Below are positions 1-64,000 of a DNA stretch of 64,000 nucleotides, piece after piece. Every line of letters starts with the position of its first letter. Within the stretch, counting starts at the first letter, position 1. The notes beneath the pieces were generated by a model. It was given only the letters and a program-made list of their open reading frames with translations. It had not been told where the DNA came from and did no database searches. A program made the position numbers and the translations under genes. This stretch comes from Pedobacter yulinensis. Lineage in GTDB: Bacteria; Bacteroidota; Bacteroidia; Sphingobacteriales; Sphingobacteriaceae. The DNA lies in the NCBI RefSeq assembly GCF_003029735.1, contig NZ_KZ686268.1, positions 310,001-374,000 on the forward strand, read 5' to 3'.

Positions 1-239
1 ATATGCAGGTAGTGACTGCGTTTGCCAAATTCGAGCTGACGTTCCAATATCTGGAGCGCTACCCGTTTGGGATGCTCATCTGCCAGTACTGCGGTGTAAA
101 AGCCACCGGTCCCGTCTATAAGCTGTACCTGATCGCCGGTTTTGAGACGCAGAACCCTGATGCAATGTTTGCTTTCCTCCTCGCTCAGTATGTAACCGGT
201 AGCTGTGGTACCAATTCCGGGCGTGTAGAAAATATGCAT
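1..239 (-). CDS. rsmE: RsmE, 16S rRNA (uracil-1498-N3)-methyltransferase, N-terminal part (cut by window edge)
   Basis: Reading the minus strand from the ATG at 239 gives an open frame of 79 codons that runs off the left edge. The product starts MHIFYTP, followed by an EEESKHCIRVLRLKTGD segment and LIDGTGGFYTA. This is the N-terminal PUA-like part of RsmE, which methylates U1498 of 16S rRNA using SAM; the SPOUT catalytic domain lies outside the window. The start is 10 bases after the stop of the CNNM/CBS gene, so it is probably the last gene of a run coming from the pyrophosphatase region. Identification rests on the N-terminal motif only. Confidence 0.8.
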   Translation of the reverse strand, partial: MHIFYTPGIGTTATGYILSEEESKHCIRVLRLKTGDQVQLIDGTGGFYTAVLADEHPKRVALQILERQLEFGKRSHYLH

Positions 240-249
240 GGATCAGGTT

Positions 250-1578
250 TTAATGGTTATCGACCATGTCACTTTTGTTAATGACAATTTCAAGTTTAAC
301 CGTTTCGATATTTTGTTCGGTTTTCTTAAGAATGGTGAAAAGGTAGCCATGAAACTCTTCGCTGTCTCCCACTTCAGGAATTCTTCCGAAAGCATGCGAG
401 ACAAGGCCGCCTACCGTGTCATAATCCTGGTCTTCTGGAAGATCGTGCGGTAAAAATTCGTTCACGTCATATACCGTTGCATAGGCATTGACCACAAACT
501 CCATGTCAGATATTTTTTCGACCAGTGGTTTTTCCTCATCGTATTCATCCTGGATCTCGCCAACCAGCTCTTCAACAATATCTTCCAGTGTGGCCATGCC
601 TGCGGTTCCGCCGAACTCGTCCAGCACAATGGCGATCTGGATGCGTTTGGCCTGCAACTCGCTGAGCAGGTCGTTGATCTTTTTTGTTTCAGGAATAAAA
701 TACGGCTTGCGGATAATTTCTTTCAGCGACCAGTTCCCATCGCCGGCCGCGACCAGCGGCAGCACATCTTTGGCATGAATGATCCCGACGATTTTGTCCA
801 TGACCTCATCGTAAACGGGCATGCGCGAATACCCTTCGCGGATAATGGCTTCGACAACCTCTTTATTGGAAGCACTCAGCTCAATACCTGAGATTTTGGT
901 GCGGGGTACCATGATATTCTTGACCACGCGCTCATTGAAATCAAATACATTTTTGATCAGCTCATGTTCATTTGACTCAAGCGCACCGCTTTCCTTACCC
1001 TGGTCGAGCAGGTACTGCAGTTCTTCGGTGCTGTGAATTGATTCGTGCCCCGCCGCGCTGCCTAGCCCGAACAGCTTAAGAATAACGTTGGCAAACCCGT
1101 TCAGGAGCCAAATGAAAGGCCTGAATACCACATAAAATAACTGCAATGGCAGCGCGATAGCCAGGGTAGTGCCTACCGGACGCTGAATGGCGATTGATTT
1201 CGGTGCAAGCTCACCGAAAACAATGTGCATCACAGTAATGAACGCAAACGCAATAATGGGCGATGCTGTTTTTGAAAATGACTCGATAAAGGCGGCATCC
1301 ATACCGAACGAGCCAAGCAGGTTATGCAGAATGTGCTCCATAACCGATTCGCCAACCCAGCCCAGGCCAAGCGACGCCAGCGTAATGCCCAGCTGCGTAG
1401 CGGCCAGGTAACCATCCAGGTGTTGGGTAATGTGTTTCGCTATTTTAGCGACACTGCTGCCCGACTTGGCTTTGATCTCGATCTGTGAAGCGCGTACTTT
1501 AACAATAGCAAATTCTGCTGCAACAAAAAAGCCGTTGAGCAGAACGAGAAAAAATGTCAAAAATATCTGAAATGCCAT
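250..1578 (-). CDS. CNNM/CorC-type membrane protein with CBS pair (hemolysin family)
   Basis: A 442-residue protein. Roughly residues 1-190 are a DUF21/CNNM membrane domain with several hydrophobic helices. It is followed by the conserved IMVPRTKI stretch at the start of a CBS-domain pair (about 200-340), the FGGTAGMATLEDIVEELVGE segment, and a C-terminal CorC_HlyC domain. Family members are inner-membrane proteins linked to divalent cation (Mg/Co) transport; the old hemolysin label has little functional meaning. The ATG overlaps the pyrophosphatase stop by one base (TAATG), which suggests translational coupling. Transported ion not predictable from sequence. Confidence 0.9.
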   Translation of the reverse strand: MAFQIFLTFFLVLLNGFFVAAEFAIVKVRASQIEIKAKSGSSVAKIAKHITQHLDGYLAATQLGITLASLGLGWVGESVMEHILHNLLGSFGMDAAFIESFSKTASPIIAFAFITVMHIVFGELAPKSIAIQRPVGTTLAIALPLQLFYVVFRPFIWLLNGFANVILKLFGLGSAAGHESIHSTEELQYLLDQGKESGALESNEHELIKNVFDFNERVVKNIMVPRTKISGIELSASNKEVVEAIIREGYSRMPVYDEVMDKIVGIIHAKDVLPLVAAGDGNWSLKEIIRKPYFIPETKKINDLLSELQAKRIQIAIVLDEFGGTAGMATLEDIVEELVGEIQDEYDEEKPLVEKISDMEFVVNAYATVYDVNEFLPHDLPEDQDYDTVGGLVSHAFGRIPEVGDSEEFHGYLFTILKKTEQNIETVKLEIVINKSDMVDNH

Positions 1579-2126
1579 TAAGCTTTGTTTCTAAACGTGG
1601 CATCATAAAGCTCAATGCTCTCACTGATCACTTTATGTGCATAACGTACACCAAGCAAGTGCTCGATGCTGACGTTTTTTCCTTCCAGGGCTTTGTAGTC
1701 CTGGAAAAACCTGACGATCTCTTTCATCGTATGCGGCGGCAATTCGGCCAGGTCATTGATATAGTTGACAGACATGTCATTCTTGGCTACAGCAATGATT
1801 TTGTCGTCCTGTTCGCCATTGTCTACCATGTGCATAACACCCACCACCTTGGCCTCCATCACGGTCATCGGGTAAACGTCGACCGAGCAAAGTACCAGAA
1901 TGTCAAGCGGGTCATTGTCGTCGCAAAACGTCTGCGGAATGAAACCGTAGTTAGCCGGATACATCACAGAGGAGAAAAGAACCCTGTCAAGTTTAATTAG
2001 TCCTGATTCTTTGTCTATTTCGTATTTGGCTTTGGAGCCTTTCGGAATTTCTATAATAGCATTTACAACGTCAGGAATGTTTTTGCCAGGGGAAACACTG
2101 TGCCACGCGTGGTGATCTGTACTCAT
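1578..2126 (-). CDS. ppa: Inorganic pyrophosphatase, family I
   Basis: A 182-residue soluble cytoplasmic pyrophosphatase that hydrolyses PPi to two phosphates and drives biosynthetic reactions forward. The family I signature DNDPLD lies at residues 70-75, with the PKGSKAKYE segment at 28-36 and MYPANYGFIP just before the signature; all match the Mg-dependent family. Length is normal. One base separates it from the upstream DedA gene and its stop overlaps the CNNM gene start, so the three genes look co-transcribed. Confidence 0.95.
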   Translation of the reverse strand: MSTDHHAWHSVSPGKNIPDVVNAIIEIPKGSKAKYEIDKESGLIKLDRVLFSSVMYPANYGFIPQTFCDDNDPLDILVLCSVDVYPMTVMEAKVVGVMHMVDNGEQDDKIIAVAKNDMSVNYINDLAELPPHTMKEIVRFFQDYKALEGKNVSIEHLLGVRYAHKVISESIELYDATFRNKA

Positions 2127-2127
2127 C

Positions 2128-2787
2128 TTAAATCGGATCTTGTTTTTCGTCTTTATCTAGGTTAACTACCTTCTTTTTTACAAAAGTAATCAATAATGGG
2201 ATAGTTGTGATAACGATGAACCCAATTATTATGTACAGCAGGTAATCGTTAATCTCTTTTTCAAACCGTTTACCTAAAAAATAGCCTAAAAGGGTGAGGG
2301 AAAATATCCAGATCAGGGCACCTGCAATGTTGTAAAAAGCAAATTTCCTGAAATCCAGCCGTACAATTCCTGCACAAATCGGTGCGAATGTGCGAACGAT
2401 CGGCACGAAGCGCCCCATGATCAGCGCAAAAGCACCCTGCTTTTTATAAAACTCTTCGGCAGACTTGAGGTACCGTTTTTTGAAGAAGAAGGTATCTTTG
2501 CGCTGGTAAAGCATCGGGCCGGTTTTACGCCCGAACCAGTAGCCGGTAAAATTGCCCATAATCGCAGCAATGACCAGGCCGGCCAGCATGACGAAAATGT
2601 TTACATCCAGCTTACCGGTTGCAACAAACATGCCCGCCAGAAAAAGCAGGTAATCGCCGGGCAAAAAGAAACCGAAGAACAGGCCTGTTTCTGCGAAGAT
2701 TACAAACAAAACCACATAGAACCCGCCCTCCTTTAACAGTTTCTCAGGGTCAATGGCGTGTTGAAGATAACTCCAGAGTTCTTGCAT
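2128..2787 (-). CDS. DedA family membrane protein
   Basis: A 219-residue polytopic inner-membrane protein. It carries the DedA/SNARE-associated signature: FLPGD at residues 41-45 and G-R-F-x4-R-T-F-A-P from about 125, which are the conserved acidic and arginine membrane residues of the family. Members are implicated in lipid carrier (undecaprenyl phosphate, phospholipid) flipping and membrane homeostasis. It follows nuoN after 44 bases; the gap contains TAGTTTTA, one base from a TAnnTTTG element, so it may have its own weak promoter as well as read-through from nuo. Confidence 0.9.
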   Translation of the reverse strand: MQELWSYLQHAIDPEKLLKEGGFYVVLFVIFAETGLFFGFFLPGDYLLFLAGMFVATGKLDVNIFVMLAGLVIAAIMGNFTGYWFGRKTGPMLYQRKDTFFFKKRYLKSAEEFYKKQGAFALIMGRFVPIVRTFAPICAGIVRLDFRKFAFYNIAGALIWIFSLTLLGYFLGKRFEKEINDYLLYIIIGFIVITTIPLLITFVKKKVVNLDKDEKQDPI

Positions 2788-2831
2788 GATCTGATTATTC
2801 GTAAAACTACAAATAAATCTGGTTCGGCTCG

Positions 2832-4202
2832 CTAAATCAGCTGTAAAATAACGTCCGGATAGATACCGATAACAATGGTAGCGACCGCAGAAACAACAAG
2901 AACCACTTTATACTGCAGCGGCGTGTTCAGTTCCACGCCCTGCCCGTCTTTGAAGTACATGGCCACAATGACCCGGAAGTAATAGTAGAAGCCAACCAGT
3001 GCATTGAGAATCGCGAATGCCACCAGGATGGTCTGGTATTCCTGCATCACATTCAGAAACATCAGGTATTTGCCGATAAACCCGGCTGTGAGTGGTATAC
3101 CTGCCAGCGAAAGCATGGCTACCGTCAGGGTAAACGCGGTAAGCGGATTCTTCCTGGCCAGTCCGTTGTAACTCTCAAAATCGTCTGAACCGGTTTTCTG
3201 TTTGACCAGGATCAGCACAGCAAATGCGATGATCGATGCAAAAGTATAGGCACCGGCATAAATAAATACATTGCCACCAGAATTTTTTGTCAGCACGACC
3301 AGGGCAAAGAGCATGTAGCCGGCGTGCGAAATACTGGAGTAAGCGAGCATCCGCTTGAATTTTTTCTGGAAAAGTGCCGTTACGTTACCAACCAGCAAGG
3401 TCAGGCACACGATGATGAGCAGCGGAGCAACCCAAAAGTCGTGAAGCGGAGCAAAAGCCCCTGAAAACAGCCGCAGAAACGCCGCAAAGCCGGCCGTTTT
3501 AACAACGGTAGACATGAAGGTGGTAATCAGCGTTGGTGAACCTTCATACACATCGGGTGTCCAGAAATGAAAAGGTGCGGCGCCGATCTTAAAGCTCAGA
3601 CCGATCAGCATGAGTATAACGCCCGGGTAAAACAAAGGCGAAACGGCTTTATTGTCGATCAGGTGCTGTTGAATAGCGTCCAGGTCGAAAGATCCTGTAG
3701 CACCGTACACCAGTGCAATACCGAAGAGCAGGAAGCCGGTAGAGAAGGCCCCCATCAGGAAATACTTCAGCGAAGCTTCGTTTGAAGCGAAATCATTCTT
3801 CCTGATACCGGCCAGGATATATAAACTGACCGACATGATCTCCACTCCGATGAACAGCATGGACATATTCTGGTAAGAAACCATCATGATCATTCCTGCC
3901 AGCGCAAAAAGAATCAGCGTATAGTACTCGGCCTTATTATCATTTTTGGCTGAAAAATAGTTTTGTGTAAGCAGAAAGATAAGCAGCGTGCCGGCAATGC
4001 ACAGGCCCGAAAATGCCAGTGCAAAATTATCGGTCTGCATCATGCCGAAATGACTTTCATTTCCACTCCATGAGGCACAAACGAAACCCAGCGCAACAAA
4101 CAACCCGACAAGGGTGAGCGGCAATAAGGCTTTTTTTGCTTTGAACAATCCTGCATAAAGGACCAGGAATGCGGTGATACTGATGGTGATAATGATGTTC
4201 AT
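2832..4202 (-). CDS. nuoN: NADH-quinone oxidoreductase subunit N
   Basis: A 456-residue antiporter-like subunit of the membrane arm of complex I, one of three proton-pumping modules (N, M, L). The conserved SLKYFLMGAFSTGFLLFG and FKIGAAPFHFWTPDVYEGSP segments are present, including the membrane lysine and the HFW/PDVYEG signature. It is hydrophobic throughout. Last gene of the nuo operon, three bases after nuoM. Confidence 0.95.
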   Translation of the reverse strand: MNIIITISITAFLVLYAGLFKAKKALLPLTLVGLFVALGFVCASWSGNESHFGMMQTDNFALAFSGLCIAGTLLIFLLTQNYFSAKNDNKAEYYTLILFALAGMIMMVSYQNMSMLFIGVEIMSVSLYILAGIRKNDFASNEASLKYFLMGAFSTGFLLFGIALVYGATGSFDLDAIQQHLIDNKAVSPLFYPGVILMLIGLSFKIGAAPFHFWTPDVYEGSPTLITTFMSTVVKTAGFAAFLRLFSGAFAPLHDFWVAPLLIIVCLTLLVGNVTALFQKKFKRMLAYSSISHAGYMLFALVVLTKNSGGNVFIYAGAYTFASIIAFAVLILVKQKTGSDDFESYNGLARKNPLTAFTLTVAMLSLAGIPLTAGFIGKYLMFLNVMQEYQTILVAFAILNALVGFYYYFRVIVAMYFKDGQGVELNTPLQYKVVLVVSAVATIVIGIYPDVILQLI

Positions 4203-4205
4203 TTC

Positions 4206-5669
4206 TTATTTTACCAGTGATAATTTTTGATTAACCTGTTCTAAAAGTTGCTGGACCGGGGCTTCGGTCAGGTTCAGGATGGGTTTCGGGTACACGCCGA
4301 GTACGATAACCAGCAGACAGATGATATACAATACGGCCTGCTCCGACCCCTTGATATCGGCAAAGGAAGCGGTGGCTGCGTTGGTTTGCCCGAGCATGAC
4401 TTTCTGATACATGCGCAGCATGTATACTGCCCCGAAAATAATAGTGAGCCCCGCAAACACCGCAGCCCAGAGGCTGTATTCGTATACGCCCAGTAACAGC
4501 AGAAATTCGCCGACGAAGCCGTTTGTTCCGGGCAGTGCAACGGTTCCGAGTACGATGATCAATGCAACGGCCGCAAATTTCGGTGCCACCTTGGCAATTC
4601 CGCCCATTTCATCAAGTTTATTGGTTTGCAGGCGGTTGTAAAGAATATCTGTAACCAGGAACAGGCCGACAACGTTGATGCCGTGACTTAACATCTGTAC
4701 CATTGCACCCTGCAGTCCCTGCGTGTTGAGCGCGAAAATACCGGCTACAATAAGTCCTACGTGACCGATGGACGAATAAGCGATCAGCCTTTTACCATCT
4801 TTCTGTTTAAAAGCAATCAGTGAAGCATAAACGATTCCGATAATCGAGAGTACGATAACGGTAGGCGTCCAGTCCTGGAAACCACCCGGTACAACGGGAA
4901 GCAGCCACCTGATCACACCGTATATTCCCATCTTAAGCATAATACCCGACAGCAGCATGGTTCCCTGGGTAGGTGCCGTTGTATAGGTATCAGGTTGCCA
5001 GGTGTGGAAAGGGAACACAGGCATTTTAATGGCAAAAGCAATAAAAAAGGCCCAGAATACCCAGCTCTGCTGACTTCTATCGAGGTTCAGGCTATAAAAC
5101 GCCTGTATATCAAAATTTCGCTCCGGGTTTTGCAGGTACAGGTAAATGATGCCCAGCAACATAAACAGCGAGCCACCAATCGTATACACGAAAAACTTCA
5201 TATTCACCTTTACACGGTCTTTGCCGCCCCACATGGCGCAGATAAAGTAGATCGGGATCAGCGCCGCCTCCCAGCCGATATAAAACAAAAAGGCATCGAG
5301 CGCGGTGAAGACCAGCAGCAGACCGGTCTGCATGAACAGGATCAAAGCGTAGAAGGCAGCCGGCCGGTCTATGTTCCGGCCAAATGATGACCATATGATG
5401 AGCGGAACAAGCAGGTTGGTCAATAAAACCAGCAGCATGCTGATCCCGTCTATGCCGGCATGAAAACGAATGCCCATTTGGCTGATCCAGTCATAATCTA
5501 CAGCGAACTGTGTGGTGGCATCGGGCGTAAAGCGCAGCAACAGGCCAACGGTCCAGGCCAGCGAAAGAATAGACACGGCAAAGGCACCATACCGGGCACT
5601 TTGTTTGCCGGGAAAAAGGCTGATCAAAGCGCCTGCTAGTGGTAGAAATAGAAGTATTAAAAGTTCCAT
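4206..5669 (-). CDS. nuoM: NADH-quinone oxidoreductase subunit M
   Basis: A 487-residue antiporter-like membrane subunit of complex I. It has the family marks IGWEAALIPIYFICAMWGG with the key glutamate in the fifth helix, AFAIKMPVFPFHTWQPDTY, and SHGINVVGLFLVTD. It pumps protons together with NuoL and NuoN. Located between nuoL (21-base gap) and nuoN. Length is typical. Confidence 0.95.
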   Translation of the reverse strand: MELLILLFLPLAGALISLFPGKQSARYGAFAVSILSLAWTVGLLLRFTPDATTQFAVDYDWISQMGIRFHAGIDGISMLLVLLTNLLVPLIIWSSFGRNIDRPAAFYALILFMQTGLLLVFTALDAFLFYIGWEAALIPIYFICAMWGGKDRVKVNMKFFVYTIGGSLFMLLGIIYLYLQNPERNFDIQAFYSLNLDRSQQSWVFWAFFIAFAIKMPVFPFHTWQPDTYTTAPTQGTMLLSGIMLKMGIYGVIRWLLPVVPGGFQDWTPTVIVLSIIGIVYASLIAFKQKDGKRLIAYSSIGHVGLIVAGIFALNTQGLQGAMVQMLSHGINVVGLFLVTDILYNRLQTNKLDEMGGIAKVAPKFAAVALIIVLGTVALPGTNGFVGEFLLLLGVYEYSLWAAVFAGLTIIFGAVYMLRMYQKVMLGQTNAATASFADIKGSEQAVLYIICLLVIVLGVYPKPILNLTEAPVQQLLEQVNQKLSLVK

Positions 5670-5690
5670 GTATCTGTTTCTGAACGTGCT

Positions 5691-7583
5691 TTAAATGGAT
5701 AAATAGGTGTACAACAAAAGGCCGATGATACCGAATACCATCATGAAAATATAGAAGCCAACATTGCCGCTCTGCAAAAGCCGCAGCCCTTTACTTGCCT
5801 CATTGGTGCTCCAGCCCAGGCCATTTATCAGACCGTCAATTATTTTTTTGTCTACGACCCGGTAGAAAAAGCCGGACAGCGCATCGAGCGGCCTGCGTAT
5901 CAGGGCGTCGTAAATCTCATCCAGGTAAAACTTATGATATGACAGTTTGACCAGGGCCGGCCGTTCTGCAGCATCGGGTACCGGCACGTGTTTACCCTTC
6001 ACATATTTGTTGTAGGCAATTGCAATAGAAACGAGTACGCCTACTACCGATATGCCCATGAGCATGTACTCAGTGCTGTGGTCCAGTTCCAGTTCATGTG
6101 TATTGACTACCGGCGACAGCCAGTGGTGCAGCCATTCGCCTCCGCCAAAGACCGCCGGAAAGTTGATTATTCCCCCCGCTGCCGCAAGAATGGCCAGCAC
6201 GATCAGGGGTATTGTCATGCTTTTCGGCGATTCATGAATATGCTCTTCGGCATGATGTGTACCCCGGTAGCTGCTGTAAAAAGTGAGGTACAACATGCGG
6301 AACATATAAAAGGCAGTAAGCAACGCACCCAGTACACCCAACGCCCACATTACTTTGCTGTGCTGGTAAACATGTGCAAGGATTTCGTCTTTAGAAAAGA
6401 AACCTGAAAAAGGAGGCAGACCCGCGATGGCAATCGTACCTACCAGCATGGTCATGAACGTTACAGGCAGTTTTTTCTTCAGCCCGCCCATATGGCGCAT
6501 GTCCTGTTCGTGGTGCAGCGCATGAATAACCGAACCGGCACCCAGGAACAACAGCGCTTTAAAGAACGCGTGGGTAATTACATGAAAGAACGAGCCGGTG
6601 TAGGCACCTACGCCCAGTCCCAGGAACATGTATCCAAGCTGGGAAACGGTCGAGTAGGCAAGCACCTTTTTAATGTCGGTTTGCGTAAGTGCAATGAGCG
6701 CAGCAACCAGTGCTGTAGCCAGGCCAACAACCGCGATGATGTTTTGTGTAAGCGGAGCCAGGTCAAACAAAACGCTTGACCGCGCGATCATATAGATACC
6801 TGCCGTTACCATGGTTGCAGCGTGGATCAGGGCAGACACTGGTGTCGGGCCGGCCATCGCATCAGGGAGCCAGGTAAACAGGGGCAGCTGTGCTGATTTG
6901 CCACAGGCACCAATAAATAAAAACAGGGTGATCAGGAACAGCGTTTGCTCGCCGGGGACCATGCTGGCCGCCATTGGGAATATCTTGGAGAACTCAAGGC
7001 TTCCGAAGGTTTGAAACAACAGGAAAACGCCGAGTAAAAAACCGAGGTCGCCGATCCGGTTCATCACGAAGGCTTTTTTGGCTGCTGCAGCATAACTGGT
7101 ATTGGTGTACCAGAAACCAATCAGCAGGTATGAACAGAGTCCCACGCCTTCCCAGCCAATGAACATGACGATATAATTTGAGCCCAATACCAGCAAGAGC
7201 ATAAAGAACACAAACAGGTTCAGGTAGCTGAAGAATTTGCCGAAACCGGCATCCTCATGCATATAGCCTGCGGAATAGAGGTGAATCAGGAAACCAACGC
7301 CTGTAACAATAAGCAGCATGACCGAACTCAGGGGATCAACCAGGAACGACAGCGGAATGCGCAGATCGCCGGCACTGATCCAGTCGAACAGGAATACCTC
7401 GTGCGATTTAAGGGCGCTTCCGCCGAGTTCGAAAAAAATGCCGAGGCTAATCAGGAATGAAGCCAGGATAACGGTACTTCCGGCGAAGCCGACAGCTGTT
7501 TTTGAAAGCGTGTTTCTGCCCAGGCCATTGATGAGAAAGCCCAGCAAAGGAAGCAGCGGAACCAACCAAACTAAATTTATCAT
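5691..7583 (-). CDS. nuoL: NADH-quinone oxidoreductase subunit L
   Basis: A 630-residue membrane subunit of complex I, the distal antiporter-like module with the long lateral helix. Visible marks include FIGWEGVGLCSYLLIGFWY, KSAQLPLFTWLPDAMAGPTPVSALIHAATMV and the ALTQTDIKKVLAYSTVSQLGYM segment, all conserved in NuoL. It sits 40 bases after nuoK. The C-terminal part with the traverse helix appears complete. Confidence 0.95.
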   Translation of the reverse strand: MINLVWLVPLLPLLGFLINGLGRNTLSKTAVGFAGSTVILASFLISLGIFFELGGSALKSHEVFLFDWISAGDLRIPLSFLVDPLSSVMLLIVTGVGFLIHLYSAGYMHEDAGFGKFFSYLNLFVFFMLLLVLGSNYIVMFIGWEGVGLCSYLLIGFWYTNTSYAAAAKKAFVMNRIGDLGFLLGVFLLFQTFGSLEFSKIFPMAASMVPGEQTLFLITLFLFIGACGKSAQLPLFTWLPDAMAGPTPVSALIHAATMVTAGIYMIARSSVLFDLAPLTQNIIAVVGLATALVAALIALTQTDIKKVLAYSTVSQLGYMFLGLGVGAYTGSFFHVITHAFFKALLFLGAGSVIHALHHEQDMRHMGGLKKKLPVTFMTMLVGTIAIAGLPPFSGFFSKDEILAHVYQHSKVMWALGVLGALLTAFYMFRMLYLTFYSSYRGTHHAEEHIHESPKSMTIPLIVLAILAAAGGIINFPAVFGGGEWLHHWLSPVVNTHELELDHSTEYMLMGISVVGVLVSIAIAYNKYVKGKHVPVPDAAERPALVKLSYHKFYLDEIYDALIRRPLDALSGFFYRVVDKKIIDGLINGLGWSTNEASKGLRLLQSGNVGFYIFMMVFGIIGLLLYTYLSI

Positions 7584-7623
7584 ATGTTTTCCGTTCTGAT
7601 ACGGTTTATTTTAAGGTTTAAAC

Positions 7624-7953
7624 TTACCACTTAAGGCGATTGAGCACGTTGATGTCTATTGATTTCGTATTGCGGTATACCATTACGATGATACTCAGGC
7701 CAACGGCCACTTCCGCAGCCGCCAGCGCCATGATAAAGAATACGAAGACCTGGCCGGAAGGGTCATTGCTGTGAACAGAAAAAGCCGTAAGCAGCAGGTT
7801 CACAGCGTTCAGCATCAGTTCGACCGACATAAAGATCACGATCGCATTGCGCCGGGTAAGTACACCGACCACGCCGATGGTAAAAATGATGGCGCACAAC
7901 CAGATGTAATGATTCAGGGGAACGCCCTGCAGTTGTTGTGTTAAATTCTCCAT
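7624..7953 (-). CDS. nuoK: NADH-quinone oxidoreductase subunit K
   Basis: A 109-residue subunit with three membrane helices. The conserved glutamates are in RRNAIVIFMSVELMLNAVNL and ALAAAEVAVGLSIIV, matching the MrpC/NuoK family. It belongs to the membrane domain between NuoJ and NuoN. Its start overlaps the nuoJ stop by one base. Confidence 0.95.
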   Translation of the reverse strand: MENLTQQLQGVPLNHYIWLCAIIFTIGVVGVLTRRNAIVIFMSVELMLNAVNLLLTAFSVHSNDPSGQVFVFFIMALAAAEVAVGLSIIVMVYRNTKSIDINVLNRLKW

Positions 7954-8459
7954 TATGCTTCTTCTGTATGGTCTTTTTTGGCTAAAATAACGGCACCCAC
8001 CATTGCGGCAAGCAACAGGAGCGACGACAGCTCGAACGGTAACAGGAAAGGACCGAACAATTCCTTGCCCAGGTTTTCGACAAGACCCAGGCCTGGATTT
8101 TTAAGGCTCAGCGGGTTGCTGATCGAAACGGCTTTAAAAGAACCGATCAGGGTTACGATCAGACAGCCGCCGGCAATAGCAGCGGCAATCTTAACCAGCG
8201 GGGACTTGGCCGGCTCGGTCTCTTTATTCAGGTTCAGCAACATGAGCACAAACAGGAACAACACCATAATCGCGCCCATATAAACGATAAAGTTTACAAC
8301 GGCCAGAAACTGCGCGTTAAGCAGCACATAGTGAACGGTAAACGTAAAGAAAGTAAGGATCAGGTACAACACACTGTGAATCGGATTTTTTGCAAAAATC
8401 ACCATCAGCGAAAAAAGAATGCTCAGGGTTGCTACGAAATAGAATACTTGTGTACTCAT
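7953..8459 (-). CDS. nuoJ: NADH-quinone oxidoreductase subunit J
   Basis: A 168-residue hydrophobic complex I subunit with about five helices. The conserved third-helix region reads FLAVVNFIVYMGAIMVLFLFV, the family segment that carries the pi-bulge. The second helix begins NPIHSVLYLI. Translationally coupled to nuoK by a one-base overlap; an 83-base gap separates it from nuoI. Confidence 0.95.
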   Translation of the reverse strand: MSTQVFYFVATLSILFSLMVIFAKNPIHSVLYLILTFFTFTVHYVLLNAQFLAVVNFIVYMGAIMVLFLFVLMLLNLNKETEPAKSPLVKIAAAIAGGCLIVTLIGSFKAVSISNPLSLKNPGLGLVENLGKELFGPFLLPFELSSLLLLAAMVGAVILAKKDHTEEA

Positions 8460-8542
8460 TAATTTGTCTGGTTTATAGCCCGCACAGTAGCGGACACGTG
8501 GTTTTGTTAGCCGACGGTAACCCGCATGGCGGGCCCGGCCTG

Positions 8543-9040
8543 TTACTTTTCAAGCGGTTTTTCCACCAGCTTGTCTTTTCCGTAAATAAAGTCCTTCCGC
8601 AGGTAATCTGAAGGAACGATCGGTCCGTCGAGATAAATGGCCTCTTTCGGGCAAGCTTCCTCACACAGGCCGCAGAATATGCAGCGCAGCATGTTGATTT
8701 CGTAAGTGGCGGCATATTTCTCCTCGCGGTACAGGTGTTTTTCTTCCGGTTTACGCTCTGCAGCGATCATGGTAATGGCTTCGGCCGGGCACGATAGTGC
8801 ACACAATCCGCAGGCTGTACAGCGCTCACGCCCCTCTTCATCACGCTTCAGCGAGTGCAGCCCCCGGTAATTGGTCGAAAACTCCCGTTCCACTTCCGGG
8901 TAACGCACCGTTGCCGATTTCTTGAACAGGTGGCTGATTGTAATTGAAAGCCCTTTCGTAATCGCTGGCAGGTACAAACGCTCGCCTAATGTAAGCGGCT
9001 TTTGTTCCAGGACTTTCTTCTTATTGCTTAATGACTCCAT
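8543..9040 (-). CDS. nuoI: NADH-quinone oxidoreductase subunit I (two 4Fe-4S ferredoxin)
   Basis: A 165-residue ferredoxin-like subunit carrying clusters N6a and N6b. Cysteines at 74, 77, 80, 84 and at 120, 123, 126, 130 form two complete CxxCxxCxxxCP motifs. It passes electrons from NuoG towards NuoB. The N-terminal stretch is amphipathic and contacts NuoH. Located between nuoH and nuoJ. Confidence 0.95.
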   Translation of the reverse strand: MESLSNKKKVLEQKPLTLGERLYLPAITKGLSITISHLFKKSATVRYPEVEREFSTNYRGLHSLKRDEEGRERCTACGLCALSCPAEAITMIAAERKPEEKHLYREEKYAATYEINMLRCIFCGLCEEACPKEAIYLDGPIVPSDYLRKDFIYGKDKLVEKPLEK

Positions 9041-9090
9041 ATGTTATCTCCCTTTCGGAAACACTAATTCTTTGTTAGCCTTCAGGCTGC

Positions 9091-10128
9091 TTAAAATTTC
9101 TCGATGATGGCGATCACCACTCCCGTTACAATGATGTTTGCAATGGCCAGCGGGATAAGGGCTTTCCAGCCAAGGTTCATCAGCTGGTCATAGCGGAAAC
9201 GCGGAATGGTCCAGCGAACCCACATGAAAAAGAAAATGAACGCAAATATTTTCAGGAAAAACACCCCTGTACCGATGAGCGGGGCCCAGGTGGCGCCCAG
9301 GTGTGCCGCTACATAGTCCATGCCCGGGTAGTTATAACCGCCCCAGTACAGGGTCGCCATGACTGCCGATGAAATAAACATGTTGATGTATTCAGCAAAC
9401 AGGTAAAAACCAAGCTTCATCGACGAATATTCTGTATGATACCCTCCGATCAGTTCCGTCTCACACTCGGGAAGATCGAACGGAGCCCGGTTGGTCTCGG
9501 CAAAAGCACAAATCATGAAAATAAGGAAGCCTACCGGCTGATACAGGACGTTCCAGTGCCAACCATGCTGCTGCTCCACAATTTCTTTCAGGCTCAGGGT
9601 ATTGGTCATCAGCAGCAGGGCGATGATCGAAAGGCCCATGGCAATTTCATAACTGATGTTTTGTGATGCCGCCCGGATGGCGCTCAGCAACGAATACTTG
9701 TTGTTAGATGCCCAGCCGCCGATCATGACGCCGTACACCCCTAAAGATACGACCCCGAAAATATACAGCACACCTACGTTAATGTCCGTAACCTGCAGTG
9801 GAATGACCCTGTCGCCGATAGCGATCGGGCTGCCCCAGGGAATAACCGCACTTGCAATACAGGCCGTGAGCATGGCCAGCCCCGGACCGACCATAAACAG
9901 CCACTTGTTTGAAGTAGCCGGCACGATCTCTTCTTTCATGAACATCTTTACACCATCAGCCAGGGGCTGCAGAATGCCGAAAGGACCGGCACGGTCCGGC
10001 CCAAGCCGGTCCTGTAAAAATGCAGCAACCTTGCGCTCTGCATAGGTTGAATACATAGCGATGAGCAGGCTGACGCCGAAAATAACGGCAACCAGGATAA
10101 ATTTCTCTATAACAAAAGCTGCGTCCAT
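9091..10128 (-). CDS. nuoH: NADH-quinone oxidoreductase subunit H
   Basis: A 345-residue membrane subunit that forms the quinone chamber at the junction of the two arms. It has YAERKVAAFLQDRLGPDRAG, ASQNISYEIAMG, and PFDLPECETELIGGYHTEYS, the charged loop typical of NuoH. About eight helices. Its ATG overlaps the nuoG stop by one base. Confidence 0.95.
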   Translation of the reverse strand: MDAAFVIEKFILVAVIFGVSLLIAMYSTYAERKVAAFLQDRLGPDRAGPFGILQPLADGVKMFMKEEIVPATSNKWLFMVGPGLAMLTACIASAVIPWGSPIAIGDRVIPLQVTDINVGVLYIFGVVSLGVYGVMIGGWASNNKYSLLSAIRAASQNISYEIAMGLSIIALLLMTNTLSLKEIVEQQHGWHWNVLYQPVGFLIFMICAFAETNRAPFDLPECETELIGGYHTEYSSMKLGFYLFAEYINMFISSAVMATLYWGGYNYPGMDYVAAHLGATWAPLIGTGVFFLKIFAFIFFFMWVRWTIPRFRYDQLMNLGWKALIPLAIANIIVTGVVIAIIEKF

Positions 10129-11135
10129 TAGTATTTTACAGTTTTCTCTAATTCTTTCTTATTCGCTTCGCGCAGCTCCTCGTTCGGTCTGATTACCGGA
10201 AGCGGACGTAAGGTTTCGTAGTGATTTGCCGCAATAACCGAGGTATCGCTGATCCGCGTAGGCTCTTCAATTGCCCAGTCAGACGTGCTTTTTTTCTCGA
10301 AACGGCATGTATTGCAGATAAACTCTTCGACCTCGCCGAACTGGTCCTTGCGTGCAGTTACACGTAAAACATCCGGTCCTTTGTACCAGAGGGTCACCTT
10401 TCCGGAGCAGGTAGGGCAATTGCGGTGCGCATCTACAGGTTTGGTGAACCACACCCTGTTTTTGAAACGGAACGTGCGGTCTGTCAGCGCGCCGACCGGG
10501 CAAACGTCGATCACATTACCGGAAAAGTCATTGTCGATCGCCTGCTCAATATATGTCGAGATCTCTGAATGGTCGCCCCGGTTCAGCACGCCATGCACGC
10601 GGCTGTCTGTAATCTGGTCTGCAGTGTACACACAGCGGTAGCAAAGAATGCAACGGTTCATATGCAGCTGGATCTTGTCGCCGATATCAATGCGCTCGAA
10701 TGTGCGGCGCTCAAACTCATACCGTGTTTTTTGTAACCCGTGTTCGTAGCCCAGGTCTTGCAGGTCGCATTCGCCTGCCTGATCACAGATGGGGCAATCC
10801 AGCGGGTGGTTGATCAACAGGATCTCCACCACTCCGGCACGTGCTTCCAATACTTCAGGCGAGGTAATGTTCTGAACCTCCATGCCGTCCATGACCGTGG
10901 TGCGGCATGAGGCTACGAGTTTCGGCATTGGCCGCGGATCTTTCTCAGAACCCTTGCTCACTTTTACGATACAGGTACGGCATTTGCCGCCACTGCCTTT
11001 GAGCTTGGAGTAATAGCACATTGCCGGCGGAACAATGTCTCCGCCAATCTGCCTTGCGGCATTCAGGATGGTCGTACCGTTCTCTACCTCGACAGTGATC
11101 CCGTCTATCGTAACCTTCACTTTATTATCACTCAT
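10128..11135 (-). CDS. nuoG: NADH-quinone oxidoreductase subunit G, short form
   Basis: A 335-residue version of the complex I iron-sulfur subunit. It has the 2Fe-2S ligands C40, C52, C55, C77; the His/Cys cluster H110, C114, C117, C123; and a 4Fe-4S set C162, C165, C168, C212. Two further CxxC pairs follow (C240/C243 and C274/C277). The molybdopterin-oxidoreductase-like domain that makes E. coli NuoG about 900 residues long is absent. Operon position and the intact N-terminal clusters indicate a functional subunit, not a truncation; there is no leftover coding sequence downstream before nuoH. Confidence 0.93.
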   Translation of the reverse strand: MSDNKVKVTIDGITVEVENGTTILNAARQIGGDIVPPAMCYYSKLKGSGGKCRTCIVKVSKGSEKDPRPMPKLVASCRTTVMDGMEVQNITSPEVLEARAGVVEILLINHPLDCPICDQAGECDLQDLGYEHGLQKTRYEFERRTFERIDIGDKIQLHMNRCILCYRCVYTADQITDSRVHGVLNRGDHSEISTYIEQAIDNDFSGNVIDVCPVGALTDRTFRFKNRVWFTKPVDAHRNCPTCSGKVTLWYKGPDVLRVTARKDQFGEVEEFICNTCRFEKKSTSDWAIEEPTRISDTSVIAANHYETLRPLPVIRPNEELREANKKELEKTVKY

Positions 11136-11180
11136 ATCAAATGATAGTTATCTTGATGCCTTTTCAGGCAGGTTTTCAAT

Positions 11181-12551
11181 TTATTCGGCAGCTTTTACTT
11201 CAGCCGTCTTTTCGATTGGCTTGGCATAATCTGCCAGGCCATAATTCTGGGTCTGGCTCTTGACCGGCTCTTTCACATGCCACTCAAATTCATCCCTGAA
11301 ATGCCTGATCGCACTGCCAACCGGCCATGCAGCAGCATCTCCCAGCGGGCAGATTGTATTTCCTTCTATTTTTCTGGCCACATCGACCAACAGGTCTATA
11401 TCGCTCATTTTGCCATGCCCGTACTCCAGACGGTGAAGCACTTTCTCCAGCCATCCTGTTCCCTCCCGGCACGGCGAACACTGTCCGCAGCTCTCATGGT
11501 GATAAAACCTTGAAAAGTTCCAGGTGTTGCGCACAATGCACTGGTCTTCGTCAAAAGCAATAAAGCCGCCTGAACCAAGCATGGTGCCGGTGGCGAAGCC
11601 GCCCTCCGAAAGCGATTCGTAACTCATCAGCCGTGGCTCACCGTTGGCAAGCTTCAGCGTCAGGTTAGCCGGCAGGATGGGCACCGAAGAGCCGCCTGCT
11701 ACCGTTGCTTTCAGTCGTTTGCCGTTCGCAATACCGCCGCAATATTCATCTGAATAAATAAATTCTTCAACCGGAAGGCCGAGTTCAATTTCATACACGC
11801 CCGGGCGCGCAAGGTTACCGGATGCCGAGATCAGTTTTGTGCCGGTGCTGCGCCCGATGCCGATCTTGGCGTATTCTTCGCCGCCATCATTGATAATGGG
11901 AACCGTAGCGGCAATGGATTCTACATTGTTGACCACCGTCGGACAGCCGTAAAGGCCTGCAATGGCCGGAAACGGCGGCTTAATGCGCGGATTACCGCGT
12001 TTGCCCTCCAGCGATTCAAGCAGGGCTGTTTCTTCGCCGCAGATATAGGCGCCGCCGCCCGGCTGTACATACAGCTCCAGCTCGTAACCCGTACCAAGAA
12101 TATTTTTACCAAGAAAACCTGCGTTCCGCGCTTCAGCAATAGCCTTTTCCAGGATGCGGATCTGGGGCATCATCTCCCCGCGTACGTAGATGTAGGAGGC
12201 CTTCGCACCAAGCGCGTAACTCGAAACGATCATCCCTTCGATCAGCGCATGCGGAATGTGCGTCATGAGGTACCGGTCCTTGAAGGTACCGGGTTCAGAC
12301 TCATCTGCATTGCAGACCAGGTAACGCGGCACACCTTCGGGCTTGGCCAGGAAACTCCATTTCATGCCTGTCGGGAAACCGGCGCCGCCCCGCCCGCGAA
12401 GACCGGACTTTTTGACCTCCTCTACCACTTCATCAGGAGTAAGGGTCTTCAGGGCCTTCTCAACCGCACGGTATCCGCCTTTCTGCCTGTAAACATCCAG
12501 CCCGGCAATGCCAGGTACGTTGATGTGTTCGAGTAATAATTTACGGCTCAT
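11181..12551 (-). CDS. nuoF: NADH-quinone oxidoreductase subunit F (NADH and FMN binding)
   Basis: A 456-residue peripheral-arm subunit that oxidises NADH through FMN. The nucleotide-binding glycine-rich loop GRGGAGFP is at 53-60 and the CNADESEPGTFKDR segment follows from about residue 80. The N3 4Fe-4S ligands are C355, C358, C361 (in ESCGQCSPC) and C401. It sits between nuoE and nuoG. Length is typical. Confidence 0.95.
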   Translation of the reverse strand: MSRKLLLEHINVPGIAGLDVYRQKGGYRAVEKALKTLTPDEVVEEVKKSGLRGRGGAGFPTGMKWSFLAKPEGVPRYLVCNADESEPGTFKDRYLMTHIPHALIEGMIVSSYALGAKASYIYVRGEMMPQIRILEKAIAEARNAGFLGKNILGTGYELELYVQPGGGAYICGEETALLESLEGKRGNPRIKPPFPAIAGLYGCPTVVNNVESIAATVPIINDGGEEYAKIGIGRSTGTKLISASGNLARPGVYEIELGLPVEEFIYSDEYCGGIANGKRLKATVAGGSSVPILPANLTLKLANGEPRLMSYESLSEGGFATGTMLGSGGFIAFDEDQCIVRNTWNFSRFYHHESCGQCSPCREGTGWLEKVLHRLEYGHGKMSDIDLLVDVARKIEGNTICPLGDAAAWPVGSAIRHFRDEFEWHVKEPVKSQTQNYGLADYAKPIEKTAEVKAAE

Positions 12552-12612
12552 ATGCTGTCAGATTTGGAACTGTGTACCCGAAATCACTTCCGGCCTACCG
12601 CAGGTCCTTTCT

Positions 12613-13128
12613 TCAACTTTTTTTCTTTAAATCTTCAATAAGCTGATCCACACTTTCGGTGGTCAGGTTTTCATAAAACGTGTATTCAGGGCCAATCTGC
12701 AAGACCGGACCATAACCACAGGCGGCCAGGCACTCAACGCCCCTGAAACTGAACAGGCCGTCTGGCGTCACCTCGCCTTCCTTTACGCCAAGCCTGGTTT
12801 CCAGGTGGTCGAGGATCTTTTCTGCACCGACCAGGCAGCAGGGGCCTGTGCGGCACACTTCGAGCATGAATTTACCCTGGGGTTTTAAAAAGTACATCGT
12901 ATAAAACGAGGCAACCTCGTAAACCTCGATGGGTCTGATCTGCAGGTAAGCCGCAACCTTGTCCATTGCAGTCGTACTGAGCCAGCCCAGTTCGGCCTGC
13001 ACCAGGTGCAGTATAGGCAAAAGCGCTGATTTTTGTTTTCCTCCCGGATACCGGGCAATGATCTCATCAAACCTGCCGATCAGGTCTGCTGAAAATTCTA
13101 CAGGGCTGTGTTCTTCTACTTTAAGCAT
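12613..13128 (-). CDS. nuoE: NADH-quinone oxidoreductase subunit E (2Fe-2S)
   Basis: A 171-residue thioredoxin-fold ferredoxin of the NADH dehydrogenase module. The N1a 2Fe-2S cluster ligands are C92, C97, C133 and C137, in VCRTGPC and CLAAC. It pairs with NuoF. Its start overlaps the nuoD 3' end by eight bases, suggesting coupling. Confidence 0.95.
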   Translation of the reverse strand: MLKVEEHSPVEFSADLIGRFDEIIARYPGGKQKSALLPILHLVQAELGWLSTTAMDKVAAYLQIRPIEVYEVASFYTMYFLKPQGKFMLEVCRTGPCCLVGAEKILDHLETRLGVKEGEVTPDGLFSFRGVECLAACGYGPVLQIGPEYTFYENLTTESVDQLIEDLKKKS

Positions 13129-14347
13129 CTAATTCTCCTGCAATTATGTTCATGCTGCTCATGTTGATGATCGCATCTGACAGTAGCATGCCCTTACTCA
13201 TGGGTGCAAACATCTGGTAGTTGATAAAACTTGGCCTGCGGAAATGCAGGCGGTAAGGTGTGCGTCCGCCATCGTTAATGAGGTAAAATCCAAGCTCACC
13301 ATTCCCGCCTTCAACGGCATGGTAGACCTCAGCTTTTGGCGCATCAATTTCTCCCATGACGATCTTGAAATGGTAAATGAGCGCCTCCATATTGTTGTAT
13401 ACCTCTTCTTTAGCCGGCAGGTAAAACTCAGGCACATCGGCGTGAAAAATACCTTTCGGCTCTTTTTCAACTTTCTCAAGCGCTTGCGTAATCAGCTTTA
13501 AACTTTGCCACATTTCCTCATTACGAACCAGGAAACGGTCGTAGATGTCGCCGCTCGTACCAACCGGTACCTCGAAGTCAAACTCCTCGTAAGATGAATA
13601 GGGTTCACTGACCCGGACATCATAATCCACACCGGCTGCACGCAGCAAGGGTCCGGTCCAGCTGTAATCGAGGGCTTGCTCAGCACTCACCCTGGCCACG
13701 CCGGCGGTACGGTCAATAAAGATCCTGTTGCGGTTCAGCAGCTTCTCGAACTCCCGAAGGGCGTCCGGGAATTCTTTCAGGAACTTCCTGATCTTATCAA
13801 ATGCAATTGAATTAAAGTCGCGCTCGAATCCGCCGATCCGGCCAATATTGGTTGTTAAGCGGGCGCCGCATACTTCTTCAAATATTTCGTAAATGTGTTC
13901 CCGGAACTGGAAAAGGTACAGGAACGTCGTGGTTGCCCCCGTATCCTGCCCAATGATCGTATTGCAGATAATGTGGTCGGCAATACGCGAAAGCTCCATG
14001 ATGATGACCCGCAGGTAATCCACACGCTTCGGCAACTGGATGTTCAGCAATTTCTCGACGGTCATGTGCCAGCCCATGTTGTTGATCGGCGATGAACAAT
14101 AGTTCAACCGGTCGGTCAATGGGGTAATCTGGTAAAATGGGCGGTGTTCTGCGATTTTCTCAAAAGCGCGGTGAATGTAACCGATGGTAGACACGCCGCT
14201 CACAATACGCTCGCCGTCGAGCTGAAGCACATTTTGAAAAACACCATGTGTAGCAGGGTGCGTCGGACCCAAATTCAGGGTTACCAACTCTTCCTGCGGA
14301 TCGTTGTCTGTCAATAACGGATGGTTCTGATTCATATTCATCCTCAA
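13121..14347 (-). CDS. nuoD: NADH-quinone oxidoreductase subunit D
   Basis: A 408-residue 49-kDa-type subunit related to hydrogenase large subunits, forming the quinone site with NuoB. It carries LNLGPTHPATHGV near the N-terminus, GYIHRAFEK, and the C-terminal FINYQMFAPMSKGMLLSDAI segment. It is a separate gene from nuoC, unlike the nuoCD fusion of E. coli. The first Met (MRMNMNQ) is used here; the Mets three or five codons downstream would also serve. Confidence 0.94.
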   Translation of the reverse strand: MRMNMNQNHPLLTDNDPQEELVTLNLGPTHPATHGVFQNVLQLDGERIVSGVSTIGYIHRAFEKIAEHRPFYQITPLTDRLNYCSSPINNMGWHMTVEKLLNIQLPKRVDYLRVIIMELSRIADHIICNTIIGQDTGATTTFLYLFQFREHIYEIFEEVCGARLTTNIGRIGGFERDFNSIAFDKIRKFLKEFPDALREFEKLLNRNRIFIDRTAGVARVSAEQALDYSWTGPLLRAAGVDYDVRVSEPYSSYEEFDFEVPVGTSGDIYDRFLVRNEEMWQSLKLITQALEKVEKEPKGIFHADVPEFYLPAKEEVYNNMEALIYHFKIVMGEIDAPKAEVYHAVEGGNGELGFYLINDGGRTPYRLHFRRPSFINYQMFAPMSKGMLLSDAIINMSSMNIIAGELDA

Positions 14348-14397
14348 TTCACCTGAGTGTGTTTGTCGGGTTATTTCCGGGCATTAAACCAATTGGT

Positions 14398-14895
14398 TTA
14401 ACGGCCAAAATATTCGTCTTTTTTATCTACCCTGTTTGGATCTTCCAATGGGTATTGTTTAAGCATCGGGTGTACGCCCAGCTCATCCATGTTCAAAATT
14501 CTCCTGAGGTCGGGATGGCCTTCAAAACGGATCCCGAAAAAATCGTAGGTCTCTCGTTCCATCCAGTTCGCCCCGTTCCATAGCAAAGTAGCCGATGGGA
14601 TGACAGGCTTGTCTTCTGACAAAAATACCTTCATCCGGATGCGCTGACGCTGCACCAGGTTATGCAGGTGATAAACCACTGCCAAAGCATGTTTCTCAGG
14701 GTAATGCACCGCAGTAATGTCAGTCAGGAAAGTAAAGCCGAGGTCTTTTTTGAGGAATTCAAGAACATCGATCACCGCGTCTTTCCCTGTCTCGAAGGTT
14801 AGCAGTCCGTAAGGCTCAGTAACCGAAATGATGCGTTCGCCAAACCTGGCACTTAATTTTTGCAGCAGCTCGTGGTTAACAGTCGTTTCTTCCAT
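14398..14895 (-). CDS. nuoC: NADH-quinone oxidoreductase subunit C
   Basis: A 165-residue 30-kDa-type subunit. The conserved WMERETYDFFGIRFEGHPDLRRI region is present, together with YPLEDPNR near the C-terminus. It sits in the hydrophilic arm next to NuoD and NuoB. Its ATG overlaps the nuoB stop by one base; a 50-base gap separates it from nuoD. Confidence 0.94.
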   Translation of the reverse strand: MEETTVNHELLQKLSARFGERIISVTEPYGLLTFETGKDAVIDVLEFLKKDLGFTFLTDITAVHYPEKHALAVVYHLHNLVQRQRIRMKVFLSEDKPVIPSATLLWNGANWMERETYDFFGIRFEGHPDLRRILNMDELGVHPMLKQYPLEDPNRVDKKDEYFGR

Positions 14896-15437
14896 TATTG
14901 AATTCCGTATTGCGCCAGCAATTCTTTATACTGAGGAGAGTTTCTTCTTCTGAGCGATTCGCTCTTTACCAACTCCTGGATCTTCTGGAAACCGTCCAAA
15001 ATGCCTTCAGGCCTCGGCGGACAGCCGGGTACATAGACATCAACCGGGATGATCTCATCGATGCCCTGCAGCACGGAGTACGTATCAAAGATACCGCCAC
15101 TGCTTGCACATGCACCAACAGCCATGACCCAGCGTGGTTCTGCCATTTGCAGGTAAACCTGCTTCAGGACCGGACCCATTTTCTTGGCAATTGTGCCCAT
15201 CACCATCAACAGGTCAGCCTGACGCGGCGAAAAGCTTAATCGCTCTGAACCGAACCGCCCAAAGTCATAGTGTGAACCCATGGTCGCCATGAACTCTATG
15301 CCGCAGCACGAAGTTGCAAAAGGCAAAGGCCACAAAGAGTGCGACCTCGCCAGCCCAATCACTTTATCTAAAGAGGTGGCAAAGAAGCCAGAACCCTCTA
15401 TTCCCGGAGGCGCATCAACTATCTTAATATCACTCAT
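14895..15437 (-). CDS. nuoB: NADH-quinone oxidoreductase subunit B (cluster N2)
   Basis: A 180-residue subunit that holds cluster N2, the direct electron donor to quinone. The four ligands are C44 and C45 (the tandem pair in [11 protein letters not shown]), C110 and C139 (in [11 protein letters not shown]). Normal length. An unusually wide 159-base gap separates it from nuoA, while most other genes of the operon are tightly packed. Confidence 0.95.
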
Positions 15438-15596
15438 GTCAGTAAAAGAAAAATGCCCATTCCCTACACAGAATGAGCAACAAATTTACGATATTTTAAA
15501 GGGAAAAGGCTTACAGCCACATGATTTAGAAACAATCTAAATAAGAAAAATCATGGCCCCTGCAGGCATAGACCGCCTTTACCGGCAAAGCCTGAC
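15438..15596. other. Gap between nuoB and nuoA, no gene assigned
   Basis: This 159-base stretch inside the nuo operon has no minus-strand open frame of note and no clear TAnnTTTG promoter or hairpin. A 34-codon frame exists on the plus strand (15436-15540), but it overlaps the nuoB start and shows no recognisable family. Confidence 0.5.
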
Positions 15597-15968
15597 TTAG
15601 TTCCAGTCCAGCACTTTTTTCTTCAGTACATAAATAAATCCAAGCAGCAATGTTCCCATAAAAATGAACATTTCAATCATGCCGTTCATACCCAGTTCCC
15701 GGAAGTTGACCGCCCAGGGATACATGAAAATAACCTCCACATCAAACAGAACGAACAGGATGGCAACAACAAAGTATTTAATGGAAAAGGGCGAGCGCGC
15801 GTTACCAACTACTTTGATACCCGCCTCGAAGGTTTCAAGCTTATCTGCCGTTTTGCGTTTAGGCCCAAGGAAATGTGTAGCCACCAGGGTGGTTACCACG
15901 AAACCAAGCGCCACGATTACCTGGAAAAGGATCGGTAAAAAGTCAATAGGAGCACTGTGAGCCTGCAT
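15597..15968 (-). CDS. nuoA: NADH-quinone oxidoreductase subunit A
   Basis: A 123-residue three-helix subunit. It has the family marks FLGPKRKTADKLETFEAGI and FSIKYFVVAILFVLFDVEVIFMYPWA. The frame is open further upstream to 16166, but that extension runs back through the promoter (15986-16016) and the terminator hairpin (16044-16063), so the ATG at 15968 (MQAHSAP) is the supported start. First gene of the nuo operon, with a leader of only about 10-15 bases. Confidence 0.95.
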   Translation of the reverse strand: MQAHSAPIDFLPILFQVIVALGFVVTTLVATHFLGPKRKTADKLETFEAGIKVVGNARSPFSIKYFVVAILFVLFDVEVIFMYPWAVNFRELGMNGMIEMFIFMGTLLLGFIYVLKKKVLDWN

Positions 15969-15985
15969 AGCTGTCGATTTTGTAG

Positions 15986-16016
15986 CAAAAGTAATAGAAA
16001 ATAGGCGGAATGCAAA
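15986..16016 (-). promoter_or_regulatory. Promoter of the nuo operon
   Basis: On the minus strand TTTG (complement of 16013-16016) is followed after exactly 19 bases by TACTTTTG (complement of 15986-15993). This is a full match to the Bacteroidota primary sigma factor consensus TTTG-N19-TAnnTTTG. It lies 17 bases before the nuoA ATG, between the terminator of the TPR gene and nuoA. Confidence 0.88.
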
Positions 16017-16037
16017 CAGGACGCCCCAGATGGCAAT

Positions 16038-16063
16038 AAAAAAGCCGGGACATTCGTCCCGGC
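16038..16063 (-). terminator. Rho-independent terminator after the TPR gene
   Basis: An 8-bp perfect stem (16044-16051 with 16056-16063, GC-rich) closes a 4-base loop; on the minus strand it is followed by six T (complement of 16038-16043). It lies 24 bases past the stop of the TPR gene and separates the exbB-to-TPR unit from the nuo promoter. Confidence 0.92.
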
Positions 16064-16086
16064 TCTTCTTTATCCGGAAATCCGGA

Positions 16087-17805
16087 CTACTTTTTCTTAA
16101 TCGGTGCTTTTGGTTTTGCCGCACCTGCCGGCGGACCTTGAAGTTCCTGCAGTTTTGCAGTTGCATAATTGCTGTTGGGATTCAGCTCCAATGCTTTTTT
16201 CAGGTAGTCTACCGCTTTTGTCTTGTCAGACAATGCGTACCAGTCACCAAGGTTTTCATAAGCTTCTGCGAGATAAGCTTTGTTCTTAGCTGCTTTTTCC
16301 GGTTTTTCTACAGTCACCAGGTTGATGAACTTTTCGAAGATCGGAGCAGACAGGCCTTTAGGCGCAGCTTTATCATCCAACATGTTGGCAATACGCGCAC
16401 GGTAGATGTAGGCAAGCTCAAATTCAGGCGCCACACGGTTCACGCGGGCCAGTGCAGAATCACCTTCTACGAGCATGGCCCTGTCTACCGGCTGTTTTGC
16501 GGCCTGTGCAGTATAAGACTGCAGGTAACGCATGGCACCAACCCAGAAATAATTGGTTACTGCGTTCTTGCCTTTAGGGTTGTATTTGACGGTAGTTGCG
16601 TACATCTGGGCAGCTTTGTCATACTTTTTCTGTACCCGGAAGGTATCAGCAAGTTCTTCCAAAGATTCAGCTACAGTTGTATCTTTTGCAACACCCCTCA
16701 GCACATCTGCAATACCGGTGCTGTCGCCTGATTTCAGTTTGGCTTTACCCAGGTAAACATAATCCTGTCCAACGATACGTGATGTATCCTTAGCCTGTGC
16801 GAAAAAGTCGGTCATTGATTTTAACGCTTCAGGATATTGTTTGTTTTCGTAGGCTGAATAACCTTTAAGACGGTTCAACACCAGCAGTTTCGGGTTGTCA
16901 GCTTTGATCATACCGGCCAGCGCTGTTGCTTCCTGCCCCAATGTCGCGTAGTCACGTGCGTAAGTCAGGAACTGGGCGTAACGAAGACGTGAGTCAAACG
17001 ATTTGTCGGTCAGGTCCAGGTATTTCCTGTAGTTATCAAGCGCCAGTTTGGTTTTTTCGGCATCTGCACCGAAATTACCCCATTGCAGGTAAAGCTCGGC
17101 CAGTTCGCGGTAAGCCGGACCATAGTTTGCATCTGCTGCCACAACTTCTTTAAGTTTTGCTTCAGACTCCTGCCATGCGCGGGCTTCCTTGTACATTTTA
17201 CCGATCTGAACCTTTGCACGAAACTGCTTTTCGTCCATACCTTCGGCACGCATGTATGGGCCAAGAGCCTCATTGTTGTTGCGCTGTTTCGCGTAAAAGT
17301 CGCCCAGGGCTACAAACGGCCGCGGGTCCTTGTCTTTAGCATCCAGTTCGTCAGCTTTCTGCAGAATGGGCAGCGCAGCTTTATAGTCTGGCTTATCCTG
17401 TGCAATATAGGCACGTCCGATTTCCAGGAACGTATTGTAATCTTTCTTACCAAGGTCGATAGCCTTGTCAAAATTGGTTTTGGCAGAAGCCGCGTTGTTG
17501 GCGCGCAGATCTGACTGGCCCAGGCCTACATAGTTCAATGCAAACTTGGCATCAGCCGCAACTCCCTGCTGGAACACAGCACGGGCCGAATCAGGATAAT
17601 CCTGCGCCAGGTAAACCTGCCCCAGGTAAAAGTAATTCTCTCCATCCCCGCTTTTAGCTTTGACAAGCGATTTCAGCATTGATGCCGCCTTCTGATACTG
17701 TTCTGCATCGAGGGCTTTTTTAGCATCTTCTATGTTTTGAGCATAAATTGCTGAACCTGCCAATACTAAACCTACACTTAAGGTTACTTTCTTAATCATT
17801 TTCAT
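16087..17805 (-). CDS. Secreted tetratricopeptide-repeat protein
   Basis: A 572-residue protein with a signal peptide (MKMIKKVTLSVGLVLAGSA, then IYAQ). TPR-type helical repeats span almost the whole chain, for example YFYLGQVYLAQDYPDSARAV near residue 60 and LAEAYENLGDWYALSDKTKA near the C-terminus; the tail is rich in K and P. It is presumably periplasmic and serves as a protein-binding scaffold. It is the last gene of the exbB-exbD-exbD-tonB-PstS-like unit, an arrangement known in Bacteroidota. A possible internal promoter lies at 17860-17867. Partner unknown. Confidence 0.88.
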   Translation of the reverse strand: MKMIKKVTLSVGLVLAGSAIYAQNIEDAKKALDAEQYQKAASMLKSLVKAKSGDGENYFYLGQVYLAQDYPDSARAVFQQGVAADAKFALNYVGLGQSDLRANNAASAKTNFDKAIDLGKKDYNTFLEIGRAYIAQDKPDYKAALPILQKADELDAKDKDPRPFVALGDFYAKQRNNNEALGPYMRAEGMDEKQFRAKVQIGKMYKEARAWQESEAKLKEVVAADANYGPAYRELAELYLQWGNFGADAEKTKLALDNYRKYLDLTDKSFDSRLRYAQFLTYARDYATLGQEATALAGMIKADNPKLLVLNRLKGYSAYENKQYPEALKSMTDFFAQAKDTSRIVGQDYVYLGKAKLKSGDSTGIADVLRGVAKDTTVAESLEELADTFRVQKKYDKAAQMYATTVKYNPKGKNAVTNYFWVGAMRYLQSYTAQAAKQPVDRAMLVEGDSALARVNRVAPEFELAYIYRARIANMLDDKAAPKGLSAPIFEKFINLVTVEKPEKAAKNKAYLAEAYENLGDWYALSDKTKAVDYLKKALELNPNSNYATAKLQELQGPPAGAAKPKAPIKKK

Positions 17806-17859
17806 GGTTCAAAAATTGTTTTTTAGTGGTTTCATGGCAAGTGTTGCCCTGCCTATCTT

Positions 17860-17867
17860 CAAATATA
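17860..17867 (-). promoter_or_regulatory. Possible internal promoter (-7 element) for the TPR gene
   Basis: The minus strand reads TATATTTG, a full TAnnTTTG match, 54 bases before the TPR ATG. A TTTG lies 22 bases further upstream, a little longer than the usual 19-20 spacing, so this is tentative. It would let the TPR gene be expressed independently of exbB. Confidence 0.42.
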
Positions 17868-17871
17868 AAAT

Positions 17872-18783
17872 TTAGTTGGTACTTTTTGTCAAATTAATCG
17901 TCCGGGGGTTCAATTTATGCGGCCCAAGTCCTGATTTTAATACGATGATCTGCCCCCTCTGACTTAACAACCAGTTTGCGAATCCCGTGCCTAAACCTTC
18001 CCTTCCCTCGCAATTTATAATATAAATGTTCCTCAAAAAGGGGTACATGCCGTTCATCAGGTTTTCCTGGGTGGGTTTATAGTACATCTGGTCCTTTTCT
18101 GACCTGACGCCGACCATCCTGACCTGACTCAATGCTGCTGCAGCGCTGCTGTTTTTTTCAGACAACCAGTTCACACCGACCACACCTATTGTACCAGGGT
18201 GTGACGCGACGTATTTGATTACGTCATTGTTCGATTGCAAAGTATATACGCCTTTTTTAGGCAGTTCCTTTACGCCTGCAAGTTCCCTGAAATACCGTAA
18301 GGTAGATGAGTATGGATTGTCAAATACAAGTTGTTTAGTTGGCTGATTCCCCCTGAGGATTTCCTTCACATCATTAACGCTGATCGTGCTGTCTTTATTG
18401 CCCTTATGGGTAATCAGTGCAATCCCGTCAATGGCAAAACGGGAGGTACCGACCTTGATTCTGCGTCTGGTATAATACTTTTCCTCGTCTGGTGTAAGCA
18501 TTCTTGATAAAACGACCACCCGCACACTGTCGTTAAGAAACGTGGGCAGAATTCGGTTTTCGTAACCCGGAACAGGCGTGATCACAGCATCAGGATAATC
18601 GCTCTGAAAAACCTCGATCTGATCGTTCACAATTGGCAGGAAGGTTTCGTCAACAAGGATCTTTACCGTACCCGAGGTGCGTGTTTCGGCAACTTCCTTT
18701 TCTTCCGGCGATTTTTCAGGGGTATTCCTGCAGGCGGCGGCGCCCAGTAAAAGCAATAAAGCAACAGACAATCTATTCATCAT
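17872..18783 (-). CDS. PstS-like periplasmic substrate-binding lipoprotein
   Basis: A 303-residue protein with a lipoprotein signal (MNRLSVALLLLLGAAAC; lipobox cysteine at about 18). The body resembles the PBP-like domain of phosphate-binding PstS proteins: VKILVDETFLPIVNDQI near the start, then NDVKEILRGN and GIVGVNWLSE-like stretches. No pstCAB genes are nearby, so it need not take part in phosphate uptake; homologues occur with exbBD/tonB in Bacteroidota. Its start overlaps the upstream 74-residue gene by 11 bases. Confidence 0.8.
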   Translation of the reverse strand: MMNRLSVALLLLLGAAACRNTPEKSPEEKEVAETRTSGTVKILVDETFLPIVNDQIEVFQSDYPDAVITPVPGYENRILPTFLNDSVRVVVLSRMLTPDEEKYYTRRRIKVGTSRFAIDGIALITHKGNKDSTISVNDVKEILRGNQPTKQLVFDNPYSSTLRYFRELAGVKELPKKGVYTLQSNNDVIKYVASHPGTIGVVGVNWLSEKNSSAAAALSQVRMVGVRSEKDQMYYKPTQENLMNGMYPFLRNIYIINCEGREGLGTGFANWLLSQRGQIIVLKSGLGPHKLNPRTINLTKSTN

Positions 18784-18997
18784 GAGTACTCATTAGTCGC
18801 GTAAAACGGATAAAAGCATAAACGATCAGCAGCACACCCAGCGATATGCGCCAGTGCGGCTGCAGCCTCCAGGGAAAGTCTGTCCACATGATCACATAGA
18901 CGCCCATAACGAGGTAAAAGGCGAACATAAAAAGGCCTAAAATGAGCAGAAATCGCTTTTGGGGCGATTTCTGCTTGAATGGATTGTTTTTGAACAT
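18773..18997 (-). CDS. Small two-helix membrane protein of the exb-tonB cluster
   Basis: A 74-residue protein. A basic N-terminus (FKNNPFKQKSPQKR) is followed by two hydrophobic segments, about residues 16-36 and 48-64, which predicts an inner-membrane hairpin. It lies two bases after tonB and overlaps the PstS-like gene by 11 bases, so it is part of the same transcript. No recognised function; it may be an accessory of the TonB complex. Confidence 0.75.
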   Translation of the reverse strand: MFKNNPFKQKSPQKRFLLILGLFMFAFYLVMGVYVIMWTDFPWRLQPHWRISLGVLLIVYAFIRFTRLMSTHDE

Positions 18998-18999
18998 AT

Positions 19000-19824
19000 T
19001 TAGTTCCCCAGTGTGAAGGAAATGGCAATATTGTAACTTACACGTACCGGTTTACCGTTTTGGATTCCAGGAATCCATTTTCTGCTCGCTTTAAGTACCC
19101 GCTTTGCTTCTTCATCCGTACCGTAGCCAAGGCCTTTAACGACTTTGATATCGGTCAGTGAACCGTCTTTTTCCACAACGAAAGACATGTTTACTTTTCC
19201 CTGGATGTTTTGCTCAGCTGCCTGAGGCGGATATTTGATCGCATCAGCGAGGTATTTATAGAAGGCAGGCAGGCCTCCCGGATATTCCGGGTTTTTCTCG
19301 ATTGATGAGAAAGCGTATACCGTATTGTCTTCAACAACCGCAGCCTGTTTAGGGCCTTCGCCGACAGGAACATTGATGTTCACATCAGCAGTCGGGTCGC
19401 CGGCAATGGTCTTCTGACCGGGGTCGGCTTTTTTCAAATCCTCTACGGTAGGTGGCTCCTCGTCGCGCACCTGCTCATCGGGTTTAACGATGGGCGGCGG
19501 GAATTTAACCTGGTCTGTTCTTGGAGGCGGCGGCTCCACCGGTGGCGGCGGAGGTGTCTCCGGGTTTACGGGTGGTGGCGGCGCCACAACCACTTCTGTT
19601 TGCTTCAGCACTTCATCGTCTTCTGGTAACGAACCTTTGATCAGTGAATAGATCTTGGGAGCGAAAAACAGCAGGACAAATGCGGCTGAAGCGAAGAGCA
19701 GGGATTTGGTCGTGTTGGAAGCATTCGATTTACGCAGCTCATAGGCGCCGTAACTCTTGTTCTTCGTTGCAAACACAACATCCAGCCACTCTCTCTTGAA
19801 AATATCTAACTTCGAACCAAACAT
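19000..19824 (-). CDS. tonB: Energy transducer TonB
   Basis: A 274-residue TonB-family protein. A cytoplasmic N-terminus with YGAYELRKSN is followed by one membrane helix (about 43-63), a proline-rich periplasmic linker with several PPPPP runs, and a C-terminal TonB domain (YPGGLPAFYKYLADAIKYP onward, ending in VSYNIAISFTLGN). It transmits the ExbB/ExbD proton-motive force to outer-membrane receptors. It follows exbD by 21 bases. The PGGLPAFYKYL segment is shared with two other TonB-like proteins in the window (38635-40371 and 40807-41238). Confidence 0.93.
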   Translation of the reverse strand: MFGSKLDIFKREWLDVVFATKNKSYGAYELRKSNASNTTKSLLFASAAFVLLFFAPKIYSLIKGSLPEDDEVLKQTEVVVAPPPPVNPETPPPPPVEPPPPRTDQVKFPPPIVKPDEQVRDEEPPTVEDLKKADPGQKTIAGDPTADVNINVPVGEGPKQAAVVEDNTVYAFSSIEKNPEYPGGLPAFYKYLADAIKYPPQAAEQNIQGKVNMSFVVEKDGSLTDIKVVKGLGYGTDEEAKRVLKASRKWIPGIQNGKPVRVSYNIAISFTLGN

Positions 19825-19845
19825 AGCTTTATGTTATTAATGTTG

Positions 19846-20397
19846 TTATAAAATTCCTGCCTTTTTCATGAAGTCCTTTTCACCTTCAAGAAGGTTTTTC
19901 GGATCATCGTCGATCGCCGGAGCAGTTTTAATTTTCGCAATTGCCAGCTCGTCCATGATGTCTACAAAATTTTTGTAGTTGGCACCCTCAGTTGGTTTGA
20001 TCACGACGGTTAACTGCCTTTTCGGGTCGTTGCCATACATATCTGTAACCTTCTTTTTGTTGTCGAGCAGCGCTTTGCGGATGTCGCCGAAGCCTACAAT
20101 GTTAGGCTCTGACTTTCCTGCTTCGCCCATGTACCAGGCAATCTTGTCGTTTTTACCGAGCAGGATGGTCATGGCGGTTGAAGCCCGCAGTTCCAGTTTT
20201 GTATCGTTTTTCTCGTCTTTATCAGGCTTGGCCACGTCCATGGCCTGTGGCTTAGACAGGGTAGTGGTCAGCATGAAGAAGGTGATCAGAAGGAAGGCCA
20301 GATCCACCATTGCAGTTAAGTCTACACGGGTTGATTGTTTCTTACTTCTTACCTTGCCGCCTTTACCACCGTCGCCGCCGGTATTTAATTCTGCCAT
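19846..20397 (-). CDS. exbD: ExbD-family biopolymer transport protein (second of pair)
   Basis: A 183-residue protein with one N-terminal membrane helix. The segment STRVDLTAMVDLAFLLITFF contains the membrane aspartate (AMVDLAFLL) that carries protons in ExbD/TolR. A periplasmic domain follows, with WYMGEAGKSEPN and VVIKPTEGANYKN. It works with ExbB and TonB. Four bases after the other exbD. Closely similar to the orphan ExbD at 26930-27445. Confidence 0.92.
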   Translation of the reverse strand: MAELNTGGDGGKGGKVRSKKQSTRVDLTAMVDLAFLLITFFMLTTTLSKPQAMDVAKPDKDEKNDTKLELRASTAMTILLGKNDKIAWYMGEAGKSEPNIVGFGDIRKALLDNKKKVTDMYGNDPKRQLTVVIKPTEGANYKNFVDIMDELAIAKIKTAPAIDDDPKNLLEGEKDFMKKAGIL

Positions 20398-20401
20398 CTT
20401 C

Positions 20402-21019
20402 TTATTCTTTAGGGCTTCCTTCAGCCGAGGTGATTAAACTAAATTTGTTCATTTTCTGCTTCTGAAGAATGTCTACGATCTTCCTGACCGCAGGGTACTC
20501 TTCTTTCGCATCTCCTTTAATACTGATACGCATATCGGTATTATCGATTTCCTTTACGGCAACGCGCGACTGGTAGATCCAGTTATACAGCTGGTTATCA
20601 ACTGAATCGGTCGGGATTCCGGTTTGGATTCCAGACTTCTTGCGTTGCTCCCCATCCATATTGATGAATTGTTTCAGATTGCCCATGGGTACACCGAAAG
20701 ATGAGATCACTGAAAAACGTTCCTCTTCCTGTGGTGTAAATTTGATACCGTATTTTTCGCCCATTAACTGCAGGGTACGTTTACGGATCTTGGTACCTGC
20801 AACTTCAAAGAAAACCTTTCCCTGCCCGATTGTCAGCAGCGCGATGTCTGCATCTGGTACTTTGGTAATGATGGTCGATGAAGGTGTAGTTACTTCCAAG
20901 GGTTCTGGCTGCCTTGACGTTGCCGTCAGGATAAAGAAAGTGAGCAGCAGGAACGCGACATCGCACATGGCGGTCATGTCTATCGCTGTACTCTTTCTTG
21001 GTATTTTGACTCTTGGCAT
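20402..21019 (-). CDS. exbD: ExbD-family biopolymer transport protein (first of pair)
   Basis: A 205-residue ExbD with a basic start (MPRVKIPRKS) and a membrane helix STAIDMTAMCDVAFLLLTFF holding the conserved aspartate. The periplasmic part is longer than in the second ExbD and quite different in sequence, so the two are likely to form a heteromeric stator with ExbB. Located 85 bases after exbB. Confidence 0.92.
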   Translation of the reverse strand: MPRVKIPRKSTAIDMTAMCDVAFLLLTFFILTATSRQPEPLEVTTPSSTIITKVPDADIALLTIGQGKVFFEVAGTKIRKRTLQLMGEKYGIKFTPQEEERFSVISSFGVPMGNLKQFINMDGEQRKKSGIQTGIPTDSVDNQLYNWIYQSRVAVKEIDNTDMRISIKGDAKEEYPAVRKIVDILQKQKMNKFSLITSAEGSPKE

Positions 21020-21104
21020 AATATAAACTTGTTAGTGTTTTAATGAATGATGTTCTTGTAACCGGTTTTCCATAAAGCCGGTGAAACTTTTTTTACACTA
21101 ATGA

Positions 21105-21932
21105 TTATTTATGCGTAGAAGCATAGGTCTGTACGATGCTGAAACCAGCTTCGTCAATGGCGTAAGTCAGTTTGTCGATCTTTGAAGTAAAGATGTTGTA
21201 CATGATGATCGCCAGTGTCGATGTAGAGATACCTGTAGCTGTATTTACAAGGGCCTCAGAGATACCTGTTGCAAGTGCAGCCTGGTCAGGAGCACCAGAG
21301 TTTGCCAGACCGGCGAAAGCCCTGATCATACCTGTTACCGTACCCAACAGACCCATCAGTGTACCAATCGATACCAGGGTAGCTATAACGGTCAGGTTTT
21401 GCTCAAGCATAGGCATTTCAAGCGAAGTAGCTTCTTCGATGTCTTTCTGAATCGCTACAACAGATTGCTCAACGTCAAGATTGGTGTCGGCTTCTACCTC
21501 GCGGTATTTTTTCAGGCCAGATTTGATTACGTTCGCAACAGAACCTTGTTGTTTATCGCACTCAGCCATTGCAGCTTCGATGTTGTTGGTGCTCAGGTTG
21601 CTTTGTACTTTTCTTACGAAAGTATCCAGGTTGCCTTTACCTGAAGCTTTACCGATCACGATAAAACGCTCTACAGAGAATACAATTACCATCAGCAACA
21701 GGCCGATCAGGATTGGCACGATGAATCCACCTTTATAGGCCATTCCAAAATAGTCACCAGTTTTTGGCAAATTTTCCGGGTTGTTGTCAATGAAGTGTTC
21801 AGGAGCGCCCAGTACGAATTTAAACAGGAGAACCCCAATGATGATACAGATAGGAATAACCAAAGTAGCAAATAAATTAGAGGCAGAAGAGCTCTCTTTT
21901 TTAACTGTAGTAGGTTTTGGTGCGTTTGCCAT
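21105..21932 (-). CDS. exbB: ExbB / MotA-TolQ-ExbB proton channel family protein
   Basis: A 275-residue membrane protein with an N-terminal helix (about 19-40), a second helix near 75 and the conserved C-terminal channel region LVSIGTLMGLLGTVTGMIRAF followed by ALVNTATGISTS. It forms the proton channel pentamer with ExbD that powers TonB. First gene of the seven-gene unit, with its own promoter at 22028-22057 and an AT-rich leader of about 90 bases. Confidence 0.93.
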   Translation of the reverse strand: MANAPKPTTVKKESSSASNLFATLVIPICIIIGVLLFKFVLGAPEHFIDNNPENLPKTGDYFGMAYKGGFIVPILIGLLLMVIVFSVERFIVIGKASGKGNLDTFVRKVQSNLSTNNIEAAMAECDKQQGSVANVIKSGLKKYREVEADTNLDVEQSVVAIQKDIEEATSLEMPMLEQNLTVIATLVSIGTLMGLLGTVTGMIRAFAGLANSGAPDQAALATGISEALVNTATGISTSTLAIIMYNIFTSKIDKLTYAIDEAGFSIVQTYASTHK

Positions 21933-22027
21933 TTTTTTAATTTTTAGTTTTTAGTTTTTGTTTTTTTATTTTTTAAATAGTGGATTGGTAATACACAACG
22001 TCAGCCCAGCTTGTTTTGTTGCGGAAA

Positions 22028-22057
22028 CAAATTTAAAATTTTGGTTTAAATTACAAA
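22028..22057 (-). promoter_or_regulatory. Promoter of the exbB-exbD-exbD-tonB unit
   Basis: The minus strand has TTTG (complement of 22054-22057), 18 bases, then TAAATTTG (complement of 22028-22035), matching the Bacteroidota TTTG / TAnnTTTG consensus. Transcription would start near 22021, leaving a leader of about 88 bases that is almost pure T/A close to the ATG, typical of strong Bacteroidota leaders. Confidence 0.82.
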
Positions 22058-22150
22058 TTAATTTAAAAAGAGACCCTCTGACCGCTCTTTCTGCACAAAT
22101 CGTGCGCCCATCATCCATAAACATATCCCTGACTTAGCGAGGTGTACTAA

Positions 22151-22178
22151 CAAAAAATTGCCTCTTGGGGAGACAATT
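22151..22178 (-). terminator. Likely terminator after pckA
   Basis: On the minus strand an imperfect stem (AATTG-CTC with GAG-CAATT, one mismatch, 5-base loop, 22156-22178) is followed by TTTTTTG. A second, weaker hairpin with a nine-T tail lies just before it (22225-22247). Either could end the pckA transcript before the exbB promoter. The remainder of 21933-22334 is AT-rich and holds no gene that I can see. Confidence 0.55.
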
Positions 22179-22334
22179 CTTTCACAATAAAAACTAAAAA
22201 ATTAATGATTTGCAAATTTTTAAAGAAAAAAAAGCAGTTTAAACCGCATTTAGGGCTTATATAAGCACATTTTTACAATCGCACCCTATTGCCGTCAGTT
22301 TAACGTTTCTTTTCCTTTCCTGATCAGGGCCTGT

Positions 22335-23930
22335 TTACTGCGCCGCGGGTTCCCGCAAGGCCTGGAGCAAACCGGTATCTGCAGCATCTTCAAATTGTCT
22401 GAAATTGTTAACAAATGCGTCTGCAAGCTCCCTGGCTTTATGCGTGTAGGCCGCGCCATCTGTCCAGGTGCCGGCCGGGTCGAGCAGCGTTGTCGGAACA
22501 CCCGGGCAAATTGCCGGTACCTGCAGGCCAAAAACAGGATGAATGTTAAAGTCCACTTCAGCAAGCGCACCTTTCATGGCGGCACGGATCATGGCCCGGG
22601 TATAACTTAGTTTGATGCGGCTGCCGGTACCGTAGGGTCCGCCAGACCAGCCCGTGTTGATCAGCCAGGCCGATACCTCATGCTGTTCCATTTTCTGGCC
22701 GAGCAGGTTGGCATAGGTTACGGGGTGCAGGGGAAGAAAGGCTTTTCCATAACAGGCCGAGAAAGTAGCCTGCGGCTCGAGTACGCCGGCTTCTGTGCCT
22801 GCAACTTTAGCGGTGTACCCGGAAATAAAATGAAACATGGCCTGCCTGGCATCCAGCCGGGAAATGGGCGGCAATACGCCGAAGGCATCGGCCGTCAGGA
22901 AAAAAATATGCTTTGGAAGCGGTGCCACAGAGGGCTTTGCAGCGTTGCTGATATAATGGATGGGATAGGCCACCCTGGTGTTTTCAGTTTTACTGATATC
23001 TGAAAAATCAACCTCGCGCGAGCCTGAAAAATAATTGGTATTCTCAAGCAGGGCACCGAAACGGATGGCATTAAAGATTTCTGGCTCATTTTCTGCTGAG
23101 AGATTGACACACTTGGCGTAACAGCCTCCCTCGAAATTAAACACGTGCTGATCAGACCAGCCATGCTCGTCGTCGCCAACAAGTGCCCGCTCTGAATCTG
23201 CAGATAAGGTTGTTTTCCCGGTGCCCGACAGGCCAAAGAACAAGGCCGTATCGCCGTTTTGGCCTGTGTTTGCCGAGCAATGCATCGGGAGTACTTGGTG
23301 TTCAACCGGCAAGAGGAAGTTCAGCACGGAGAATACCCCCTTTTTAATTTCACCGGTATATCCTGTTCCGCCGATCATGATCCTTTTTTTCGTAAAGTCA
23401 ATGATCGAGAAATTGGCCTGCCGCGTGCCATCGCGCTCCGGATCGGCAAGAAAGCCGGGAGCCGCAACGATGGTCCAGGAGGGATCGGCCGGTTTACCTT
23501 CTTCGGCCCGCAGAAAGAGGTTGTAGGCGAACAGGTTTTGGTAGGCTGTTTCGGTAATGACACGAATGCCCAGCCTATAAGCTGGATCGGCGCAGGCAAA
23601 AGCATCGCGCACGAACACCGGTTTGTTTTCAAGGTAATCGATCAGCCTGTCAAACAGCCGGTCTGCTTTCTCACCGTCAAACGGAATATTGATATCGCTC
23701 CACCAGACCAGGTCCCTGGTCAGGTCGTCTGACACGATAAAGCGGTCTTTGGGTGACCGCCCCGTAAACATACCGGTGTCTATAGCAAGGGCTCCGGAAT
23801 CGGCAAGTGTACCTTCGTTTCTTTTCAGCGCCGCCTCGATCAGTTCGGCGGGACTCAATTGATAATAAACAGTTGCGGCGTTCAGATTTAAGTCACTTAA
23901 ATCCGGCGCTGTCAGCTTGGCTTTAATCAT
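22335..23930 (-). CDS. pckA: Phosphoenolpyruvate carboxykinase (ATP)
   Basis: A 531-residue enzyme converting oxaloacetate and ATP to phosphoenolpyruvate, CO2 and ADP, the entry to gluconeogenesis. It shows GRSPKDRFIV, the kinase-1a P-loop GLSGTGKTTLS, the metal-binding GDDEHGWSD and FNFEGGCYAKC just after it, and the adenine-binding NTGWSGGPYGTGSRIKL segment. Length is typical of the ATP-dependent family. Monocistronic, with a probable -7 element at 23955-23962. Confidence 0.96.
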   Translation of the reverse strand: MIKAKLTAPDLSDLNLNAATVYYQLSPAELIEAALKRNEGTLADSGALAIDTGMFTGRSPKDRFIVSDDLTRDLVWWSDINIPFDGEKADRLFDRLIDYLENKPVFVRDAFACADPAYRLGIRVITETAYQNLFAYNLFLRAEEGKPADPSWTIVAAPGFLADPERDGTRQANFSIIDFTKKRIMIGGTGYTGEIKKGVFSVLNFLLPVEHQVLPMHCSANTGQNGDTALFFGLSGTGKTTLSADSERALVGDDEHGWSDQHVFNFEGGCYAKCVNLSAENEPEIFNAIRFGALLENTNYFSGSREVDFSDISKTENTRVAYPIHYISNAAKPSVAPLPKHIFFLTADAFGVLPPISRLDARQAMFHFISGYTAKVAGTEAGVLEPQATFSACYGKAFLPLHPVTYANLLGQKMEQHEVSAWLINTGWSGGPYGTGSRIKLSYTRAMIRAAMKGALAEVDFNIHPVFGLQVPAICPGVPTTLLDPAGTWTDGAAYTHKARELADAFVNNFRQFEDAADTGLLQALREPAAQ

Positions 23931-23954
23931 GAGGTGAATAATAAGTTAGTAGCG

Positions 23955-23962
23955 CAAAGGTA
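23955..23962 (-). promoter_or_regulatory. Probable -7 element of pckA promoter
   Basis: The minus strand reads TACCTTTG, a full TAnnTTTG match, 24 bases before the pckA ATG. The nearest upstream TTTG is only 13 bases away, so the -33 element is not convincing. Confidence 0.45.
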
Positions 23963-24074
23963 ACAGCTTCGTTGCCAAAGCCGCAGCATTTTTTGTGCAT
24001 TTTTTAACTTATTGTGGCAAGTACACTAACGCCTAATCTCCTGATTTACAAATTAGTAAAACGATTAATCTTAA

Positions 24075-24422
24075 TTACCCGCCAGCCTTTTTGGCTTTAT
24101 AGCCCTGCTCGATCAACAGCTGCAGCACTTTGTCCCTGAAATCGCCCTGCACGATGATTTCCCCATCTTTTGCAGAACCGCCGACACCGCATTTGCTTTT
24201 CAGCAACTTGCCCAGTGCCTGGAGGTCGCTGTCGTTCCCGCGAAAGCCGGTAACGAGCGTCACAGCTTTGCCGCCGCGGTTTTTACGGTCCAGCTGCACC
24301 CGCAGGTCCTGCTGCTTGTTGGCCGGCGTTTCTTCCGGTTCGGGCGCCTCGAACGTAAATCCCGGATCGGTCGAGTACATGATGCCACCCAGTTCGCTAA
24401 GGCCGTTCTTCTTTGGTTTCAT
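24075..24422 (-). CDS. SUI1/eIF1-like translation factor (YciH family)
   Basis: A 115-residue protein. The C-terminal 75 residues are a SUI1/eIF1 fold: VQLDRKNRGGKAVTLVTGF, then LKSKCGVGGSAKDGEIIVQG and a final DKVLQLLIEQGYKAKKAGG. Bacterial YciH homologues are thought to affect start-site fidelity and stress-time translation. It follows the lipid kinase gene by 15 bases and is probably co-transcribed with it. Confidence 0.9.
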   Translation of the reverse strand: MKPKKNGLSELGGIMYSTDPGFTFEAPEPEETPANKQQDLRVQLDRKNRGGKAVTLVTGFRGNDSDLQALGKLLKSKCGVGGSAKDGEIIVQGDFRDKVLQLLIEQGYKAKKAGG

Positions 24423-24437
24423 TGTATGCTATATATA

Positions 24438-25331
24438 TTATAAGGTATGGTTGGGAACGATGATGTTTAAGGAAGCGGGCCTGACGCTGATATGCAGGTC
24501 TTTTCCCATATACAGCGGCTCGCCGTCAATATGGACAGCCGCTTCGGTATCGCGCGAGATCAGGATTTCTTTCCCGCTGATGATCTCGATCAGGTCTGAT
24601 GTGTGCGCTTTCCGGCGAAGCATGACCCAGGCTATTTCCGGTAACCTGCGAAGCGGGAAGGGCTTGATGATGCACACTTCAAGCAGGCCATCGGTAACGG
24701 ATGCCTGAGGCGCAATAAAAACGTTGTTGCCATATTGCGATGAGTTTGCGATGCTGATGGCAAATGCCTCCCGCACATAGGCTTTCCCGTCGACTGAAAT
24801 CTGGTAATGTTTGGACCCATAGGTGCCGATCTCGGCCAGCCCCTGCCGCAGGTAGCCCAGCAGGCCGCGGCCTTTTTCTTCGGCAAACACCGAGCTCAGA
24901 TGCGCATCGAAGCCCATGCCTGCCATGTTAAAAAATACACGGTCATTGAAAACCGCGGTATCCACAGCAAGTTCCCGCCCCGTATTCAGGCTTTGGATCG
25001 CTTTCTTCGGGTCGAGCGGAATCTGCAGAAAACGCGCCAGGCCATTGCCTGAGCCAAGCGCGATAATGCCCAGTGTCTTGCCATGCTCCATGACCTTACC
25101 GGCTACTTCGTTGATCGTACCGTCGCCGCCCACGGCCACCAGGATGTCAAACTGTTTGCGCAGGGCCTCGTCGGCCAGTTCGGCTGCATGGCCACGGTGT
25201 TCGGTAAAACGAAAATTCGGATTGTATCTGGCTTTGTCCAGGTAGCGGTCTATCAGGGCCGGTACGCGTGATTTACGGGTTCCCCCTGAAATGGGATTGA
25301 TGATGAAGAGGATATTTGTACGCTTCTGCAC
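24438..25331 (-). CDS. YegS/diacylglycerol-kinase-family lipid kinase
   Basis: A 297-residue cytoplasmic or membrane-associated kinase. It has FIINPISGG near the N-terminus, VGGDGTINEVA (the GGDGT catalytic motif, about residues 68-73), LGSGNGLARFL, and VDTAVFNDRVFFNMAGMGFD, all typical of the DAGK catalytic domain; the C-terminus holds ISRDTEAAVHIDGEP. The lipid substrate cannot be inferred. First gene of a two-gene unit with the SUI1 factor; a TATTTTG-like element lies just upstream. Confidence 0.9.
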   Translation of the reverse strand: MQKRTNILFIINPISGGTRKSRVPALIDRYLDKARYNPNFRFTEHRGHAAELADEALRKQFDILVAVGGDGTINEVAGKVMEHGKTLGIIALGSGNGLARFLQIPLDPKKAIQSLNTGRELAVDTAVFNDRVFFNMAGMGFDAHLSSVFAEEKGRGLLGYLRQGLAEIGTYGSKHYQISVDGKAYVREAFAISIANSSQYGNNVFIAPQASVTDGLLEVCIIKPFPLRRLPEIAWVMLRRKAHTSDLIEIISGKEILISRDTEAAVHIDGEPLYMGKDLHISVRPASLNIIVPNHTL

Positions 25332-25456
25332 GCTGTTTTGAACTTGTCTTGCAAAATAATCTATAATTTTCCAATTGCATTACAAACAGTGCCTGCAACA
25401 TCGCTTTCAAGCGCTTTTTTACTTTTCAAAAACGGGATTTAAAATAAAAAATACCT

Positions 25457-25464
25457 TAACTTTG
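25457..25464 (+). promoter_or_regulatory. -7 element of the metK promoter
   Basis: TAACTTTG fits TAnnTTTG and lies just upstream of the riboswitch, so transcription would begin at about 25470, a few bases before the riboswitch P1 stem. No good -33 TTTG is visible at the usual distance. Confidence 0.6.
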
Positions 25465-25474
25465 TCGCGTTAAA

Positions 25475-25538
25475 GTGGACTGATTTGCTCAAACCATGTA
25501 AATGGCCGGATTGCAACCACGTAAAAAAAAGTGCTAAT
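25475..25538 (+). ncRNA. SAM-II (metA-motif type) riboswitch before metK
   Basis: A P1 stem of GTGG (25475-25478) and CCAC (25517-25520) encloses the conserved loop start CTGATTTG (25480-25487) and the GGATTGCAA segment just before the 3' arm. After the stem come the A-rich spacer GTAAAAAAAA and the GTGCTAA element (25531-25537), the 3' side of the pseudoknot. This order of elements matches the SAM-II consensus of Bacteroidota and alphaproteobacteria. The loop between the two P1 arms has an extra small hairpin-like insert. SAM binding is expected to repress metK, whose product makes SAM. About 90 bases separate it from the start codon. Confidence 0.8.
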
Positions 25539-25627
25539 TGTACCTTCACTTCGATTTACAGCCTGTTTTCCTGGATCAACAGCCATTTTATTTAATTGTT
25601 TAGATTTCAAAAATTTAATTATTTAAA

Positions 25628-26878
25628 ATGTCGTATTTTTTCACGTCAGAGTCCGTTTCTGAAGGACATCCTGATAAAATCGCCGACCAGATTTCAGACG
25701 CACTGATCGATAATTTCCTGGCTTTTGATGCCGATTCAAAGGTTGCCTGTGAAACGCTTGTAACCACCGGGCAGGTCATTTTAGCCGGCGAGGTGAAATC
25801 AAAAACATACCTGGACGTTCAACAGATTGCCCGTGACGTAATCCGCAGGATCGGGTATACGAAAAGCGAATATATGTTCGAAGCCAACTCTTGCGGGATC
25901 TTATCTGCCATTCATGAACAGTCGCAAGACATTAACCAGGGTGTGGACCGCAAAAGCAAAGAAGAACAGGGAGCTGGCGACCAGGGCATGATGTTTGGCT
26001 ACGCCACGAACGAGACAGACGATTACATGCCGCTTGCGCTCGATCTTTCACACAAGCTGCTGCAGGAACTGGCGGCACTGCGCCGGGAGAATAAAGAGAT
26101 CACCTATCTCCGTCCGGATGCAAAATCGCAGGTAACGCTCGAGTATGACGATAACAACAGGCCGCACCGCATTGACGCCATCGTGATCTCAACACAACAT
26201 GATGACTTCGCTGAAGAAACCACCATGCTTGCCCAGATCAAAAAAGATCTTACAGGCATCCTGATTCCAAGAATCATTAAAAAATATCCGCAGTACGCAC
26301 ATCTTTTTAATGACGAGATCGAGTACCACATTAACCCGACCGGCAAATTCGTTATCGGCGGCCCGCATGGCGATACCGGTCTGACTGGCCGCAAGATTAT
26401 CGTTGACACCTACGGTGGTAAGGGCGCGCACGGCGGTGGTGCTTTCTCGGGAAAAGACCCGTCAAAAGTAGACCGTTCCGCAGCATATGCAACAAGGCAC
26501 ATTGCCAAAAATCTCGTTGCTGCAGGCGTGGCAGATGAGGTGCTTGTGCAGGTCAGTTATGCCATCGGCGTAGCCAAGCCAATGGGTATTTATATCAACA
26601 CCTACGGTACTGCGAAGGTTAGCCAGACTGATGGGGAAATTGCCCGGATTGTATCAGAGATTTTCGACATGCGTCCTTACTTTATCGAGCAGCGCCTGAA
26701 ACTCCGGAATCCGATTTATAGCGAGACAGCGGCATACGGCCACATGGGCCGTCAGCCGGAAATCGTGACCAAAACATTCAGAAGCCCGGGCGGTGAAGAG
26801 GTAACCGTCGAGGTTGAGCTTTTTACCTGGGAGAAACTGGATTATGTTGACGAGGTTAAAAAGGCATTTGCTCTTTAA
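25628..26878 (+). CDS. metK: S-adenosylmethionine synthetase
   Basis: A 416-residue enzyme making SAM from methionine and ATP. Visible are [15 protein letters not shown] near the N-terminus, [12 protein letters not shown] (methionine/ATP site), [21 protein letters not shown] and [19 protein letters not shown] (catalytic K and D residues). Length is slightly over the E. coli enzyme. Monocistronic, preceded by a SAM-II riboswitch and followed by a strong bidirectional terminator. Confidence 0.97.
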
Positions 26879-26890
26879 CCAGGTTCAATA

Positions 26891-26926
26891 AACAAATAAG
26901 GCGCTGTGACCAGCGCCTTATTTGTT
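26891..26926. terminator. Bidirectional terminator between metK and the orphan exbD
   Basis: A perfect 16-bp stem (26891-26906 with 26911-26926) around a 4-base loop. The outer half is A/T-rich and the inner half GC-rich, so it reads as a hairpin plus T-rich tail on both strands. It separates the convergent metK (plus) and exbD-like (minus) genes. Confidence 0.9.
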
Positions 26927-26929
26927 TAG

Positions 26930-27445
26930 TCATATTCCGTTTCGCCTGAGCGCGGCTTTCTCTTCAGCAAGCAATGATTGATCGGCATCTGCCAGCGTAT
27001 AGGTTTTTACCCGGGTAATATTCAGTTCATCAAGAATATCGACCAGGTTCGAATAACGCGAGGCGGCAGCCGGCTTGATGATAACGATGAGGTCTTTTTG
27101 CTGTTTAAGCAGCTCGGTTTTTCTCGCAAGCAGCACCTTCCTGACGGCCGGCAGCGGAGCAAGCTTCATGTTTGTTGTACCCGGCTCGCCCATGTACCAC
27201 AAAACACGGTCGTTTTTACCAAGTACAAGTGTGAGTGTACGCGAGGCCGGATAGTGTGCAGGCCTGTCGCTGGGCACCGGCCGTGCTACATCCATGGCCT
27301 GGAAGCGCGATAAACTGGTGGTCAGCATAAAAAATGTGATCAGCAGGAACGCCAGATCAACCATGGCGGTCAGGTCGGTCGATGGAGCTGTTTTGGGTAA
27401 TCCCGGGCGAGCCTTGCTGCCCTGCGGAATCTGAAGAGTTGCCAT
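26930..27445 (-). CDS. Orphan ExbD-family protein
   Basis: A 171-residue paralogue of the ExbD at 19846-20397: the same STDLTAMVDLAFLLITFF helix with the proton-carrying aspartate, FQAMDVARP after it, WYMGEPGTTN, and VIIKPAAASRYSNLVDILDEL. No exbB or tonB gene adjoins it. It follows the superoxide dismutase gene by 63 bases and may share its transcript. It could join the complex encoded at 19000-21932 or serve a different receptor. No signs of decay. Confidence 0.88.
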   Translation of the reverse strand: MATLQIPQGSKARPGLPKTAPSTDLTAMVDLAFLLITFFMLTTSLSRFQAMDVARPVPSDRPAHYPASRTLTLVLGKNDRVLWYMGEPGTTNMKLAPLPAVRKVLLARKTELLKQQKDLIVIIKPAAASRYSNLVDILDELNITRVKTYTLADADQSLLAEEKAALRRNGI

Positions 27446-27508
27446 AACGGTTAGGTTTTTTTAACACGATGACAGGCCTGCTTCATATTCCACAGCTGGC
27501 AGCAAAAA

Positions 27509-28036
27509 TTATTTAATGGCTTCGATGACACCGCAGCCAATGCGCGGGCCTGAGTTGCCGGTTGGCTGGGTTTTGTAATCGTCTGTACCACCATGAACAA
27601 TGATGCCGCGGCCGATAATGCTTTTCGCATCCCCGTTGGCAATTGACCAGCGGTCGGTCGTTACAATGATTTCGCCCTGTCCTTTAGCATCCAGCTCAAT
27701 GTTGCCGATATCGCCAGAGTGGTAGCTTCCCGAACCCCACTTACCATGCGCCTCTTTTGTCGGGTTCCAGTGACCGTGTGCGTTTTCACCCATGTTGCCG
27801 CAGTCGCCATGTTCATGGAAATGAACGGCTACTGTACTGTCTGCCCGATCTGCGAAGTCTATACGCAGCGCCATCCTGATTTTACCGTCGCCGGCGTCAA
27901 AAAATTTCGCTACGCCGATTACGCTCGAGCCATCATTGGTTCTGTTCAGGGTGGCCCGTGCCAGTTCCTTATCTTCCTTATCGCATGATGTCAGACCGAT
28001 GGCCGCAACCAGGGCAAAAAACAGGTACTTTTTCAT
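27509..28036 (-). CDS. sodC: Cu/Zn superoxide dismutase lipoprotein
   Basis: A 175-residue protein with a lipobox (LTSC, Cys18), so it is predicted to be anchored in the envelope. Cu ligands H72 and H74 sit in HFHEHGDC, zinc-region histidines follow at 89, 97 and 106 with D109, and the last Cu ligand is H148 in GIIVHGG. The structural disulfide would be C79-C168. Converts superoxide to oxygen and peroxide. All metal ligands are present, so it should be active. Divergent from the 114-residue gene at 28184. Confidence 0.94.
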   Translation of the reverse strand: MKKYLFFALVAAIGLTSCDKEDKELARATLNRTNDGSSVIGVAKFFDAGDGKIRMALRIDFADRADSTVAVHFHEHGDCGNMGENAHGHWNPTKEAHGKWGSGSYHSGDIGNIELDAKGQGEIIVTTDRWSIANGDAKSIIGRGIIVHGGTDDYKTQPTGNSGPRIGCGVIEAIK

Positions 28037-28183
28037 AATTTAATTTTTAAAGTCTTTGCCTTAACAACAAATACCCGCTCCTTTGGTTTTCAGGGGCAGA
28101 CTACGTAACTGAGCCGTTAAAACACGCAAACTATTTTACCAGGTACTTGTTATTATTTTACATCACACCACTAACGAGGAACT

Positions 28184-28528
28184 ATGGAACATTCATTAGA
28201 AATGACCACACTAAGCCAGGTCTTGGAACGGTTAAGACAAAAGGGCTATGATAACGAAATCAAGATGTCTGACCACGGGCGCATGCAGGGTGTAGGCATT
28301 AACAAGATATATAAACCTGAAGATCTGAAAATCATCAAAACATTCAGGTTCGAAGGCGATTCAGACCCTGCCGATAACTCTGTCATCTACCTGATCGAAG
28401 ACAACGAGGGTTCGATCGGTTACATTCTGGATGCCTATGGCACCTACAGCGACCACGATGGGCCGGGCTTTGATGATTTCCTTAAAAAAATACCAATGGT
28501 TGACCGTGATCTTCAGGAACTGTTCTGA
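28184..28528 (+). CDS. Conserved small protein of unknown function
   Basis: A 114-residue acidic soluble protein without signal peptide or helices for the membrane. It has a helical start (LSQVLERLRQKGYDNEI) then FRFEGDSDPADNSVIYLIEDNEG and GYILDAYGTYSD. It belongs to a family found across Bacteroidota whose members are sometimes called phosphoribosylpyrophosphate synthetase; no PRPP-synthase active-site motif is visible, so that name is not supported. Monocistronic, followed by a clear terminator. Confidence 0.8.
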   Translation: MEHSLEMTTLSQVLERLRQKGYDNEIKMSDHGRMQGVGINKIYKPEDLKIIKTFRFEGDSDPADNSVIYLIEDNEGSIGYILDAYGTYSDHDGPGFDDFLKKIPMVDRDLQELF

Positions 28529-28552
28529 CAGCAGCCATCACAATCCTACACG

Positions 28553-28579
28553 AAGCAAGGCAACCCCTTGCTTTTTTTA
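28553..28579 (+). terminator. Rho-independent terminator after the 114-residue gene
   Basis: An 8-bp stem (28553-28560 with 28566-28573, AAGCAAGG/CCTTGCTT) with a 5-base loop is followed directly by a run of T. It lies 25 bases after the stop codon. Confidence 0.9.
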
Positions 28580-28595
28580 TTGTACAGCTGCCGAA

Positions 28596-28605
28596 CAAAC
28601 GTTTG
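28596..28605. promoter_or_regulatory. LacI-type operator site 1 (upstream of the GH109-like gene)
   Basis: Perfect 10-bp palindrome CAAACGTTTG, preceded by A and followed by C. The central CG is typical of LacI/PurR operators. It is 170 bp upstream of site 2 (centre to centre) and about 270 bp before the GH109-like gene, which would permit looping. The rest of 28606-28873 shows no gene. Confidence 0.75.
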
Positions 28606-28765
28606 CGCATAGCAATCTGCTGCAGGTGACTTTCCCGCCGCGTACACTAAGACCTTCTTCCTGCTTTTTATTCAAATGGCCGGTCAGCCAGCCCGCCAAC
28701 CTATCGCGGGCTTAATAACAGTACATTCCGTGCTGTTCAACGGGCTATTTATGCTTTTTGGATAT

Positions 28766-28775
28766 CAAACGTTTG
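28766..28775. promoter_or_regulatory. LacI-type operator site 2 (GH109-like gene promoter region)
   Basis: Second perfect CAAACGTTTG palindrome, again followed by CG, 98 bases before the ATG of the GH109-like gene. It probably overlaps the promoter of that gene, though I find no clean TAnnTTTG element in this interval. Confidence 0.78.
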
Positions 28776-28873
28776 CGTTGAAATACGTTACACAAAGCAC
28801 TCCATTTTTGCCCGGCAATCTTTACTTTCACTTTCCGAAACCAAACGGATCAACATACAAAAACTAAATAACC

Positions 28874-30223
28874 ATGGAAAGAAGAGATTTTCTTAAGAGT
28901 GGCGCAGTTGCGACGGCAGGCTTTACCATCTTGCCAACAGGCAAACTTTTTGCGGCCGCAGACGGCAAGGTGCGCCTTGGCTATATCGGCGTAGGAGCGC
29001 GTGGTATGAGCCATATCAGCGAGGCCTGTCTGCGCGATGACGTGGAAATCGTTGCAATCTGCGACACCCAGGAGAGTTCACTCAAAGTATGCAGGAACTT
29101 TATTGCCAAAAAAGGGCGTCCGGCAGCAAAAGAATATACAGGCGGAACCGATGCCTACAAAAAGATGATCGAGCGCAAGGATCTTGATGCTGTAATCATC
29201 GCCACACCCTGGGAGTTCCATCACCAGCAGTCGGTTGATTCAATGAAAGCCGGCAAATATGTAGGCTGTGAGGTGATTGCCGGTTTAACGGTAGATCAAC
29301 ATTGGGATATTGTCAAAACTTCTGAGAAAACAGGCATGCCTTACATGACGCTCGAGAACGTTTGTTACCGCCGCGATGTTATGGCTGTGCTGAACATGGT
29401 ACGCCAGGGGGTTTTCGGTGAACTTGTGCATCTGGAGGGGGGCTACCAGCACAACCTGCGCAACGTCCTGTTCAATGATGGCAAAAGTTATTACGGAGGC
29501 GGTGTTGAATTCGGTCCAAAAGCGCTCAGCGAAGCGCAGTGGCGGACCCAATATAACATTGATCAGGACGGCGACCTGTACCCCACCCATGGCGTTGGGC
29601 CACTGATGCAGTATGCCGATATTAACCGCGGCAACCGCTTTACCAACCTCGTTTCGTTCAGCTCTAAAGCCCGCGGCCTGGCTGCTTACGTTGAAGAGAT
29701 GTCGCCCGGCCACCCCAATGCAAAGATCAAATACAAAAATGGCGACGTGACGACCACACTGCTCAACTGTGCAAACGGCGAGACGGTGCTGCTTTCGCAC
29801 GACACGCACCTGCCCCGGCCCTACTCGATCGGATTCAGGGTTCAGGGAACCAAGGGAATCTGGATGGACGTGAACAAATCACTTTATATAGACGGCAAGT
29901 CGCCAAAATATGATACCTGGGAACCTGTAAAAGAATGGTTCGACAAATACGACCACCCACTCTGGAAGAAATACTCAAAACAGGCCGAAGGAGCCGGTCA
30001 CGGTGGTATGGACTGGTATGTTTTCAATGCCTTTATCCAGGCCGTAAAACAGAAAAAACAGACGCCCATCGATGTGTACGATTCAGTGACCATGAGCGTG
30101 ATCATGCCGCTTTCTACCCAGTCGCTTAAAGAAGGCAACAAACCGCAGGAATTCCCGGATTTCACCAAAGGAAAATGGAAAACCCGTAAAAATACATTCG
30201 CCCTGGACGACAGCGGCTTTTAA
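28874..30223 (+). CDS. GH109-like NAD-dependent glycosidase (alpha-N-acetylgalactosaminidase family), Tat-exported
   Basis: A 449-residue Gfo/Idh/MocA-fold protein. It begins with a Tat signal (MERRDFLKSGAVATAG) ending near residue 28, and has an NAD-binding GYIGVGARGMSH loop at 36-47. The sequence then follows the GH109 family closely: LENVCYRRDVMAVLNMVR (E161), WRTQYN (R224), and LYPTHGVGP (Y236, H239). In the Elizabethkingia enzyme the equivalent Glu, Arg, Tyr and His line the sugar site. GH109 enzymes cleave terminal alpha-GalNAc by a transient oxidation using tightly bound NAD. Tat export fits a cofactor-loaded enzyme. Sugar specificity is inferred from family; a plain oxidoreductase role is the alternative. 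Confidence 0.87.
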   Translation: MERRDFLKSGAVATAGFTILPTGKLFAAADGKVRLGYIGVGARGMSHISEACLRDDVEIVAICDTQESSLKVCRNFIAKKGRPAAKEYTGGTDAYKKMIERKDLDAVIIATPWEFHHQQSVDSMKAGKYVGCEVIAGLTVDQHWDIVKTSEKTGMPYMTLENVCYRRDVMAVLNMVRQGVFGELVHLEGGYQHNLRNVLFNDGKSYYGGGVEFGPKALSEAQWRTQYNIDQDGDLYPTHGVGPLMQYADINRGNRFTNLVSFSSKARGLAAYVEEMSPGHPNAKIKYKNGDVTTTLLNCANGETVLLSHDTHLPRPYSIGFRVQGTKGIWMDVNKSLYIDGKSPKYDTWEPVKEWFDKYDHPLWKKYSKQAEGAGHGGMDWYVFNAFIQAVKQKKQTPIDVYDSVTMSVIMPLSTQSLKEGNKPQEFPDFTKGKWKTRKNTFALDDSGF

Positions 30224-30262
30224 AGAAACTGCCTGAAAACAGGCATGTTTGGTTATAATTGT

Positions 30263-30302
30263 GGTGGTTCTGGTCGCGATGACCCGAACCATCTTTTTTT
30301 TT
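30263..30302 (+). terminator. Terminator after the GH109-like gene
   Basis: The arms TGGTTC (30265-30270) and GAACCA (30286-30291) plus an inner GG/CC pair enclose a short loop and are followed by TCTTTTTTTTT. A smaller hairpin with arms TGCCTG/CAGGCA lies just upstream near 30231-30246. Confidence 0.75.
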
Positions 30303-30310
30303 GCGGGAAA

Positions 30311-30338
30311 AACAAAAACCCGGCGAAGGGCCGGGTTT
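30311..30338 (-). terminator. Terminator after the hexosamine-kinase-like gene
   Basis: A 9-bp perfect stem (30316-30324 with 30330-30338, AAACCCGGC/GCCGGGTTT) with a 5-base loop. Read on the minus strand it continues into TTGTTTTT. It lies 20 bases after the stop of the kinase gene, back to back with the terminator of the convergent GH109-like gene. Confidence 0.9.
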
Positions 30339-30358
30339 GACAAATAGGATAAGGTGGT

Positions 30359-31432
30359 TTATTCGTGCTGGATATTTGCGGCGTAAAGGGTATCAACCAG
30401 CTGTTCGAAAGTTTCTTCCTGTTCAAGGTACCGCTCAAGCAGTGTAAACTGGTTACCGGCCCTGACCAGGTTGTGATCAGGATAAGCCGCGCCATAATAA
30501 CTGTCGCCATTCAGGTAATCGGTCAGAAAACGGATGGCCTGCATGTAAATCATAAACTTGCCTCCGTATACAAACCGCTCTTTTTCTGCCAGTGTGAGCA
30601 CCTCGCCCATTTCTGACAGGTAGCCGCTCACAATGGCCCTGAAATAATCGCCGCGAACCGAAATGCGCGAAAAATCTTTTTCTTCTTCATTTGCGGGCGA
30701 AAGGTATGTGCGCATCATGTCCCCCACATCGCTGATAAAATATCCGGGCATAACGGTATCGAGGTCAATCACGCATAAACCTTTTTGATGCGGATCGAAA
30801 AGCACATTGCTGATTTTGGTATCGTGATGTATGACCCGCTGGGGCAAAAGTTTATTGCGTACAATCTCGGTATACGCATCAGAAATATCCTCATACCGCA
30901 GCGCCTGGTCAATCCAGGAAGCAGCTTTTAACAGACGTTCGCTGTCTGCATGCTCCCGGGCTTGCCTGAACTGCTGCGCGCGGAGCTCCAGGTTGTGAAA
31001 ATCTGACAGCGTCAGGGCTAGTTCCGTTATCGGGAAATCGGCAAGCAGCCGGGTAAAGCGCCCGAACTGGCAGGCTGCTTCGAAGGCCTCTGTCTCGTTC
31101 TCAACGGTATTGATGGTTACAGATTGCGCTACAAAGGGAAATACCCTAAAATAGCCTTTGTCTGCTGTTTGCACCAGTGAGCTGCCGTCGGCCAGTTGCA
31201 GGGGCGAAACAAAAAGATAGGAGGGGTAATTTGCTTTCAGGTAATGGTCGATCTTCCTGATGTTTGCAGAAATGCGATGCGGATATTTAAATACTTTGTC
31301 ATTGATACGCTGAAGAATATAGGCCTCTTCATCGTTATACACCTTCCAGGTATGATTGATCAGCCCTGAGCCAAATTTCCGGATCCGGAACCGTTCGGGT
31401 GAAAAACCAAATTGACGGATGATATCTTGCAT
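30359..31432 (-). CDS. N-acetylhexosamine 1-kinase-like sugar kinase (APH fold)
   Basis: A protein of 357 residues from the ATG at 31432 (MQDIIRQFGF). The frame is open up to 31462, but the longer start would overlap the -7 element at 31460-31467, so the internal ATG is preferred. FGSGLINHTWKV is the nucleotide-binding N-lobe; HHDTKISNVLFD at 202-213 holds the catalytic aspartate and VIDLDTVMPG near 221-230 the metal-binding aspartate. This pattern matches NahK/LnpB kinases, which phosphorylate GalNAc or GlcNAc at C1. Operator CAAACGTTTG lies 62 bases upstream. Homoserine- or choline-kinase-like substrates cannot be ruled out from sequence alone. Confidence 0.82.
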   Translation of the reverse strand: MQDIIRQFGFSPERFRIRKFGSGLINHTWKVYNDEEAYILQRINDKVFKYPHRISANIRKIDHYLKANYPSYLFVSPLQLADGSSLVQTADKGYFRVFPFVAQSVTINTVENETEAFEAACQFGRFTRLLADFPITELALTLSDFHNLELRAQQFRQAREHADSERLLKAASWIDQALRYEDISDAYTEIVRNKLLPQRVIHHDTKISNVLFDPHQKGLCVIDLDTVMPGYFISDVGDMMRTYLSPANEEEKDFSRISVRGDYFRAIVSGYLSEMGEVLTLAEKERFVYGGKFMIYMQAIRFLTDYLNGDSYYGAAYPDHNLVRAGNQFTLLERYLEQEETFEQLVDTLYAANIQHE

Positions 31433-31459
31433 CGTGATAGTTTCTTGGTTGCTGAATTT

Positions 31460-31467
31460 CAAACATA
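31460..31467 (-). promoter_or_regulatory. -7 element of the hexosamine-kinase-like gene
   Basis: The minus strand reads TATGTTTG, a full TAnnTTTG match, placing the transcription start near 31453 and the ATG at 31432. The operator at 31494-31503 lies 26 bases upstream of it, overlapping the region where the -33 contact would be. Confidence 0.6.
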
Positions 31468-31493
31468 TGGAAATCAGGTCTCAATTCCTCGCA

Positions 31494-31503
31494 CAAACGT
31501 TTG
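31494..31503. promoter_or_regulatory. LacI-type operator site 3 (hexosamine-kinase-like gene promoter)
   Basis: Third perfect CAAACGTTTG palindrome with A before and C after, in the 108-base gap between the regulator gene and the kinase gene. Its position relative to the -7 element at 31460-31467 suits repression of the kinase promoter. Confidence 0.8.
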
Positions 31504-31540
31504 CTTGATTTTACCATCCGGGGAAGCAGATCGCCTGCGG

Positions 31541-32581
31541 TTAGCCATCCTGGCGCTTTTTAGCCGGCGATTCCACCAGCTGCGACTCGATCACGATCTT
31601 ATAAAAGGCAGCCTGCCCTTCTTCAGATTTGCTGTTCAGTAAATCGAAGAGAATATCTGCGGCACGCTGTCCCTGCACATAGGGAAATTGCTCAACAGAC
31701 GCAATTGGCGTATGGTCCATAAAATTGATGATGGGCAGGTTTGCGTAACTGACAAAGTCTAGATCGCTGGCCAGGTCGATGCCCAGTTTACGGGCATGCC
31801 TGATGGCGTACAGCGACACATAATCGTTAAAGGTAACAATGGCCGTGGGCCTGCGCCGGTTGTCCAGCAGCTCGTCCAGCGCCCTGATGGTACCACTTTC
31901 CGTCAGGTCGCAGCCAACGATCAGCGAGGGATCAAACTTAAGCCGGTTCTTCAGCATGGCTTTCACGTAGCCCTCCTTGCGCTGTCCGCTGGCAGCCAGG
32001 GTAGCAGGCCCGTTGATCATGCCAATACTGCGGTGGCCTTTCTTAAGCAGGTAATTAACCGCTTCGATGCTGCCGGTTTCCATATTACAGGCCACATAGT
32101 GAATGTCTTTCAGCGGCGGTACGCGGTCAAAAAAAACCACGGGAATGTTATAACGTTTCAGCATATCGAAATGCTCGAAGGTTGAAGTGGTCTTGGCCAC
32201 AGATACCAGCAAGCCATCGACCCGGTGGTTTTTCATTTTTTCTACAAGCTGTTTCTCTTTGTCCTGATCGTCGTGCGACTGCGCCAGGAGCACATTGTAA
32301 TTGCGTTTGTTCGCCACATCTTCTATCGCACTGATGGCAGAAGAAAAAAAGTCCTCTGACAGCTCGGGAAGAATGACCCCAATAGTGTACGTTTTTCCTT
32401 TCTGAAAGAGAATAGCGGTCTGGTTTGGCTCGTAGTTCATCTCTTCGGCCATGCGCTTTACCTTTTGCCTGGTAATAAGCCCGATGCTGGGGTGGTCATG
32501 CAGCGCCCGCGACACCGTTGAAATCGAAATATTCAGCTTTTTCGCTATCTCCTTAATCGTAGTCGGTTTCTGTTGCATCAA
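31541..32581 (-). CDS. LacI-family transcriptional regulator
   Basis: A 346-residue regulator. The N-terminal HTH reads TTIKEIAKKLNISISTVSRA (about 7-26), followed by the hinge region LITRQKVKRMAEEMNYEPN and a periplasmic-binding-protein-like sensor domain (IGVILPELSEDFFSSAISAI onward) that would bind a sugar or sugar phosphate. Identical CAAACGTTTG palindromes lie in front of the kinase, the GH109-like gene and upstream of this gene (32732), so I infer that it controls these three units. Effector not determinable; an amino sugar or its phosphate is the natural guess. Confidence 0.93.
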   Translation of the reverse strand: MMQQKPTTIKEIAKKLNISISTVSRALHDHPSIGLITRQKVKRMAEEMNYEPNQTAILFQKGKTYTIGVILPELSEDFFSSAISAIEDVANKRNYNVLLAQSHDDQDKEKQLVEKMKNHRVDGLLVSVAKTTSTFEHFDMLKRYNIPVVFFDRVPPLKDIHYVACNMETGSIEAVNYLLKKGHRSIGMINGPATLAASGQRKEGYVKAMLKNRLKFDPSLIVGCDLTESGTIRALDELLDNRRRPTAIVTFNDYVSLYAIRHARKLGIDLASDLDFVSYANLPIINFMDHTPIASVEQFPYVQGQRAADILFDLLNSKSEEGQAAFYKIVIESQLVESPAKKRQDG

Positions 32582-32731
32582 CGTGTTTGGTTAACGTTTC
32601 CAATATACGTATTATGTATTATGTATCCAATCAAACAGTGCCCTCCGTTATGAATGCCGGTATGCAGCCTGCCATAGCTTTTAACGTTTAGAGTTCATAT
32701 TTGTCAGTATAAAACTGCAGCCGGCTCAGCA

Positions 32732-32741
32732 CAAACGTTTG
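32732..32741. promoter_or_regulatory. LacI-type operator site 4 (upstream of the regulator gene)
   Basis: Fourth perfect CAAACGTTTG palindrome, with A before and C after, followed six bases later by a GCAAACG half site. It is about 150 bases before the regulator ATG, beyond the stop of the upstream thioredoxin-fold gene. A looser AACGTTT core also occurs near 32593-32599. This would allow autoregulation. Confidence 0.7.
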
Positions 32742-32759
32742 CATATTGCAAACGGCTGC

Positions 32760-33899
32760 TTAAAGCCGCCGCTGAATCTCTGCAATGGCCTCATCAGGCA
32801 GGAGTTTGCTGCAAACGATTTTCCCGTCTTTATTAACCAGGAACAAATATGGATGCATCATGCCGCTCAGCTTTTGTGCGTTTGGAGAACGGGCGCCCTT
32901 CAAATCGGCGTACTGCGGCCAGGGAAGCCGGTCGTGATCGATGGCACTTTTCCACCATTTTTCATTTTTATCAAGCGAAACGCCAATTACCTGAAGGCCC
33001 TTACCCTTATACGCCTCATACAGGCGTATCAATTCAGGATGTTTTTTCCGCAAACCATTGTCGTATGAAGTCCAGACGATAATCAGGTTCAGTTTACGCA
33101 GTTCTTTGCCGGGATCAAAATTCCCGCCTGCAGGTGTGCGGCCCTCAATGGCAGCCATTCTTGCGCCCACTTCCATGCCAAGGGCGTCTTCCGCTTGCGC
33201 AAGGAGCTTTTGGGCCATTTTTTCCTGCTGAACAGCCGGGGCTGTCCCGGTCAGGATCTTTTTGTAAAGTCTTGGGAAATTACCAGCCTCGTCCAGATCA
33301 TGGAGAAGGAAAGGCGTATGTTTGCTATCGGGATACTTCGCCGCGAATTCGCCCACCGCCTCTATATTGCCTTCATCGAGTCGCCGGAACAACCGGTCTT
33401 CTTCTTCAGCCGCTTCGCGAACGTCGTCGAATACCCGGCTGTCCATCTGCTGCCGTTTGCGTGCAACCTCGGCCTCGACGACAGCCCGTTTCGCCCTGCT
33501 GATCTTGTAGAAATGGATCAGCTCCTGCGCTTCGGTTACGTCTGATTCCGTTACCGGGTATGGCGCGTTGAACGCCGTATCTGCATGCAGCTTGTAGTTT
33601 CCTCCCTTCAGGTAAATGAAGTAACGGCTGTCCTGGCCGGGCCGTTCTCTGACCTGTCCGTTGCTGGTCCTGATCAGGTAATAACCTTCTTCGGCGAACG
33701 GCAGCTTGAACTCCTGTTTGGCATTATTCAGGTTTATTGCCGCAAGTGGCCTGGTTTCGGCTTGGCGGTAAATGCCCAGTGTTCCGTTTGGCCCGAAATG
33801 ATCAGACTCGATTTCAAAGCGTGCATCTGAAGGCGAACATGAAGAAAGCGCAAGGGCCGCGACCAACAAAGGGCGCAGGGCTGGGCTTAAATATTTCAT
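32760..33899 (-). CDS. TlpA/thioredoxin-fold lipoprotein lacking the CXXC motif
   Basis: A 379-residue protein with a lipobox (ALSSC, Cys21). Residues 30-110 are a beta-rich domain of the kind found before TlpA-like domains in Bacteroidota, residues 120-250 are helical and charged, and residues 260-379 form a thioredoxin-like domain (LIIVWTSYDNGLRKKHPEL, LQVIGVSLDKNEKWW, and the cis-proline segment HPYLFLVNKDGKIV). Where active members have WCxxC, this one has YDNGL (residues 279-283), so both cysteines are missing and thiol-disulfide activity is not expected. It may bind a partner or ligand. Confidence 0.85.
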   Translation of the reverse strand: MKYLSPALRPLLVAALALSSCSPSDARFEIESDHFGPNGTLGIYRQAETRPLAAINLNNAKQEFKLPFAEEGYYLIRTSNGQVRERPGQDSRYFIYLKGGNYKLHADTAFNAPYPVTESDVTEAQELIHFYKISRAKRAVVEAEVARKRQQMDSRVFDDVREAAEEEDRLFRRLDEGNIEAVGEFAAKYPDSKHTPFLLHDLDEAGNFPRLYKKILTGTAPAVQQEKMAQKLLAQAEDALGMEVGARMAAIEGRTPAGGNFDPGKELRKLNLIIVWTSYDNGLRKKHPELIRLYEAYKGKGLQVIGVSLDKNEKWWKSAIDHDRLPWPQYADLKGARSPNAQKLSGMMHPYLFLVNKDGKIVCSKLLPDEAIAEIQRRL

Positions 33900-33988
33900 A
33901 CGAAAGCGTGAATTTTTAGAATGTTTCTAAATAAAGACTTTGTGGTGTTTTTGATTTGCAGGTAGCACCATTAAGCCATATTATTAAA

Positions 33989-33996
33989 TACTTTTG
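33989..33996 (+). promoter_or_regulatory. -7 element of the succinate dehydrogenase operon
   Basis: TACTTTTG, a full TAnnTTTG match, 27 bases before the sdhC ATG. It overlaps the upstream in-frame Met codon at 33994, which argues for the ATG at 34024 as the real start. No TTTG is found at the usual 19 bases upstream. Confidence 0.62.
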
Positions 33997-34023
33997 CAAA
34001 TAAAAGAAATTAAAGTACATCTA

Positions 34024-34704
34024 ATGAGTAGTTTCGGAAAAGCTTTTTCCTCGTCTATAGGAAAAAAAGTCGTCATGGGCATCACAGGCCTGTTCCTGAT
34101 CTTGTTTTTGATCGTTCATTGTTTTCTCAATTCGCTTATTTTCCTGAACGACGGCGGAGAGACATTTAACCTCGGCGCTGAGTTCATGGCAGGTAACTGG
34201 GCCATCCGCGCTGGCGAGATTGTGCTGTTTATCGGGCTGATCCTGCACATTGTACAAAGTGCCAGGCTAACTTACGATAACCAGAAGGCAAGACCGGTAA
34301 AGTATGCCGCTTACAATGGCAGTGCGAACAGCAAATGGTACTCGCGGTCTATGGGCCTGTTGGGAACTCTGCTGCTGATCTTCCTCGTTGTTCACCTTTC
34401 GAACTTCTGGGTGGTTTCTCGTTTTACAGGCATTCCTACCCATGATGCGAACAACCGTGAAAACCTTTATGCCGTTATGGTTGAAAGCTTCCAGAACATC
34501 TGGATCGTAGTCCTGTATGTATTGTCTATGATTTCTCTGTGTTACCACCTGCTGCACGGATTTGCTTCTGCATTTCAAACCATGGGCTGGAACCACAAGA
34601 AATATGCTCCGGTCATTAAATCGGTTGGCGTGTGGTATTCGATCATCATTTCGGTATTGTTTGCAGCCATGCCGATTGCAATCTACACAGGCCTCATCAA
34701 CTAA
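34024..34704 (+). CDS. sdhC: Succinate dehydrogenase/fumarate reductase cytochrome b subunit
   Basis: A 226-residue membrane anchor with five predicted helices, of the single-subunit type that binds heme b (related to Wolinella FrdC/Bacillus SdhC). It starts [22 protein letters not shown]; conserved histidines lie in [31 protein letters not shown] and [15 protein letters not shown]. It transfers electrons between the iron-sulfur subunit and menaquinone. First gene of the sdhCAB operon. Confidence 0.93.
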
Positions 34705-34733
34705 TTTTTGAACGTATAATTCTCAATAACAGA

Positions 34734-36713
34734 ATGGCAGATATTAATTCAAACATCCCCGAGGGAGAATTGACCCAGAAATGGACCAAATACCGTTCTT
34801 CGGTTGCCCTGGTTAACCCCGCAAATAAACGGAGCATCGAGGTAATCGTGGTTGGCTCGGGTCTTGCCGGTGCTTCGGCCGCGGCAACCCTGGCAGAAAT
34901 GGGATATAAAGTTAAATGTTTTTGCTTCCAGGATTCGCCCCGACGGGCGCACTCGATTGCGGCTCAGGGCGGTATCAACGCGGCAAAAAACTATCAGAAT
35001 GACGGCGACAGCACCTACCGGCTGTTTTACGATACCATTAAAGGCGGTGATTACCGCGCACGCGAAGCAAACGTTTACCGTCTTGCAGAGGTCAGCGCCA
35101 ACATCATCGACCAATGCGTAGCCCAGGGCGTTCCGCTGGCGCGCGAGTATGGCGGACTGCTTGACAACCGTTCTTTTGGCGGAACGCAGGTACAGCGTAC
35201 TTTTTACGCCGCCGGTCAGACCGGGCAGCAATTGCTTCTGGGCGCATACAGCGCGCTTGAACGGCAGATTGGAATGGGGAAAGTAGAGATGTACACCCGC
35301 CACGAGATGCTTGAGGTGGTGAAGATTGATGGCAAAGCACGTGGCATTATTGCCCGCAACCTGATTACGGGAGAGCTCGAGCGCCATTTCGGCCATGCGG
35401 TTTTGCTGGCATCAGGCGGTTATGGCAACGTGTTTTACTTGTCTACCAACGCCATGGGAAGCAACGTGACTGCAGCATGGAAAGCCCACAGACAAGGTGC
35501 CTTCTTTGCTAACCCATGTTTTACGCAAATCCACCCAACCTGTATCCCGGTTTCGGGCGACCACCAGAGCAAGCTCACGCTGATGTCTGAATCGCTCCGC
35601 AACGACGGTCGCATCTGGGTGCCAAAAAAGAAAGACGATAACAGAAAACCTACAGACATTCCGGAAGACGAACGGGACTACTACCTGGAGCGCCGCTATC
35701 CGGCATTCGGCAACCTGGTTCCGCGCGACGTCGCTTCACGTGCAGCGAAAGAGCGTTGCGATGCGGGTTACGGTGTAGGCGCTTCGAAACTCGCGGTTTA
35801 CCTCGACTTTGCTGCAAATACCGAACGTTATGGCCGCATCGAAGCCACCAAACATGGCATTCAGAACGCAGACAAAGCCACTTATATGCGGCTCGGCAGG
35901 GAAGTAGTAAAAGAAAAGTACGGTAACTTGTTCGACATGTATGCGCAGATTACCGGCGAAGATCCTTACGAAACACCAATGCGTATTTACCCGGCCGTGC
36001 ATTATACCATGGGCGGCCTGTGGGTAGACTACAACCTGATGACAACCGTACCTGGCCTTTATGCACTCGGCGAAGCTAATTTCTCCGATCATGGAGCCAA
36101 CCGGCTCGGGGCATCTGCATTGATGCAGGGCCTGGCAGACGGCTACTTCGTTATTCCTTACACCATCGGCGCTTACCTTTCAAAAGAGATATCGACCAAG
36201 GCAATCCCGACAGACCACCCCGCTTTCGTGGAAGCTGAAAACAGTGTAAAAGAAACGCTTGAACGGTTTTTGACCATTAAAGGATCAAGATCTGTCGATC
36301 ATTTCCACAAGGCACTTGGAAAAATCATGTGGGACAAGTGCGGCATGGCGCGTAACGAACAGGGTTTGACAGAAGCCATCGCCGAGATCAGAGCGCTGCG
36401 GGAGGAGTTCTGGCGCGATGTGCGTGTTCCCGGTTCAATGGACGAATATAATCCCGAACTGGAAAAAGCCGGACGCGTTGCCGACTTCCTGGAACTGGGC
36501 GAGTTGATGTGCATTGATGCGCTGAACCGCAAAGAAAGCTGTGGAGGCCACTTCCGCGAAGAATACCAGACTGAAGAAGGCGAAGCACTACGTGACGATG
36601 AAAATTTTGCTTATGCAGCCGCCTGGGAATACCTGGAAGGCGTTCATTTCAATCTGCACAAAGAAGAATTGAAATTCGAAAACATTAAGGTAGCACAAAG
36701 AAGTTATAAATAA
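34734..36713 (+). CDS. sdhA: Succinate dehydrogenase/fumarate reductase flavoprotein subunit
   Basis: A 659-residue catalytic subunit, starting at ATG 34734 ([11 protein letters not shown]). The frame extends back to 34632, but that part overlaps sdh[20 protein letters not shown] binds the FAD ADP moiety; the histidine in [15 protein letters not shown] carries the covalent FAD. The catalytic region includes [16 protein letters not shown] and [15 protein letters not shown]. It catalyses succinate-fumarate interconversion in the TCA cycle; direction follows the quinone used. Confidence 0.95.
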
Positions 36714-36758
36714 ACGGCGGGGCCCCCGGGCCATCCTGCCGAACTCAATACAATTCAA

Positions 36759-37529
36759 ATGAGTACAGGAAATATGAATCTGACGCTGAAAGTTTGGCGC
36801 CAGAAAAACAGCAAGTCAGCCGGCAAACTCGTCGACTATCAGGTTTCAGATATCTCGCCCGACATGTCTTTTCTGGAAATGTTCGATGTTTTGAACGAGC
36901 AGCTGATCAATAAGGGAGAAGAACCGATTGTGTTTGATCATGACTGTCGCGAAGGCATCTGCGGTATGTGTTCCATGTTCATTAACGGTCGCCCTCACGG
37001 CCCCAAACAAGGAATAACGACCTGCCAGCTGCACATGCGTTCATTTAAAGATGGCGATACCATCGTTGTCGAACCATGGCGTGCGGCGGCTTTTCCGGTT
37101 ATTAAAGACCTGGCCACAGATCGTTCAAGCTTTGACCGGATCATCGCTGCCGGCGGTTTTATCTCTGTAAATACCGGCAATGCCCAGGATGCGAACGCCC
37201 TGCCAATTCCGAAAAGCCAGGCAGATGCCGCATTCGAAGCTGCAGCGTGTATTGCCTGCGGTGCCTGTGTGGCAACGTGTAAAAATGCTTCGGCCATGTT
37301 ATTCGTATCGGCTAAAATTTCGCAACTCGCCTTGCTGCCGCAGGGACAGCCGGAGCGCTACCGCCGCGTACAGAGCATGGTTGCCCAGATGGACGCCGAA
37401 GGTTTCGGAAATTGCACCAACACCCGGGCATGCGAAGCTGAATGCCCGAAAGGGATCTCGCTGGAAAATATTGCACGGATGAACCGCGATTATTATGCAG
37501 CCAAATTCGTGTCTGAAGAAGAAGTTTAA
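36759..37529 (+). CDS. sdhB: Succinate dehydrogenase/fumarate reductase iron-sulfur subunit
   Basis: A 256-residue subunit with three clusters: 2Fe-2S (C63, C68, C71, C89), and two further clusters from C164, C167, C170, C174 and C219, C225, C229. It relays electrons from the FAD subunit to the b-type cytochrome. The first ATG (MSTGN) is used; MNLTLK five codons later is also possible. It ends the operon before a strong terminator. Confidence 0.95.
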
Positions 37530-37547
37530 CGAAATCTGCAAGATCAG

Positions 37548-37580
37548 ACAAGCCATGCTCAAAAGCATGGCTTGTTTTTT
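37548..37580 (+). terminator. Rho-independent terminator of the sdhCAB operon
   Basis: A perfect 12-bp stem (37548-37559 with 37564-37575, ACAAGCCATGCT/AGCATGGCTTGT) around the loop CAAA, followed by TTTTT. It begins 18 bases after the sdhB stop. Confidence 0.93.
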
Positions 37581-37904
37581 ATCGGGCTATCTGGCAAGCA
37601 GCTAAATTATCGTCTGCGGCGCGGCGCCGGAGGCATCTCTGATTTGACAGGCCAAGGCGCATGCAAGGAGGCAAGGCATAAATGCCTGATCCTGCAGAAA
37701 ACGGCGTAAACCATGCATAAAGCCGCCCTAGAGCAGCTGGTAGTACTCTGGCTGACAAGCCGTTCGAAAATAAAATCTCCTGAAAAGCTTGTTACAGTAG
37801 AAAAGATTAGTTATTTTTAATCGTCCGAGACAGGAGAGGCACAAAAAACAGAGACCCCGGCCGATCAGTTGGGGTTTTGTGTTTCCGGGACTTTCGTTTT
37901 TTCA
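37581..37904. other. Intergenic stretch, no gene recognised
   Basis: About 320 bases between the sdh terminator and the terminator of the plug-repeat gene. It contains no open frame of useful length on either strand, no tRNA-like cloverleaf that I can find, and one GGGG/CCCC hairpin near 37855-37876 flanked by a T-rich stretch. It may hold remnants of a lost gene, but I cannot show it. Confidence 0.5.
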
Positions 37905-37929
37905 ATAAAAAACCGGCTCATCGCCGGTT
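37905..37929 (-). terminator. Terminator of the blaI-blaR1 unit
   Basis: A 7-bp stem (37911-37917 with 37923-37929, AACCGGC/GCCGGTT) with a 5-base loop; on the minus strand it continues into TTTTTTATT. It lies 22 bases after the stop of the plug-repeat gene. Confidence 0.85.
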
Positions 37930-37950
37930 ATCCATTTTACTTCATAAAAC

Positions 37951-38625
37951 TTAGTGCGCCGGCGCTGCCTTTTTCTGGCCGGTCTCTGTGGTGTTTTTTT
38001 CCGCTTTTTTTGTGGTGACCAGGATCACGCCGTTCACACCTTTTGCTCCGTACATGCTGGTTGATGCCGTATCCTTAAGTACGGTAATTGACTTGATCTG
38101 GTCAGGAGCAATTGCCTTCATGGCATCTGCACCGTCTATGCTGACTGCCTCGACCCCATCTACCACGATCAGTGGTTTCTGAACTGCCGGACCACCCTGC
38201 AGTCCATTCATGACACGAATGCTGGCAGCTGCTGGTGCATGTTCGTCCTTGTCTTTTCGCAGCAGGTTGTTCAGCGCATCCATGCGGACCTGGAGGTCAC
38301 GTGCTGCGTCTGAGTCTTGTCCGCTGCCAGTGCGCACCACAATAGCCCCTCTAGTGGCCGCCCGTCCAAACAAGGCGATTGCCGATTGGCTATGCAGTAC
38401 CGACACATCTCTGATGTCGCCCGGTGGCATTTCCATAGTCCAGGATCTTTTCTGTTCTGGCGTAAGGATAACTCCGTTCAGCACAATCAGTGCACTGTCG
38501 GTCCCTGTGCGGGATTTTATAAAAGTCAGGCCTTTCGCAGCCGGCTGTTCCTGAGCAGCGACGCTGAGCCCACCCGCAGATAAGCAGGCGATAAGCAATA
38601 TTCTTAAATAAGTACTTTTCATCAT
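37951..38625 (-). CDS. Small secreted protein with two TonB-receptor plug-like repeats
   Basis: A 224-residue protein with a signal peptide (to about residue 24). Two units resemble the end of the SusC/TonB-receptor plug: residues about 44-100 (ALIVLNGVIL, then DIRDVSVLHSQSAIALFGRA, GAIVVRT) and about 148-208 (KPLIVVDGVEA, then QIKSITVLKDTASTSMYGA, NGVILVTTKK). No barrel follows. It lies ten bases after the M56-TonB-plug gene, whose C-terminus carries a third copy of the same unit. Possible roles are self-assembly with the fused sensor or competition with receptor plugs; function unknown. Confidence 0.78.
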   Translation of the reverse strand: MMKSTYLRILLIACLSAGGLSVAAQEQPAAKGLTFIKSRTGTDSALIVLNGVILTPEQKRSWTMEMPPGDIRDVSVLHSQSAIALFGRAATRGAIVVRTGSGQDSDAARDLQVRMDALNNLLRKDKDEHAPAAASIRVMNGLQGGPAVQKPLIVVDGVEAVSIDGADAMKAIAPDQIKSITVLKDTASTSMYGAKGVNGVILVTTKKAEKNTTETGQKKAAPAH

Positions 38626-38634
38626 TTTTAATTT

Positions 38635-40371
38635 TTAGCGGACAATATTCTTGTCTGCGGGTTTGTTTTGTTGATCTTTTGTTGTGACAATAATGACCCC
38701 GTTGGCGGCGCGCTGCCCATACAGCGTCGTTGCAGACTGACTTTTCAACACATTGATAGCGGCAATGCGTTCAGGCTGCACTGAACCGGAAAATTCAGAC
38801 CAGCTTCCGTCAAGCGGCTTTCCATCCACAATGACAAGGGGTGCGTTTTCCGCTTTGCCCGAAGTTGCAACACCACGGACGATGACCGGCGGTTTGCGTT
38901 CACTGGCGGGCACACTTGCGACCAGTCCGCTAATTCCTGCCGGGACTGGTGCGGCCCGGGCTGGCTCTTCGGATGCATCAGGTGCAACTTGATCGAGTTT
39001 AAACGATAAGTTGATATTGTACGTAACTGCTACAGGGCTGCCGTGCTGAAGGGCAGGCTGCCAGGGCTGTGAACTGCCCACAACGCGGATGGCTTCCTCG
39101 TCGCAGCCATAACCAATGCCATCAAGGACACGGATATTTCCGAGCCGGCCATCGCGGCCTACTGTAAATGCCAAATGAACACGGCCACTTGCGTTGGCCC
39201 TGACCGCCTGCGCCGGATACCTGAGGTTGGCCGCCAAAAATTTATAGAAAGCGGGCATACCCCCCGGAAACAAGGCATGTTCCTGGTCTCCGGTCGCAGA
39301 CTCCGGTTCCGCAGGTGTGTTTTCCCGTTCAGACAGCTGCAGCCGGGCCGGCCGGGTGTGTGTGCTTTCGGTTTCCGGAACTGCGATCACAGGAACAGGC
39401 TCGTCTGCCAATTCGGGTGCGGCCGCGGCGTCACCATCCAATGAGATCAATGCAGACGCTGCCGGAGCAGTCAGACTGCCTGCAAGTTGCTGCACGGCCT
39501 GAACAGGCTCACTCAGGACAATATCGCTGGTAAGTTGCCGGATGTCATCGTTTTTACGAATCGAGGCCGAAGACAGGATCATCAGTAAAACGAGAACCGG
39601 CAGCATGAGCCCGTACTTCAAGATAGCCGCGCGCCTGGAGCGCTCACGGGTTAGCATAAAAATTCGCTTTTTGACCATCGATCCGGCAAAAAAAGGACTG
39701 ATCAAATTACTTTGCTCCAGGCCGAAGGCCCGGCTCAGCAAGAGCATGGAATAGGCATATTTATCGCCCCGGTAGTTTGCTGCCGCCTCGTCTGCCAGGT
39801 ATTCGTGGGTGGCCTTGACCGCAGCAATGAGCAGGTAACTCACAGGATTAAACCAGGTAAAGATCCGGATCGCTTCGAAGAATATAATGTCTGCGCTGTG
39901 AAACTGACGAATGTGCACGTCTTCATGCAATTGGATGGTATCGCGCTCTGGGAGCTGTACACCAACCACTTTCCGGTTGAAAAACGAAAACGCGCCCTGG
40001 CCGGCCGGTTCACGAAATAGGTGTTTGACCCTGAATAACCTTGCCACGAAAAAAACAATGCCGACAATAACGCCTGTGGCATACAGAACGGCTATTACAG
40101 CGCCCCAATCAGTTTCTGCGCGTGCCGGGCCGCTTACCTGCATGACCATTGCATTCAGGTCATCTACACCTGCATATAACCGCCGGCTAACCGGCTGCGA
40201 ACTTAACCATTCGATGCGCATGAACGGGAGGCCTATTGAAAACGCGCCAGCGCCAAGCAGGTACAGGCGGTTTAGCTTGAACCAGGTTTCTTTGTGCAAC
40301 AGGAGCCGGTAAAATGTGTAAAAGACCACCAGGTAGAGATTTACCTGCAGCATGTAATGGGCCCAGTTCAT
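38635..40371 (-). CDS. BlaR1-like M56 metallopeptidase fused to a TonB domain and a plug-like tail
   Basis: A 578-residue membrane protein. The N-terminal half is an M56/BlaR1 domain with helices near 8-25, 36-52 and 90-112 and the zinc motif HEDVH (149-153), then FFEAIRIFTWFNP with the third ligand and HEYLADEAA (189-197). A last helix lies at about 252-270. The periplasmic part has a low-complexity linker, a TonB C-terminal domain (FPGGMPAFYKFLAANLRYP to YNINLSFKLD, about 370-470) and a plug-like unit (APLVIVDGKPL, IAAINVLKSQSATTLYG, GVIIVTTKD). BlaR1 sensors cleave BlaI-type repressors after a signal. Its ATG overlaps the blaI stop by four bases. Confidence 0.88.
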   Translation of the reverse strand: MNWAHYMLQVNLYLVVFYTFYRLLLHKETWFKLNRLYLLGAGAFSIGLPFMRIEWLSSQPVSRRLYAGVDDLNAMVMQVSGPARAETDWGAVIAVLYATGVIVGIVFFVARLFRVKHLFREPAGQGAFSFFNRKVVGVQLPERDTIQLHEDVHIRQFHSADIIFFEAIRIFTWFNPVSYLLIAAVKATHEYLADEAAANYRGDKYAYSMLLLSRAFGLEQSNLISPFFAGSMVKKRIFMLTRERSRRAAILKYGLMLPVLVLLMILSSASIRKNDDIRQLTSDIVLSEPVQAVQQLAGSLTAPAASALISLDGDAAAAPELADEPVPVIAVPETESTHTRPARLQLSERENTPAEPESATGDQEHALFPGGMPAFYKFLAANLRYPAQAVRANASGRVHLAFTVGRDGRLGNIRVLDGIGYGCDEEAIRVVGSSQPWQPALQHGSPVAVTYNINLSFKLDQVAPDASEEPARAAPVPAGISGLVASVPASERKPPVIVRGVATSGKAENAPLVIVDGKPLDGSWSEFSGSVQPERIAAINVLKSQSATTLYGQRAANGVIIVTTKDQQNKPADKNIVR

Positions 40372-40745
40372 CTTGGTCTGTTTTTGACTTTATTGATCAT
40401 TTTCATTATCTCATCGATATCGCTCAGATCGAGTTTCTCTTCTTTCACAAAGAAGGAGAACATACTTTCAACCGAATTTTCAAAGTAGTTGCCGAGTAGT
40501 TTCTCGGTCGCATGGCGTTTGTAGTCTTCCCTGCTGATCAGGGGATAATACTGGTGCGCTTTGCCGAACGCTTCATGGCCGATGAAACCTTTTACCTCGA
40601 GAATCCTGATAATGGTCGAAACGGTGTTGTAAGCGGGCTTCGGTTCAGGCAGCATGTCGATGACTTCCTTTACAAATGCTTTTTCCAGCTGCCACAAAAC
40701 CTGCATGATCTGTTCTTCTGCTCTCGTAAGATCTTTTATCTCCAT
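40368..40745 (-). CDS. blaI: BlaI/MecI-family transcriptional repressor
   Basis: A 125-residue repressor from the ATG at 40745 (MEIKDLTRAEEQIM). The longer open frame to 40829 runs through the promoter and operator and overlaps the upstream gene, so it is rejected. The winged-helix region includes EEQIMQVLWQLEKAFVKEV and PAYNTVSTIIRILEVKGFI, followed by FGKAHQYYPLISREDYK; the C-terminus is the dimerisation region. It is expected to be cleaved by the adjacent M56 protein. Operator-like palindromes occur in its own promoter and in that of the upstream gene. Confidence 0.92.
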   Translation of the reverse strand: MEIKDLTRAEEQIMQVLWQLEKAFVKEVIDMLPEPKPAYNTVSTIIRILEVKGFIGHEAFGKAHQYYPLISREDYKRHATEKLLGNYFENSVESMFSFFVKEEKLDLSDIDEIMKMINKVKNRPR

Positions 40746-40763
40746 AATATTTTTATAAGCACT

Positions 40764-40794
40764 TAAACTTACAACTAATCTGTTAGTTCTGCAA
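40764..40794 (-). promoter_or_regulatory. blaI promoter with BlaI-type operator
   Basis: On the minus strand TTG (complement of 40792-40794) is followed after 20 bases by TAAGTTTA (complement of 40764-40771, one base from TAnnTTTG). Between them lies the near-palindrome AACTAATCTGTTAGTT (40773-40788), one mismatch from the perfect operators at 41242 and 41267. Repressor bound here would block both promoter elements. Confidence 0.75.
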
Positions 40795-40806
40795 CAGTCG
40801 CGGGAA

Positions 40807-41238
40807 CTACTTGCGGGCGTTGAAAGCAATTGGCATCTGAAAGCTCACCGGGACGTTTTCACCATTTATTTTTCCTGGTTTCCAGCGCGGGCTGGCAGAC
40901 ACAACCCGCACAGCTTCCGCATCCAGCGCCCTGGTTGCAGGACGGATTACGGTCACGTCCCGGATGTTGCCCGACTCATCCACAACAAAGCCAAGCAGGA
41001 CTTTACCACCTGTTCCGGCCTTCTTTTCTGCATCCGGATACCTGATACCCTTAGCGAGGTATTGGTACAAAGCCGGCATGCCGCCCGGAAATTCCGGCTT
41101 TTGATCAACTTGGTCGTACCCAAGGGGCCCGGCATTTTTCTGCGCATGCGCGCGGCCCATTGATACGCTTAAGATCGTAATCAGCAGACCAGTGGCTACG
41201 CAAATCTGGCGAAGCCTTTGATGAAGTGTGGTTTTCAT
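40807..41238 (-). CDS. Secreted TonB C-terminal-domain protein of the BlaI unit
   Basis: A 143-residue protein with a long signal peptide (to about residue 32, ending AHA), so unlike true TonB it probably lacks a permanent membrane anchor. The mature part is a bare TonB C-terminal domain: FPGGMPALYQYLAKGIRYP, GGKVLLGFVVDESGNIRDV, VVSASPRWKPGKINGENVP. It shares this module with the M56 fusion downstream. Two BlaI-type palindromes sit in its promoter. Role unknown; a periplasmic ligand for the sensor is possible. Confidence 0.85.
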   Translation of the reverse strand: MKTTLHQRLRQICVATGLLITILSVSMGRAHAQKNAGPLGYDQVDQKPEFPGGMPALYQYLAKGIRYPDAEKKAGTGGKVLLGFVVDESGNIRDVTVIRPATRALDAEAVRVVSASPRWKPGKINGENVPVSFQMPIAFNARK

Positions 41239-41241
41239 AAT

Positions 41242-41257
41242 AACTAATTTATTAGTT
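41242..41257. promoter_or_regulatory. BlaI-type operator 1
   Basis: Perfect inverted repeat AACTAAT-TT-ATTAGTT, 16 bp, just downstream of the -7 element and 4 bases before the ATG of the TonB-domain gene. Centre-to-centre spacing to operator 2 is 25 bp. Confidence 0.85.
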
Positions 41258-41289
41258 AAACATACAAACTAATTTATTAGTTTCAAAAA
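41257..41289 (-). promoter_or_regulatory. Promoter of the secreted TonB-domain gene, containing BlaI-type operator 2
   Basis: On the minus strand TTTTTG (complement of 41284-41289) is followed after 19 bases by TATGTTTA (complement of 41257-41264), a close match to TTTG-N19-TAnnTTTG. The spacer holds a second perfect AACTAAT-TT-ATTAGTT palindrome (41267-41282), identical to operator 1. This arrangement is what a BlaI-repressed promoter should look like. Confidence 0.85.
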
Positions 41290-41296
41290 TCCAGTT

Positions 41297-41326
41297 AAAA
41301 AAAAGAGCCCTGCAATGCAGGGCTCT
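41297..41326 (-). terminator. Terminator after the M28 peptidase gene
   Basis: A 10-bp GC-rich stem (41304-41313 with 41317-41326, AGAGCCCTGC/GCAGGGCTCT) with a 3-base loop; on the minus strand it runs into TTTTTTTT. It insulates the BlaI-controlled promoter from the upstream M28 gene. Confidence 0.92.
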
Positions 41327-41360
41327 CCATTAGGGGATAAATGTCCTCCGATGCGGGAGA

Positions 41361-42908
41361 TTACTGTTGTGCCACTGGTGGCAATTCTTTTCTTGGCAAC
41401 ATGGCTGCCCGTTCAGATGTATGGTAAACAAATGAAGCAACGATCGTGGCAGCTTGTTTCAGATCATCTTCTACCAGCCGATCATAGGTATCCTGGTTCG
41501 TGTGGTGCGTACGGGTGTTGTAATCCATCGGGTCTTGTATGAACTGGAAACCAGGAATGCCCACTGCATCAAACGACAGGTGGTCGGTACCGCCCGTGTT
41601 GCCAATGGTTATCGTTTTGGCGCCCAGGTCTGTGAATGGCTCGAGCCATGCTTTGAACAACGGGGCTACAGCCGAATTGCCCTGCAGATAAACGCCGCGA
41701 ATTTTGCCTGTACCATTGTCCAGGTTGTAATAAGCTGAGACCTTTTTCTGATCAGGTGTAAACTTCTGTGTTTTGGCATCGCCAAAGTGGTTCAGCACAT
41801 AGTTCTTCGAGCCATGAAGTCCTTGCTCCTCCGAGCTCCAGAGCGCTACACGGATGGTGCGCTTTGGCTTAAACCCGACCGCCTTCAGAATACGCATGGC
41901 TTCCATCATCACAGTAGCGCCGGCAGCGTTATCGGTAGCACCGGTAGCTGCGTGCCAGGAATCAAAGTGCCCGCCAATGATCACCACCTCATCTTTTAAC
42001 TTCTTGTCTGTACCGGGAATTTCTGCCAAAACATTGTAACCTTTGGTATCGTCGCCATAAAAGCTCGTTTTGATATCAGCTTCTACCTCAACTTTTTTTC
42101 CGGCGCGGAGCAGCCGCAGCATATGCAAGTAATCTTCTGGCGAAACTTCCAGTTCCGGCGAAACGGCTTCTGCACCGACATCATACGAGGCGCCGTTGCT
42201 GGTAAAAAACGTTCCATGCCCGCCCCGCGCATAGGTCAGGATCAAACCGACGTTCTGACTGGTCAGCCACTTGGCCATATTGGCACGCTGCGTACGCATG
42301 CGCATATACTGAGCCATCATATTGTTGGCCGACCGCTGCCGGCCGCGGCTTTCCTGTGGCACAGCTGCCTCCATTTTTGCAAGAGTGCTGTCTGCATGCC
42401 GTACGGCGTCTGGTTTGTATGAGTTTTCGAGCGCTGTTCCCTGATCAAACATCACAATTTTGCCGGCCAGCGTACCTTTATATTTTTCAAGCTCGGGCAG
42501 GCTGTCAGCCTTAAGCAAGATCACTTCAGACTTGATAGGGCCTTTGGTTCCTGGTGTCCAGGCTTTTGGTGAGGCGATGATGGCGTGGTAAAATGGCAGG
42601 GTGGTAGCCGCATAATATTTATCGATTTGCCAGCCCCTGCCAAAGGTACCCCATGCTTCGCGCTGCACATTTTTCAGTCCCCAGTCTTTGAAAACCGTCA
42701 TGGCCCAGTCTTGTGCGCGTTTCAAGCCTGGAGAGTTAGAAAGCCGGGGGCCGGATACATCTGTCAGGTTAAAGGCGATTTCCATGGCCCTGGAGTTTTC
42801 CAGACCCTCTTTTCTGATCTTCTGCACCATGGCCTGATCGACCTGTTCCTGTGCGGAAGCAGCCAGAGCAAGCGGGAGAAGCAGATAAAATAGTAGGTGT
42901 TTTTTCAT
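41361..42908 (-). CDS. M28-family metallopeptidase, secreted
   Basis: A 515-residue protein with a signal peptide (ending ASAQE, about residue 20). A PA-like insert (about 140-230) interrupts the fold. The di-zinc ligands are in IGGHFDSWH, TGATDNAAG, WSSEEQGLHGS, NLDNGTGK and GGTDHLSFD, which matches the M28 aminopeptidase family. It probably removes N-terminal residues from peptides in the periplasm or outside. Monocistronic. A perfect 7-bp inverted repeat (42915-42921 with 42927-42933) lies right upstream of the ATG. Confidence 0.92.
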   Translation of the reverse strand: MKKHLLFYLLLPLALAASAQEQVDQAMVQKIRKEGLENSRAMEIAFNLTDVSGPRLSNSPGLKRAQDWAMTVFKDWGLKNVQREAWGTFGRGWQIDKYYAATTLPFYHAIIASPKAWTPGTKGPIKSEVILLKADSLPELEKYKGTLAGKIVMFDQGTALENSYKPDAVRHADSTLAKMEAAVPQESRGRQRSANNMMAQYMRMRTQRANMAKWLTSQNVGLILTYARGGHGTFFTSNGASYDVGAEAVSPELEVSPEDYLHMLRLLRAGKKVEVEADIKTSFYGDDTKGYNVLAEIPGTDKKLKDEVVIIGGHFDSWHAATGATDNAAGATVMMEAMRILKAVGFKPKRTIRVALWSSEEQGLHGSKNYVLNHFGDAKTQKFTPDQKKVSAYYNLDNGTGKIRGVYLQGNSAVAPLFKAWLEPFTDLGAKTITIGNTGGTDHLSFDAVGIPGFQFIQDPMDYNTRTHHTNQDTYDRLVEDDLKQAATIVASFVYHTSERAAMLPRKELPPVAQQ

Positions 42909-43043
42909 GTATGGTTAAGTTAATAAAACTTAAAAATAGCTGAAAAAGCCACCGGGCCATTTTTCCCGCAACAATTTTACACGATCGCGCGCTGTACTTC
43001 TTTAAAAGTATGAAGCAGTTGCATGGGTGAACGCAGGATCAGG

Positions 43044-43838
43044 CTATTTGATGTTCTTTTTTGCCAGGATAAAATAACCCAGGATGAAAAAGACAACCAT
43101 ATAAGCCAGGCTGGTCCAGATTTCTTGGGTCATGATGTCGATCCCGTCTGCAGGCGATTTGCGGAGCTTACCCATTCGCATAGCCAGCGTTGGGTGGCTG
43201 AAAGGAATAAGATAAGCCCACTTCCATTGCACGTTGGCACAGATAATTCCGGCGATCGTACCAACAAACCCCAGCCCCATCGGCTTGAGGAAATCGCCCC
43301 ACATCAGGCTGAGTACAAACTGGAAAGACAGAATACCCATTGCAGAGAGGAAAAGCTTCAGGTAATATTGAAATAACAGCAGGGAAGGATCATACAGATC
43401 AAACCGGTAGGCAGGAATGAGCAGGTGCAGCAGATGAGCAAATAGATAGGTCAGGCCCATAAACAAGGCAAGACAGATCAGCACAAGCAGCACCGAGTAG
43501 AAGAATTTTGCACTGTAAACCGAGAGTTTTTGAAGCGGCAGGGAAAACAGAGTTTTCCACGTGTCGTTCTTGTGCTCAATGTTGTTCACCGAGAAAGCCA
43601 TGAAAATCACATAGAACGGAAGGATCAGCATACCCATAACAGCGAGGGCCTGGCTGCTGTACTGACCCCAAAGGCCCATTGGCGGCATGTTGTTTCTCAG
43701 GATTCTTTCTGACGAGTTGAAGTAGCCGAAGGCGATCAGTCCGCAAATCAGGACCGGGAGCAGGATAGCGGCCCAGAAAGCAAGGCCTTTTCGCGATTTG
43801 TAAAACTCAGACCTGAGCGAGATAAAAAGGGAGCGCAT
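43044..43838 (-). CDS. ABC transporter permease (ABC-2 type)
   Basis: A 264-residue membrane protein with about six helices. It begins RSLFISLRSEFYKSRKGLAFWAAILLP, an N-terminal segment typical of ABC-2 permeases that work with bacitracin/lantibiotic-type ATPases. It follows the ATPase gene by one base. Together with the preceding ATPase it forms an exporter. Substrate unknown. Confidence 0.88.
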   Translation of the reverse strand: MRSLFISLRSEFYKSRKGLAFWAAILLPVLICGLIAFGYFNSSERILRNNMPPMGLWGQYSSQALAVMGMLILPFYVIFMAFSVNNIEHKNDTWKTLFSLPLQKLSVYSAKFFYSVLLVLICLALFMGLTYLFAHLLHLLIPAYRFDLYDPSLLLFQYYLKLFLSAMGILSFQFVLSLMWGDFLKPMGLGFVGTIAGIICANVQWKWAYLIPFSHPTLAMRMGKLRKSPADGIDIMTQEIWTSLAYMVVFFILGYFILAKKNIK

Positions 43839-43839
43839 G

Positions 43840-44742
43840 CTAGTTGTTTTTAGTAATATCGAGAAAAAGATGTTCCAGATCTTTGCGCAGCGGCTGAAGG
43901 GCGTGTACCGCTATACCGGCCTCGACGAGAAGTTTATTGGCCTGCGCGTGGTCGGCTGGAGTCTGGAACGGAATTCTGATCTGAGCGCCTTCGGTCTCAG
44001 CGGGGTAACCTGCAGCGTGCAGAAGTGTTTGCGCGCGAACTGGATCGTCGGTGTCTATAGCAACAACCGGCTGGCTCAACTGTTGCAGGTCGGCGATGGT
44101 GCCCTGAAAAAGAAGTTTCCCTTTATTGATAATGCCTACGTGGGTTGCTGTCCGCTCAATTTCGGCGAGCAGGTGGCTTGATACCAGAATCGTTTTTCCG
44201 CGTTCTGTGGCCAGCCTGATCAGCAGGTTGCGTATTTCAATGATGCCATTTGGATCGAGCCCGTTCGTGGGCTCATCAAGGAGCAGAAGTTCAGGATCTG
44301 AAAGCAGGGCAAGAGCAATGCCCAACCGCTGTTTCATTCCGAGCGAGTATTTTCCAGCCTTTTTCCGCGCGGCATCTGTCAGGCCAACCAAGGCAAGCAT
44401 TTCTGCCGCCCTGGCTTTACTGATGCCGAGCAGGAGACAGCGGTTGTGCAGGTTTTCCATGCCACTCATGTGCCCGTAAATGGCCGGCTGCTCTACGAGC
44501 GAGCCCAGCCTGCGCAAGGACTCAATGCGGTGTTCAGCCAGATCCTTCCCGAATATAAAGACCTTTTCGCGCGGGGCTTGCAGCAAGTTCAGCAGGATCT
44601 TGATGGTTGTTGTTTTCCCGGCCCCATTAGGCCCCAGAAAACCGTAAATACTACCTTTTGGCACCTGCAATGACAACTCATTTACAACCTGCTGCTGGCC
44701 AAAGTGATAGTTCAGACCGCGCGTTTCAATGGCCAGGGTCAT
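43840..44742 (-). CDS. ABC transporter ATP-binding protein
   Basis: A 300-residue ATPase. Walker A GPNGAGKTT is at about residues 37-45, the signature region YSLGMKQRLGIALALL near 135, Walker B LLLLDEPTNGLDP just after, and the switch histidine follows in VSSHLL. The C-terminal extension of about 80 residues is usual in exporters of this BcrA-like group. Its ATG overlaps the stop of a 58-residue gene by one base. Confidence 0.93.
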   Translation of the reverse strand: MTLAIETRGLNYHFGQQQVVNELSLQVPKGSIYGFLGPNGAGKTTTIKILLNLLQAPREKVFIFGKDLAEHRIESLRRLGSLVEQPAIYGHMSGMENLHNRCLLLGISKARAAEMLALVGLTDAARKKAGKYSLGMKQRLGIALALLSDPELLLLDEPTNGLDPNGIIEIRNLLIRLATERGKTILVSSHLLAEIERTATHVGIINKGKLLFQGTIADLQQLSQPVVAIDTDDPVRAQTLLHAAGYPAETEGAQIRIPFQTPADHAQANKLLVEAGIAVHALQPLRKDLEHLFLDITKNN

Positions 44743-44918
44743 TATTTAAAAATATTTACTGCAGTTTTGATCACCGAACCGCAGCCAGCCTTATTTGATT
44801 TGACAACCATTTCGTCCTGGCCTGCCTTGTCAAAATCGACTGTAGCTGTAACGCCAAGCAGCATAAACACAGGGAAAAGCATAAGCAGAAATGGCGATGA
44901 GTTCTTTAACGTTTTCAT
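44742..44918 (-). CDS. Small secreted or membrane peptide gene coupled to the ABC exporter
   Basis: A 58-codon frame from ATG 44918. The product starts MKTLKNSSPFLLMLFPVFML, a signal-like segment, then LGVTATVDFDKAGQDEM, and ends with a GCGS-containing tail and NIFK. The stop overlaps the ATPase start (TAATG), a pattern of translational coupling. It could be a peptide substrate of the exporter, a signal peptide-bearing accessory or a leader; no homologue known to me. Confidence 0.6.
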   Translation of the reverse strand: MKTLKNSSPFLLMLFPVFMLLGVTATVDFDKAGQDEMVVKSNKAGCGSVIKTAVNIFK

Positions 44919-45057
44919 AATCGTTTCGTTTAATGATTCAAAGAAAAGCAGGATTCAGGGGCTACCGAAATGTATTATACCAAGAGTAAAAATTTCCAGA
45001 CAAACCGGCTTAACCGCTGTTTCGCGGCGTTGGTCGATTAAAATTGCCCGTTAAAGC

Positions 45058-45087
45058 GTTCGTCGAACAAAAAGGCCGGTTCGTCGA
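45058..45087. promoter_or_regulatory. Candidate LytTR-binding direct repeats
   Basis: Two identical 9-mers GTTCGTCGA (45058-45066 and 45079-45087) are separated by 12 bases, a 21-bp period. LytTR-domain regulators typically bind pairs of about 9-bp direct repeats with such spacing. A one-mismatch copy (GTTGGTCGA) is at 45029-45037. They lie between the divergent ABC operon and the kinase/LytTR operon. Confidence 0.5.
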
Positions 45088-45136
45088 GCAGGAGGGGTTA
45101 CAAAATTATCTTTAGCTGTTTTTGTGGCATAAATAA

Positions 45137-45144
45137 TACCTTTG
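45137..45144 (+). promoter_or_regulatory. -7 element of the LytS/LytTR operon
   Basis: TACCTTTG is a full match to TAnnTTTG, 44 bases before the kinase ATG. A TTTTTG is 12 bases upstream, closer than normal, so the -33 contact is unclear and may rely on an activator. Confidence 0.5.
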
Positions 45145-45188
45145 GTTATGCGGTAAGCCCGGCTGATAAACGCCATGGGCACATTCAA

Positions 45189-46250
45189 ATGAAAAATAAA
45201 GCACAGATCATTGTTCATTCCATTTACTGGGGCATCATTGCGTTCGTCTTTACCCTGGCATTTATTTACAAACCGGGCAAGTCGACCTTTAACGAGATCA
45301 TGGTCACCTATGTTTATTTCACAGTGATCAACGTGTCTATATTTTATCTGAACTATACGCTGCTTATTCCCCAGTTGATCAAGATCAGGCGCAAGTACTG
45401 GTGGTATATCGCCTCTATTCTTTTTGTTATCCTGGTCATGTGCCTGGTCAAATCTGTTATTGCAGTCTTAAACCCGGACGAGATTCTTCGCTACCGGGAG
45501 AGCGTGCACTTTGATGCGCAGACTAAAAAGCGGGTTATTAAATATGGTTACCACAGCATTACGAATTATGCCATTGGTACCATTTTCAGTTCCGGTTTCT
45601 TTATCGTTTCCAGTTGCCTCATCAAGTTCACCATAGACTGGTTTGCCAATGACCGGGTTCAGCGCAACCTGGAATCTGAAAAAAAAGAGATGGAACTGCA
45701 GTTTCTGAAATCACAGCTCAACCCGCATTTCCTGTTCAACTCCCTGAATAATATTTATTCCCTGGCCTACCAAAAGTCTGACCGCACGGCAGACGCGATC
45801 ATGAAGCTGTCAGAAATCATGCGTTACATGATCTATGAAAGCAATGACAGCAGTGTGGCTTTGAGTAAAGAAGTGGACTACCTGAAAAGTTACATCGAGC
45901 TCCAGAAGTTGCGTTTCAAAGACAAGGCTTTCGTAGAGTTAAATTTGAACGGGGAAATTGACGGGCAGAAAATCGTACCGCTCATCCTGATCTCGTTCGT
46001 AGAGAATGCCTTCAAACATGGTGTTGCAAATGACCCGGAAGACCCGATCAGGATTAACCTGATTGCCAACCGGCAGATCCTGCATTTCAGCATCACGAAC
46101 CGGAAGAGCACAGCCAATAAAGACCGTATGGGCGGCGTGGGACTAAATAACGTAGAGCGGCGCCTGCAACTGCTGTATCCCGAGAGATATAAATTAAATA
46201 TTGTAAATTCGGAGACCCACTACACCAGCGAACTGATGCTTGATATATGA
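45189..46250 (+). CDS. LytS-type sensor histidine kinase
   Basis: A 353-residue membrane kinase of the His_kinase (LytS/YehU) family. Helices at about 8-27, 38-60, 70-95 and 125-148 are followed by a coiled stretch and the H-box LNPHFLFNSLNNIYSLA with phospho-acceptor His180. The ATPase part contains SFVENAFKHGV and GGVGLNNVERRLQLLYP. The response regulator gene overlaps it by four bases. It likely senses the envelope or its partner transporter. Confidence 0.92.
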   Translation: MKNKAQIIVHSIYWGIIAFVFTLAFIYKPGKSTFNEIMVTYVYFTVINVSIFYLNYTLLIPQLIKIRRKYWWYIASILFVILVMCLVKSVIAVLNPDEILRYRESVHFDAQTKKRVIKYGYHSITNYAIGTIFSSGFFIVSSCLIKFTIDWFANDRVQRNLESEKKEMELQFLKSQLNPHFLFNSLNNIYSLAYQKSDRTADAIMKLSEIMRYMIYESNDSSVALSKEVDYLKSYIELQKLRFKDKAFVELNLNGEIDGQKIVPLILISFVENAFKHGVANDPEDPIRINLIANRQILHFSITNRKSTANKDRMGGVGLNNVERRLQLLYPERYKLNIVNSETHYTSELMLDI

Positions 46251-47008
46251 CACGACTAAAATGTATTGCGGTAGATGATGAACCGCTCGCCCTCGATATT
46301 CTGGAAGATTATATTTCGAAAGTACCGTTCCTGGAACTGATCAAGCGTACCGAGAACGCAATTGAAGCCCTGCAACTGGTGCAGGAGGGTGCGATTGACC
46401 TCGTATTCCTGGATGTGCAGATGCCCGATCTGACGGGGATACAATTTCTGAAAATAGCCGGGGCAAAAAGCAGGTATATTTTAACAACAGCCTACCCTGA
46501 ATATGCATTGGAAAGTTATGATCTGAATGTTTCTGATTACCTGCTCAAGCCGATCGCTTTTGACCGCTTTTACAAAGCTGCCGAGAAAGTACATGCCCAG
46601 TTCAAGCCTGCAGAGGTTGCTGCTGCTGCTGCGCCTGCAGCAGCTCATGTTGCCACGCCTGCGCCGTTCTCTGGTTCATCCAACCCGGTTCAGGACTTTA
46701 TTTTCGTAAAAACAGAGCACAAAATTCAAAAGATCTACCTGCACGACATCCGGTACATCGAAGGACTAAAAGATTATATTTCCATTTTCACAAAAGACGA
46801 ACGGGTCATTACGCTGCAAAGCATGAAAAAAATGGAAGAGGCCTTACCATCAAGCCAGTTTATCCGGGTCCACAAATCGTATATCGTTGCACTTGACAAA
46901 ATCGAGAGCATTGAACGCAGCCGGATTACCATCTGCAGCAAGATCATCCCCATAGGCGACACCTACAGGGATGAGTTTTTCAGACGGATCGAAGGAAAAA
47001 ATATCTGA
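46247..47008 (+). CDS. LytTR-family response regulator
   Basis: A 253-residue regulator. The receiver domain has AVDDEPLALDIL with the acidic pair (D10, D11) and phospho-acceptor D56 in FLDVQMPDLTGI. A flexible Ala/Pro linker (AEVAAAAAPAAAHVATPAP) leads to a C-terminal LytTR DNA-binding domain with FVKTEHKIQKIYLHDIRYIE and FIRVHKSYIV. Coupled by ATGA to the kinase. Likely controls the divergent ABC exporter. Its stop codon abuts that of the convergent TraB-family gene. Confidence 0.93.
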   Translation: MTRLKCIAVDDEPLALDILEDYISKVPFLELIKRTENAIEALQLVQEGAIDLVFLDVQMPDLTGIQFLKIAGAKSRYILTTAYPEYALESYDLNVSDYLLKPIAFDRFYKAAEKVHAQFKPAEVAAAAAPAAAHVATPAPFSGSSNPVQDFIFVKTEHKIQKIYLHDIRYIEGLKDYISIFTKDERVITLQSMKKMEEALPSSQFIRVHKSYIVALDKIESIERSRITICSKIIPIGDTYRDEFFRRIEGKNI

Positions 47009-47878
47009 TCAGTTCGTAGCCAGCGGACGCAGGGTATAACCAGCCTTTCTTAGTAAAACAATGAGGCCCTGATCGCCCAGCAGATGCCCCGCACCTACAG
47101 CCACAAAGGCCTGGTCCTGCTGCATAATGGCAGGTAGCTGCTGCACCCAGTTTCGGTTGCGCCTGTACAGCATTTTTTCAAGGTCATCCTCGTCTATAAA
47201 TTCCCGGTCGGCAAACAGCCGGCCCAGCAGGTCTGTCTCCTGCCTGATATAATGCTGATAAAGTTTCAGTCCCTGCGTTTTCAGCTCTTCACTCTTTGCC
47301 ATTGTCTTCAGCAAGGCGGCCTTTTGTTTTGCGAGCGATTCGCCAAGCAGCATGTTCATTTGAAAGCCCGCACTTTCCAGACCCACCAGACGTTTTCCGG
47401 CGGCATTTCCCTGCACCTGCAGCTGCTGGTCCAGGCCTTCGCCATCTTTGACCTTGATTGGTGAGGAATACGCCGCGATCAGCAGCTGCAGCGCGGCCGG
47501 TTTCATCTTGTTCAGGGCAGCAATCGGCATTCCTGAAACGTCTTTCAGGTAATTGCCCAGTTTCGTATACTGCTCCGGGCCAAGCAACTGCTCGAGCGTG
47601 GTATCGCGCATTACCATCATGGGCATCATTTTACGAGCGTCAAGGCTATCGAACAACAATTCGCCTACGATCACCGTGCTTTCGGCCAGGCGGGCCTGTA
47701 GTGCCGGCATGGTATCGATAAACTGTTTGCCAATCAGGTGATAAGTACCGAAAAGAAAGGACGGTTTCTTCAATCCGTTTCCTGAAATTTCCCAGAGCAG
47801 CGTCCGGTCTTTCGTTTTTTGTGCAAATGCACTGTTCAGTGTGGTGAAAAGGACGGCAAAAAGTAAGAATTTTCTCAT
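47009..47878 (-). CDS. TraB/GumN-family protein
   Basis: A 289-residue protein with a signal peptide (ending FAQK, about residue 20). It has the TraB family N-terminal LLWEISGNGLKKPSFLFGTYHL with the conserved GTxH, and a C-terminal FVAVGAGHLLGDQGLIVLLRKAGY with GxGH. Such proteins are thought to be metal-dependent hydrolases or proteases. It is translationally coupled to the upstream plsC gene (four-base overlap) and meets the LytTR gene stop-to-stop with no gap. Confidence 0.9.
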   Translation of the reverse strand: MRKFLLFAVLFTTLNSAFAQKTKDRTLLWEISGNGLKKPSFLFGTYHLIGKQFIDTMPALQARLAESTVIVGELLFDSLDARKMMPMMVMRDTTLEQLLGPEQYTKLGNYLKDVSGMPIAALNKMKPAALQLLIAAYSSPIKVKDGEGLDQQLQVQGNAAGKRLVGLESAGFQMNMLLGESLAKQKAALLKTMAKSEELKTQGLKLYQHYIRQETDLLGRLFADREFIDEDDLEKMLYRRNRNWVQQLPAIMQQDQAFVAVGAGHLLGDQGLIVLLRKAGYTLRPLATN

Positions 47879-48615
47879 AATGGTTGGTTTAGTTTCTGCC
47901 TCACCTCGAGTTCGGCCTGCAGTGTGATTTCGTTTGGATGAAGGGTGCCCGGTTCGATCGGCGCCAGAACCGTCCAGGACAGTCTTTCACCAAAACTTAG
48001 TGGAAAGGGTCCATACTGCACCAGTTTCCAGGAGTTTTCAATCACAACCGGAACAACCAATGCATTCGGCACCGTTTTGAGCAGCGTGGCCACGCCGCCA
48101 AACTGGAAGGTTTTTACTCTCCCATCTTTGGCTCGCGTGCCCTCAGGAAAGATAACGGCAGACCAATTGTTCTCCTTCATCCGTTTGCCCAGCTTCAGGA
48201 TTTCCATAATTGCTTGTTTGTTGTCTTTCCTGTCAATATTGGCCCCGCCACCGTGCTTCAGGTTGTAGCTGATAGATGGAATGCCCCGTGTCAGCTCAAT
48301 CTTTGATATGAACTTTGCATGGTGCCGCCGCAGAAACCAGATCAGTGCAGGGATGTCATACATGCTCTGGTGGTTAACCACAAAAATGATCGGCCGGTTG
48401 GCAGGCAGCTGGTATGGGTTGTGAAAACGAATTGATGTACCCAGCAGGTAAAGTGTGTAAGTCAGGAAAAAATTCAGGAGATCGACAGACTTTTTGTGAG
48501 CCTTGTATCCGCCCAGGTTGTAACAAAGCCATTGTATGGGCTGAAAAATGACCAGCATGAGACCGAAAAACAAATAAAAAAGCGGACTGAAAATATAGCC
48601 GAAAAATTTATTCAT
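47875..48615 (-). CDS. plsC: 1-acyl-sn-glycerol-3-phosphate acyltransferase
   Basis: A 246-residue acyltransferase. The catalytic HX4D motif is in NHQSMYDIP and the substrate-binding FPEGTRAKDG lies about 75 residues later. An N-terminal hydrophobic segment anchors it in the inner membrane. It converts lysophosphatidic acid to phosphatidic acid in phospholipid synthesis. The stop overlaps the traB-like gene start. Confidence 0.92.
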   Translation of the reverse strand: MNKFFGYIFSPLFYLFFGLMLVIFQPIQWLCYNLGGYKAHKKSVDLLNFFLTYTLYLLGTSIRFHNPYQLPANRPIIFVVNHQSMYDIPALIWFLRRHHAKFISKIELTRGIPSISYNLKHGGGANIDRKDNKQAIMEILKLGKRMKENNWSAVIFPEGTRAKDGRVKTFQFGGVATLLKTVPNALVVPVVIENSWKLVQYGPFPLSFGERLSWTVLAPIEPGTLHPNEITLQAELEVRQKLNQPL

Positions 48616-48663
48616 GAAAATGGATATGGTAAATTAACATGATGAACAAAGATCGGGATCATT

Positions 48664-49218
48664 TTAAAGTTCGCCGGCCTCGACCAGCAATTTAACACGC
48701 AATAGGGCTGCAACGCTCATGGAATCGGTAATTTCGCCATTCAACACCATTTCAATCGCTTCGCTGAGCGGAAGTTTACGCAGCGTCAGCGCCTCCGACT
48801 CTTCGGGCTCTGCCTGACCTGCGGTCAGGCCTGTAGCCAGATACATGATGCCCAGTTCATCGCTTACCGAGTTACTCAGGTGCATGCGTTGTATCTCCAG
48901 CCAGTTGGCGGCCGTAAAACCGGTTTCCTCGAGCAGTTCCCGTTTGGCGCCCTCAATAGGTTCCTGTTCAAGCTTTCCGCCCCCCTCGGGAATTTCCCAG
49001 CTGTATGCCTTTAAGGGGAAGCGGTATTGACCCACAAGCCAGGTATTTCCGTCCTCATCTACCGGCACAATGCCGATGGCGTAATTTTTAAAATGCACCT
49101 CTCCATAAATTCCGCTGCCGCCGTTCGGGTTAATGACATCATGCTCAGTAAGACTGATCCAGCGGTTTTCGTAAACCAGCCGGCTGCTCAGGGTCTTCCA
49201 GGGGTTCTCTTCGTGCAT
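48664..49218 (-). CDS. NUDIX hydrolase
   Basis: A 184-residue hydrolase using ATG 49218 (MHEENPWKTLSSR). A GTG at 49242 would add eight residues and overlap the receptor stop, but the ATG product matches family length. The Nudix box is complete: GGGKLEQEPIEGAKRELLEE-TGF with the GX5EX7REUXEEXGU spacing. VGQYRFPLKAYSWEIPEGG before it resembles ADP-ribose pyrophosphatases. Likely hydrolyses ADP-ribose-like nucleoside diphosphates. Confidence 0.9.
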   Translation of the reverse strand: MHEENPWKTLSSRLVYENRWISLTEHDVINPNGGSGIYGEVHFKNYAIGIVPVDEDGNTWLVGQYRFPLKAYSWEIPEGGGKLEQEPIEGAKRELLEETGFTAANWLEIQRMHLSNSVSDELGIMYLATGLTAGQAEPEESEALTLRKLPLSEAIEMVLNGEITDSMSVAALLRVKLLVEAGEL

Positions 49219-49241
49219 GGTGCAAGATACGTATTTTAACA

Positions 49242-51722
49242 CTATTTGACCGCAGGAGGAGGAATGGACGGCTGTTTTGCCACCCGTGTGAAGCGGTAGC
49301 CCAGGCTGAATGTGATATTGTTCGTGTTACTTTCTGAAAAGCTCTGAGATCTGAAATTCAGGCCTTCGTTAAAAAACTCATTGCTGCGCTGGCCGAAGGG
49401 GTCGCTGACCCAAATGCGTGCATGAAGCCTGTTTTTCATAAAAACTTTTCTGGCTGCGAAACTCGAAGTAACCGAACCCCGGGCACGGCCCTGCGCATTT
49501 ACATTGTTCGCATAGTTCAAGTTACCTTCAAATGCGGTTTTAAACGGCAATTGCATTGAAAACCCGAGCGATCCCCTGAGGCTGAGTCCATTCCGGTTTA
49601 AACTCTGATTCAAAGCCGAAACATAGTCGCTGTTAATGAGGCTGAAATGTCCGTTGGTGCTGATCGTCTTGGTAGGCCTGTAGTTTCCTACCAGGATTAG
49701 CGAAAAGTTGTTGTTCATGCCAATATTCTGGTACGTAGATTCAGAAATGCCATTGCTCCTGACCTGCCGGTACCGTTCAATAACACCCCTGGCCGTTGAA
49801 TAGGCAATACGCGGCGTAAACGACCATTTTTGGCCAAACATCCCAAAGCTGACATCAGTCTGATGGGTATATGCAGGGACCAGCAGCGGGTTTCCGTACG
49901 TAATGTTCAGGCTGTCGCTGTTATCGATCTGCGGGTTGAGAGTGTTTTCACGCGGGCGGTTGATCCTTACACTGTATGTTGCGCCAATGTTGTAGCGTTT
50001 TCTGAAAAACCGGTTAACAGACAGGTTCGGGAATACGCTCAGGTAAGGCCTGACATTGTACTGATCCCCCCCCGAAAGATCAAACTTCACATTGGTAAGT
50101 TCAGACCGAACACCCGTTTTTACACTCCAGCCGTTCTCCCTGAAATTGTATGAAGCGTAAGCGGCCAGAATGTTTTCCCGGTACAGGAATTGGTTGGTAA
50201 GCCTAGGATTGATCAGATACCTGTTTCCCGCAAAATCGAAGTTTTCAACCTGCAGATCGTTGTTATTTTTGCGAAAGTTGTACTGTGCTCCGAGTTCGAG
50301 CCGGTCTTTTTTATCTCGCACAGGGCGGTCATAATCTGCAGTCGCATTAATGCCATTATTGGCTGTGGCATTGCTGTTCTGCTGCAGTGAAGGGCTCAGG
50401 TTGGCAGGATAGGCGAAACGCCTTTCGAAGGTTCTGTCTGCATCATTGTCATTGGTATTCACATTTAGCCCGGCGCTGAATTTCTCCCCGCTCGTTTTGT
50501 CCTCAATGCTGTAATCTGCAGAAGCGACAAAGTTGCTGCTGTTTGATGCCGATTCATTCATCTGGTTGCGCAGCCTGGTTTGAACGCGGGCCTCGTTCAG
50601 GTAACCAAAATCATTTTGCGAACGGGTATTGCCGCCGCCCATGTTGTAATTTGAAGAAATGCGCAGGTTTTGCGCCGGGGTGATATCCCAGTCGAAGCCT
50701 ACCCTGGCATTACCGCCGTTAGACCAGGTGCGGCTGGTATTGTGCTGGTCATAATAAAAGGTGGTATCCGGGAAAAAGTTCTCCCGGAAAACCGTACCCA
50801 GGCGCCGGCCCAGGTTTTCGCGGTATGCCAATCCGCCGTTCATAGACCAGGTCTTTGCCTTATAAGACGCATTCGCATTGGTGTTCATGTTGCCTTGCAG
50901 GCCTGCCGTAACGCCGACATTTCCGGTAAAGCCGATCTTGAACCCCTTTTTCAGCACGATGTTAATGACCCCCTCACCGTCTCCCGAATACTTGACCGGC
51001 GGATTTGTCATGACCTCAATTTTTTCAATGGCATCAGAAGGCAGCACGTTCAGCAGATCGGCGATGTTTGAGCTCATGTAGTCTGAGGGCTTGCCGTCTA
51101 TAAAAATGCGGGTACTCCGTTTGCCGCTGATGCTCGCATTGCCGTCAATGTCGACCTCAACCATGGGCACATTTTTAAGAATATCGGTGGCGGTGCTGCC
51201 TTCTGCCAGGACAGAGTTCCCAACATTATAAGTGATCATATCGGCACCAAATTCAAGCGTGGGTTTTTCAGCCGTAACTGTTACCTCGGCCAGGTTATTC
51301 TGGTCAGGACTCATTTTGATCGTCCCGACCCGCTTTTCAGGTTCGTCTTTATTCAGCGCCACATCGTTCAGTAAGAAGGGTGCGTAACCCACATAAGAAA
51401 CCCTCAGGCGATAGATTCCCGGTTCCATTCCGTTCAGGCGGAATACCCCGTTCTCATCGGAGAGGGCAGAGGCGAGCGACTGCTCAGATGCCTTGGCATA
51501 GATTAGCACGGTTGCCCCGGGCACGGCAGTCCCGTCTGTGGCGTCGGTCACTTTGCCGCTTACCGAATTTGTTTTCTGGGCGCGGCTTTTTTCGGCCGAA
51601 AGCAGCAGCCCGCAAAACACCACAAAGACCGCTAAGAAGCGGCCGCCGGTCTTATTCGGAAATAAAAATAGCCCTTTGCCAAAAAAACAAAGGGCTTGTG
51701 CAGGTTTAAAATTGTTCTTCAT
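49242..51722 (-). CDS. TonB-dependent receptor-like outer-membrane protein (OMP beta-barrel family) 2
   Basis: 826 residues from the ATG at 51722 (MKNNFKPAQALCFFGK); the open frame begins at 51800 but overlaps the upstream receptor more deeply. A long, unusual leader (about 49 residues, ending KSRAQ) precedes a carboxypeptidase-like domain (VSGKVTDATDGTAVPGATVLI, YVGYAPF), a plug region with LAEGSTATDILKNVPMVEV and RSTRIFIDGKPSDY, and a beta-barrel ending in the TNNITFSLGYRFTR strand. A terminator-like hairpin lies inside codons 9-18. No SusD partner is adjacent. Ligand unknown. Confidence 0.9.
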   Translation of the reverse strand: MKNNFKPAQALCFFGKGLFLFPNKTGGRFLAVFVVFCGLLLSAEKSRAQKTNSVSGKVTDATDGTAVPGATVLIYAKASEQSLASALSDENGVFRLNGMEPGIYRLRVSYVGYAPFLLNDVALNKDEPEKRVGTIKMSPDQNNLAEVTVTAEKPTLEFGADMITYNVGNSVLAEGSTATDILKNVPMVEVDIDGNASISGKRSTRIFIDGKPSDYMSSNIADLLNVLPSDAIEKIEVMTNPPVKYSGDGEGVINIVLKKGFKIGFTGNVGVTAGLQGNMNTNANASYKAKTWSMNGGLAYRENLGRRLGTVFRENFFPDTTFYYDQHNTSRTWSNGGNARVGFDWDITPAQNLRISSNYNMGGGNTRSQNDFGYLNEARVQTRLRNQMNESASNSSNFVASADYSIEDKTSGEKFSAGLNVNTNDNDADRTFERRFAYPANLSPSLQQNSNATANNGINATADYDRPVRDKKDRLELGAQYNFRKNNNDLQVENFDFAGNRYLINPRLTNQFLYRENILAAYASYNFRENGWSVKTGVRSELTNVKFDLSGGDQYNVRPYLSVFPNLSVNRFFRKRYNIGATYSVRINRPRENTLNPQIDNSDSLNITYGNPLLVPAYTHQTDVSFGMFGQKWSFTPRIAYSTARGVIERYRQVRSNGISESTYQNIGMNNNFSLILVGNYRPTKTISTNGHFSLINSDYVSALNQSLNRNGLSLRGSLGFSMQLPFKTAFEGNLNYANNVNAQGRARGSVTSSFAARKVFMKNRLHARIWVSDPFGQRSNEFFNEGLNFRSQSFSESNTNNITFSLGYRFTRVAKQPSIPPPAVK
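51662..51696 (-). terminator. Terminator-like hairpin inside the leader of the second receptor gene
   Basis: On the minus strand a 9-bp perfect stem (complement of 51688-51696 with 51670-51678, AGCCCTTTG/CAAAGGGCT) with a T-rich 9-base loop is followed by ATTTTTATTT. It begins ten bases past the stop of the first receptor gene (51706), where a terminator would be expected, but it falls within the coding start of the second gene. It may lower read-through between the two receptors. Confidence 0.65.
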
Positions 51723-54201
51723 TCGGACGTGAATCCTCAGTTTGGTTCTTTTTCGGCGACTTCTTGAAACTGAAATCGGTCTTTCCGAATCTGTATGCAA
51801 AAGTCAGGTTGGCCATCGTTCCCTGCATGTAGCGCTGAAAGTCGATGATCGAATAATTGCCCTCAGTTGTCATGGCAAACCGGCGGGTGTTGAAGACATC
51901 TCGAACGTTGAGGCTTAAGGAGGCCTTTTTGTTCGGGAAGTCGTATTTGGCGCCACCGTCTATGCCATACATCGCATTCCTTCTTCCCTGGGCCATGATT
52001 TCAGGCGCACGGTATTCAGCGCGTATCTGCAGTGAAATGCTGTAGGGCAGATTGATGTTATTGGTTACGTTCGCGTTCCAGCTAAAGCCGCTGTTGTCTA
52101 CAATGCCGAAGGCGGGTACACCCTGGATGTCGCTGCGGTACAAGTTGGCATTGGCCGTAAAGTTCCAGATCTTCGACACATCTACCCTCGAAATCAGCTC
52201 CAGGCCGCTGTTCAGGCTGCGAGTCAGGTTCTGTGGCGTTGAAACCGTGATGCCGTTGATGTCCGGTTCCGTACGAATACGCTGGATCACATCATTCGTC
52301 TGCCTGAAATAAGCAGAAGAGGTGAGCGTGATCTTCTTCCAGTACTTGCTGTAGCTCAGCTCGAAGGCATGTACGTCTTCAGGCCGCAGGTTCGGGTTGC
52401 CCTGGCGGTAATTCAGGGGCTCTGAAACATCCAGGAAGGGATTGGTATCCCATCCGCGCGGGCGGTTTACGCGGCGTGAATAACTCAGTTGCACTTGCTG
52501 GTCTCCTTTTAATTTTTGCGTTAAAAAGACGCTTGGATACAGCCGCGTATATGCGACAACCCCGGGCGTGTTAAACAGCTGGTAATTGGCATTGTAAGCG
52601 TCGAGGTAGGTGTTCAGCTTTGCATCTTCTGCACGCAGGCCAACCTGGTAGCCAAAATTCTTGATCTGGTTCTGGAAATTCACATACACGGCATGCACCT
52701 GGTCTTTGTTATTAAAAAAGTTTGACAAGGTATAATTGGTAAAATATTCTTTCGCCGCGTTGTTGAAATCGTACGCAAAGGTGTTGTTATCGTTAAACCG
52801 GATCTGGCTCCGGTAACCGGCCTCTACTTTACCTGCTTTTCCGACCGGAAGCGTATAATCGGCCTGGGCCGTGAAATTTTTGTTATAACTTCCCTGAAAG
52901 TTACGTTGAATTTCGGGCGTTCCGGTAACACTGGATCCATTTGAATTATAAACAAGGCTGTTATAGGTCTGGTCATTGTCATTCGTTCCTTCCGAAAAGC
53001 CCAGGTTTACGGTAAGCTCCTCTTTCGGATTTTTGAACTTTTGGCTGAAGTCCAGGTTCAGGTCATAACTTTCGCCTGTACCATTGTTGTCGTTCAGGCG
53101 GTTGCTGAATTCGATCGGGTTGAATTGTGCCCCTAGCTGGTTAATATTGATCAGTTCATTGCGGTCGCTGTTGCGCACATTCAGGCCTGCCGAAAAACTG
53201 AGCACTGTTTTGGCTGCCAGGTTGTAATCTATACCGGCCTTTACGTTGTGGCCTTTGTCGAGCGACCGGGAATCGGTGTTCTGATTGGCGAATGACGTTG
53301 GGCTGGCTGAGTTCAGGTACTGGATGTTGTTAAAGCCACCGCCAAGCCGGTTGCCATACCGGTAACTGTAATTGCCATACAGATTGACCTTGCTGTTCTG
53401 AAAGCTCAGGTTGGTCGCTGCATTGTAGTTATCGCGGTTGCCTGCTGTCAGGGCGGCCGATCCGTTCAGGCCAAGTTTTTTATTCTTTTTCAGGACAATG
53501 TTGATGATACCCGACTGGCCCTCGGCGTCATATTTAGCTGAAGGGTTCGTGATCAGCTCTACACTTTCAATAGAACTGGCAGGGATGGACTGGAGAATTT
53601 GTGCCACGTTACCCCCGGCAATAAGCGATGGTTTGCCATCGATCAGCACCCTCACACCCGCAGAACCCCGCAGGCTCACGTTACCATCCATGTCGGTTTG
53701 GACAGATGGTACATTCTGTAGCAGGTCAGAAGCAGATCCGCCTTCGCTAACCAGGCTCTGGTCAACAGAAAACACCTTCTTATCTATGCCAAGCTGCATT
53801 TGCGGACGGCTGGCAGTAATCGTAACGTCTTTCAGTGCATTGCCCTGGGAGATTTTCATTTTGATCGTCCCGAGGTTAAGGCCCGAGCCGGCTGCAGGTA
53901 CGTTTACCGTTTCGCGAACCATGGTTTGATAACCCACATAACTTAGTTTGAAGGTAAAATCGCCGGCCGGGAGTTTGTCGAGCATAAAATTCCCCTCCAT
54001 ATCGGTCTGGGCCAGGCGCACATTTGCCTTTGTTACTTTATTGATCAGCACGGCCGTAGCATAGGGTATCGGTTCATTTGTCTGGCCATCTACGGCCTTT
54101 CCCGTTACTTTTCCACTACCGGTTTGCTGTGCGAAGATTTTTACAGTCGCGAAACAAATTAGTAAAGCTAAAACCAGTACTTTGTTCAATCTTAATCTCA
54201 T
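51706..54201 (-). CDS. TonB-dependent receptor-like outer-membrane protein (OMP beta-barrel family) 1
   Basis: An 831-residue outer-membrane protein with a signal peptide (ending FAQQ, about residue 25), a carboxypeptidase-like domain (VTGKAVDGQTNEPIPYATAVL, LSYVGYQTM), a plug (EGGSASDLLQNVPSVQTDMDG, GVRVLIDGKPSL) and a long beta-barrel ending FAYRFGKTDFSFKK. The C-terminal tail after the barrel is charged (KKNQTEDSRPNEEQF), an unusual extension. It is homologous to the second receptor downstream and overlaps it by 17 bases. Expected to import or bind a ligand powered by TonB; ligand unknown. Confidence 0.91.
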   Translation of the reverse strand: MRLRLNKVLVLALLICFATVKIFAQQTGSGKVTGKAVDGQTNEPIPYATAVLINKVTKANVRLAQTDMEGNFMLDKLPAGDFTFKLSYVGYQTMVRETVNVPAAGSGLNLGTIKMKISQGNALKDVTITASRPQMQLGIDKKVFSVDQSLVSEGGSASDLLQNVPSVQTDMDGNVSLRGSAGVRVLIDGKPSLIAGGNVAQILQSIPASSIESVELITNPSAKYDAEGQSGIINIVLKKNKKLGLNGSAALTAGNRDNYNAATNLSFQNSKVNLYGNYSYRYGNRLGGGFNNIQYLNSASPTSFANQNTDSRSLDKGHNVKAGIDYNLAAKTVLSFSAGLNVRNSDRNELININQLGAQFNPIEFSNRLNDNNGTGESYDLNLDFSQKFKNPKEELTVNLGFSEGTNDNDQTYNSLVYNSNGSSVTGTPEIQRNFQGSYNKNFTAQADYTLPVGKAGKVEAGYRSQIRFNDNNTFAYDFNNAAKEYFTNYTLSNFFNNKDQVHAVYVNFQNQIKNFGYQVGLRAEDAKLNTYLDAYNANYQLFNTPGVVAYTRLYPSVFLTQKLKGDQQVQLSYSRRVNRPRGWDTNPFLDVSEPLNYRQGNPNLRPEDVHAFELSYSKYWKKITLTSSAYFRQTNDVIQRIRTEPDINGITVSTPQNLTRSLNSGLELISRVDVSKIWNFTANANLYRSDIQGVPAFGIVDNSGFSWNANVTNNINLPYSISLQIRAEYRAPEIMAQGRRNAMYGIDGGAKYDFPNKKASLSLNVRDVFNTRRFAMTTEGNYSIIDFQRYMQGTMANLTFAYRFGKTDFSFKKSPKKNQTEDSRPNEEQF

Positions 54202-54382
54202 CGGGTTCAGTTTATCAGCGAGAATACCTGAAGCCAGGGGGCGAAGTGTAAAATAAACATCCGCTTTCCACAGCTTAAGACAGTTTCTCTCGTTTTTTTA
54301 TGTGTGTTAGTTAAAAGTGGGACAAAATAACGGTGCCCGGGTTTAAAAAAGACAGCAGTAACTATTTTATTACAGCTAAAAG

Positions 54383-54991
54383 ATGCTCAATTACAGTAAT
54401 ATTTTCGTTAGCGAGGGGATGACCTATCCCGAATACCGCTTACTTATCGACCAATTGCTCGCCAACGGCCAGACGACCGGGCCTGACCATTCAGAAGGAA
54501 TGCTGGAGTATACCAAACTCAATGTGCAGCGCATGAACCGGTTAGACAAGACAGTTACGATCACCGATGCGCTGGCGGCGGCAATAACGGCTCTGCCATC
54601 TGATGTACGCCTGCTTGTGATCAGCGAAGGCTGGTGCGGCGACGCGGCACAGATCGTACCTGTGCTGAACCAGGCTGTCCGCTCTGCGCAGCTGCCTATG
54701 AAACTTGTTCTTCGTGATAAAAATCTGGAACTGATCGATGCGCACCTGACCAATGGCGGCCGGGCCATTCCCGTACTGCTGGTTATCGACGCCGATGGCA
54801 GGCCGCTTGGCAAATGGGGGCCACGCCCGGCGGTTCTGCAACAATTGCTGAGCGAATGGAAACAGGAAAACCCTGACTTTACTGTAGTAGCTGAGCAGCT
54901 GCATGGCTGGTACGCGAAAGACAGGACTCTGACCACTCAACAGGAACTTACAGCGTTTTTCGACCGCATTACGGCAGAATTTAACGCTTAG
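54383..54991 (+). CDS. Thioredoxin-like family protein with WCGD active-site region
   Basis: A 202-residue cytoplasmic protein without a signal peptide. It resembles the thioredoxin_9-type family: VRLLVISEGWCGDAAQIVPVLNQ, with a lone cysteine in WCGD instead of WCxxC, then MKLVLRDKNLELIDAHLTNGGRAIPVLLVID with the cis-proline. With only one active-site cysteine it may work as a monothiol redox or binding protein. Its 3' end overlaps the convergent OYE gene by 11 bases. Confidence 0.82.
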   Translation: MLNYSNIFVSEGMTYPEYRLLIDQLLANGQTTGPDHSEGMLEYTKLNVQRMNRLDKTVTITDALAAAITALPSDVRLLVISEGWCGDAAQIVPVLNQAVRSAQLPMKLVLRDKNLELIDAHLTNGGRAIPVLLVIDADGRPLGKWGPRPAVLQQLLSEWKQENPDFTVVAEQLHGWYAKDRTLTTQQELTAFFDRITAEFNA

Positions 54992-56066
54992 CACGCAGGT
55001 ACTGGTCCGGCCAGGGTGTTTCTACGCCGAGTTCCTTTGCCGCGTGCAGCGGGAAATAAGGATTTCGCAACATTTCCCTGCCCATAAATACGAGGTCTGC
55101 CCGACCGGAAACAAGAATCTCTTCTGCCTGGCCGGCACTTGTAATGATACCCACAGCACCGGTAGCCATCCCTGACTGCTGCCTTACCGCAGCAGCAAAA
55201 TCAACCTGGTAACCAGGTCCTGCCGGGATAACGGCGTCAGGCACATTTCCGCCGGAAGAAACGTCGACCAGGTCGGTTCCTGTCTCCCTGAGCAGTTTAG
55301 CCAGCTCGACCGACTGTTCAAGATCCCATCCACCTGTGGTCCAATCTGTGGCGGAAATGCGTACAAACAGCGGCAACCCTTCGGGCCATACCTGGCGCAC
55401 GGCATGTACGATCTGCAGCAGGAAACGGGTGCGGTTTTCAAAACTTCCGCCGTAGGCATCCTTGCGCAGATTGCTAAGCGGCGAGAGGAACTGGTGAACC
55501 AGATAGCCATGTGCTGCATGGATCTCAATGACCCTGAAACCGGCAGCAAGAGCACGTTCTGCGGCCCTGACAAAATCTGTGGTGATGCGCGCGATCTCCT
55601 GATCATCCAACTCGACCGGGGTTTTGTGCTGGGGTTTGAAAGGCAGCGGCGAGGGCGCAACTGTTTGCCAGCTCCCGGGACCGCTCATCACCTGTTCGTC
55701 GCCTTCCCAGGGCGGCATAAAGCTTGCCTTCCGGCCCGCATGTGCCAGCTGGATGCCTGCTACTGATCCCTGATCATTAATGAAGGTGCAGATCTCCCTA
55801 AATTTTTCGATGTGTTCATCTTTCCAGATACCAAGGTCGCCCGCACTGATCCTGCCTTCAGGACTAACCGCCGTGGCTTCCTGCATGATCAGTGCCGCGC
55901 CGCCAACCGCCCGGCTGCCCAGATGCACAAGGTGCCAGTTGTTGGCAAACCCGTCCACAGCGCTGTACTGGCACATGGGCGACATGACCATCCGATTTTT
56001 GAACGTCAGCGCTCTCAGCGTAAAAGGCGAAAAGAGCTGAACGTTGTTCGTCCTACCTGGCTCCAT
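54981..56066 (-). CDS. Old Yellow Enzyme-family NADH:flavin oxidoreductase
   Basis: A 361-residue FMN enzyme of the YqjM/OYE branch. It has FSPFTLRALTFKNRMVMSPMCQYS near the N-terminus, EIHAAHGYLVHQFLSPLSN (active-site HxxH region) and LVDVSSGGNVPD, and ADLVFMGREMLRNPYFPLHAAKEL near the C-terminus. Reduces activated alkenes such as enones with NAD(P)H. It overlaps the upstream aldo/keto reductase gene by 14 bases, so the DoxX, AKR and OYE genes form one operon. Confidence 0.92.
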   Translation of the reverse strand: MEPGRTNNVQLFSPFTLRALTFKNRMVMSPMCQYSAVDGFANNWHLVHLGSRAVGGAALIMQEATAVSPEGRISAGDLGIWKDEHIEKFREICTFINDQGSVAGIQLAHAGRKASFMPPWEGDEQVMSGPGSWQTVAPSPLPFKPQHKTPVELDDQEIARITTDFVRAAERALAAGFRVIEIHAAHGYLVHQFLSPLSNLRKDAYGGSFENRTRFLLQIVHAVRQVWPEGLPLFVRISATDWTTGGWDLEQSVELAKLLRETGTDLVDVSSGGNVPDAVIPAGPGYQVDFAAAVRQQSGMATGAVGIITSAGQAEEILVSGRADLVFMGREMLRNPYFPLHAAKELGVETPWPDQYLRAKR

Positions 56067-57048
56067 GTAAGACCTCCAGTTCTGAATTGATCAACTGCAC
56101 TTCTTCATCGGTCAGGAATACCGATGCCGACAAGGCATTTGACACCGACTGATCTGCGTTACGGGCCCCCGCCAGCGCAATCGTAATACCGGGGTGCTGG
56201 ATCGTCCAGCCAAGAACCAGCTGCGACAGCGTGACGTTTTTGTCATTTGCCAGCGGTTTGATCCTGTTCAGGAATGTGTTCGTTCTGCGAACCCATTCAG
56301 GTGAGAAAAAACGGTGGGTGGCCCGGTGATCGCCTTCGGCAAAGCGGTAGTTCTCCGTTATTTTCCCGGTAAGCAGACCTCGCTCCAGCGGACTGTAGGC
56401 AAGGACAGATTTGCCATGTTTGATGCAATATGGTATGGTTTCCAGTTCGGCATCGCGTTTTACCATGCTGAAGGGGATCTGGTTGGAGGCAATGTGCAGG
56501 ATCTCGTCAGCTTCTTTAACCTGGGCAGCGCTGTAATTGCATACACCCGCATAACGAACCTTCCCGGCCTGGATCAGGCTCGAAACGGCCTCCATGGTTT
56601 CATGGATCGGTGTGGTTTCATCCGGCCAGTGGATCTGGTACAAATCAATGTAGTCGGTACCGAGGCGCTTAAGCGATTGCTCACACTCGTAAATAATGCT
56701 TTCCTTCCCGGCATATTTATAAATGTCGATTTCTTTGCCGGAATTGTCCTGGCTTTTGAAACCAAACTGACCTTTATTCAGGTCCCAGCGCATGCCGTAC
56801 TTGGTAACCACCTGCACCTGGTCCCGCGGCATAGCTTTTATTGCTTGGCCCACAATCTCTTCGCTCGTACCCTGGCCATAGATGGGCGCTGTATCGATCG
56901 AAGTAACGCCATGTTCAAATCCGGCCTGGATGGCCCTGACCGCTTCGTTCCGGTCGGTGCTTCCCCACATCCAGCCGCCGGCTGCCCAGGCGCCAAAGGT
57001 GATGACCGATAACTCGAGCGGCGTATTTCCTATTTTTCTGTATTTCAT
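56053..57048 (-). CDS. Aldo/keto reductase
   Basis: A 331-residue (alpha/beta)8 NADPH-dependent reductase. The catalytic tetrad is visible: D in SIDTAPIYG, Y in the same IYG, K in VVTKYGMRW, and H in LYQIHWPDE. The NADPH-binding ending includes TIALAGARNADQ. Reduces aldehydes or ketones; substrate not predictable. Middle gene of the DoxX-AKR-OYE operon, with a four-base overlap to the upstream gene. Confidence 0.93.
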   Translation of the reverse strand: MKYRKIGNTPLELSVITFGAWAAGGWMWGSTDRNEAVRAIQAGFEHGVTSIDTAPIYGQGTSEEIVGQAIKAMPRDQVQVVTKYGMRWDLNKGQFGFKSQDNSGKEIDIYKYAGKESIIYECEQSLKRLGTDYIDLYQIHWPDETTPIHETMEAVSSLIQAGKVRYAGVCNYSAAQVKEADEILHIASNQIPFSMVKRDAELETIPYCIKHGKSVLAYSPLERGLLTGKITENYRFAEGDHRATHRFFSPEWVRRTNTFLNRIKPLANDKNVTLSQLVLGWTIQHPGITIALAGARNADQSVSNALSASVFLTDEEVQLINSELEVLHGAR

Positions 57049-57440
57049 TTTTTTATGATTGAGTCTAGTGCATAACGATTCAGGCGAAGCTCATAGAGTA
57101 AGAATACGACGAAGACCATGTGTCCTAATTGCGCAGATACCGCGTTCCAGTTTTCGATCGTTGTTGATCCGAAGATCAGTGCAAGCATGATCAGACCGGT
57201 TACGGCAAGAGCCGGCCGGGTAAGAAGCCCGAGAATGAGCAGCGCGCCGAAAAGCAATTCCAGCCAGGGCAACGCGAGGCTGAATGGGCGAACCAGCGCA
57301 TCGGGAAGCCAGCTTTTTTCAAACTCGCCAAGCATCCAGTTACTGAAACCCGTCAACTTCGGAATACGCACCAGGCCGTGACCGGCCAGACTAACTCCTA
57401 GTGCAAGCCGCGCGAAGAGGTAAGCGATCTGGTTGTTCAT
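57045..57440 (-). CDS. DoxX-family membrane protein
   Basis: A 131-residue protein from the ATG at 57440 (MNNQIAYLFARLALG). The frame runs upstream to 58067 but that part is antisense to the alpha/beta hydrolase gene and shows no family similarity. Four hydrophobic helices and the GVSLAGHGLVRIPKL, PWLELLFGALLILGLLTRPA segments place it in DoxX. Such proteins often accompany oxidoreductases in stress responses. A -7 element lies at 57451-57458, only ten bases before the start. Confidence 0.88.
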   Translation of the reverse strand: MNNQIAYLFARLALGVSLAGHGLVRIPKLTGFSNWMLGEFEKSWLPDALVRPFSLALPWLELLFGALLILGLLTRPALAVTGLIMLALIFGSTTIENWNAVSAQLGHMVFVVFLLYELRLNRYALDSIIKK

Positions 57441-57450
57441 TGTTCTTTGC

Positions 57451-57458
57451 CAAACATA
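57451..57458 (-). promoter_or_regulatory. -7 element of the DoxX-AKR-OYE operon
   Basis: TATGTTTG on the minus strand fits TAnnTTTG, giving a very short leader before ATG 57440. A 10-bp inverted repeat (57481-57490 with 57512-57521, TTCTGCTTTG/CAAAGCAGAA) lies just upstream and may bind a regulator of the divergent genes. Confidence 0.55.
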
Positions 57459-57647
57459 CAACACAAAGTGGCCGGATGTTTTCTGCTTTGCAGATTGTGA
57501 AAAAATCATTACAAAGCAGAAGAGCGTTGCCGGCACGCGCCGGTGCTTAATGCACGGCCTGATCTTTGCGCATAAACGGGCTAATGAACGACCATGCTTC
57601 TGCAGGCGAACGCCGATTACCAGAGGGCCGGCCATACCTTTATTGAC

Positions 57648-58634
57648 ATGAGAAAACATTTTACAATACTGCTTCTGATCGTGACCGCATATGTCGCAGC
57701 CACGGCCCAAAAAACCGATACGCTGTCGATTACACTGGAAAACGTAGCCTACCCTTACCCCATCAAGTATCTGCCTTTGCATGCTGAAGGCCAGGATATT
57801 CGCATGTCTTATATGGATGTGCCGGCGGGCGGAAAAGCGAACGGCCGAACTGTGATGCTGCTGCATGGCAAGAATTTTGGCGGCTATTACTGGACCACCA
57901 CGATAAAAGCCCTGCGCGACCGTGGCTTTCGCGTTATCGTACCCGACCAGGTTGGTTTTGGAAAATCCTCTAAACCCTTTATTCACTATAGCTTTCATCA
58001 GCTGGCTGCATGGAATAAAAAACTGCTCGATACGCTTGGCATTCAGAAAGCAGCCGTACTTGGCCACTCAATGGGCGGTATGCTCGCTACGCGCTTTGCG
58101 CTGATGTTCCCAGAAAAAACAGAAAAACTGCTGCTTGAAAACCCCATCGGTTTCGAAGATTACCGGACATTTATACCCTATGTGTCGACCGCGCAGCAAT
58201 ACCAGACTGAACTAAAGTCGAATGCCGCCAGTATCAGGAAGTACTACCAGAGCTCATATTTCACCGTATGGAAACCCGAGTATGAGGAACTTGTGCGCAT
58301 TGCGGCCGGAGTTACCAATAGCGCCGATTACCCGCGTTGGGCACAGGTTGCTGCGATGACCTTCACCATGATTTACGAACAGCCGGTTTATTACGAGTTT
58401 CAAAACATTAAGGTTCCAACGGTACTCTTTATTGGCAAGGAAGATAAGACCATTGTTGGAAAAGCTTTGCTCAGCCCTGATCAGCAAGCCGTACATGGAC
58501 AATACCGTTTTCTCGGTAAACAGATTGCCTCGCGCATTCCAGGCGCCAAACTTGTGGAGTTCGATGCCTGTGGCCACATTCCGCACATTGAGATCCCGAC
58601 CGAATTTCACATCGCATTAACCGGTGCGCTTTGA
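57648..58634 (+). CDS. Secreted alpha/beta hydrolase
   Basis: A 328-residue hydrolase using ATG 57648 (MRKHFTILLLIVTAY), which gives a proper signal peptide ending in ATAQ; the longer frame from 57594 would bury it. The fold shows MLLHGKNFGG (oxyanion region), the nucleophile elbow GHSMGGMLATRF, an aspartate in FIGKEDKTI and the final histidine in FDACGHIPHIE. It resembles epoxide-hydrolase/esterase-like proteins. First gene of a three-gene operon. Confidence 0.92.
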   Translation: MRKHFTILLLIVTAYVAATAQKTDTLSITLENVAYPYPIKYLPLHAEGQDIRMSYMDVPAGGKANGRTVMLLHGKNFGGYYWTTTIKALRDRGFRVIVPDQVGFGKSSKPFIHYSFHQLAAWNKKLLDTLGIQKAAVLGHSMGGMLATRFALMFPEKTEKLLLENPIGFEDYRTFIPYVSTAQQYQTELKSNAASIRKYYQSSYFTVWKPEYEELVRIAAGVTNSADYPRWAQVAAMTFTMIYEQPVYYEFQNIKVPTVLFIGKEDKTIVGKALLSPDQQAVHGQYRFLGKQIASRIPGAKLVEFDACGHIPHIEIPTEFHIALTGAL

Positions 58635-58636
58635 TC

Positions 58637-59119
58637 ATGAACAGAGAAGAAGAATTAATCCATAACTTCTACACGGCTTTTCAGCGTGGCGATTACCGCA
58701 CCATGCAGCGCTGTTATGCAGACGAGGCCGTATTCAACGATGCTGTATTTACAAATCTTCAAGCAGCCGAAGTGAGGGCCATGTGGCAGATGCTGCTGGA
58801 AAGCAGTTCTGATCTGCAAATGAGGTTCAGCGGGATCGAAGCCAGTGAAAACGAGGGTTCCGCCACCTGGATTGCAAACTACACGTTCTCGAAAACCGGC
58901 CGGAAAGTGGAGAACCGGATCCAGGCCCATTTTAAGTTCAGCAACGGAAAGATCTCCGAACATACAGATCATTTTAGTTTTAGCCGCTGGGCACGACAAA
59001 GCCTGGGCCCCATTGGCTGGATACTCGGAAAGACTTCTTTCCTCCGCAACAAGGTCCGCCGGGAGGCAAGAAGAAAACTGGATGCTTACCTTCGCAAGAA
59101 ATCAACTAACGAGTCATGA
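58637..59119 (+). CDS. NTF2-like (SnoaL-type) nuclear transport factor fold protein
   Basis: A 160-residue protein from ATG 58637. It has the NTF2 cone fold: NREEELIHNFYTAFQRGDYRTMQRCYADEAVFND, then TWIANYTFSKTGRKVENRIQAHFKFSNGKISEHTDHFSF. Such proteins are binding partners or small enzymes (isomerase, cyclase, dehydratase). It starts two bases after the hydrolase stop and overlaps the dienelactone hydrolase gene by four. The basic C-terminal tail RNKVRREARRKLDAYLRKK is longer than usual. Confidence 0.85.
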   Translation: MNREEELIHNFYTAFQRGDYRTMQRCYADEAVFNDAVFTNLQAAEVRAMWQMLLESSSDLQMRFSGIEASENEGSATWIANYTFSKTGRKVENRIQAHFKFSNGKISEHTDHFSFSRWARQSLGPIGWILGKTSFLRNKVRREARRKLDAYLRKKSTNES

Positions 59120-59886
59120 AAACAATTTTAATTACCCTCATGCTGGGCTGCACGGCCCTGGTTGCGGGCGCTCAGCTTAAAGCAGTGCCTTACCAGGATG
59201 GGCCACAGCGCCTGCAAGGACTGGCCGGAAAGCCTGACCGGCCCGGAAACAAAGCGGGCATCCTGATCTTACCAGCCTGGTTTGGCATAGACGCACACTG
59301 TAAGGAAACGGCCATGCGGCTGAACAAGTTAGGCTACCATACGTTTATCGCAGACATTTATGGCGAGGGGAACTACCCCAGCACAGCGAAGCAGGCCGGC
59401 GAGATTTCAGGCAGGTACAAGAAAAACATGGAAGATTACAGACGCCGTATTCGCCTGGCGCTTGATCAGCTGGTGCGCAGTGGTGCTTCGAAAGAGCGTT
59501 TGGTCGTAATTGGCTATTGTTTCGGCGGACTTGGGGCCATTGAAGTAGCCCGAAGAAATTATCCTGTAAAAGGAATCGTATCGTTTCACGGCGGGCTGAT
59601 ACGTGATGCATCGAAACCTATCGAGCCGATCGGGCCGAAGCTGCTAGTTTGCCATGGTGCGGATGACCCATATGAATCTGAGGCGGAAATTCGGGCGTTC
59701 CAGGATGAAATGAAACAGGCTAAAGCAGACTGGCAAATGGTCTACTATGGCAACGCAGTACATTCTTTTACAGAAAAGGCTGCGGGTAACGACAATTCGA
59801 AGGGAGCTGCGTACAACGAAACGGCTGACCGGCGTTCCTGGCAGCACATGCGGCTATTCCTGGACGAGGTATGCCCTGCGCGCTAA
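59116..59886 (+). CDS. Secreted dienelactone-hydrolase-like protein
   Basis: A 256-residue protein with a signal peptide (MKTILITLMLGCTALVAG, AQ). It has the DLH family marks: GILILPAWFGIDAHCKETAMRL, VIGYCFGGLGAIEVARR with the nucleophile cysteine, HGADDPY (aspartate) and GNAVHSFTEKAAG (histidine). A secreted DLH is unusual in sharing an operon with an alpha/beta hydrolase; the substrate is unknown. It is the last gene of the operon. Confidence 0.9.
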   Translation: MKTILITLMLGCTALVAGAQLKAVPYQDGPQRLQGLAGKPDRPGNKAGILILPAWFGIDAHCKETAMRLNKLGYHTFIADIYGEGNYPSTAKQAGEISGRYKKNMEDYRRRIRLALDQLVRSGASKERLVVIGYCFGGLGAIEVARRNYPVKGIVSFHGGLIRDASKPIEPIGPKLLVCHGADDPYESEAEIRAFQDEMKQAKADWQMVYYGNAVHSFTEKAAGNDNSKGAAYNETADRRSWQHMRLFLDEVCPAR

Positions 59887-59914
59887 ACCAGATCGAACAG
59901 AATTCGAGTCCTGC

Positions 59915-59947
59915 AAAGTTGGTAACTTTTGTAAAGTTACCAACTTT
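59915..59947. repeat. Tandem nested palindromes between convergent genes
   Basis: Two 15-bp perfect palindromes with AAAGTT half sites and GGT or ACC centres (59915-59929 and 59933-59947) repeat with an 18-bp period, so four half sites occur. Because each is the reverse of the other, the whole also folds as one 14-bp hairpin. No T-run follows on either strand, so it is not a standard terminator. A GTTAA-AAAA-TTAAC element follows at 59950-59963. Confidence 0.8.
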
Positions 59948-59976
59948 AAGTTAAAAAATTAACCAAAAAGGAATTT

Positions 59977-61362
59977 TTATTGCAACCGCTCGATCAACAG
60001 ATCGATCGTGAGCGATTCCTGTTCGCCGGTAGCCATATTTTTCAATGCCGGTTTACCGCTCTCCAGCTCTTCGCCTCCCACAATAACTACATACGGTATT
60101 CCTTTTGCATCGGCATAAGAAAACTGTTTTTTCAGTTTTGCAGCAGCCGGATAAAGCTCAGCAGCTATACCGGCGTCGCGCAGCCTGGACAATAACGGGA
60201 GCGCAAACGCTTCGGCAGCTGCATCAAAGTTGGTCAGCAGTACGCGCGTTCCGGCCATCGCTGTTTCAGGAAACAGGCCAAGCTCTTCAAGAACATCGTA
60301 AATGCGGTCAGCGCCAAAAGAAATGCCCACGCCTGTCAAGCCTTTCAGCCCAAACATACCCGTCAGGTCGTCATAGCGGCCACCACCGCCAATGCTGCCC
60401 ATGGCAACCTCATTGGTCTTGACTTCGAAGATACATCCGGTATAATAATTCAGGCCCCGCGCCAGGGTAATATCCAGTTGCAGCATCGTGGCAGTCAAAC
60501 CTGGATTCAGCGCTTCCACATAATCAAGCACACGTTTCAGCTCGTCGATACCCTTCAGCCCAGTCTCTGAATGCGCTAGCACCTGGCTCAGGCTGTTGAG
60601 CTTTTCAGCGTTGTTACCCTCTAAAAGAATAACCGGTTTCAATATTTCGAGATCGGCGCTTGTAAACCCCCTCTCCACCAGCTCCTTACTTACACCGTCA
60701 AGACCGATCTTATCCAGTTTGTCTATGGCAACGGTCATGTCAACAATTAGCTCCGGCTTACCGATCAGTTCCGCAATGCCTGACAAGATTTTCCTGTTAT
60801 TGAGCTTGATGGTAAAATCACGCAGTCCAAGCTTTTGCAAAGCTTCATGATAGATACAGGCAAACTCTGCCTCGTTCAATAGGCTGTCAGAACCTACTAC
60901 ATCGGCATCGCACTGATAAAATTCACGGTAGCGCCCACGCTGCGGACGGTCGGCCCGCCACACCGGCTGTACCTGGAACCGTTTAAAAGGCAGGGCAATT
61001 TCATTCTGATGCATGACAACATACCTGGCAAAAGGCACAGTCAGGTCGTAACGAAGCGCTTTTTCAGAAATTAAGGGCGTTAATTGGTTGCTGTTTTCGG
61101 GGGCGTTAAAATCAAACTCCTTTTTTTTTGGCTCTTTTAGAAAGTCGCCGCTATTCAGAATCTTAAAGATCAGTTTGTCGCCCTCATCGCCATATTTGCC
61201 GGTGAGGGTCTGCAGGTTCTCCATGGCAGGGGTCTGAATCTCTGCATAACCATATTTTTTAAAGACAGACTTGATTGTATCGAATATATAGTTCCGCCTG
61301 ATCATTTCTAAGGGAGAAAAATCACGCGTGCCCTTTGCTAATGAAGGTTTGATGTTAGACAT
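59977..61362 (-). CDS. hisS: Histidyl-tRNA synthetase
   Basis: A 461-residue class II synthetase. Motif 1 is near [24 protein letters not shown], motif 2 contains [25 protein letters not shown], and the histidine-A region is [19 protein letters not shown]; motif 3 reads GIGSG-like as [12 protein letters not shown]-terminal anticodon-binding domain from about residue 370. Charges tRNA-His. A -7 element lies only five bases before the ATG. Confidence 0.95.
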
Positions 61363-61367
61363 AGCCG

Positions 61368-61375
61368 CAAAAGTA
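61368..61375 (-). promoter_or_regulatory. -7 element of hisS, implying a leaderless or near-leaderless mRNA
   Basis: The minus strand reads TACTTTTG, a full TAnnTTTG match, ending five bases before the hisS ATG. Bacteroidota transcription normally starts five to seven bases downstream of this element, so the start codon would be at or next to +1. The -33 contact is not obvious. Confidence 0.55.
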
Positions 61376-61424
61376 CAAAACAGCTTCGACGTTTAAGAAT
61401 CACAATCTGCTGGCCGGTTCCGGG

Positions 61425-63194
61425 CTATTGTGAATCGGCCCAGGTGTCCATTTTTTGTTCAAAGACGCTCAGCGGAAGCGAACCGTCTTTCAGTACCGCG
61501 TCATGAAAAGCAGCCAGTTTGAACTTCGTGCCCAGCGTGCGCTGATACTTGTTCCGCAATTCGCTGATCTTCATGGCACCGGTCTTATAACCCAGTGCCT
61601 GGGCCGGAATTCCCATATAACGTTCAATCTCGGCCGTTGCCGCTTCTTTGCTGATCGCCTCGTTCTCCATCATATACCGGATAGCGGCCTCCCGGCTCAT
61701 GCCTTTCATGTGGATCGCTACATCCACCACAAGCCTGATTGCCCGGTGCATCTCATCGCCCAGGGCGCCCATGTGCTGATAAGGGTCCTGGTAAAGCCCA
61801 AGTTCTTTACCCAGCGATTCGCAATACAATGCCCAGCCTTCTACATAAGCGTTATTCCAGCCAAAACGTCTAAAGGCAGGGAGTTGTGTATTTTCCTGCG
61901 TCAGAGATATCTGGTAATGATGGCCGGGTATGGCTTCATGCAGAAACAAGGACTCCATACCCGAGGTAATATTGAATTTAGTTGCATCGAGAATTGGTAC
62001 GTAGAATATTCCGGGACGGCTGCCGTCTGCTGACCCCGGATTGTACTCGGCACTGGCCGAGGCGGCGCGAAAGGCTTCCGTCTGGCGGATTTCAAATGGG
62101 GTTTTTGGTTTGTGGGCAAACATCTTTGGCAGATTGGGTTCCATACGCTTGCGAATGGACCCGAACGCGGCGAGCACTTCGGCGGGCGTTTTGTAGGGCA
62201 TGAACTTCTGACTGGTATTCATGTACGTGAAGAAATCCTGAATGGTCCCTTTAAATCCGACTTTGAGCCTAATGCTATCCATCTGTTTCCGGATCCGGCT
62301 AACCTCTGTCAAGCCGGTCTGGTAAATCTCTTCGGGTGTGCGGGTGGTGGTGGTCTGCTGCCGGACCAGGTAAGTGTACATTTCTTTCCCGCCTGGCACG
62401 GCTGAAAGTCCGGAAGAACTCCGCGCCCGTGGAAGGTATTCCTGTTCAAGAAAATCAGCCAGACGCCTGTATGCAGGCAAAATCACGTTTGATATTGATG
62501 CGGCATAGGCAGTCTTGATCCTTGATTTTTCGGCTGGCGGGAAGGAATCAGGCAGTTTGTTTACCGGCCCGTAAAACAGGCTTTCGGCCGGCCTGCTGAC
62601 CTGCATGCTTTTCAGCTGTGGAATCATTTTGAGCACGAGTGTACGCGGCAGTACGAGGCCGCTGGTCATGCCTTTTCTAAAATTCCCAATAGCTGTATCC
62701 GCCCACACGGCGAAGGCATCAGCCCGCTTCAGCCAATTATCGTAGTCTTTCACCGTTTTGAACGGCTGCGCCCCGGTACCCGCACCCAATTGTGCAAAAG
62801 TAAGCGGGAGCGCCGACATTTGGTTAAAGGGCATGTATTCAAACCGGTATTGAAAGCCCTGAAGCGCCGTCTCGATCTGGTTTTTCATCATCGCATAAGA
62901 AAGCTGCCGCGAAGCTGAAAGTGATGAGGGCGCATAGTTATTGAGGCTGTCGAGAAACCGATGATTAAAAGCCCTGGCATTTTTTATGAACGCCTGGCTT
63001 CCATCATTCGGCAGCCGGTCGTTGTACCGGTTGTCGCCGATATAGGTGGCAGACAAAGGATAAAGTTTAAGCGACTCCTCCCAGTACAGCGCAGCAAGTT
63101 TATCAAATCTTTCACCATTGTCCGGATCGGGCTGATCGTTGCGGCAGGACGCTGCCGCAAATGCAAACAGTAAAAGTACAGCGAGCTTGTTCAT
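61425..63194 (-). CDS. DUF885-family metallopeptidase-like lipoprotein
   Basis: A 589-residue protein with a lipobox (AFAAASC, Cys17). It is a DUF885 member: the zinc-type motif LHEAIPGHHYQIS near residue 425 and NNAYVEGWALYCESLGKELG soon after are family marks, and GYKTGAMKISELRNKY follows near the C-terminus. The HExxxH-like pattern suggests a metallopeptidase distantly related to M32; substrate unknown. Monocistronic, 62 bases upstream of hisS. Confidence 0.9.
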   Translation of the reverse strand: MNKLAVLLLFAFAAASCRNDQPDPDNGERFDKLAALYWEESLKLYPLSATYIGDNRYNDRLPNDGSQAFIKNARAFNHRFLDSLNNYAPSSLSASRQLSYAMMKNQIETALQGFQYRFEYMPFNQMSALPLTFAQLGAGTGAQPFKTVKDYDNWLKRADAFAVWADTAIGNFRKGMTSGLVLPRTLVLKMIPQLKSMQVSRPAESLFYGPVNKLPDSFPPAEKSRIKTAYAASISNVILPAYRRLADFLEQEYLPRARSSSGLSAVPGGKEMYTYLVRQQTTTTRTPEEIYQTGLTEVSRIRKQMDSIRLKVGFKGTIQDFFTYMNTSQKFMPYKTPAEVLAAFGSIRKRMEPNLPKMFAHKPKTPFEIRQTEAFRAASASAEYNPGSADGSRPGIFYVPILDATKFNITSGMESLFLHEAIPGHHYQISLTQENTQLPAFRRFGWNNAYVEGWALYCESLGKELGLYQDPYQHMGALGDEMHRAIRLVVDVAIHMKGMSREAAIRYMMENEAISKEAATAEIERYMGIPAQALGYKTGAMKISELRNKYQRTLGTKFKLAAFHDAVLKDGSLPLSVFEQKMDTWADSQ

Positions 63195-63237
63195 AAAGCT
63201 AATTTACAATAATTTCAGCAGCCTGACGCTGTAAGGG

Positions 63238-63777
63238 TCAAGCCTGCGTGTACCAGCAATCATGCAGGTGCCCCTTGCTTCCGTACACCGGGTCATTGTC
63301 AGGAAGCGGTACGGCTGCAATCTGCTCATCCGCCTCAGGTCGTTCTTCTTCCTTTCCGTATTTCATGTCAAAGTCCCGGCCGTTCGGGTAGGCTCCTACA
63401 CAAAGAAAGTCATCACTGCTTTTCAAACATTTGTGCGCCACGCCGGCCGGGATAACAACCGCATCGCCCCGGTTTAGCTCGATGCATACACCATGGTCGC
63501 CACCAAACTGAACCTCGGCGCGACCGCAAAACACACCCATTGTTTCGTGCGTGGTTGCGTGATAGTGGTGGTAATCATAGATGCCGTTTTCCCAACTGTT
63601 GCTGTACCCGTTTCCGGCGAAAGTCTTTTTAATGGCCTCTGTTGTATCGTCAGGCTTCAGCATGAAGGCACCTTTATAAATAAGAAGCGGGAGCCTGCCA
63701 TTGTTGGGAAAGCTCCCGTTTTCTTCGACAACATGCGACACAAGGTAAGCCTCGTGAACCAATTTTTCTTTTTCCAT
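63238..63777 (-). CDS. Cupin-domain protein
   Basis: A 179-residue cupin. The core has YDYHHYHATTHETMGVFCGRAEVQFGG with the HxH...E metal-binding motif, and DAVVIPAGVAHKCLKSSDD holds the last histidine. It resembles the YjlB-type cupins. The C-terminal 40 residues (EEERPEADEQ...CWYTQA) are outside the domain. Upstream of its ATG is a hairpin (63781-63798) that includes the Shine-Dalgarno-like AGGAGG. Confidence 0.88.
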   Translation of the reverse strand: MEKEKLVHEAYLVSHVVEENGSFPNNGRLPLLIYKGAFMLKPDDTTEAIKKTFAGNGYSNSWENGIYDYHHYHATTHETMGVFCGRAEVQFGGDHGVCIELNRGDAVVIPAGVAHKCLKSSDDFLCVGAYPNGRDFDMKYGKEEERPEADEQIAAVPLPDNDPVYGSKGHLHDCWYTQA

Positions 63778-63780
63778 TGC

Positions 63781-63798
63781 TAGGAGGGTTTCCTCCTA
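63781..63798 (-). promoter_or_regulatory. Hairpin sequestering an AGGAGG element before the cupin gene
   Basis: On the minus strand TAGGAGG-AAAC-CCTCCTA forms a perfect 7-bp hairpin three bases before the ATG at 63777. AGGAGG would be a strong ribosome-binding site but lies 14 bases from the ATG and is paired in the hairpin, which would hide it. May be a fortuitous hairpin or a translational control element. Confidence 0.55.
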
Positions 63799-63929
63799 AA
63801 CAACCGGCCATCGATTTTGCTTAAAAAGATTGCATTTAGCTCCATGGTCTGGAACTTTAATGCTTTGTTTTCGCACTTGCCACTTCAGCAGCAAAGCCGG
63901 GAGTGGTGCTAACTTCATCCTTCTATTCA

Positions 63930-63962
63930 TAAAAACAAAAAAGCCACCTTTTCAGGTGGCTT
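63930..63962 (-). terminator. Terminator of the gene beyond the right edge
   Basis: A 9-bp stem (63941-63949 with 63954-63962, AAGCCACCT/AGGTGGCTT) with a 4-base loop; on the minus strand it is followed by TTTTTTGTTTTTAT. It ends a minus-strand gene whose last codons lie at 63980-64000. Confidence 0.88.
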
Positions 63963-63979
63963 TGGTATGATTTTGTCCG

Positions 63980-64000
63980 TTAGGCCAGCAGTCGTACCGG
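63980..64000 (-). CDS. 3' tip of a minus-strand gene cut by the window edge
   Basis: Seven codons on the minus strand read P-V-R-L-L-A and TAA (stop at 63980-63982), followed 18 bases later by a strong terminator. Too short to identify. Confidence 0.4.
   Translation of the reverse strand, partial: PVRLLA

Follow-up and report, generated by a model that had tools for sequence, protein, structure and literature searches.

Organization of the blaI–M56 locus

The window analysed here, a 64-kb stretch of a contig of the soil bacterium Pedobacter yulinensis, contains a blaI–M56 unit at 37951–41282 on the minus strand, with all open reading frames present at the coordinates listed in Table 1. The unit encodes a secreted TonB C-terminal domain, a BlaI repressor, an M56 protease with a TonB domain and, at its C-terminus, a half-plug, and a second secreted protein containing two half-plugs. 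Terminator-like hairpins flank the whole unit on both sides. The double half-plug gene starts 9 bases past the M56 stop codon and has no operator of its own. A longer, TTG-started blaI ORF (end 40829) was rejected, and the blaI start was placed at 40745.

Table 1. Features of the blaI–M56 unit and its flanks, in window coordinates
Feature	Position	Strand	Basis or remark
Terminator-like hairpin, downstream of the unit	37911–37929	-	
Exported protein with two half-plug units, 224 aa	37951–38625	-	Pfam Plug
M56 (BlaR1-type) membrane protease with TonB C-terminal domain and half-plug, 578 aa	38635–40371	-	Pfam, profile, structure comparison
Sensor half-plug, residues 498–565	38677–38880	-	SusC/RagA plug
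Sensor TonB C-terminal domain, residues 363–461	38989–39285	-	Structure alignment
HEDVH zinc-protease motif, residues 149–153	39913–39927	-	Alignment
blaI, BlaI/MecI-family repressor, 125 aa	40368–40745	-	Pfam Penicillinase_R
-7 box TAAGTTTA of blaI	40764–40771	-	-33 TTG at 40794–40792
Operator of blaI–M56–plug, AACTAATCTGTTAGTT	40773–40788		In -33/-7 spacer
Small exported protein, 143 aa	40807–41238	-	Pfam TonB_C; signal peptide judged by eye
Operator 2 of tonB-domain gene	41242–41257		Between -7 box and start codon
-7 box TATGTTTA of tonB-domain gene	41257–41264	-	-33 TTG at 41286–41284
Operator 1 of tonB-domain gene, AACTAATTTATTAGTT	41267–41282		In -33/-7 spacer
Terminator-like hairpin, upstream of the unit	41302–41328	-	

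Repressor, sensor and exported modules

The blaI product matches Penicillinase_R (Pfam, E 1.6e-33). Its Phe99 occupies the alignment position of Phe102, which in Staphylococcus aureus BlaI/MecI is the P1' residue at the cleavage site, reported as Asn101–Phe102 (PMC9834060). The adjoining M56 protein, the putative sensor, matches Peptidase_M56 (E 1.8e-9), TonB_C (8e-18) and Plug (6.6e-8) in Pfam. Its HExxH motif is intact, and residues H149, E150, H153, E190 and D194 are invariant across 28 homologues. Comparison of profile A1 with PDB sequences retrieved BlaR1 (8exp) at E 1.8e-8, along with TonB domains and SusC plugs. The predicted model of the sensor aligns with BlaR1 (8exs_A) at Z 15.1 over 199 residues (rmsd 3.1), and its modelled TonB domain with 6i97_D at Z 11.2 over 89 residues (rmsd 1.8). 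The half-plug is 35–47% identical to SusC-type chains, with a weak structural match (Z 2.5–4.7). Pfam detected neither an STN domain nor an anti-sigma or sigma factor in the seven proteins scanned. Of 83 sensors, 32 have a TonB-box-like segment in the linker, whereas shuffling gave 8 on average; this is a lead only, because the pattern was shaped after looking, and the segment was not found in the window's own sensor protein.

The small exported protein is a single TonB C-terminal domain (TonB_C, E 1.9e-17) with a signal-peptide-like N-terminus; the sensor has an M56 membrane domain. The other exported protein matches Plug in two stretches (Pfam, E 8.3e-13), giving units at about residues 44–101 and 151–206. 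These are half-plugs, the best stretch covering positions 49–107 of 107; in the M56 protein the best stretch covers positions 31–107 of 107. Both half-plug-bearing proteins score above the cut-off for TIGR04057, the SusC/RagA signature. Neither, at 224 and 578 aa, has a complete plug followed by a 22-strand barrel; each holds a partial plug. The predicted model of the double half-plug protein is poor (pLDDT 52, three sequences).

Operators and promoters of the unit

Only three zero-mismatch AACTAANNNNTTAGTT inverted repeats occur in the 64 kb, and all of them lie in the unit. The operator count was reached in 0 of 100 shuffles, using a slightly different pattern with one mismatch allowed. Two of the three operators occupy the spacer between a -33 TTG and a -7 TAnnTTTA, the reported -7 consensus being TAnnTTTG (PMC9723704). 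Judged by sequence, the unit's own promoter contains putative repressor sites. The arrangement recurs among 57 blaI promoters carrying the site, with either A or T accepted at its terminal positions: there is a -7 box just downstream in 35 and a TTG just upstream in 37; a further 23 blaI promoters, mostly outside Pedobacter, have no such site. The genome contains five paralogous blaI genes. The stretches upstream of four of them (all except L028) comprise two clearly different repeats, one without any repeat and one related repeat, at C1:201 kb, which is similar to AACTAANNNNTTAGTT and makes cross-talk with this BlaI possible.

Conservation of the locus

In all 40 Pedobacter loci fetched, blaI lies directly before the M56 gene and HExxH is present. 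The operator was found in 39 and the M56–TonB–half-plug architecture in 36. Secreted companion genes are present in 25 loci and absent from 15; in most relatives they sit after the M56 gene, and the exact layout of the window is found only in Pedobacter sp. SYP-B3415 (L158). Outside Pedobacter, where spread was judged from the best 80 of 325 stretches, the sensors of a Spirosomataceae member (L165), Emticicia (L167 and L168) and Dyadobacter (L177) also contain a CarboxypepD_reg domain, and the set therefore corresponds to the periplasmic portion of a SusC receptor together with TonB.

Much of what the first-pass annotation had proposed is consistent with these data. Pfam confirms its TonB-like and plug-like modules in three neighbouring genes, the AACTAANNNNTTAGTT sites inside promoters argue for BlaI control through shared operators, and one signalling unit, the use of receptor parts as modules and conservation of the blaI–M56 pair are likewise supported. 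The four-gene order for which it suggested a search is conserved in this pair, but is not fixed as a whole, given the varying position and the absences of the secreted genes noted above.

Distant operator-bearing genes

Three ortholog families encoded away from the unit carry the AACTAANNNNTTAGTT operator as well, 10–66 bp upstream or, in a few cases, farther: A, a CarboxypepD_reg-like protein; B, a CarboxypepD_reg outer-membrane barrel and a main putative target; and C, a secreted TPR protein. Held-out validation covered these three families. In genomes not used for discovery, a perfect operator precedes 12 of 21 A, 18 of 23 B and 19 of 20 C orthologs, whereas only one background window in 2,324 contains it; the site is absent at family A in 6 of the 21 validation genomes. 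A further 18 B orthologs match at least 11 of the 12 letters in 13 cases and at least 10 in 16, and two of these loci scored 8/12, perhaps reflecting a wrong start codon. A site near a further barrel, 34% identical (L152), was left out of the B counts. Of the 52 genomes having both, 17 have family B no farther than 25 kb from the sensor.

Among the 40 distant sites fetched (of 44), 28 lie no more than 60 bp upstream of the called start, compared with 4.95% of background positions. Operator matches numbered 40 versus 0 for a reversed control pattern in the same 533,628 bases. Genome-wide, the motif gave 58 sites in 15 genomes versus 36 for the reversed pattern; because this excess alone is only modest, the regulon rests on recurrence among orthologs. 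An alpha/beta hydrolase is also among the targets. Family C is missing from the window's genome, where the family D site departs from the operator by a single mismatch. In genome G018 the operators at the sensor are variant forms, and neither A nor C is preceded by a site.

The unit had initially been described as self-contained and without a receptor barrel. This description is not supported, because the same operator stands before distant genes of families A, B and C, and family B, elsewhere in the genome, is an outer-membrane barrel. Neither a barrel gene nor an ExbB/ExbD gene was found inside the unit, as had been stated, but an ExbB–ExbD–ExbD–TonB set is located at 19000–21932 of the same window.

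Proposed mechanism and alternatives

We consider it probable, from sequence comparison, that the locus encodes regulated proteolysis of the BlaI/M56 type, with a periplasmic sensor assembled from SusC and TonB parts, and that this system derepresses a regulon of envelope genes. On the DNA side, with operators in promoters and conserved distant targets, the model is well supported. We infer the following sequence of events. BlaI would bind the inverted repeats between the -33 and -7 elements, repressing its own unit and a dispersed envelope regulon (A, B, C and perhaps D and E). The M56 protease would be an inner-membrane protein whose zinc site is cytoplasmic and whose TonB domain and half-plug are periplasmic. 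Altered binding by these receptor-derived modules, the signal presumably being engagement between TonB and outer-membrane receptor plugs, would activate the protease, which would cut BlaI near Phe99 and thereby release the regulon from repression. Both exported proteins, with their TonB domain and half-plugs, are copies of sensor modules, most likely with the same binding partners, so that their induction would either compete with the sensor, as feedback, or extend its reach. Such feedback cannot be essential, since the exported genes are missing from 15 of the 40 loci.

As in the staphylococcal BlaR1–BlaI and MecR1–MecI systems (M56 family), a BlaI-family repressor adjoins a membrane gluzincin with HExxH...E and a C-terminal extracytoplasmic sensor, and the P1' Phe of the BlaI cleavage site is conserved. 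However, the staphylococcal sensor is a class-D beta-lactamase-like domain, whereas the sensor here is a TonB domain plus half-plug and the targets are envelope genes. The system would resemble TBDT cell-surface signalling in tying outer-membrane receptor parts to transcription via regulated proteolysis, but here these parts are fused to a protease of the inner membrane, with a repressor as the output. The TonB C-terminal fold is shared with the TonB–ExbB–ExbD energy transducer (Z up to 11.2), although here the domain is either part of a protease or a free periplasmic protein; the half-plug with its signature is shared with SusC/RagA outer-membrane proteins, of which only the plug part, mainly its C-terminal half, is found here, without the barrel.

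It is possible, though doubtful, that the modules derived from receptors serve as generic folds for protein binding in the periplasm, unconnected with TonB or receptors, and that the sensor watches exported partners or unfolded envelope proteins, as an envelope-stress switch. Other BlaI–M56 pairs of the genome carry quite different tails, and the TPR protein and alpha/beta hydrolase targets are not receptor parts. Moreover, the exported copies are closer to the sensor's own domains than to TonBs of about 280 aa: the nearest other-class domain is the sensor's last TonB domain for 36 of 40 exported TonB domains, and the ~280-aa class for only one. Against this stand the CarboxypepD_reg domains in the sensors of L165, L167, L168 and L177 and the nature of family B, itself a CarboxypepD_reg barrel. 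The distant operators are unlikely to serve another BlaI paralogue, leaving the window's unit to regulate only itself. Only two genes separate family A from a second BlaI–M56 pair, and one paralogue has the related repeat mentioned above; however, the operator of the pair near family A is another one, TACGAANNNNTTCGTA, and in 39 of 40 loci the window-type blaI carries the AACTAANNNNTTAGTT form. Sensing of beta-lactams or of the cell wall in the manner of staphylococcal BlaR1, suggested by the identical repressor and protease families, is rejected as extremely improbable, because Pfam finds no penicillin-binding or beta-lactamase domain in the sensor tail, and none of ten scanned regulon-side proteins matches a beta-lactamase model.

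Within the preferred reading, that of a BlaI/M56 system with a receptor-derived sensor, a more speculative and rather unlikely variant is direct reading of the TonB system. The sensor's TonB domain would be held by a receptor-like partner, whether the sensor's own tail, the exported half-plugs or real SusC plugs and TonB boxes, and the balance between free TonB domains and free plugs or TonB boxes would switch the BlaI-cutting protease. If true, the protease would be linked to a gauge of how TonB receptors are loaded or assembled, adjusting outer-membrane barrels and their accessories.

Biological significance

Bacteroidota rely on very many TonB-dependent receptors and, to our knowledge, little is known about how they sense the state of this machinery. 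Among the matches listed by a full-text literature search, no description was found of an M56–TonB sensor, an M56–plug sensor or the AACTAANNNNTTAGTT operator, in agreement with the initial impression of novelty. The Pedobacter unit appears to be a so far undescribed mechanism for monitoring and adjusting the outer membrane. Its sensor of TonB and SusC parts, defined operator and conserved targets offer a directly testable handle in culturable Pedobacter. More broadly, our analysis suggests that BlaI–M56 pairs form a general modular signalling class and are not only regulators of antibiotic resistance.

Organization and conservation of the locus

The four genes listed below, described in the first-pass annotation as a TonB/plug signalling set under BlaI control, represent a real and conserved system that is apparently undescribed so far. 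The gene of the M56 protein (hereafter the sensor) overlaps blaI by four bases. SusC/RagA signature TIGR04057 scores above its cut-off in the half-plugs (parts of a TonB-receptor plug domain, mainly its C-terminal half) of both the sensor and the exported double half-plug protein. The zinc site is intact, and 28 homologues show no variation at H149, E150, H153, E190 or D194. A housekeeping-type TonB system is located 17 kb from the unit.

Features of the BlaI–M56 unit and the housekeeping-type TonB system (window positions)
Feature	Position	Strand	Basis
Terminator-like hairpin	41328-41302	-	unit border
Exported TonB C-terminal domain protein gene	40807-41238	-	ORF + domain search
blaI	40368-40745	-	ORF + domain search
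M56 protease + TonB domain + C-terminal half-plug, gene	38635-40371	-	ORF + domain search
Exported double half-plug protein gene	37951-38625	-	ORF + domain search
Terminator-like hairpin	37929-37911	-	unit border
Regular ExbB-ExbD-ExbD-TonB set	19000-21932	-	

A relative was present in 96 of 99 genomes searched, with the best matches from Pedobacter. All 40 fetched Pedobacter loci have an adjoining blaI and HExxH, 39 the operator, 39 M56 with TonB and 36 M56 with TonB and half-plug; an exported half-plug is encoded in 22, an exported TonB in 21 and either one in 25. Among the best 80 of 325 loci, 46 carry an M56 gene, 33 M56 with TonB and 21 the M56–TonB–half-plug combination (Pedobacter, Mucilaginibacter, Arcicella, Emticicia, Lacihabitans, Dyadobacter, a Spirosomataceae and a Bacteroidetes bacterium); 13 of these 21 have the exact operator anywhere in the fetched stretch.

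Two or three tandem M56-TonB genes follow one blaI in Emticicia, Lacihabitans and Dyadobacter (L167, L168, L173-L178, L184), and the promoter repeat of the Dyadobacter and Lacihabitans M56-TonB loci is a variant. Chryseobacterium BlaI-M56 loci (L189, L191, L192, L194, L198, L206, L226, L231) have a half-plug protein of ~810 aa nearby and a CTACANNNNTGTAG-like repeat 5' of blaI.

Operators and candidate regulon

The operator, AACTAANNNNTTAGTT, has three zero-mismatch copies in the 64-kb window, all within the unit, and BlaI is predicted to bind them. One occupies the spacer of the blaI promoter from the -33 TTG to the -7 TAAGTTTA; another fills the -33/-7 spacer of the tonB-domain gene, whose -7 element is TATGTTTA, and the third sits between this element and the start codon. 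TTG is the -33 promoter element. The -7 consensus is given as TAnnTTTG (PMC9723704).

The P. yulinensis genome has six M56 genes, every one next to a BlaI gene. Upstream stretches were read for four of the five paralogous blaI genes: two of them hold different repeats, TACGAANNNNTTCGTA and TTTACGAAACGATCGTAAA; a third has an AACTGA...TCAGTT repeat, which is related, and the fourth no clear repeat. Since these repeats differ, the AACTAA form is, on sequence grounds, best assigned to the BlaI of the window, with cross-talk possible. The tails of the five other M56 proteins (L026, L027, L028, L029, L030) are very different, with KFNSPEEQAKWKKLGEDMER-type repeats in L026 and another plug-like end in L028; their operators differ where read.

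Fifteen Pedobacter genomes contain 58 exact sites, 14 of them at the sensor. Of the other 44, 40 were examined with their flanks, and 28 of these 40 are followed by a called start within 60 bp, against 4.95% of positions in the background. They recur 5' of the same ortholog families: A (412 aa, CarboxypepD_reg), B (~930 aa, CarboxypepD_reg and an OMP_b-brl_3 barrel, followed in P. yulinensis by a GLPGLI-type Porph_ging gene), C (~380 aa, TPR), D (DUF3887 and hydrolase) and E (DUF4397). The operator is kept although the flanking DNA has diverged. In Pedobacter genomes outside the discovery set, exact sites precede A in 12/21, B in 18/23 and C in 19/20 cases, against 1 of 2,324 background windows, and sites with at least 11 of 12 letters in 15/21, 20/23 and 19/20; these are not independent events, because related species share ancestry. 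Among 18 further B orthologs, five of them from discovery genomes, 13 have at least 11 letters and 16 at least 10.

Contrary to the earlier proposal, the unit is not self-contained. Nor is a barrel missing: family B encodes an outer-membrane barrel elsewhere under the same operator. In P. yulinensis the sites 5' of A and B are exact and the one 5' of D has one mismatch; a genome search found no family C gene. In 17 of 52 genomes that have both, the family B and sensor genes are no more than 25 kb apart. In many genomes a second CarboxypepD_reg gene lies 3' of family A (L126, L134), and a conserved 98-aa protein without Pfam family is divergent from the family C gene across the operator region (L124, L131, L138, others).

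Sensor architecture and proposed mechanism

A profile of 28 homologous proteins matched PDB sequences of three kinds: SusC plugs (lowest E 4e-15), TonB domains (E 5e-10) and BlaR1 from S. aureus (E 1.8e-8). The predicted sensor model (mean pLDDT 72.8, linkers low) aligned with BlaR1 at Z 15.1 and with TonB domains at Z up to 11.2; residues ~492-571 share 35-47% identity with SusC-type plugs at Z of only 2.5-4.7. The analogy with BlaR1 would place the tail in the periplasm. In S. aureus, BlaR1 is reported to cut BlaI directly at the Asn101/Phe102 bond (PMC9834060); Phe99 of the window BlaI aligns with Phe102, and a similar cleavage may be predicted.

In a TonB-domain tree, the nearest other class is the last TonB domain of the sensor for 36 of 40 exported TonB domains and a ~280-aa TonB class for one; degenerate TonB domains of exported half-plug proteins lie nearest the first, degenerate sensor domain in 4 of 7. 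The exported proteins therefore appear to be copies of the tail of the sensor, suggesting that they have partners in common with it.

The likeliest signal would be that the sensor tail engages TonB or parts of receptors, but a switch that responds to envelope stress fits almost equally well. CarboxypepD_reg also occurs in the tail of 4 of 7 extra sensors scanned, and its presence beside TonB and half-plug indicates that the sensor lineage gathered periplasmic segments of a SusC-type receptor and also the receptor's TonB partner.

Follow-up and report, generated by a model that had tools for sequence, protein, structure and literature searches.

The gene at positions 38635..40371 (minus strand, ATG start) of the window, by which we mean the whole 64,000-nucleotide stretch of Pedobacter yulinensis DNA that was analysed, encodes a 578-residue protein in which an M56/BlaR1-type membrane protease, a TonB C-terminal domain and the core of a SusC-type receptor plug are joined in a single polypeptide; the open reading frame, Pfam, AlphaFold and Foldseek concur on this triple fusion. 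Together with its neighbours the gene suggests a module of the BlaR1/BlaI type in which parts of the TonB import machinery take the place of the penicillin-binding sensor, and in which BlaI cleavage driven by engagement of these parts would control an envelope regulon, a reading that we hold to be moderately probable.

The protease domain occupies residues 1–272 (39556..40371, minus strand; assigned from a profile match to Staphylococcus aureus BlaR1 and from Foldseek) and contains the HEDVH zinc motif at residues 149–153 (39913..39927, minus strand), with E190, the third ligand, and D194 downstream, all marked by their invariance in homologues. The TonB C-terminal domain spans residues 382–459 (38995..39228, minus strand; Pfam E 8e-18, Foldseek) and the plug core residues 509–567 (38671..38847, minus strand; Pfam Plug E 6.6e-8, pLDDT and Foldseek). 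The sequence-only reading had listed the HEDVH motif, a TonB unit and plug-like strings in this order, and the translation contains every one of them (FPGGMPAFYKFL in the TonB C-terminal domain, then VIVDGKPL, SATTLYG and GVIIVTTK), with three Pfam matches that exceed their curated cut-offs: Peptidase_M56 at 142–240 (37.6 bits against 31), TonB_C at 382–459 (65.1 against 24.6) and Plug at 479–559 (33.5 against 23.9). The SusC/RagA signature TIGR04057 of NCBIfam is matched at 536–565 (46.7 bits, cut-off 46.2), and a phmmer search of the PDB pairs the tail with SusC/RagA structures at a best E value of about 1e-8. The match covers positions 31–107 of the Pfam Plug model, i.e. only its second part, and hence we speak of a plug core; by the same measure the protein lacks what would be the N-terminal portion of the plug in a receptor, and the AlphaFold model of the 578 residues has no 22-strand barrel. 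Neither Pfam nor Foldseek finds a penicillin-binding or β-lactamase domain in the sensor, which has the TonB and plug units instead, and a motif search of the 578 residues returns no TonB box. By analogy with the topology of BlaR1, the TonB domain would be periplasmic.

AlphaFold was run on the complete chain with an alignment of 28 sequences, and the C-terminal part was also modelled alone. In the full model the TonB domain has a pLDDT of about 93 and the plug core mostly 83–86 (mostly 83–91 over the AlphaFold runs), with low-confidence linkers at residues 298–360 and 461–494. AlphaFold leaves the placement of TonB domain and plug relative to each other, and with it any docking of the two, undefined, at a pTM of 0.50 and with a disordered linker of pLDDT below 50. 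Foldseek searches with the full model return, in this order, BlaR1 cryo-EM structures (8exq, E 3.9e-4), TonB C-terminal domains and SusC plugs. The C-terminal model superposes on the FoxA-bound TonB C-terminal domain (6i97_D) with an r.m.s.d. of 1.6 Å over 77 columns, and the plug core on SusC (8a9y) with 1.9 Å over 57 columns at 46% identity and on RagA (6sml) with 1.7 Å over 56 columns. The plug fold that had been proposed for the tail is thus what structure prediction returns, and the tail recurs in homologues rather than being a random C terminus.

A profile of the M56 domain run against the PDB retrieves S. aureus BlaR1 (E 1.2e-10) with the HExxH motif, the E...D pair, the Tyr and the Arg all aligned. 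Alignments of 23–28 homologues leave H149, E150, H153, E190, D194, Y207 and R236 invariant, a set that corresponds to the residues to which catalytic and supporting roles are ascribed in BlaR1 (PMC9834060). The start of the sensor gene overlaps by 4 bp a gene for a BlaI/MecI-type repressor of 125 residues (40368..40745, minus strand, likely ATG at 40745; Pfam Penicillinase_R 2.9e-33; MecI 1sd6, E 1e-11), and blaI adjoins the M56-TonB-plug gene at the loci inspected. The repressor aligns with S. aureus MecI and BlaI across the Phe of the cleavage region, S. aureus BlaI being cleaved after Asn101. Where BlaI is cut, a Phe in the P1' position is described as almost invariant (PMC9834060). Protease and repressor therefore look competent for action of the BlaR1/BlaI kind, in which the signal would be relayed, as had been proposed, by BlaI cleavage. 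Because the TonB and plug units stand in place of a penicillin-binding domain, the sensor is best regarded as an M56-family relative that probably works like BlaR1, with BlaI as its predicted substrate, and not as a BlaR1 β-lactam receptor.

Two further genes flank this pair, giving the order TonB_C protein, blaI, sensor, double plug-core protein. The first encodes a secreted, soluble TonB_C protein of 143 residues (40807..41238, minus strand; Pfam TonB_C 1.9e-17, Sec-type N terminus judged by eye), and the last a secreted protein of 224 residues (37951..38625, minus strand; Pfam Plug 8.3e-13 in two stretches, PDB matches to RagA and SusC) with two plug cores after a Sec-type leader. The co-occurrence of the sensor architecture with a separate plug gene, which the sequence-only reading had offered as a check, is seen elsewhere: all four genes are kept in order in Pedobacter sp. 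SYP-B3415 (locus L045), a separate plug gene is likewise present at L156, and at L051 and L023, where the sensor has a TonB_C domain without a plug, a secreted plug unit is encoded next to it. Separate secreted TonB_C genes recur as well, and secreted TonB_C or plug partners adjoin 17 of 104 M56 genes that bear a TonB or plug unit compared with 1 of 39 that bear neither (Fisher p 0.025). The sensor domain of BlaR1 is homologous to the kind of protein that BlaR1 controls, and the secreted partners beside TonB- or plug-bearing M56 genes recall this arrangement. The operon also adjoins genes resembling succinate dehydrogenase (sdhCAB, window positions 33994–37529), and sdhB also lies beside the sensor operon in two Pedobacter genomes (L048, L053).

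The exact palindrome AACTAATTTATTAGTT stands next to the start of the TonB_C gene as predicted BlaI operator 1 (41242..41257, unstranded, like the other two); the same sequence is repeated as predicted operator 2 (41267..41282), followed on the minus strand by the −7-like element TATGTTTA, and predicted operator 3 (40773..40788) lies in the gap that separates the TonB_C gene from blaI, with TAAGTTTA following on the minus strand. Many operators directly precede an element TAnnTTT(G/A), which resembles the −7 box consensus of Bacteroidota. Of 153 regions upstream of blaI genes, 85 contain the palindrome AACTA-N6-TAGTT, where shuffled sequences give 0.15. By class, the loci that have it number 43 of 47 for M56-TonB-plug, 29 of 46 for M56-TonB, 3 of 13 for M56-plug and 8 of 41 for M56 with neither unit, although the p value of 2e-12 for this association is not to be taken literally, since the motif was found on the same sequences and relatedness inflates the counts. 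Across the 4.3-Mb genome there are five copies of the strict form AACTAA-N4-TTAGTT, three at the sensor operon and two elsewhere, against none for the reversed control. The looser AACTA-N6-TAGTT is not enriched genome-wide over the reversed control (7 sites versus 22), and for this reason only the strict form was used to define targets; its one-mismatch form likewise shows no genome-wide excess (12 sites versus 19 in the control). From comparative genomics we infer that BlaI probably binds AACTAA-N4-TTAGTT at the promoter of its own operon and at those of envelope genes.

The two remote strict sites are at C1:723731 and C4:193295. One of them lies 31 bp before a gene for a CarboxypepD_reg protein that has relatives with an outer-membrane barrel, and the other 18 bp before a gene for a CarboxypepD_reg protein of 412 residues. 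A one-mismatch site is found ahead of the gene for a DUF3887 hydrolase (L233), and a further such site ahead of another blaI-M56 pair (L229). The scan was extended to 13 genomes of the genus, P. yulinensis included, and each of the 51 sites examined, a subset of those found, is no more than 160 bp away from a start codon. Recurrent targets among the 13 genomes are blaI (9), a secreted TPR protein (9), the OMP_b-brl_3/CarboxypepD_reg protein (7), the 412-residue protein (7) and a DUF4397 lipoprotein (3). The TPR protein, of about 384 residues and with no assigned function, has the operator 10–25 bp upstream of its start in nine genomes (L237, L241, L244, L253, L257, L264, L276, L284 and L287). 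In two further genera (G014, G025) the operator also precedes homologues at 29–62% protein identity, and more distant genera often have the autoregulatory site alone or none; sites inside genes in G018 and G022, outside the genus, look like chance. No β-lactamase or penicillin-binding protein is among the operator targets examined. Envelope proteins would make up the predicted regulon; several of them have N termini of the receptor type, and no gene for resistance was noticed among the targets. Several BlaI proteins of the genome may share the operator, so that the targets are not assignable to the BlaI of the window alone.

The plug fusion proves no exception in the survey of homologues: it is a recurrent design in Bacteroidota. 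The census comprises 169 distinct M56 open reading frames, collected for the most part through their resemblance to the window protein, and is therefore biased towards its relatives. TonB_C and plug occur together in 54 of them, a plug without TonB_C in 13, TonB_C without a plug in 55, and neither unit in 47. Carriers of the full architecture include Pedobacter, Mucilaginibacter, Arcicella, Emticicia, Dyadobacter, Lacihabitans and others, and dozens of genomes repeat the order of M56, one or two TonB_C domains and one or two plugs. The query protein has a match in 101 of 101 genomes of the family searched, a figure that includes matches to TonB alone; a class-wide Pfam census of M56 was uninformative, with few or no PF05569 matches in many of the sampled families, as the model misses divergent members. 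P. yulinensis itself has six M56 genes, and one of the others (L003) also has a plug-like unit. Pfam assigns Plug to 19, TonB_C to 26 and CarboxypepD_reg-like domains to 5 of the 28 aligned members. In distant genera the plug forms a predicted folded core in which YG is invariant and G/K nearly so.

A FastTree phylogeny, which has long branches, forces at least 11 changes for the TonB-plus-plug class, and the plug and TonB units changed often along it. A single origin of the M56-TonB-plug fusion was considered and finds no support on this long-branched tree, where many changes are required; the frequent gains and losses of domains point instead to a modular ectodomain. Several loci illustrate the range of forms. 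At L001 (G000:C4:196034-199729) the M56 ectodomain is built of some ten FNSPEEQAKWKKLGEDMERK-like repeats in tandem, with no TonB or plug unit. The sensor at L066 (2342-4399, plus strand) combines in one chain a TonB_C domain, two plug cores and a stretch resembling CarboxypepD_reg, which makes it similar to the half of a SusC receptor that faces the periplasm. A 287-residue gene at L048 (8068-8931, minus strand) resembles the C-terminal ectodomain of an M56 protein, with two TonB_C domains and no protease, and in a Microscillaceae MAG (L086, 5890-7218, plus strand) a stand-alone secreted protein has one plug core besides a pair of TonB_C domains, again with no protease. In the P. yulinensis genome a BlaI-M56 pair at L002 (G000:C2:970894-974721) has directly behind it a receptor-like gene of the CarboxypepD_reg/plug type, about 842 residues long, which is another link of M56 proteins to outer-membrane receptors.

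TonB-box-like motifs are present in 18 of 167 M56 ectodomains, where about 2 would be expected from shuffled sequences, and they match the SusC boxes of the P. yulinensis genome, whose SusC receptors bear TonB boxes of the LDDVVVVGYG type. In the mechanism that we propose, BlaI would occupy AACTAA-N4-TTAGTT in the promoters both of the operon that encodes it and of a small envelope regulon comprising the OMP β-barrel/CarboxypepD_reg protein, the second CarboxypepD_reg protein and the DUF3887 hydrolase, joined in relatives by the secreted TPR protein and the DUF4397 lipoprotein. The TonB and plug units would engage periplasmic partners, most likely TonB boxes or the plug or TonB parts of outer-membrane receptors, and a change in this engagement would alter the membrane protease, lead to BlaI cleavage and derepress the regulon. 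The soluble TonB_C and plug proteins could compete for the partners of the sensor and reset it, much as β-lactamase removes the ligand of BlaR1. Extended to Bacteroidota as a whole, i.e. to a surveillance system in which BlaR1-type proteases read TonB and receptor engagement, cleave BlaI and adjust an outer-membrane regulon under feedback from soluble TonB_C and plug proteins, the proposal becomes a tentative one that we would not presume to be correct.

A sensor of the outer membrane or of the TonB machinery that acts through BlaI cleavage would be the most economical reading, with its signal a matter of prediction. That the sensor might follow TonB status instead of an antibiotic had been suggested from the sequence, and predicted envelope targets with no β-lactamase or penicillin-binding protein among those examined favour a putative envelope or TonB-state sensor over an antibiotic sensor. 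It is very improbable that the protein senses β-lactams and that its TonB and plug units serve only as spacers; the BlaR1 fold and the BlaI partner would be expected of such a protein, but its sensor half contains no penicillin-binding or β-lactamase domain and the examined targets of its operator include neither kind of gene. Sensing of general envelope damage or cell-wall material, with TonB_C and plug as generic binders of, for example, peptidoglycan or misfolded outer-membrane proteins, is unlikely yet deserves more weight, as the regulon is envelope-wide and not specific to uptake, and as a BlaI-family gene rises about 3-fold in a Riemerella anatipestifer LPS-gene mutant (PMC5294843), which is a lead only. 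Generic binding poorly explains why a TonB C-terminal domain and a plug core are combined, and why some homologues add a TonB box or CarboxypepD_reg.

The canonical sequence and fold of the TonB domain could also be taken to mean that the protein is an energy transducer which, like TonB with ExbB and ExbD, drives receptors, with proteolysis secondary. The single anchor helix by which TonB contacts ExbB is, however, absent from the AlphaFold model and its Foldseek matches, the N terminus being the multi-helix M56 domain; a separate TonB-like gene of ordinary length lies at window positions 19000-19824, and blaI is adjacent at the loci inspected, so that we give this role little credence. Very improbable, too, is that the tail is a non-functional remnant of recombination with a SusC gene: the frequent changes of plug and TonB units on the tree, at least 11 for the TonB-plus-plug class, would fit such an origin, but the core keeps its YG and, nearly always, its G/K residues in distant genera and separate plug genes occur within the same operons. 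The reading that we prefer remains the one in which TonB and plug units report on envelope partners to a BlaR1-type protease.

BlaR1/BlaI pairs are usually annotated as regulators of β-lactam resistance, and many Bacteroidota genomes have several M56-BlaI pairs whose sensing part has no penicillin-binding domain. If such systems do monitor TonB import or the outer membrane, a phylum centred on SusC/SusD import would possess a proteolytic envelope-sensing pathway, and 'BlaR1' labels in its genomes would be no sign of resistance; the operator and the brevity of the list of targets open the idea to direct tests. The single domains are already labelled by databases. In the freely accessible literature searched there appears to be no description of the whole system, of its operator or of its envelope regulon; nothing joining BlaR1, TonB and plug was found there, papers naming BlaR1 and TonB doing so incidentally. 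In Porphyromonas gingivalis a BlaI gene beside an M56 gene changes with hemin availability (PMC10470040), again a lead only.

Compared with BlaR1/BlaI and MecR1/MecI of Staphylococcus (MEROPS M56), the window system has the same gluzincin membrane protease with matching catalytic residues, a co-encoded BlaI/MecI-type repressor with the cleavage-region Phe aligned, and a C-terminal sensor past the last membrane helix. It differs in that this sensor is a TonB_C domain and a plug core and not a penicillin-binding domain, and in its predicted operator AACTAA-N4-TTAGTT and predicted envelope regulon in place of β-lactamase or PBP2a. M56-TonB_C proteins of Bacteroidota share the protease, the BlaI partner and at least one TonB_C domain, and 29 of 46 of their loci the operator, but they are without the plug core or have the plug in a neighbouring gene (L051, L023). 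With SusC/RagA TonB-dependent transporters the sensor shares the plug core, at 45–46% identity and an r.m.s.d. of 1.7–2 Å, whereas it is without the barrel and the N-terminal part of the plug and is joined to an inner-membrane protease, and no transport role is therefore expected of it. The TonB C-terminal domain, finally, has the fold and sequence of PF03544, but here it comes without the ExbB-contacting anchor helix of TonB and forms part of a protease sensor.
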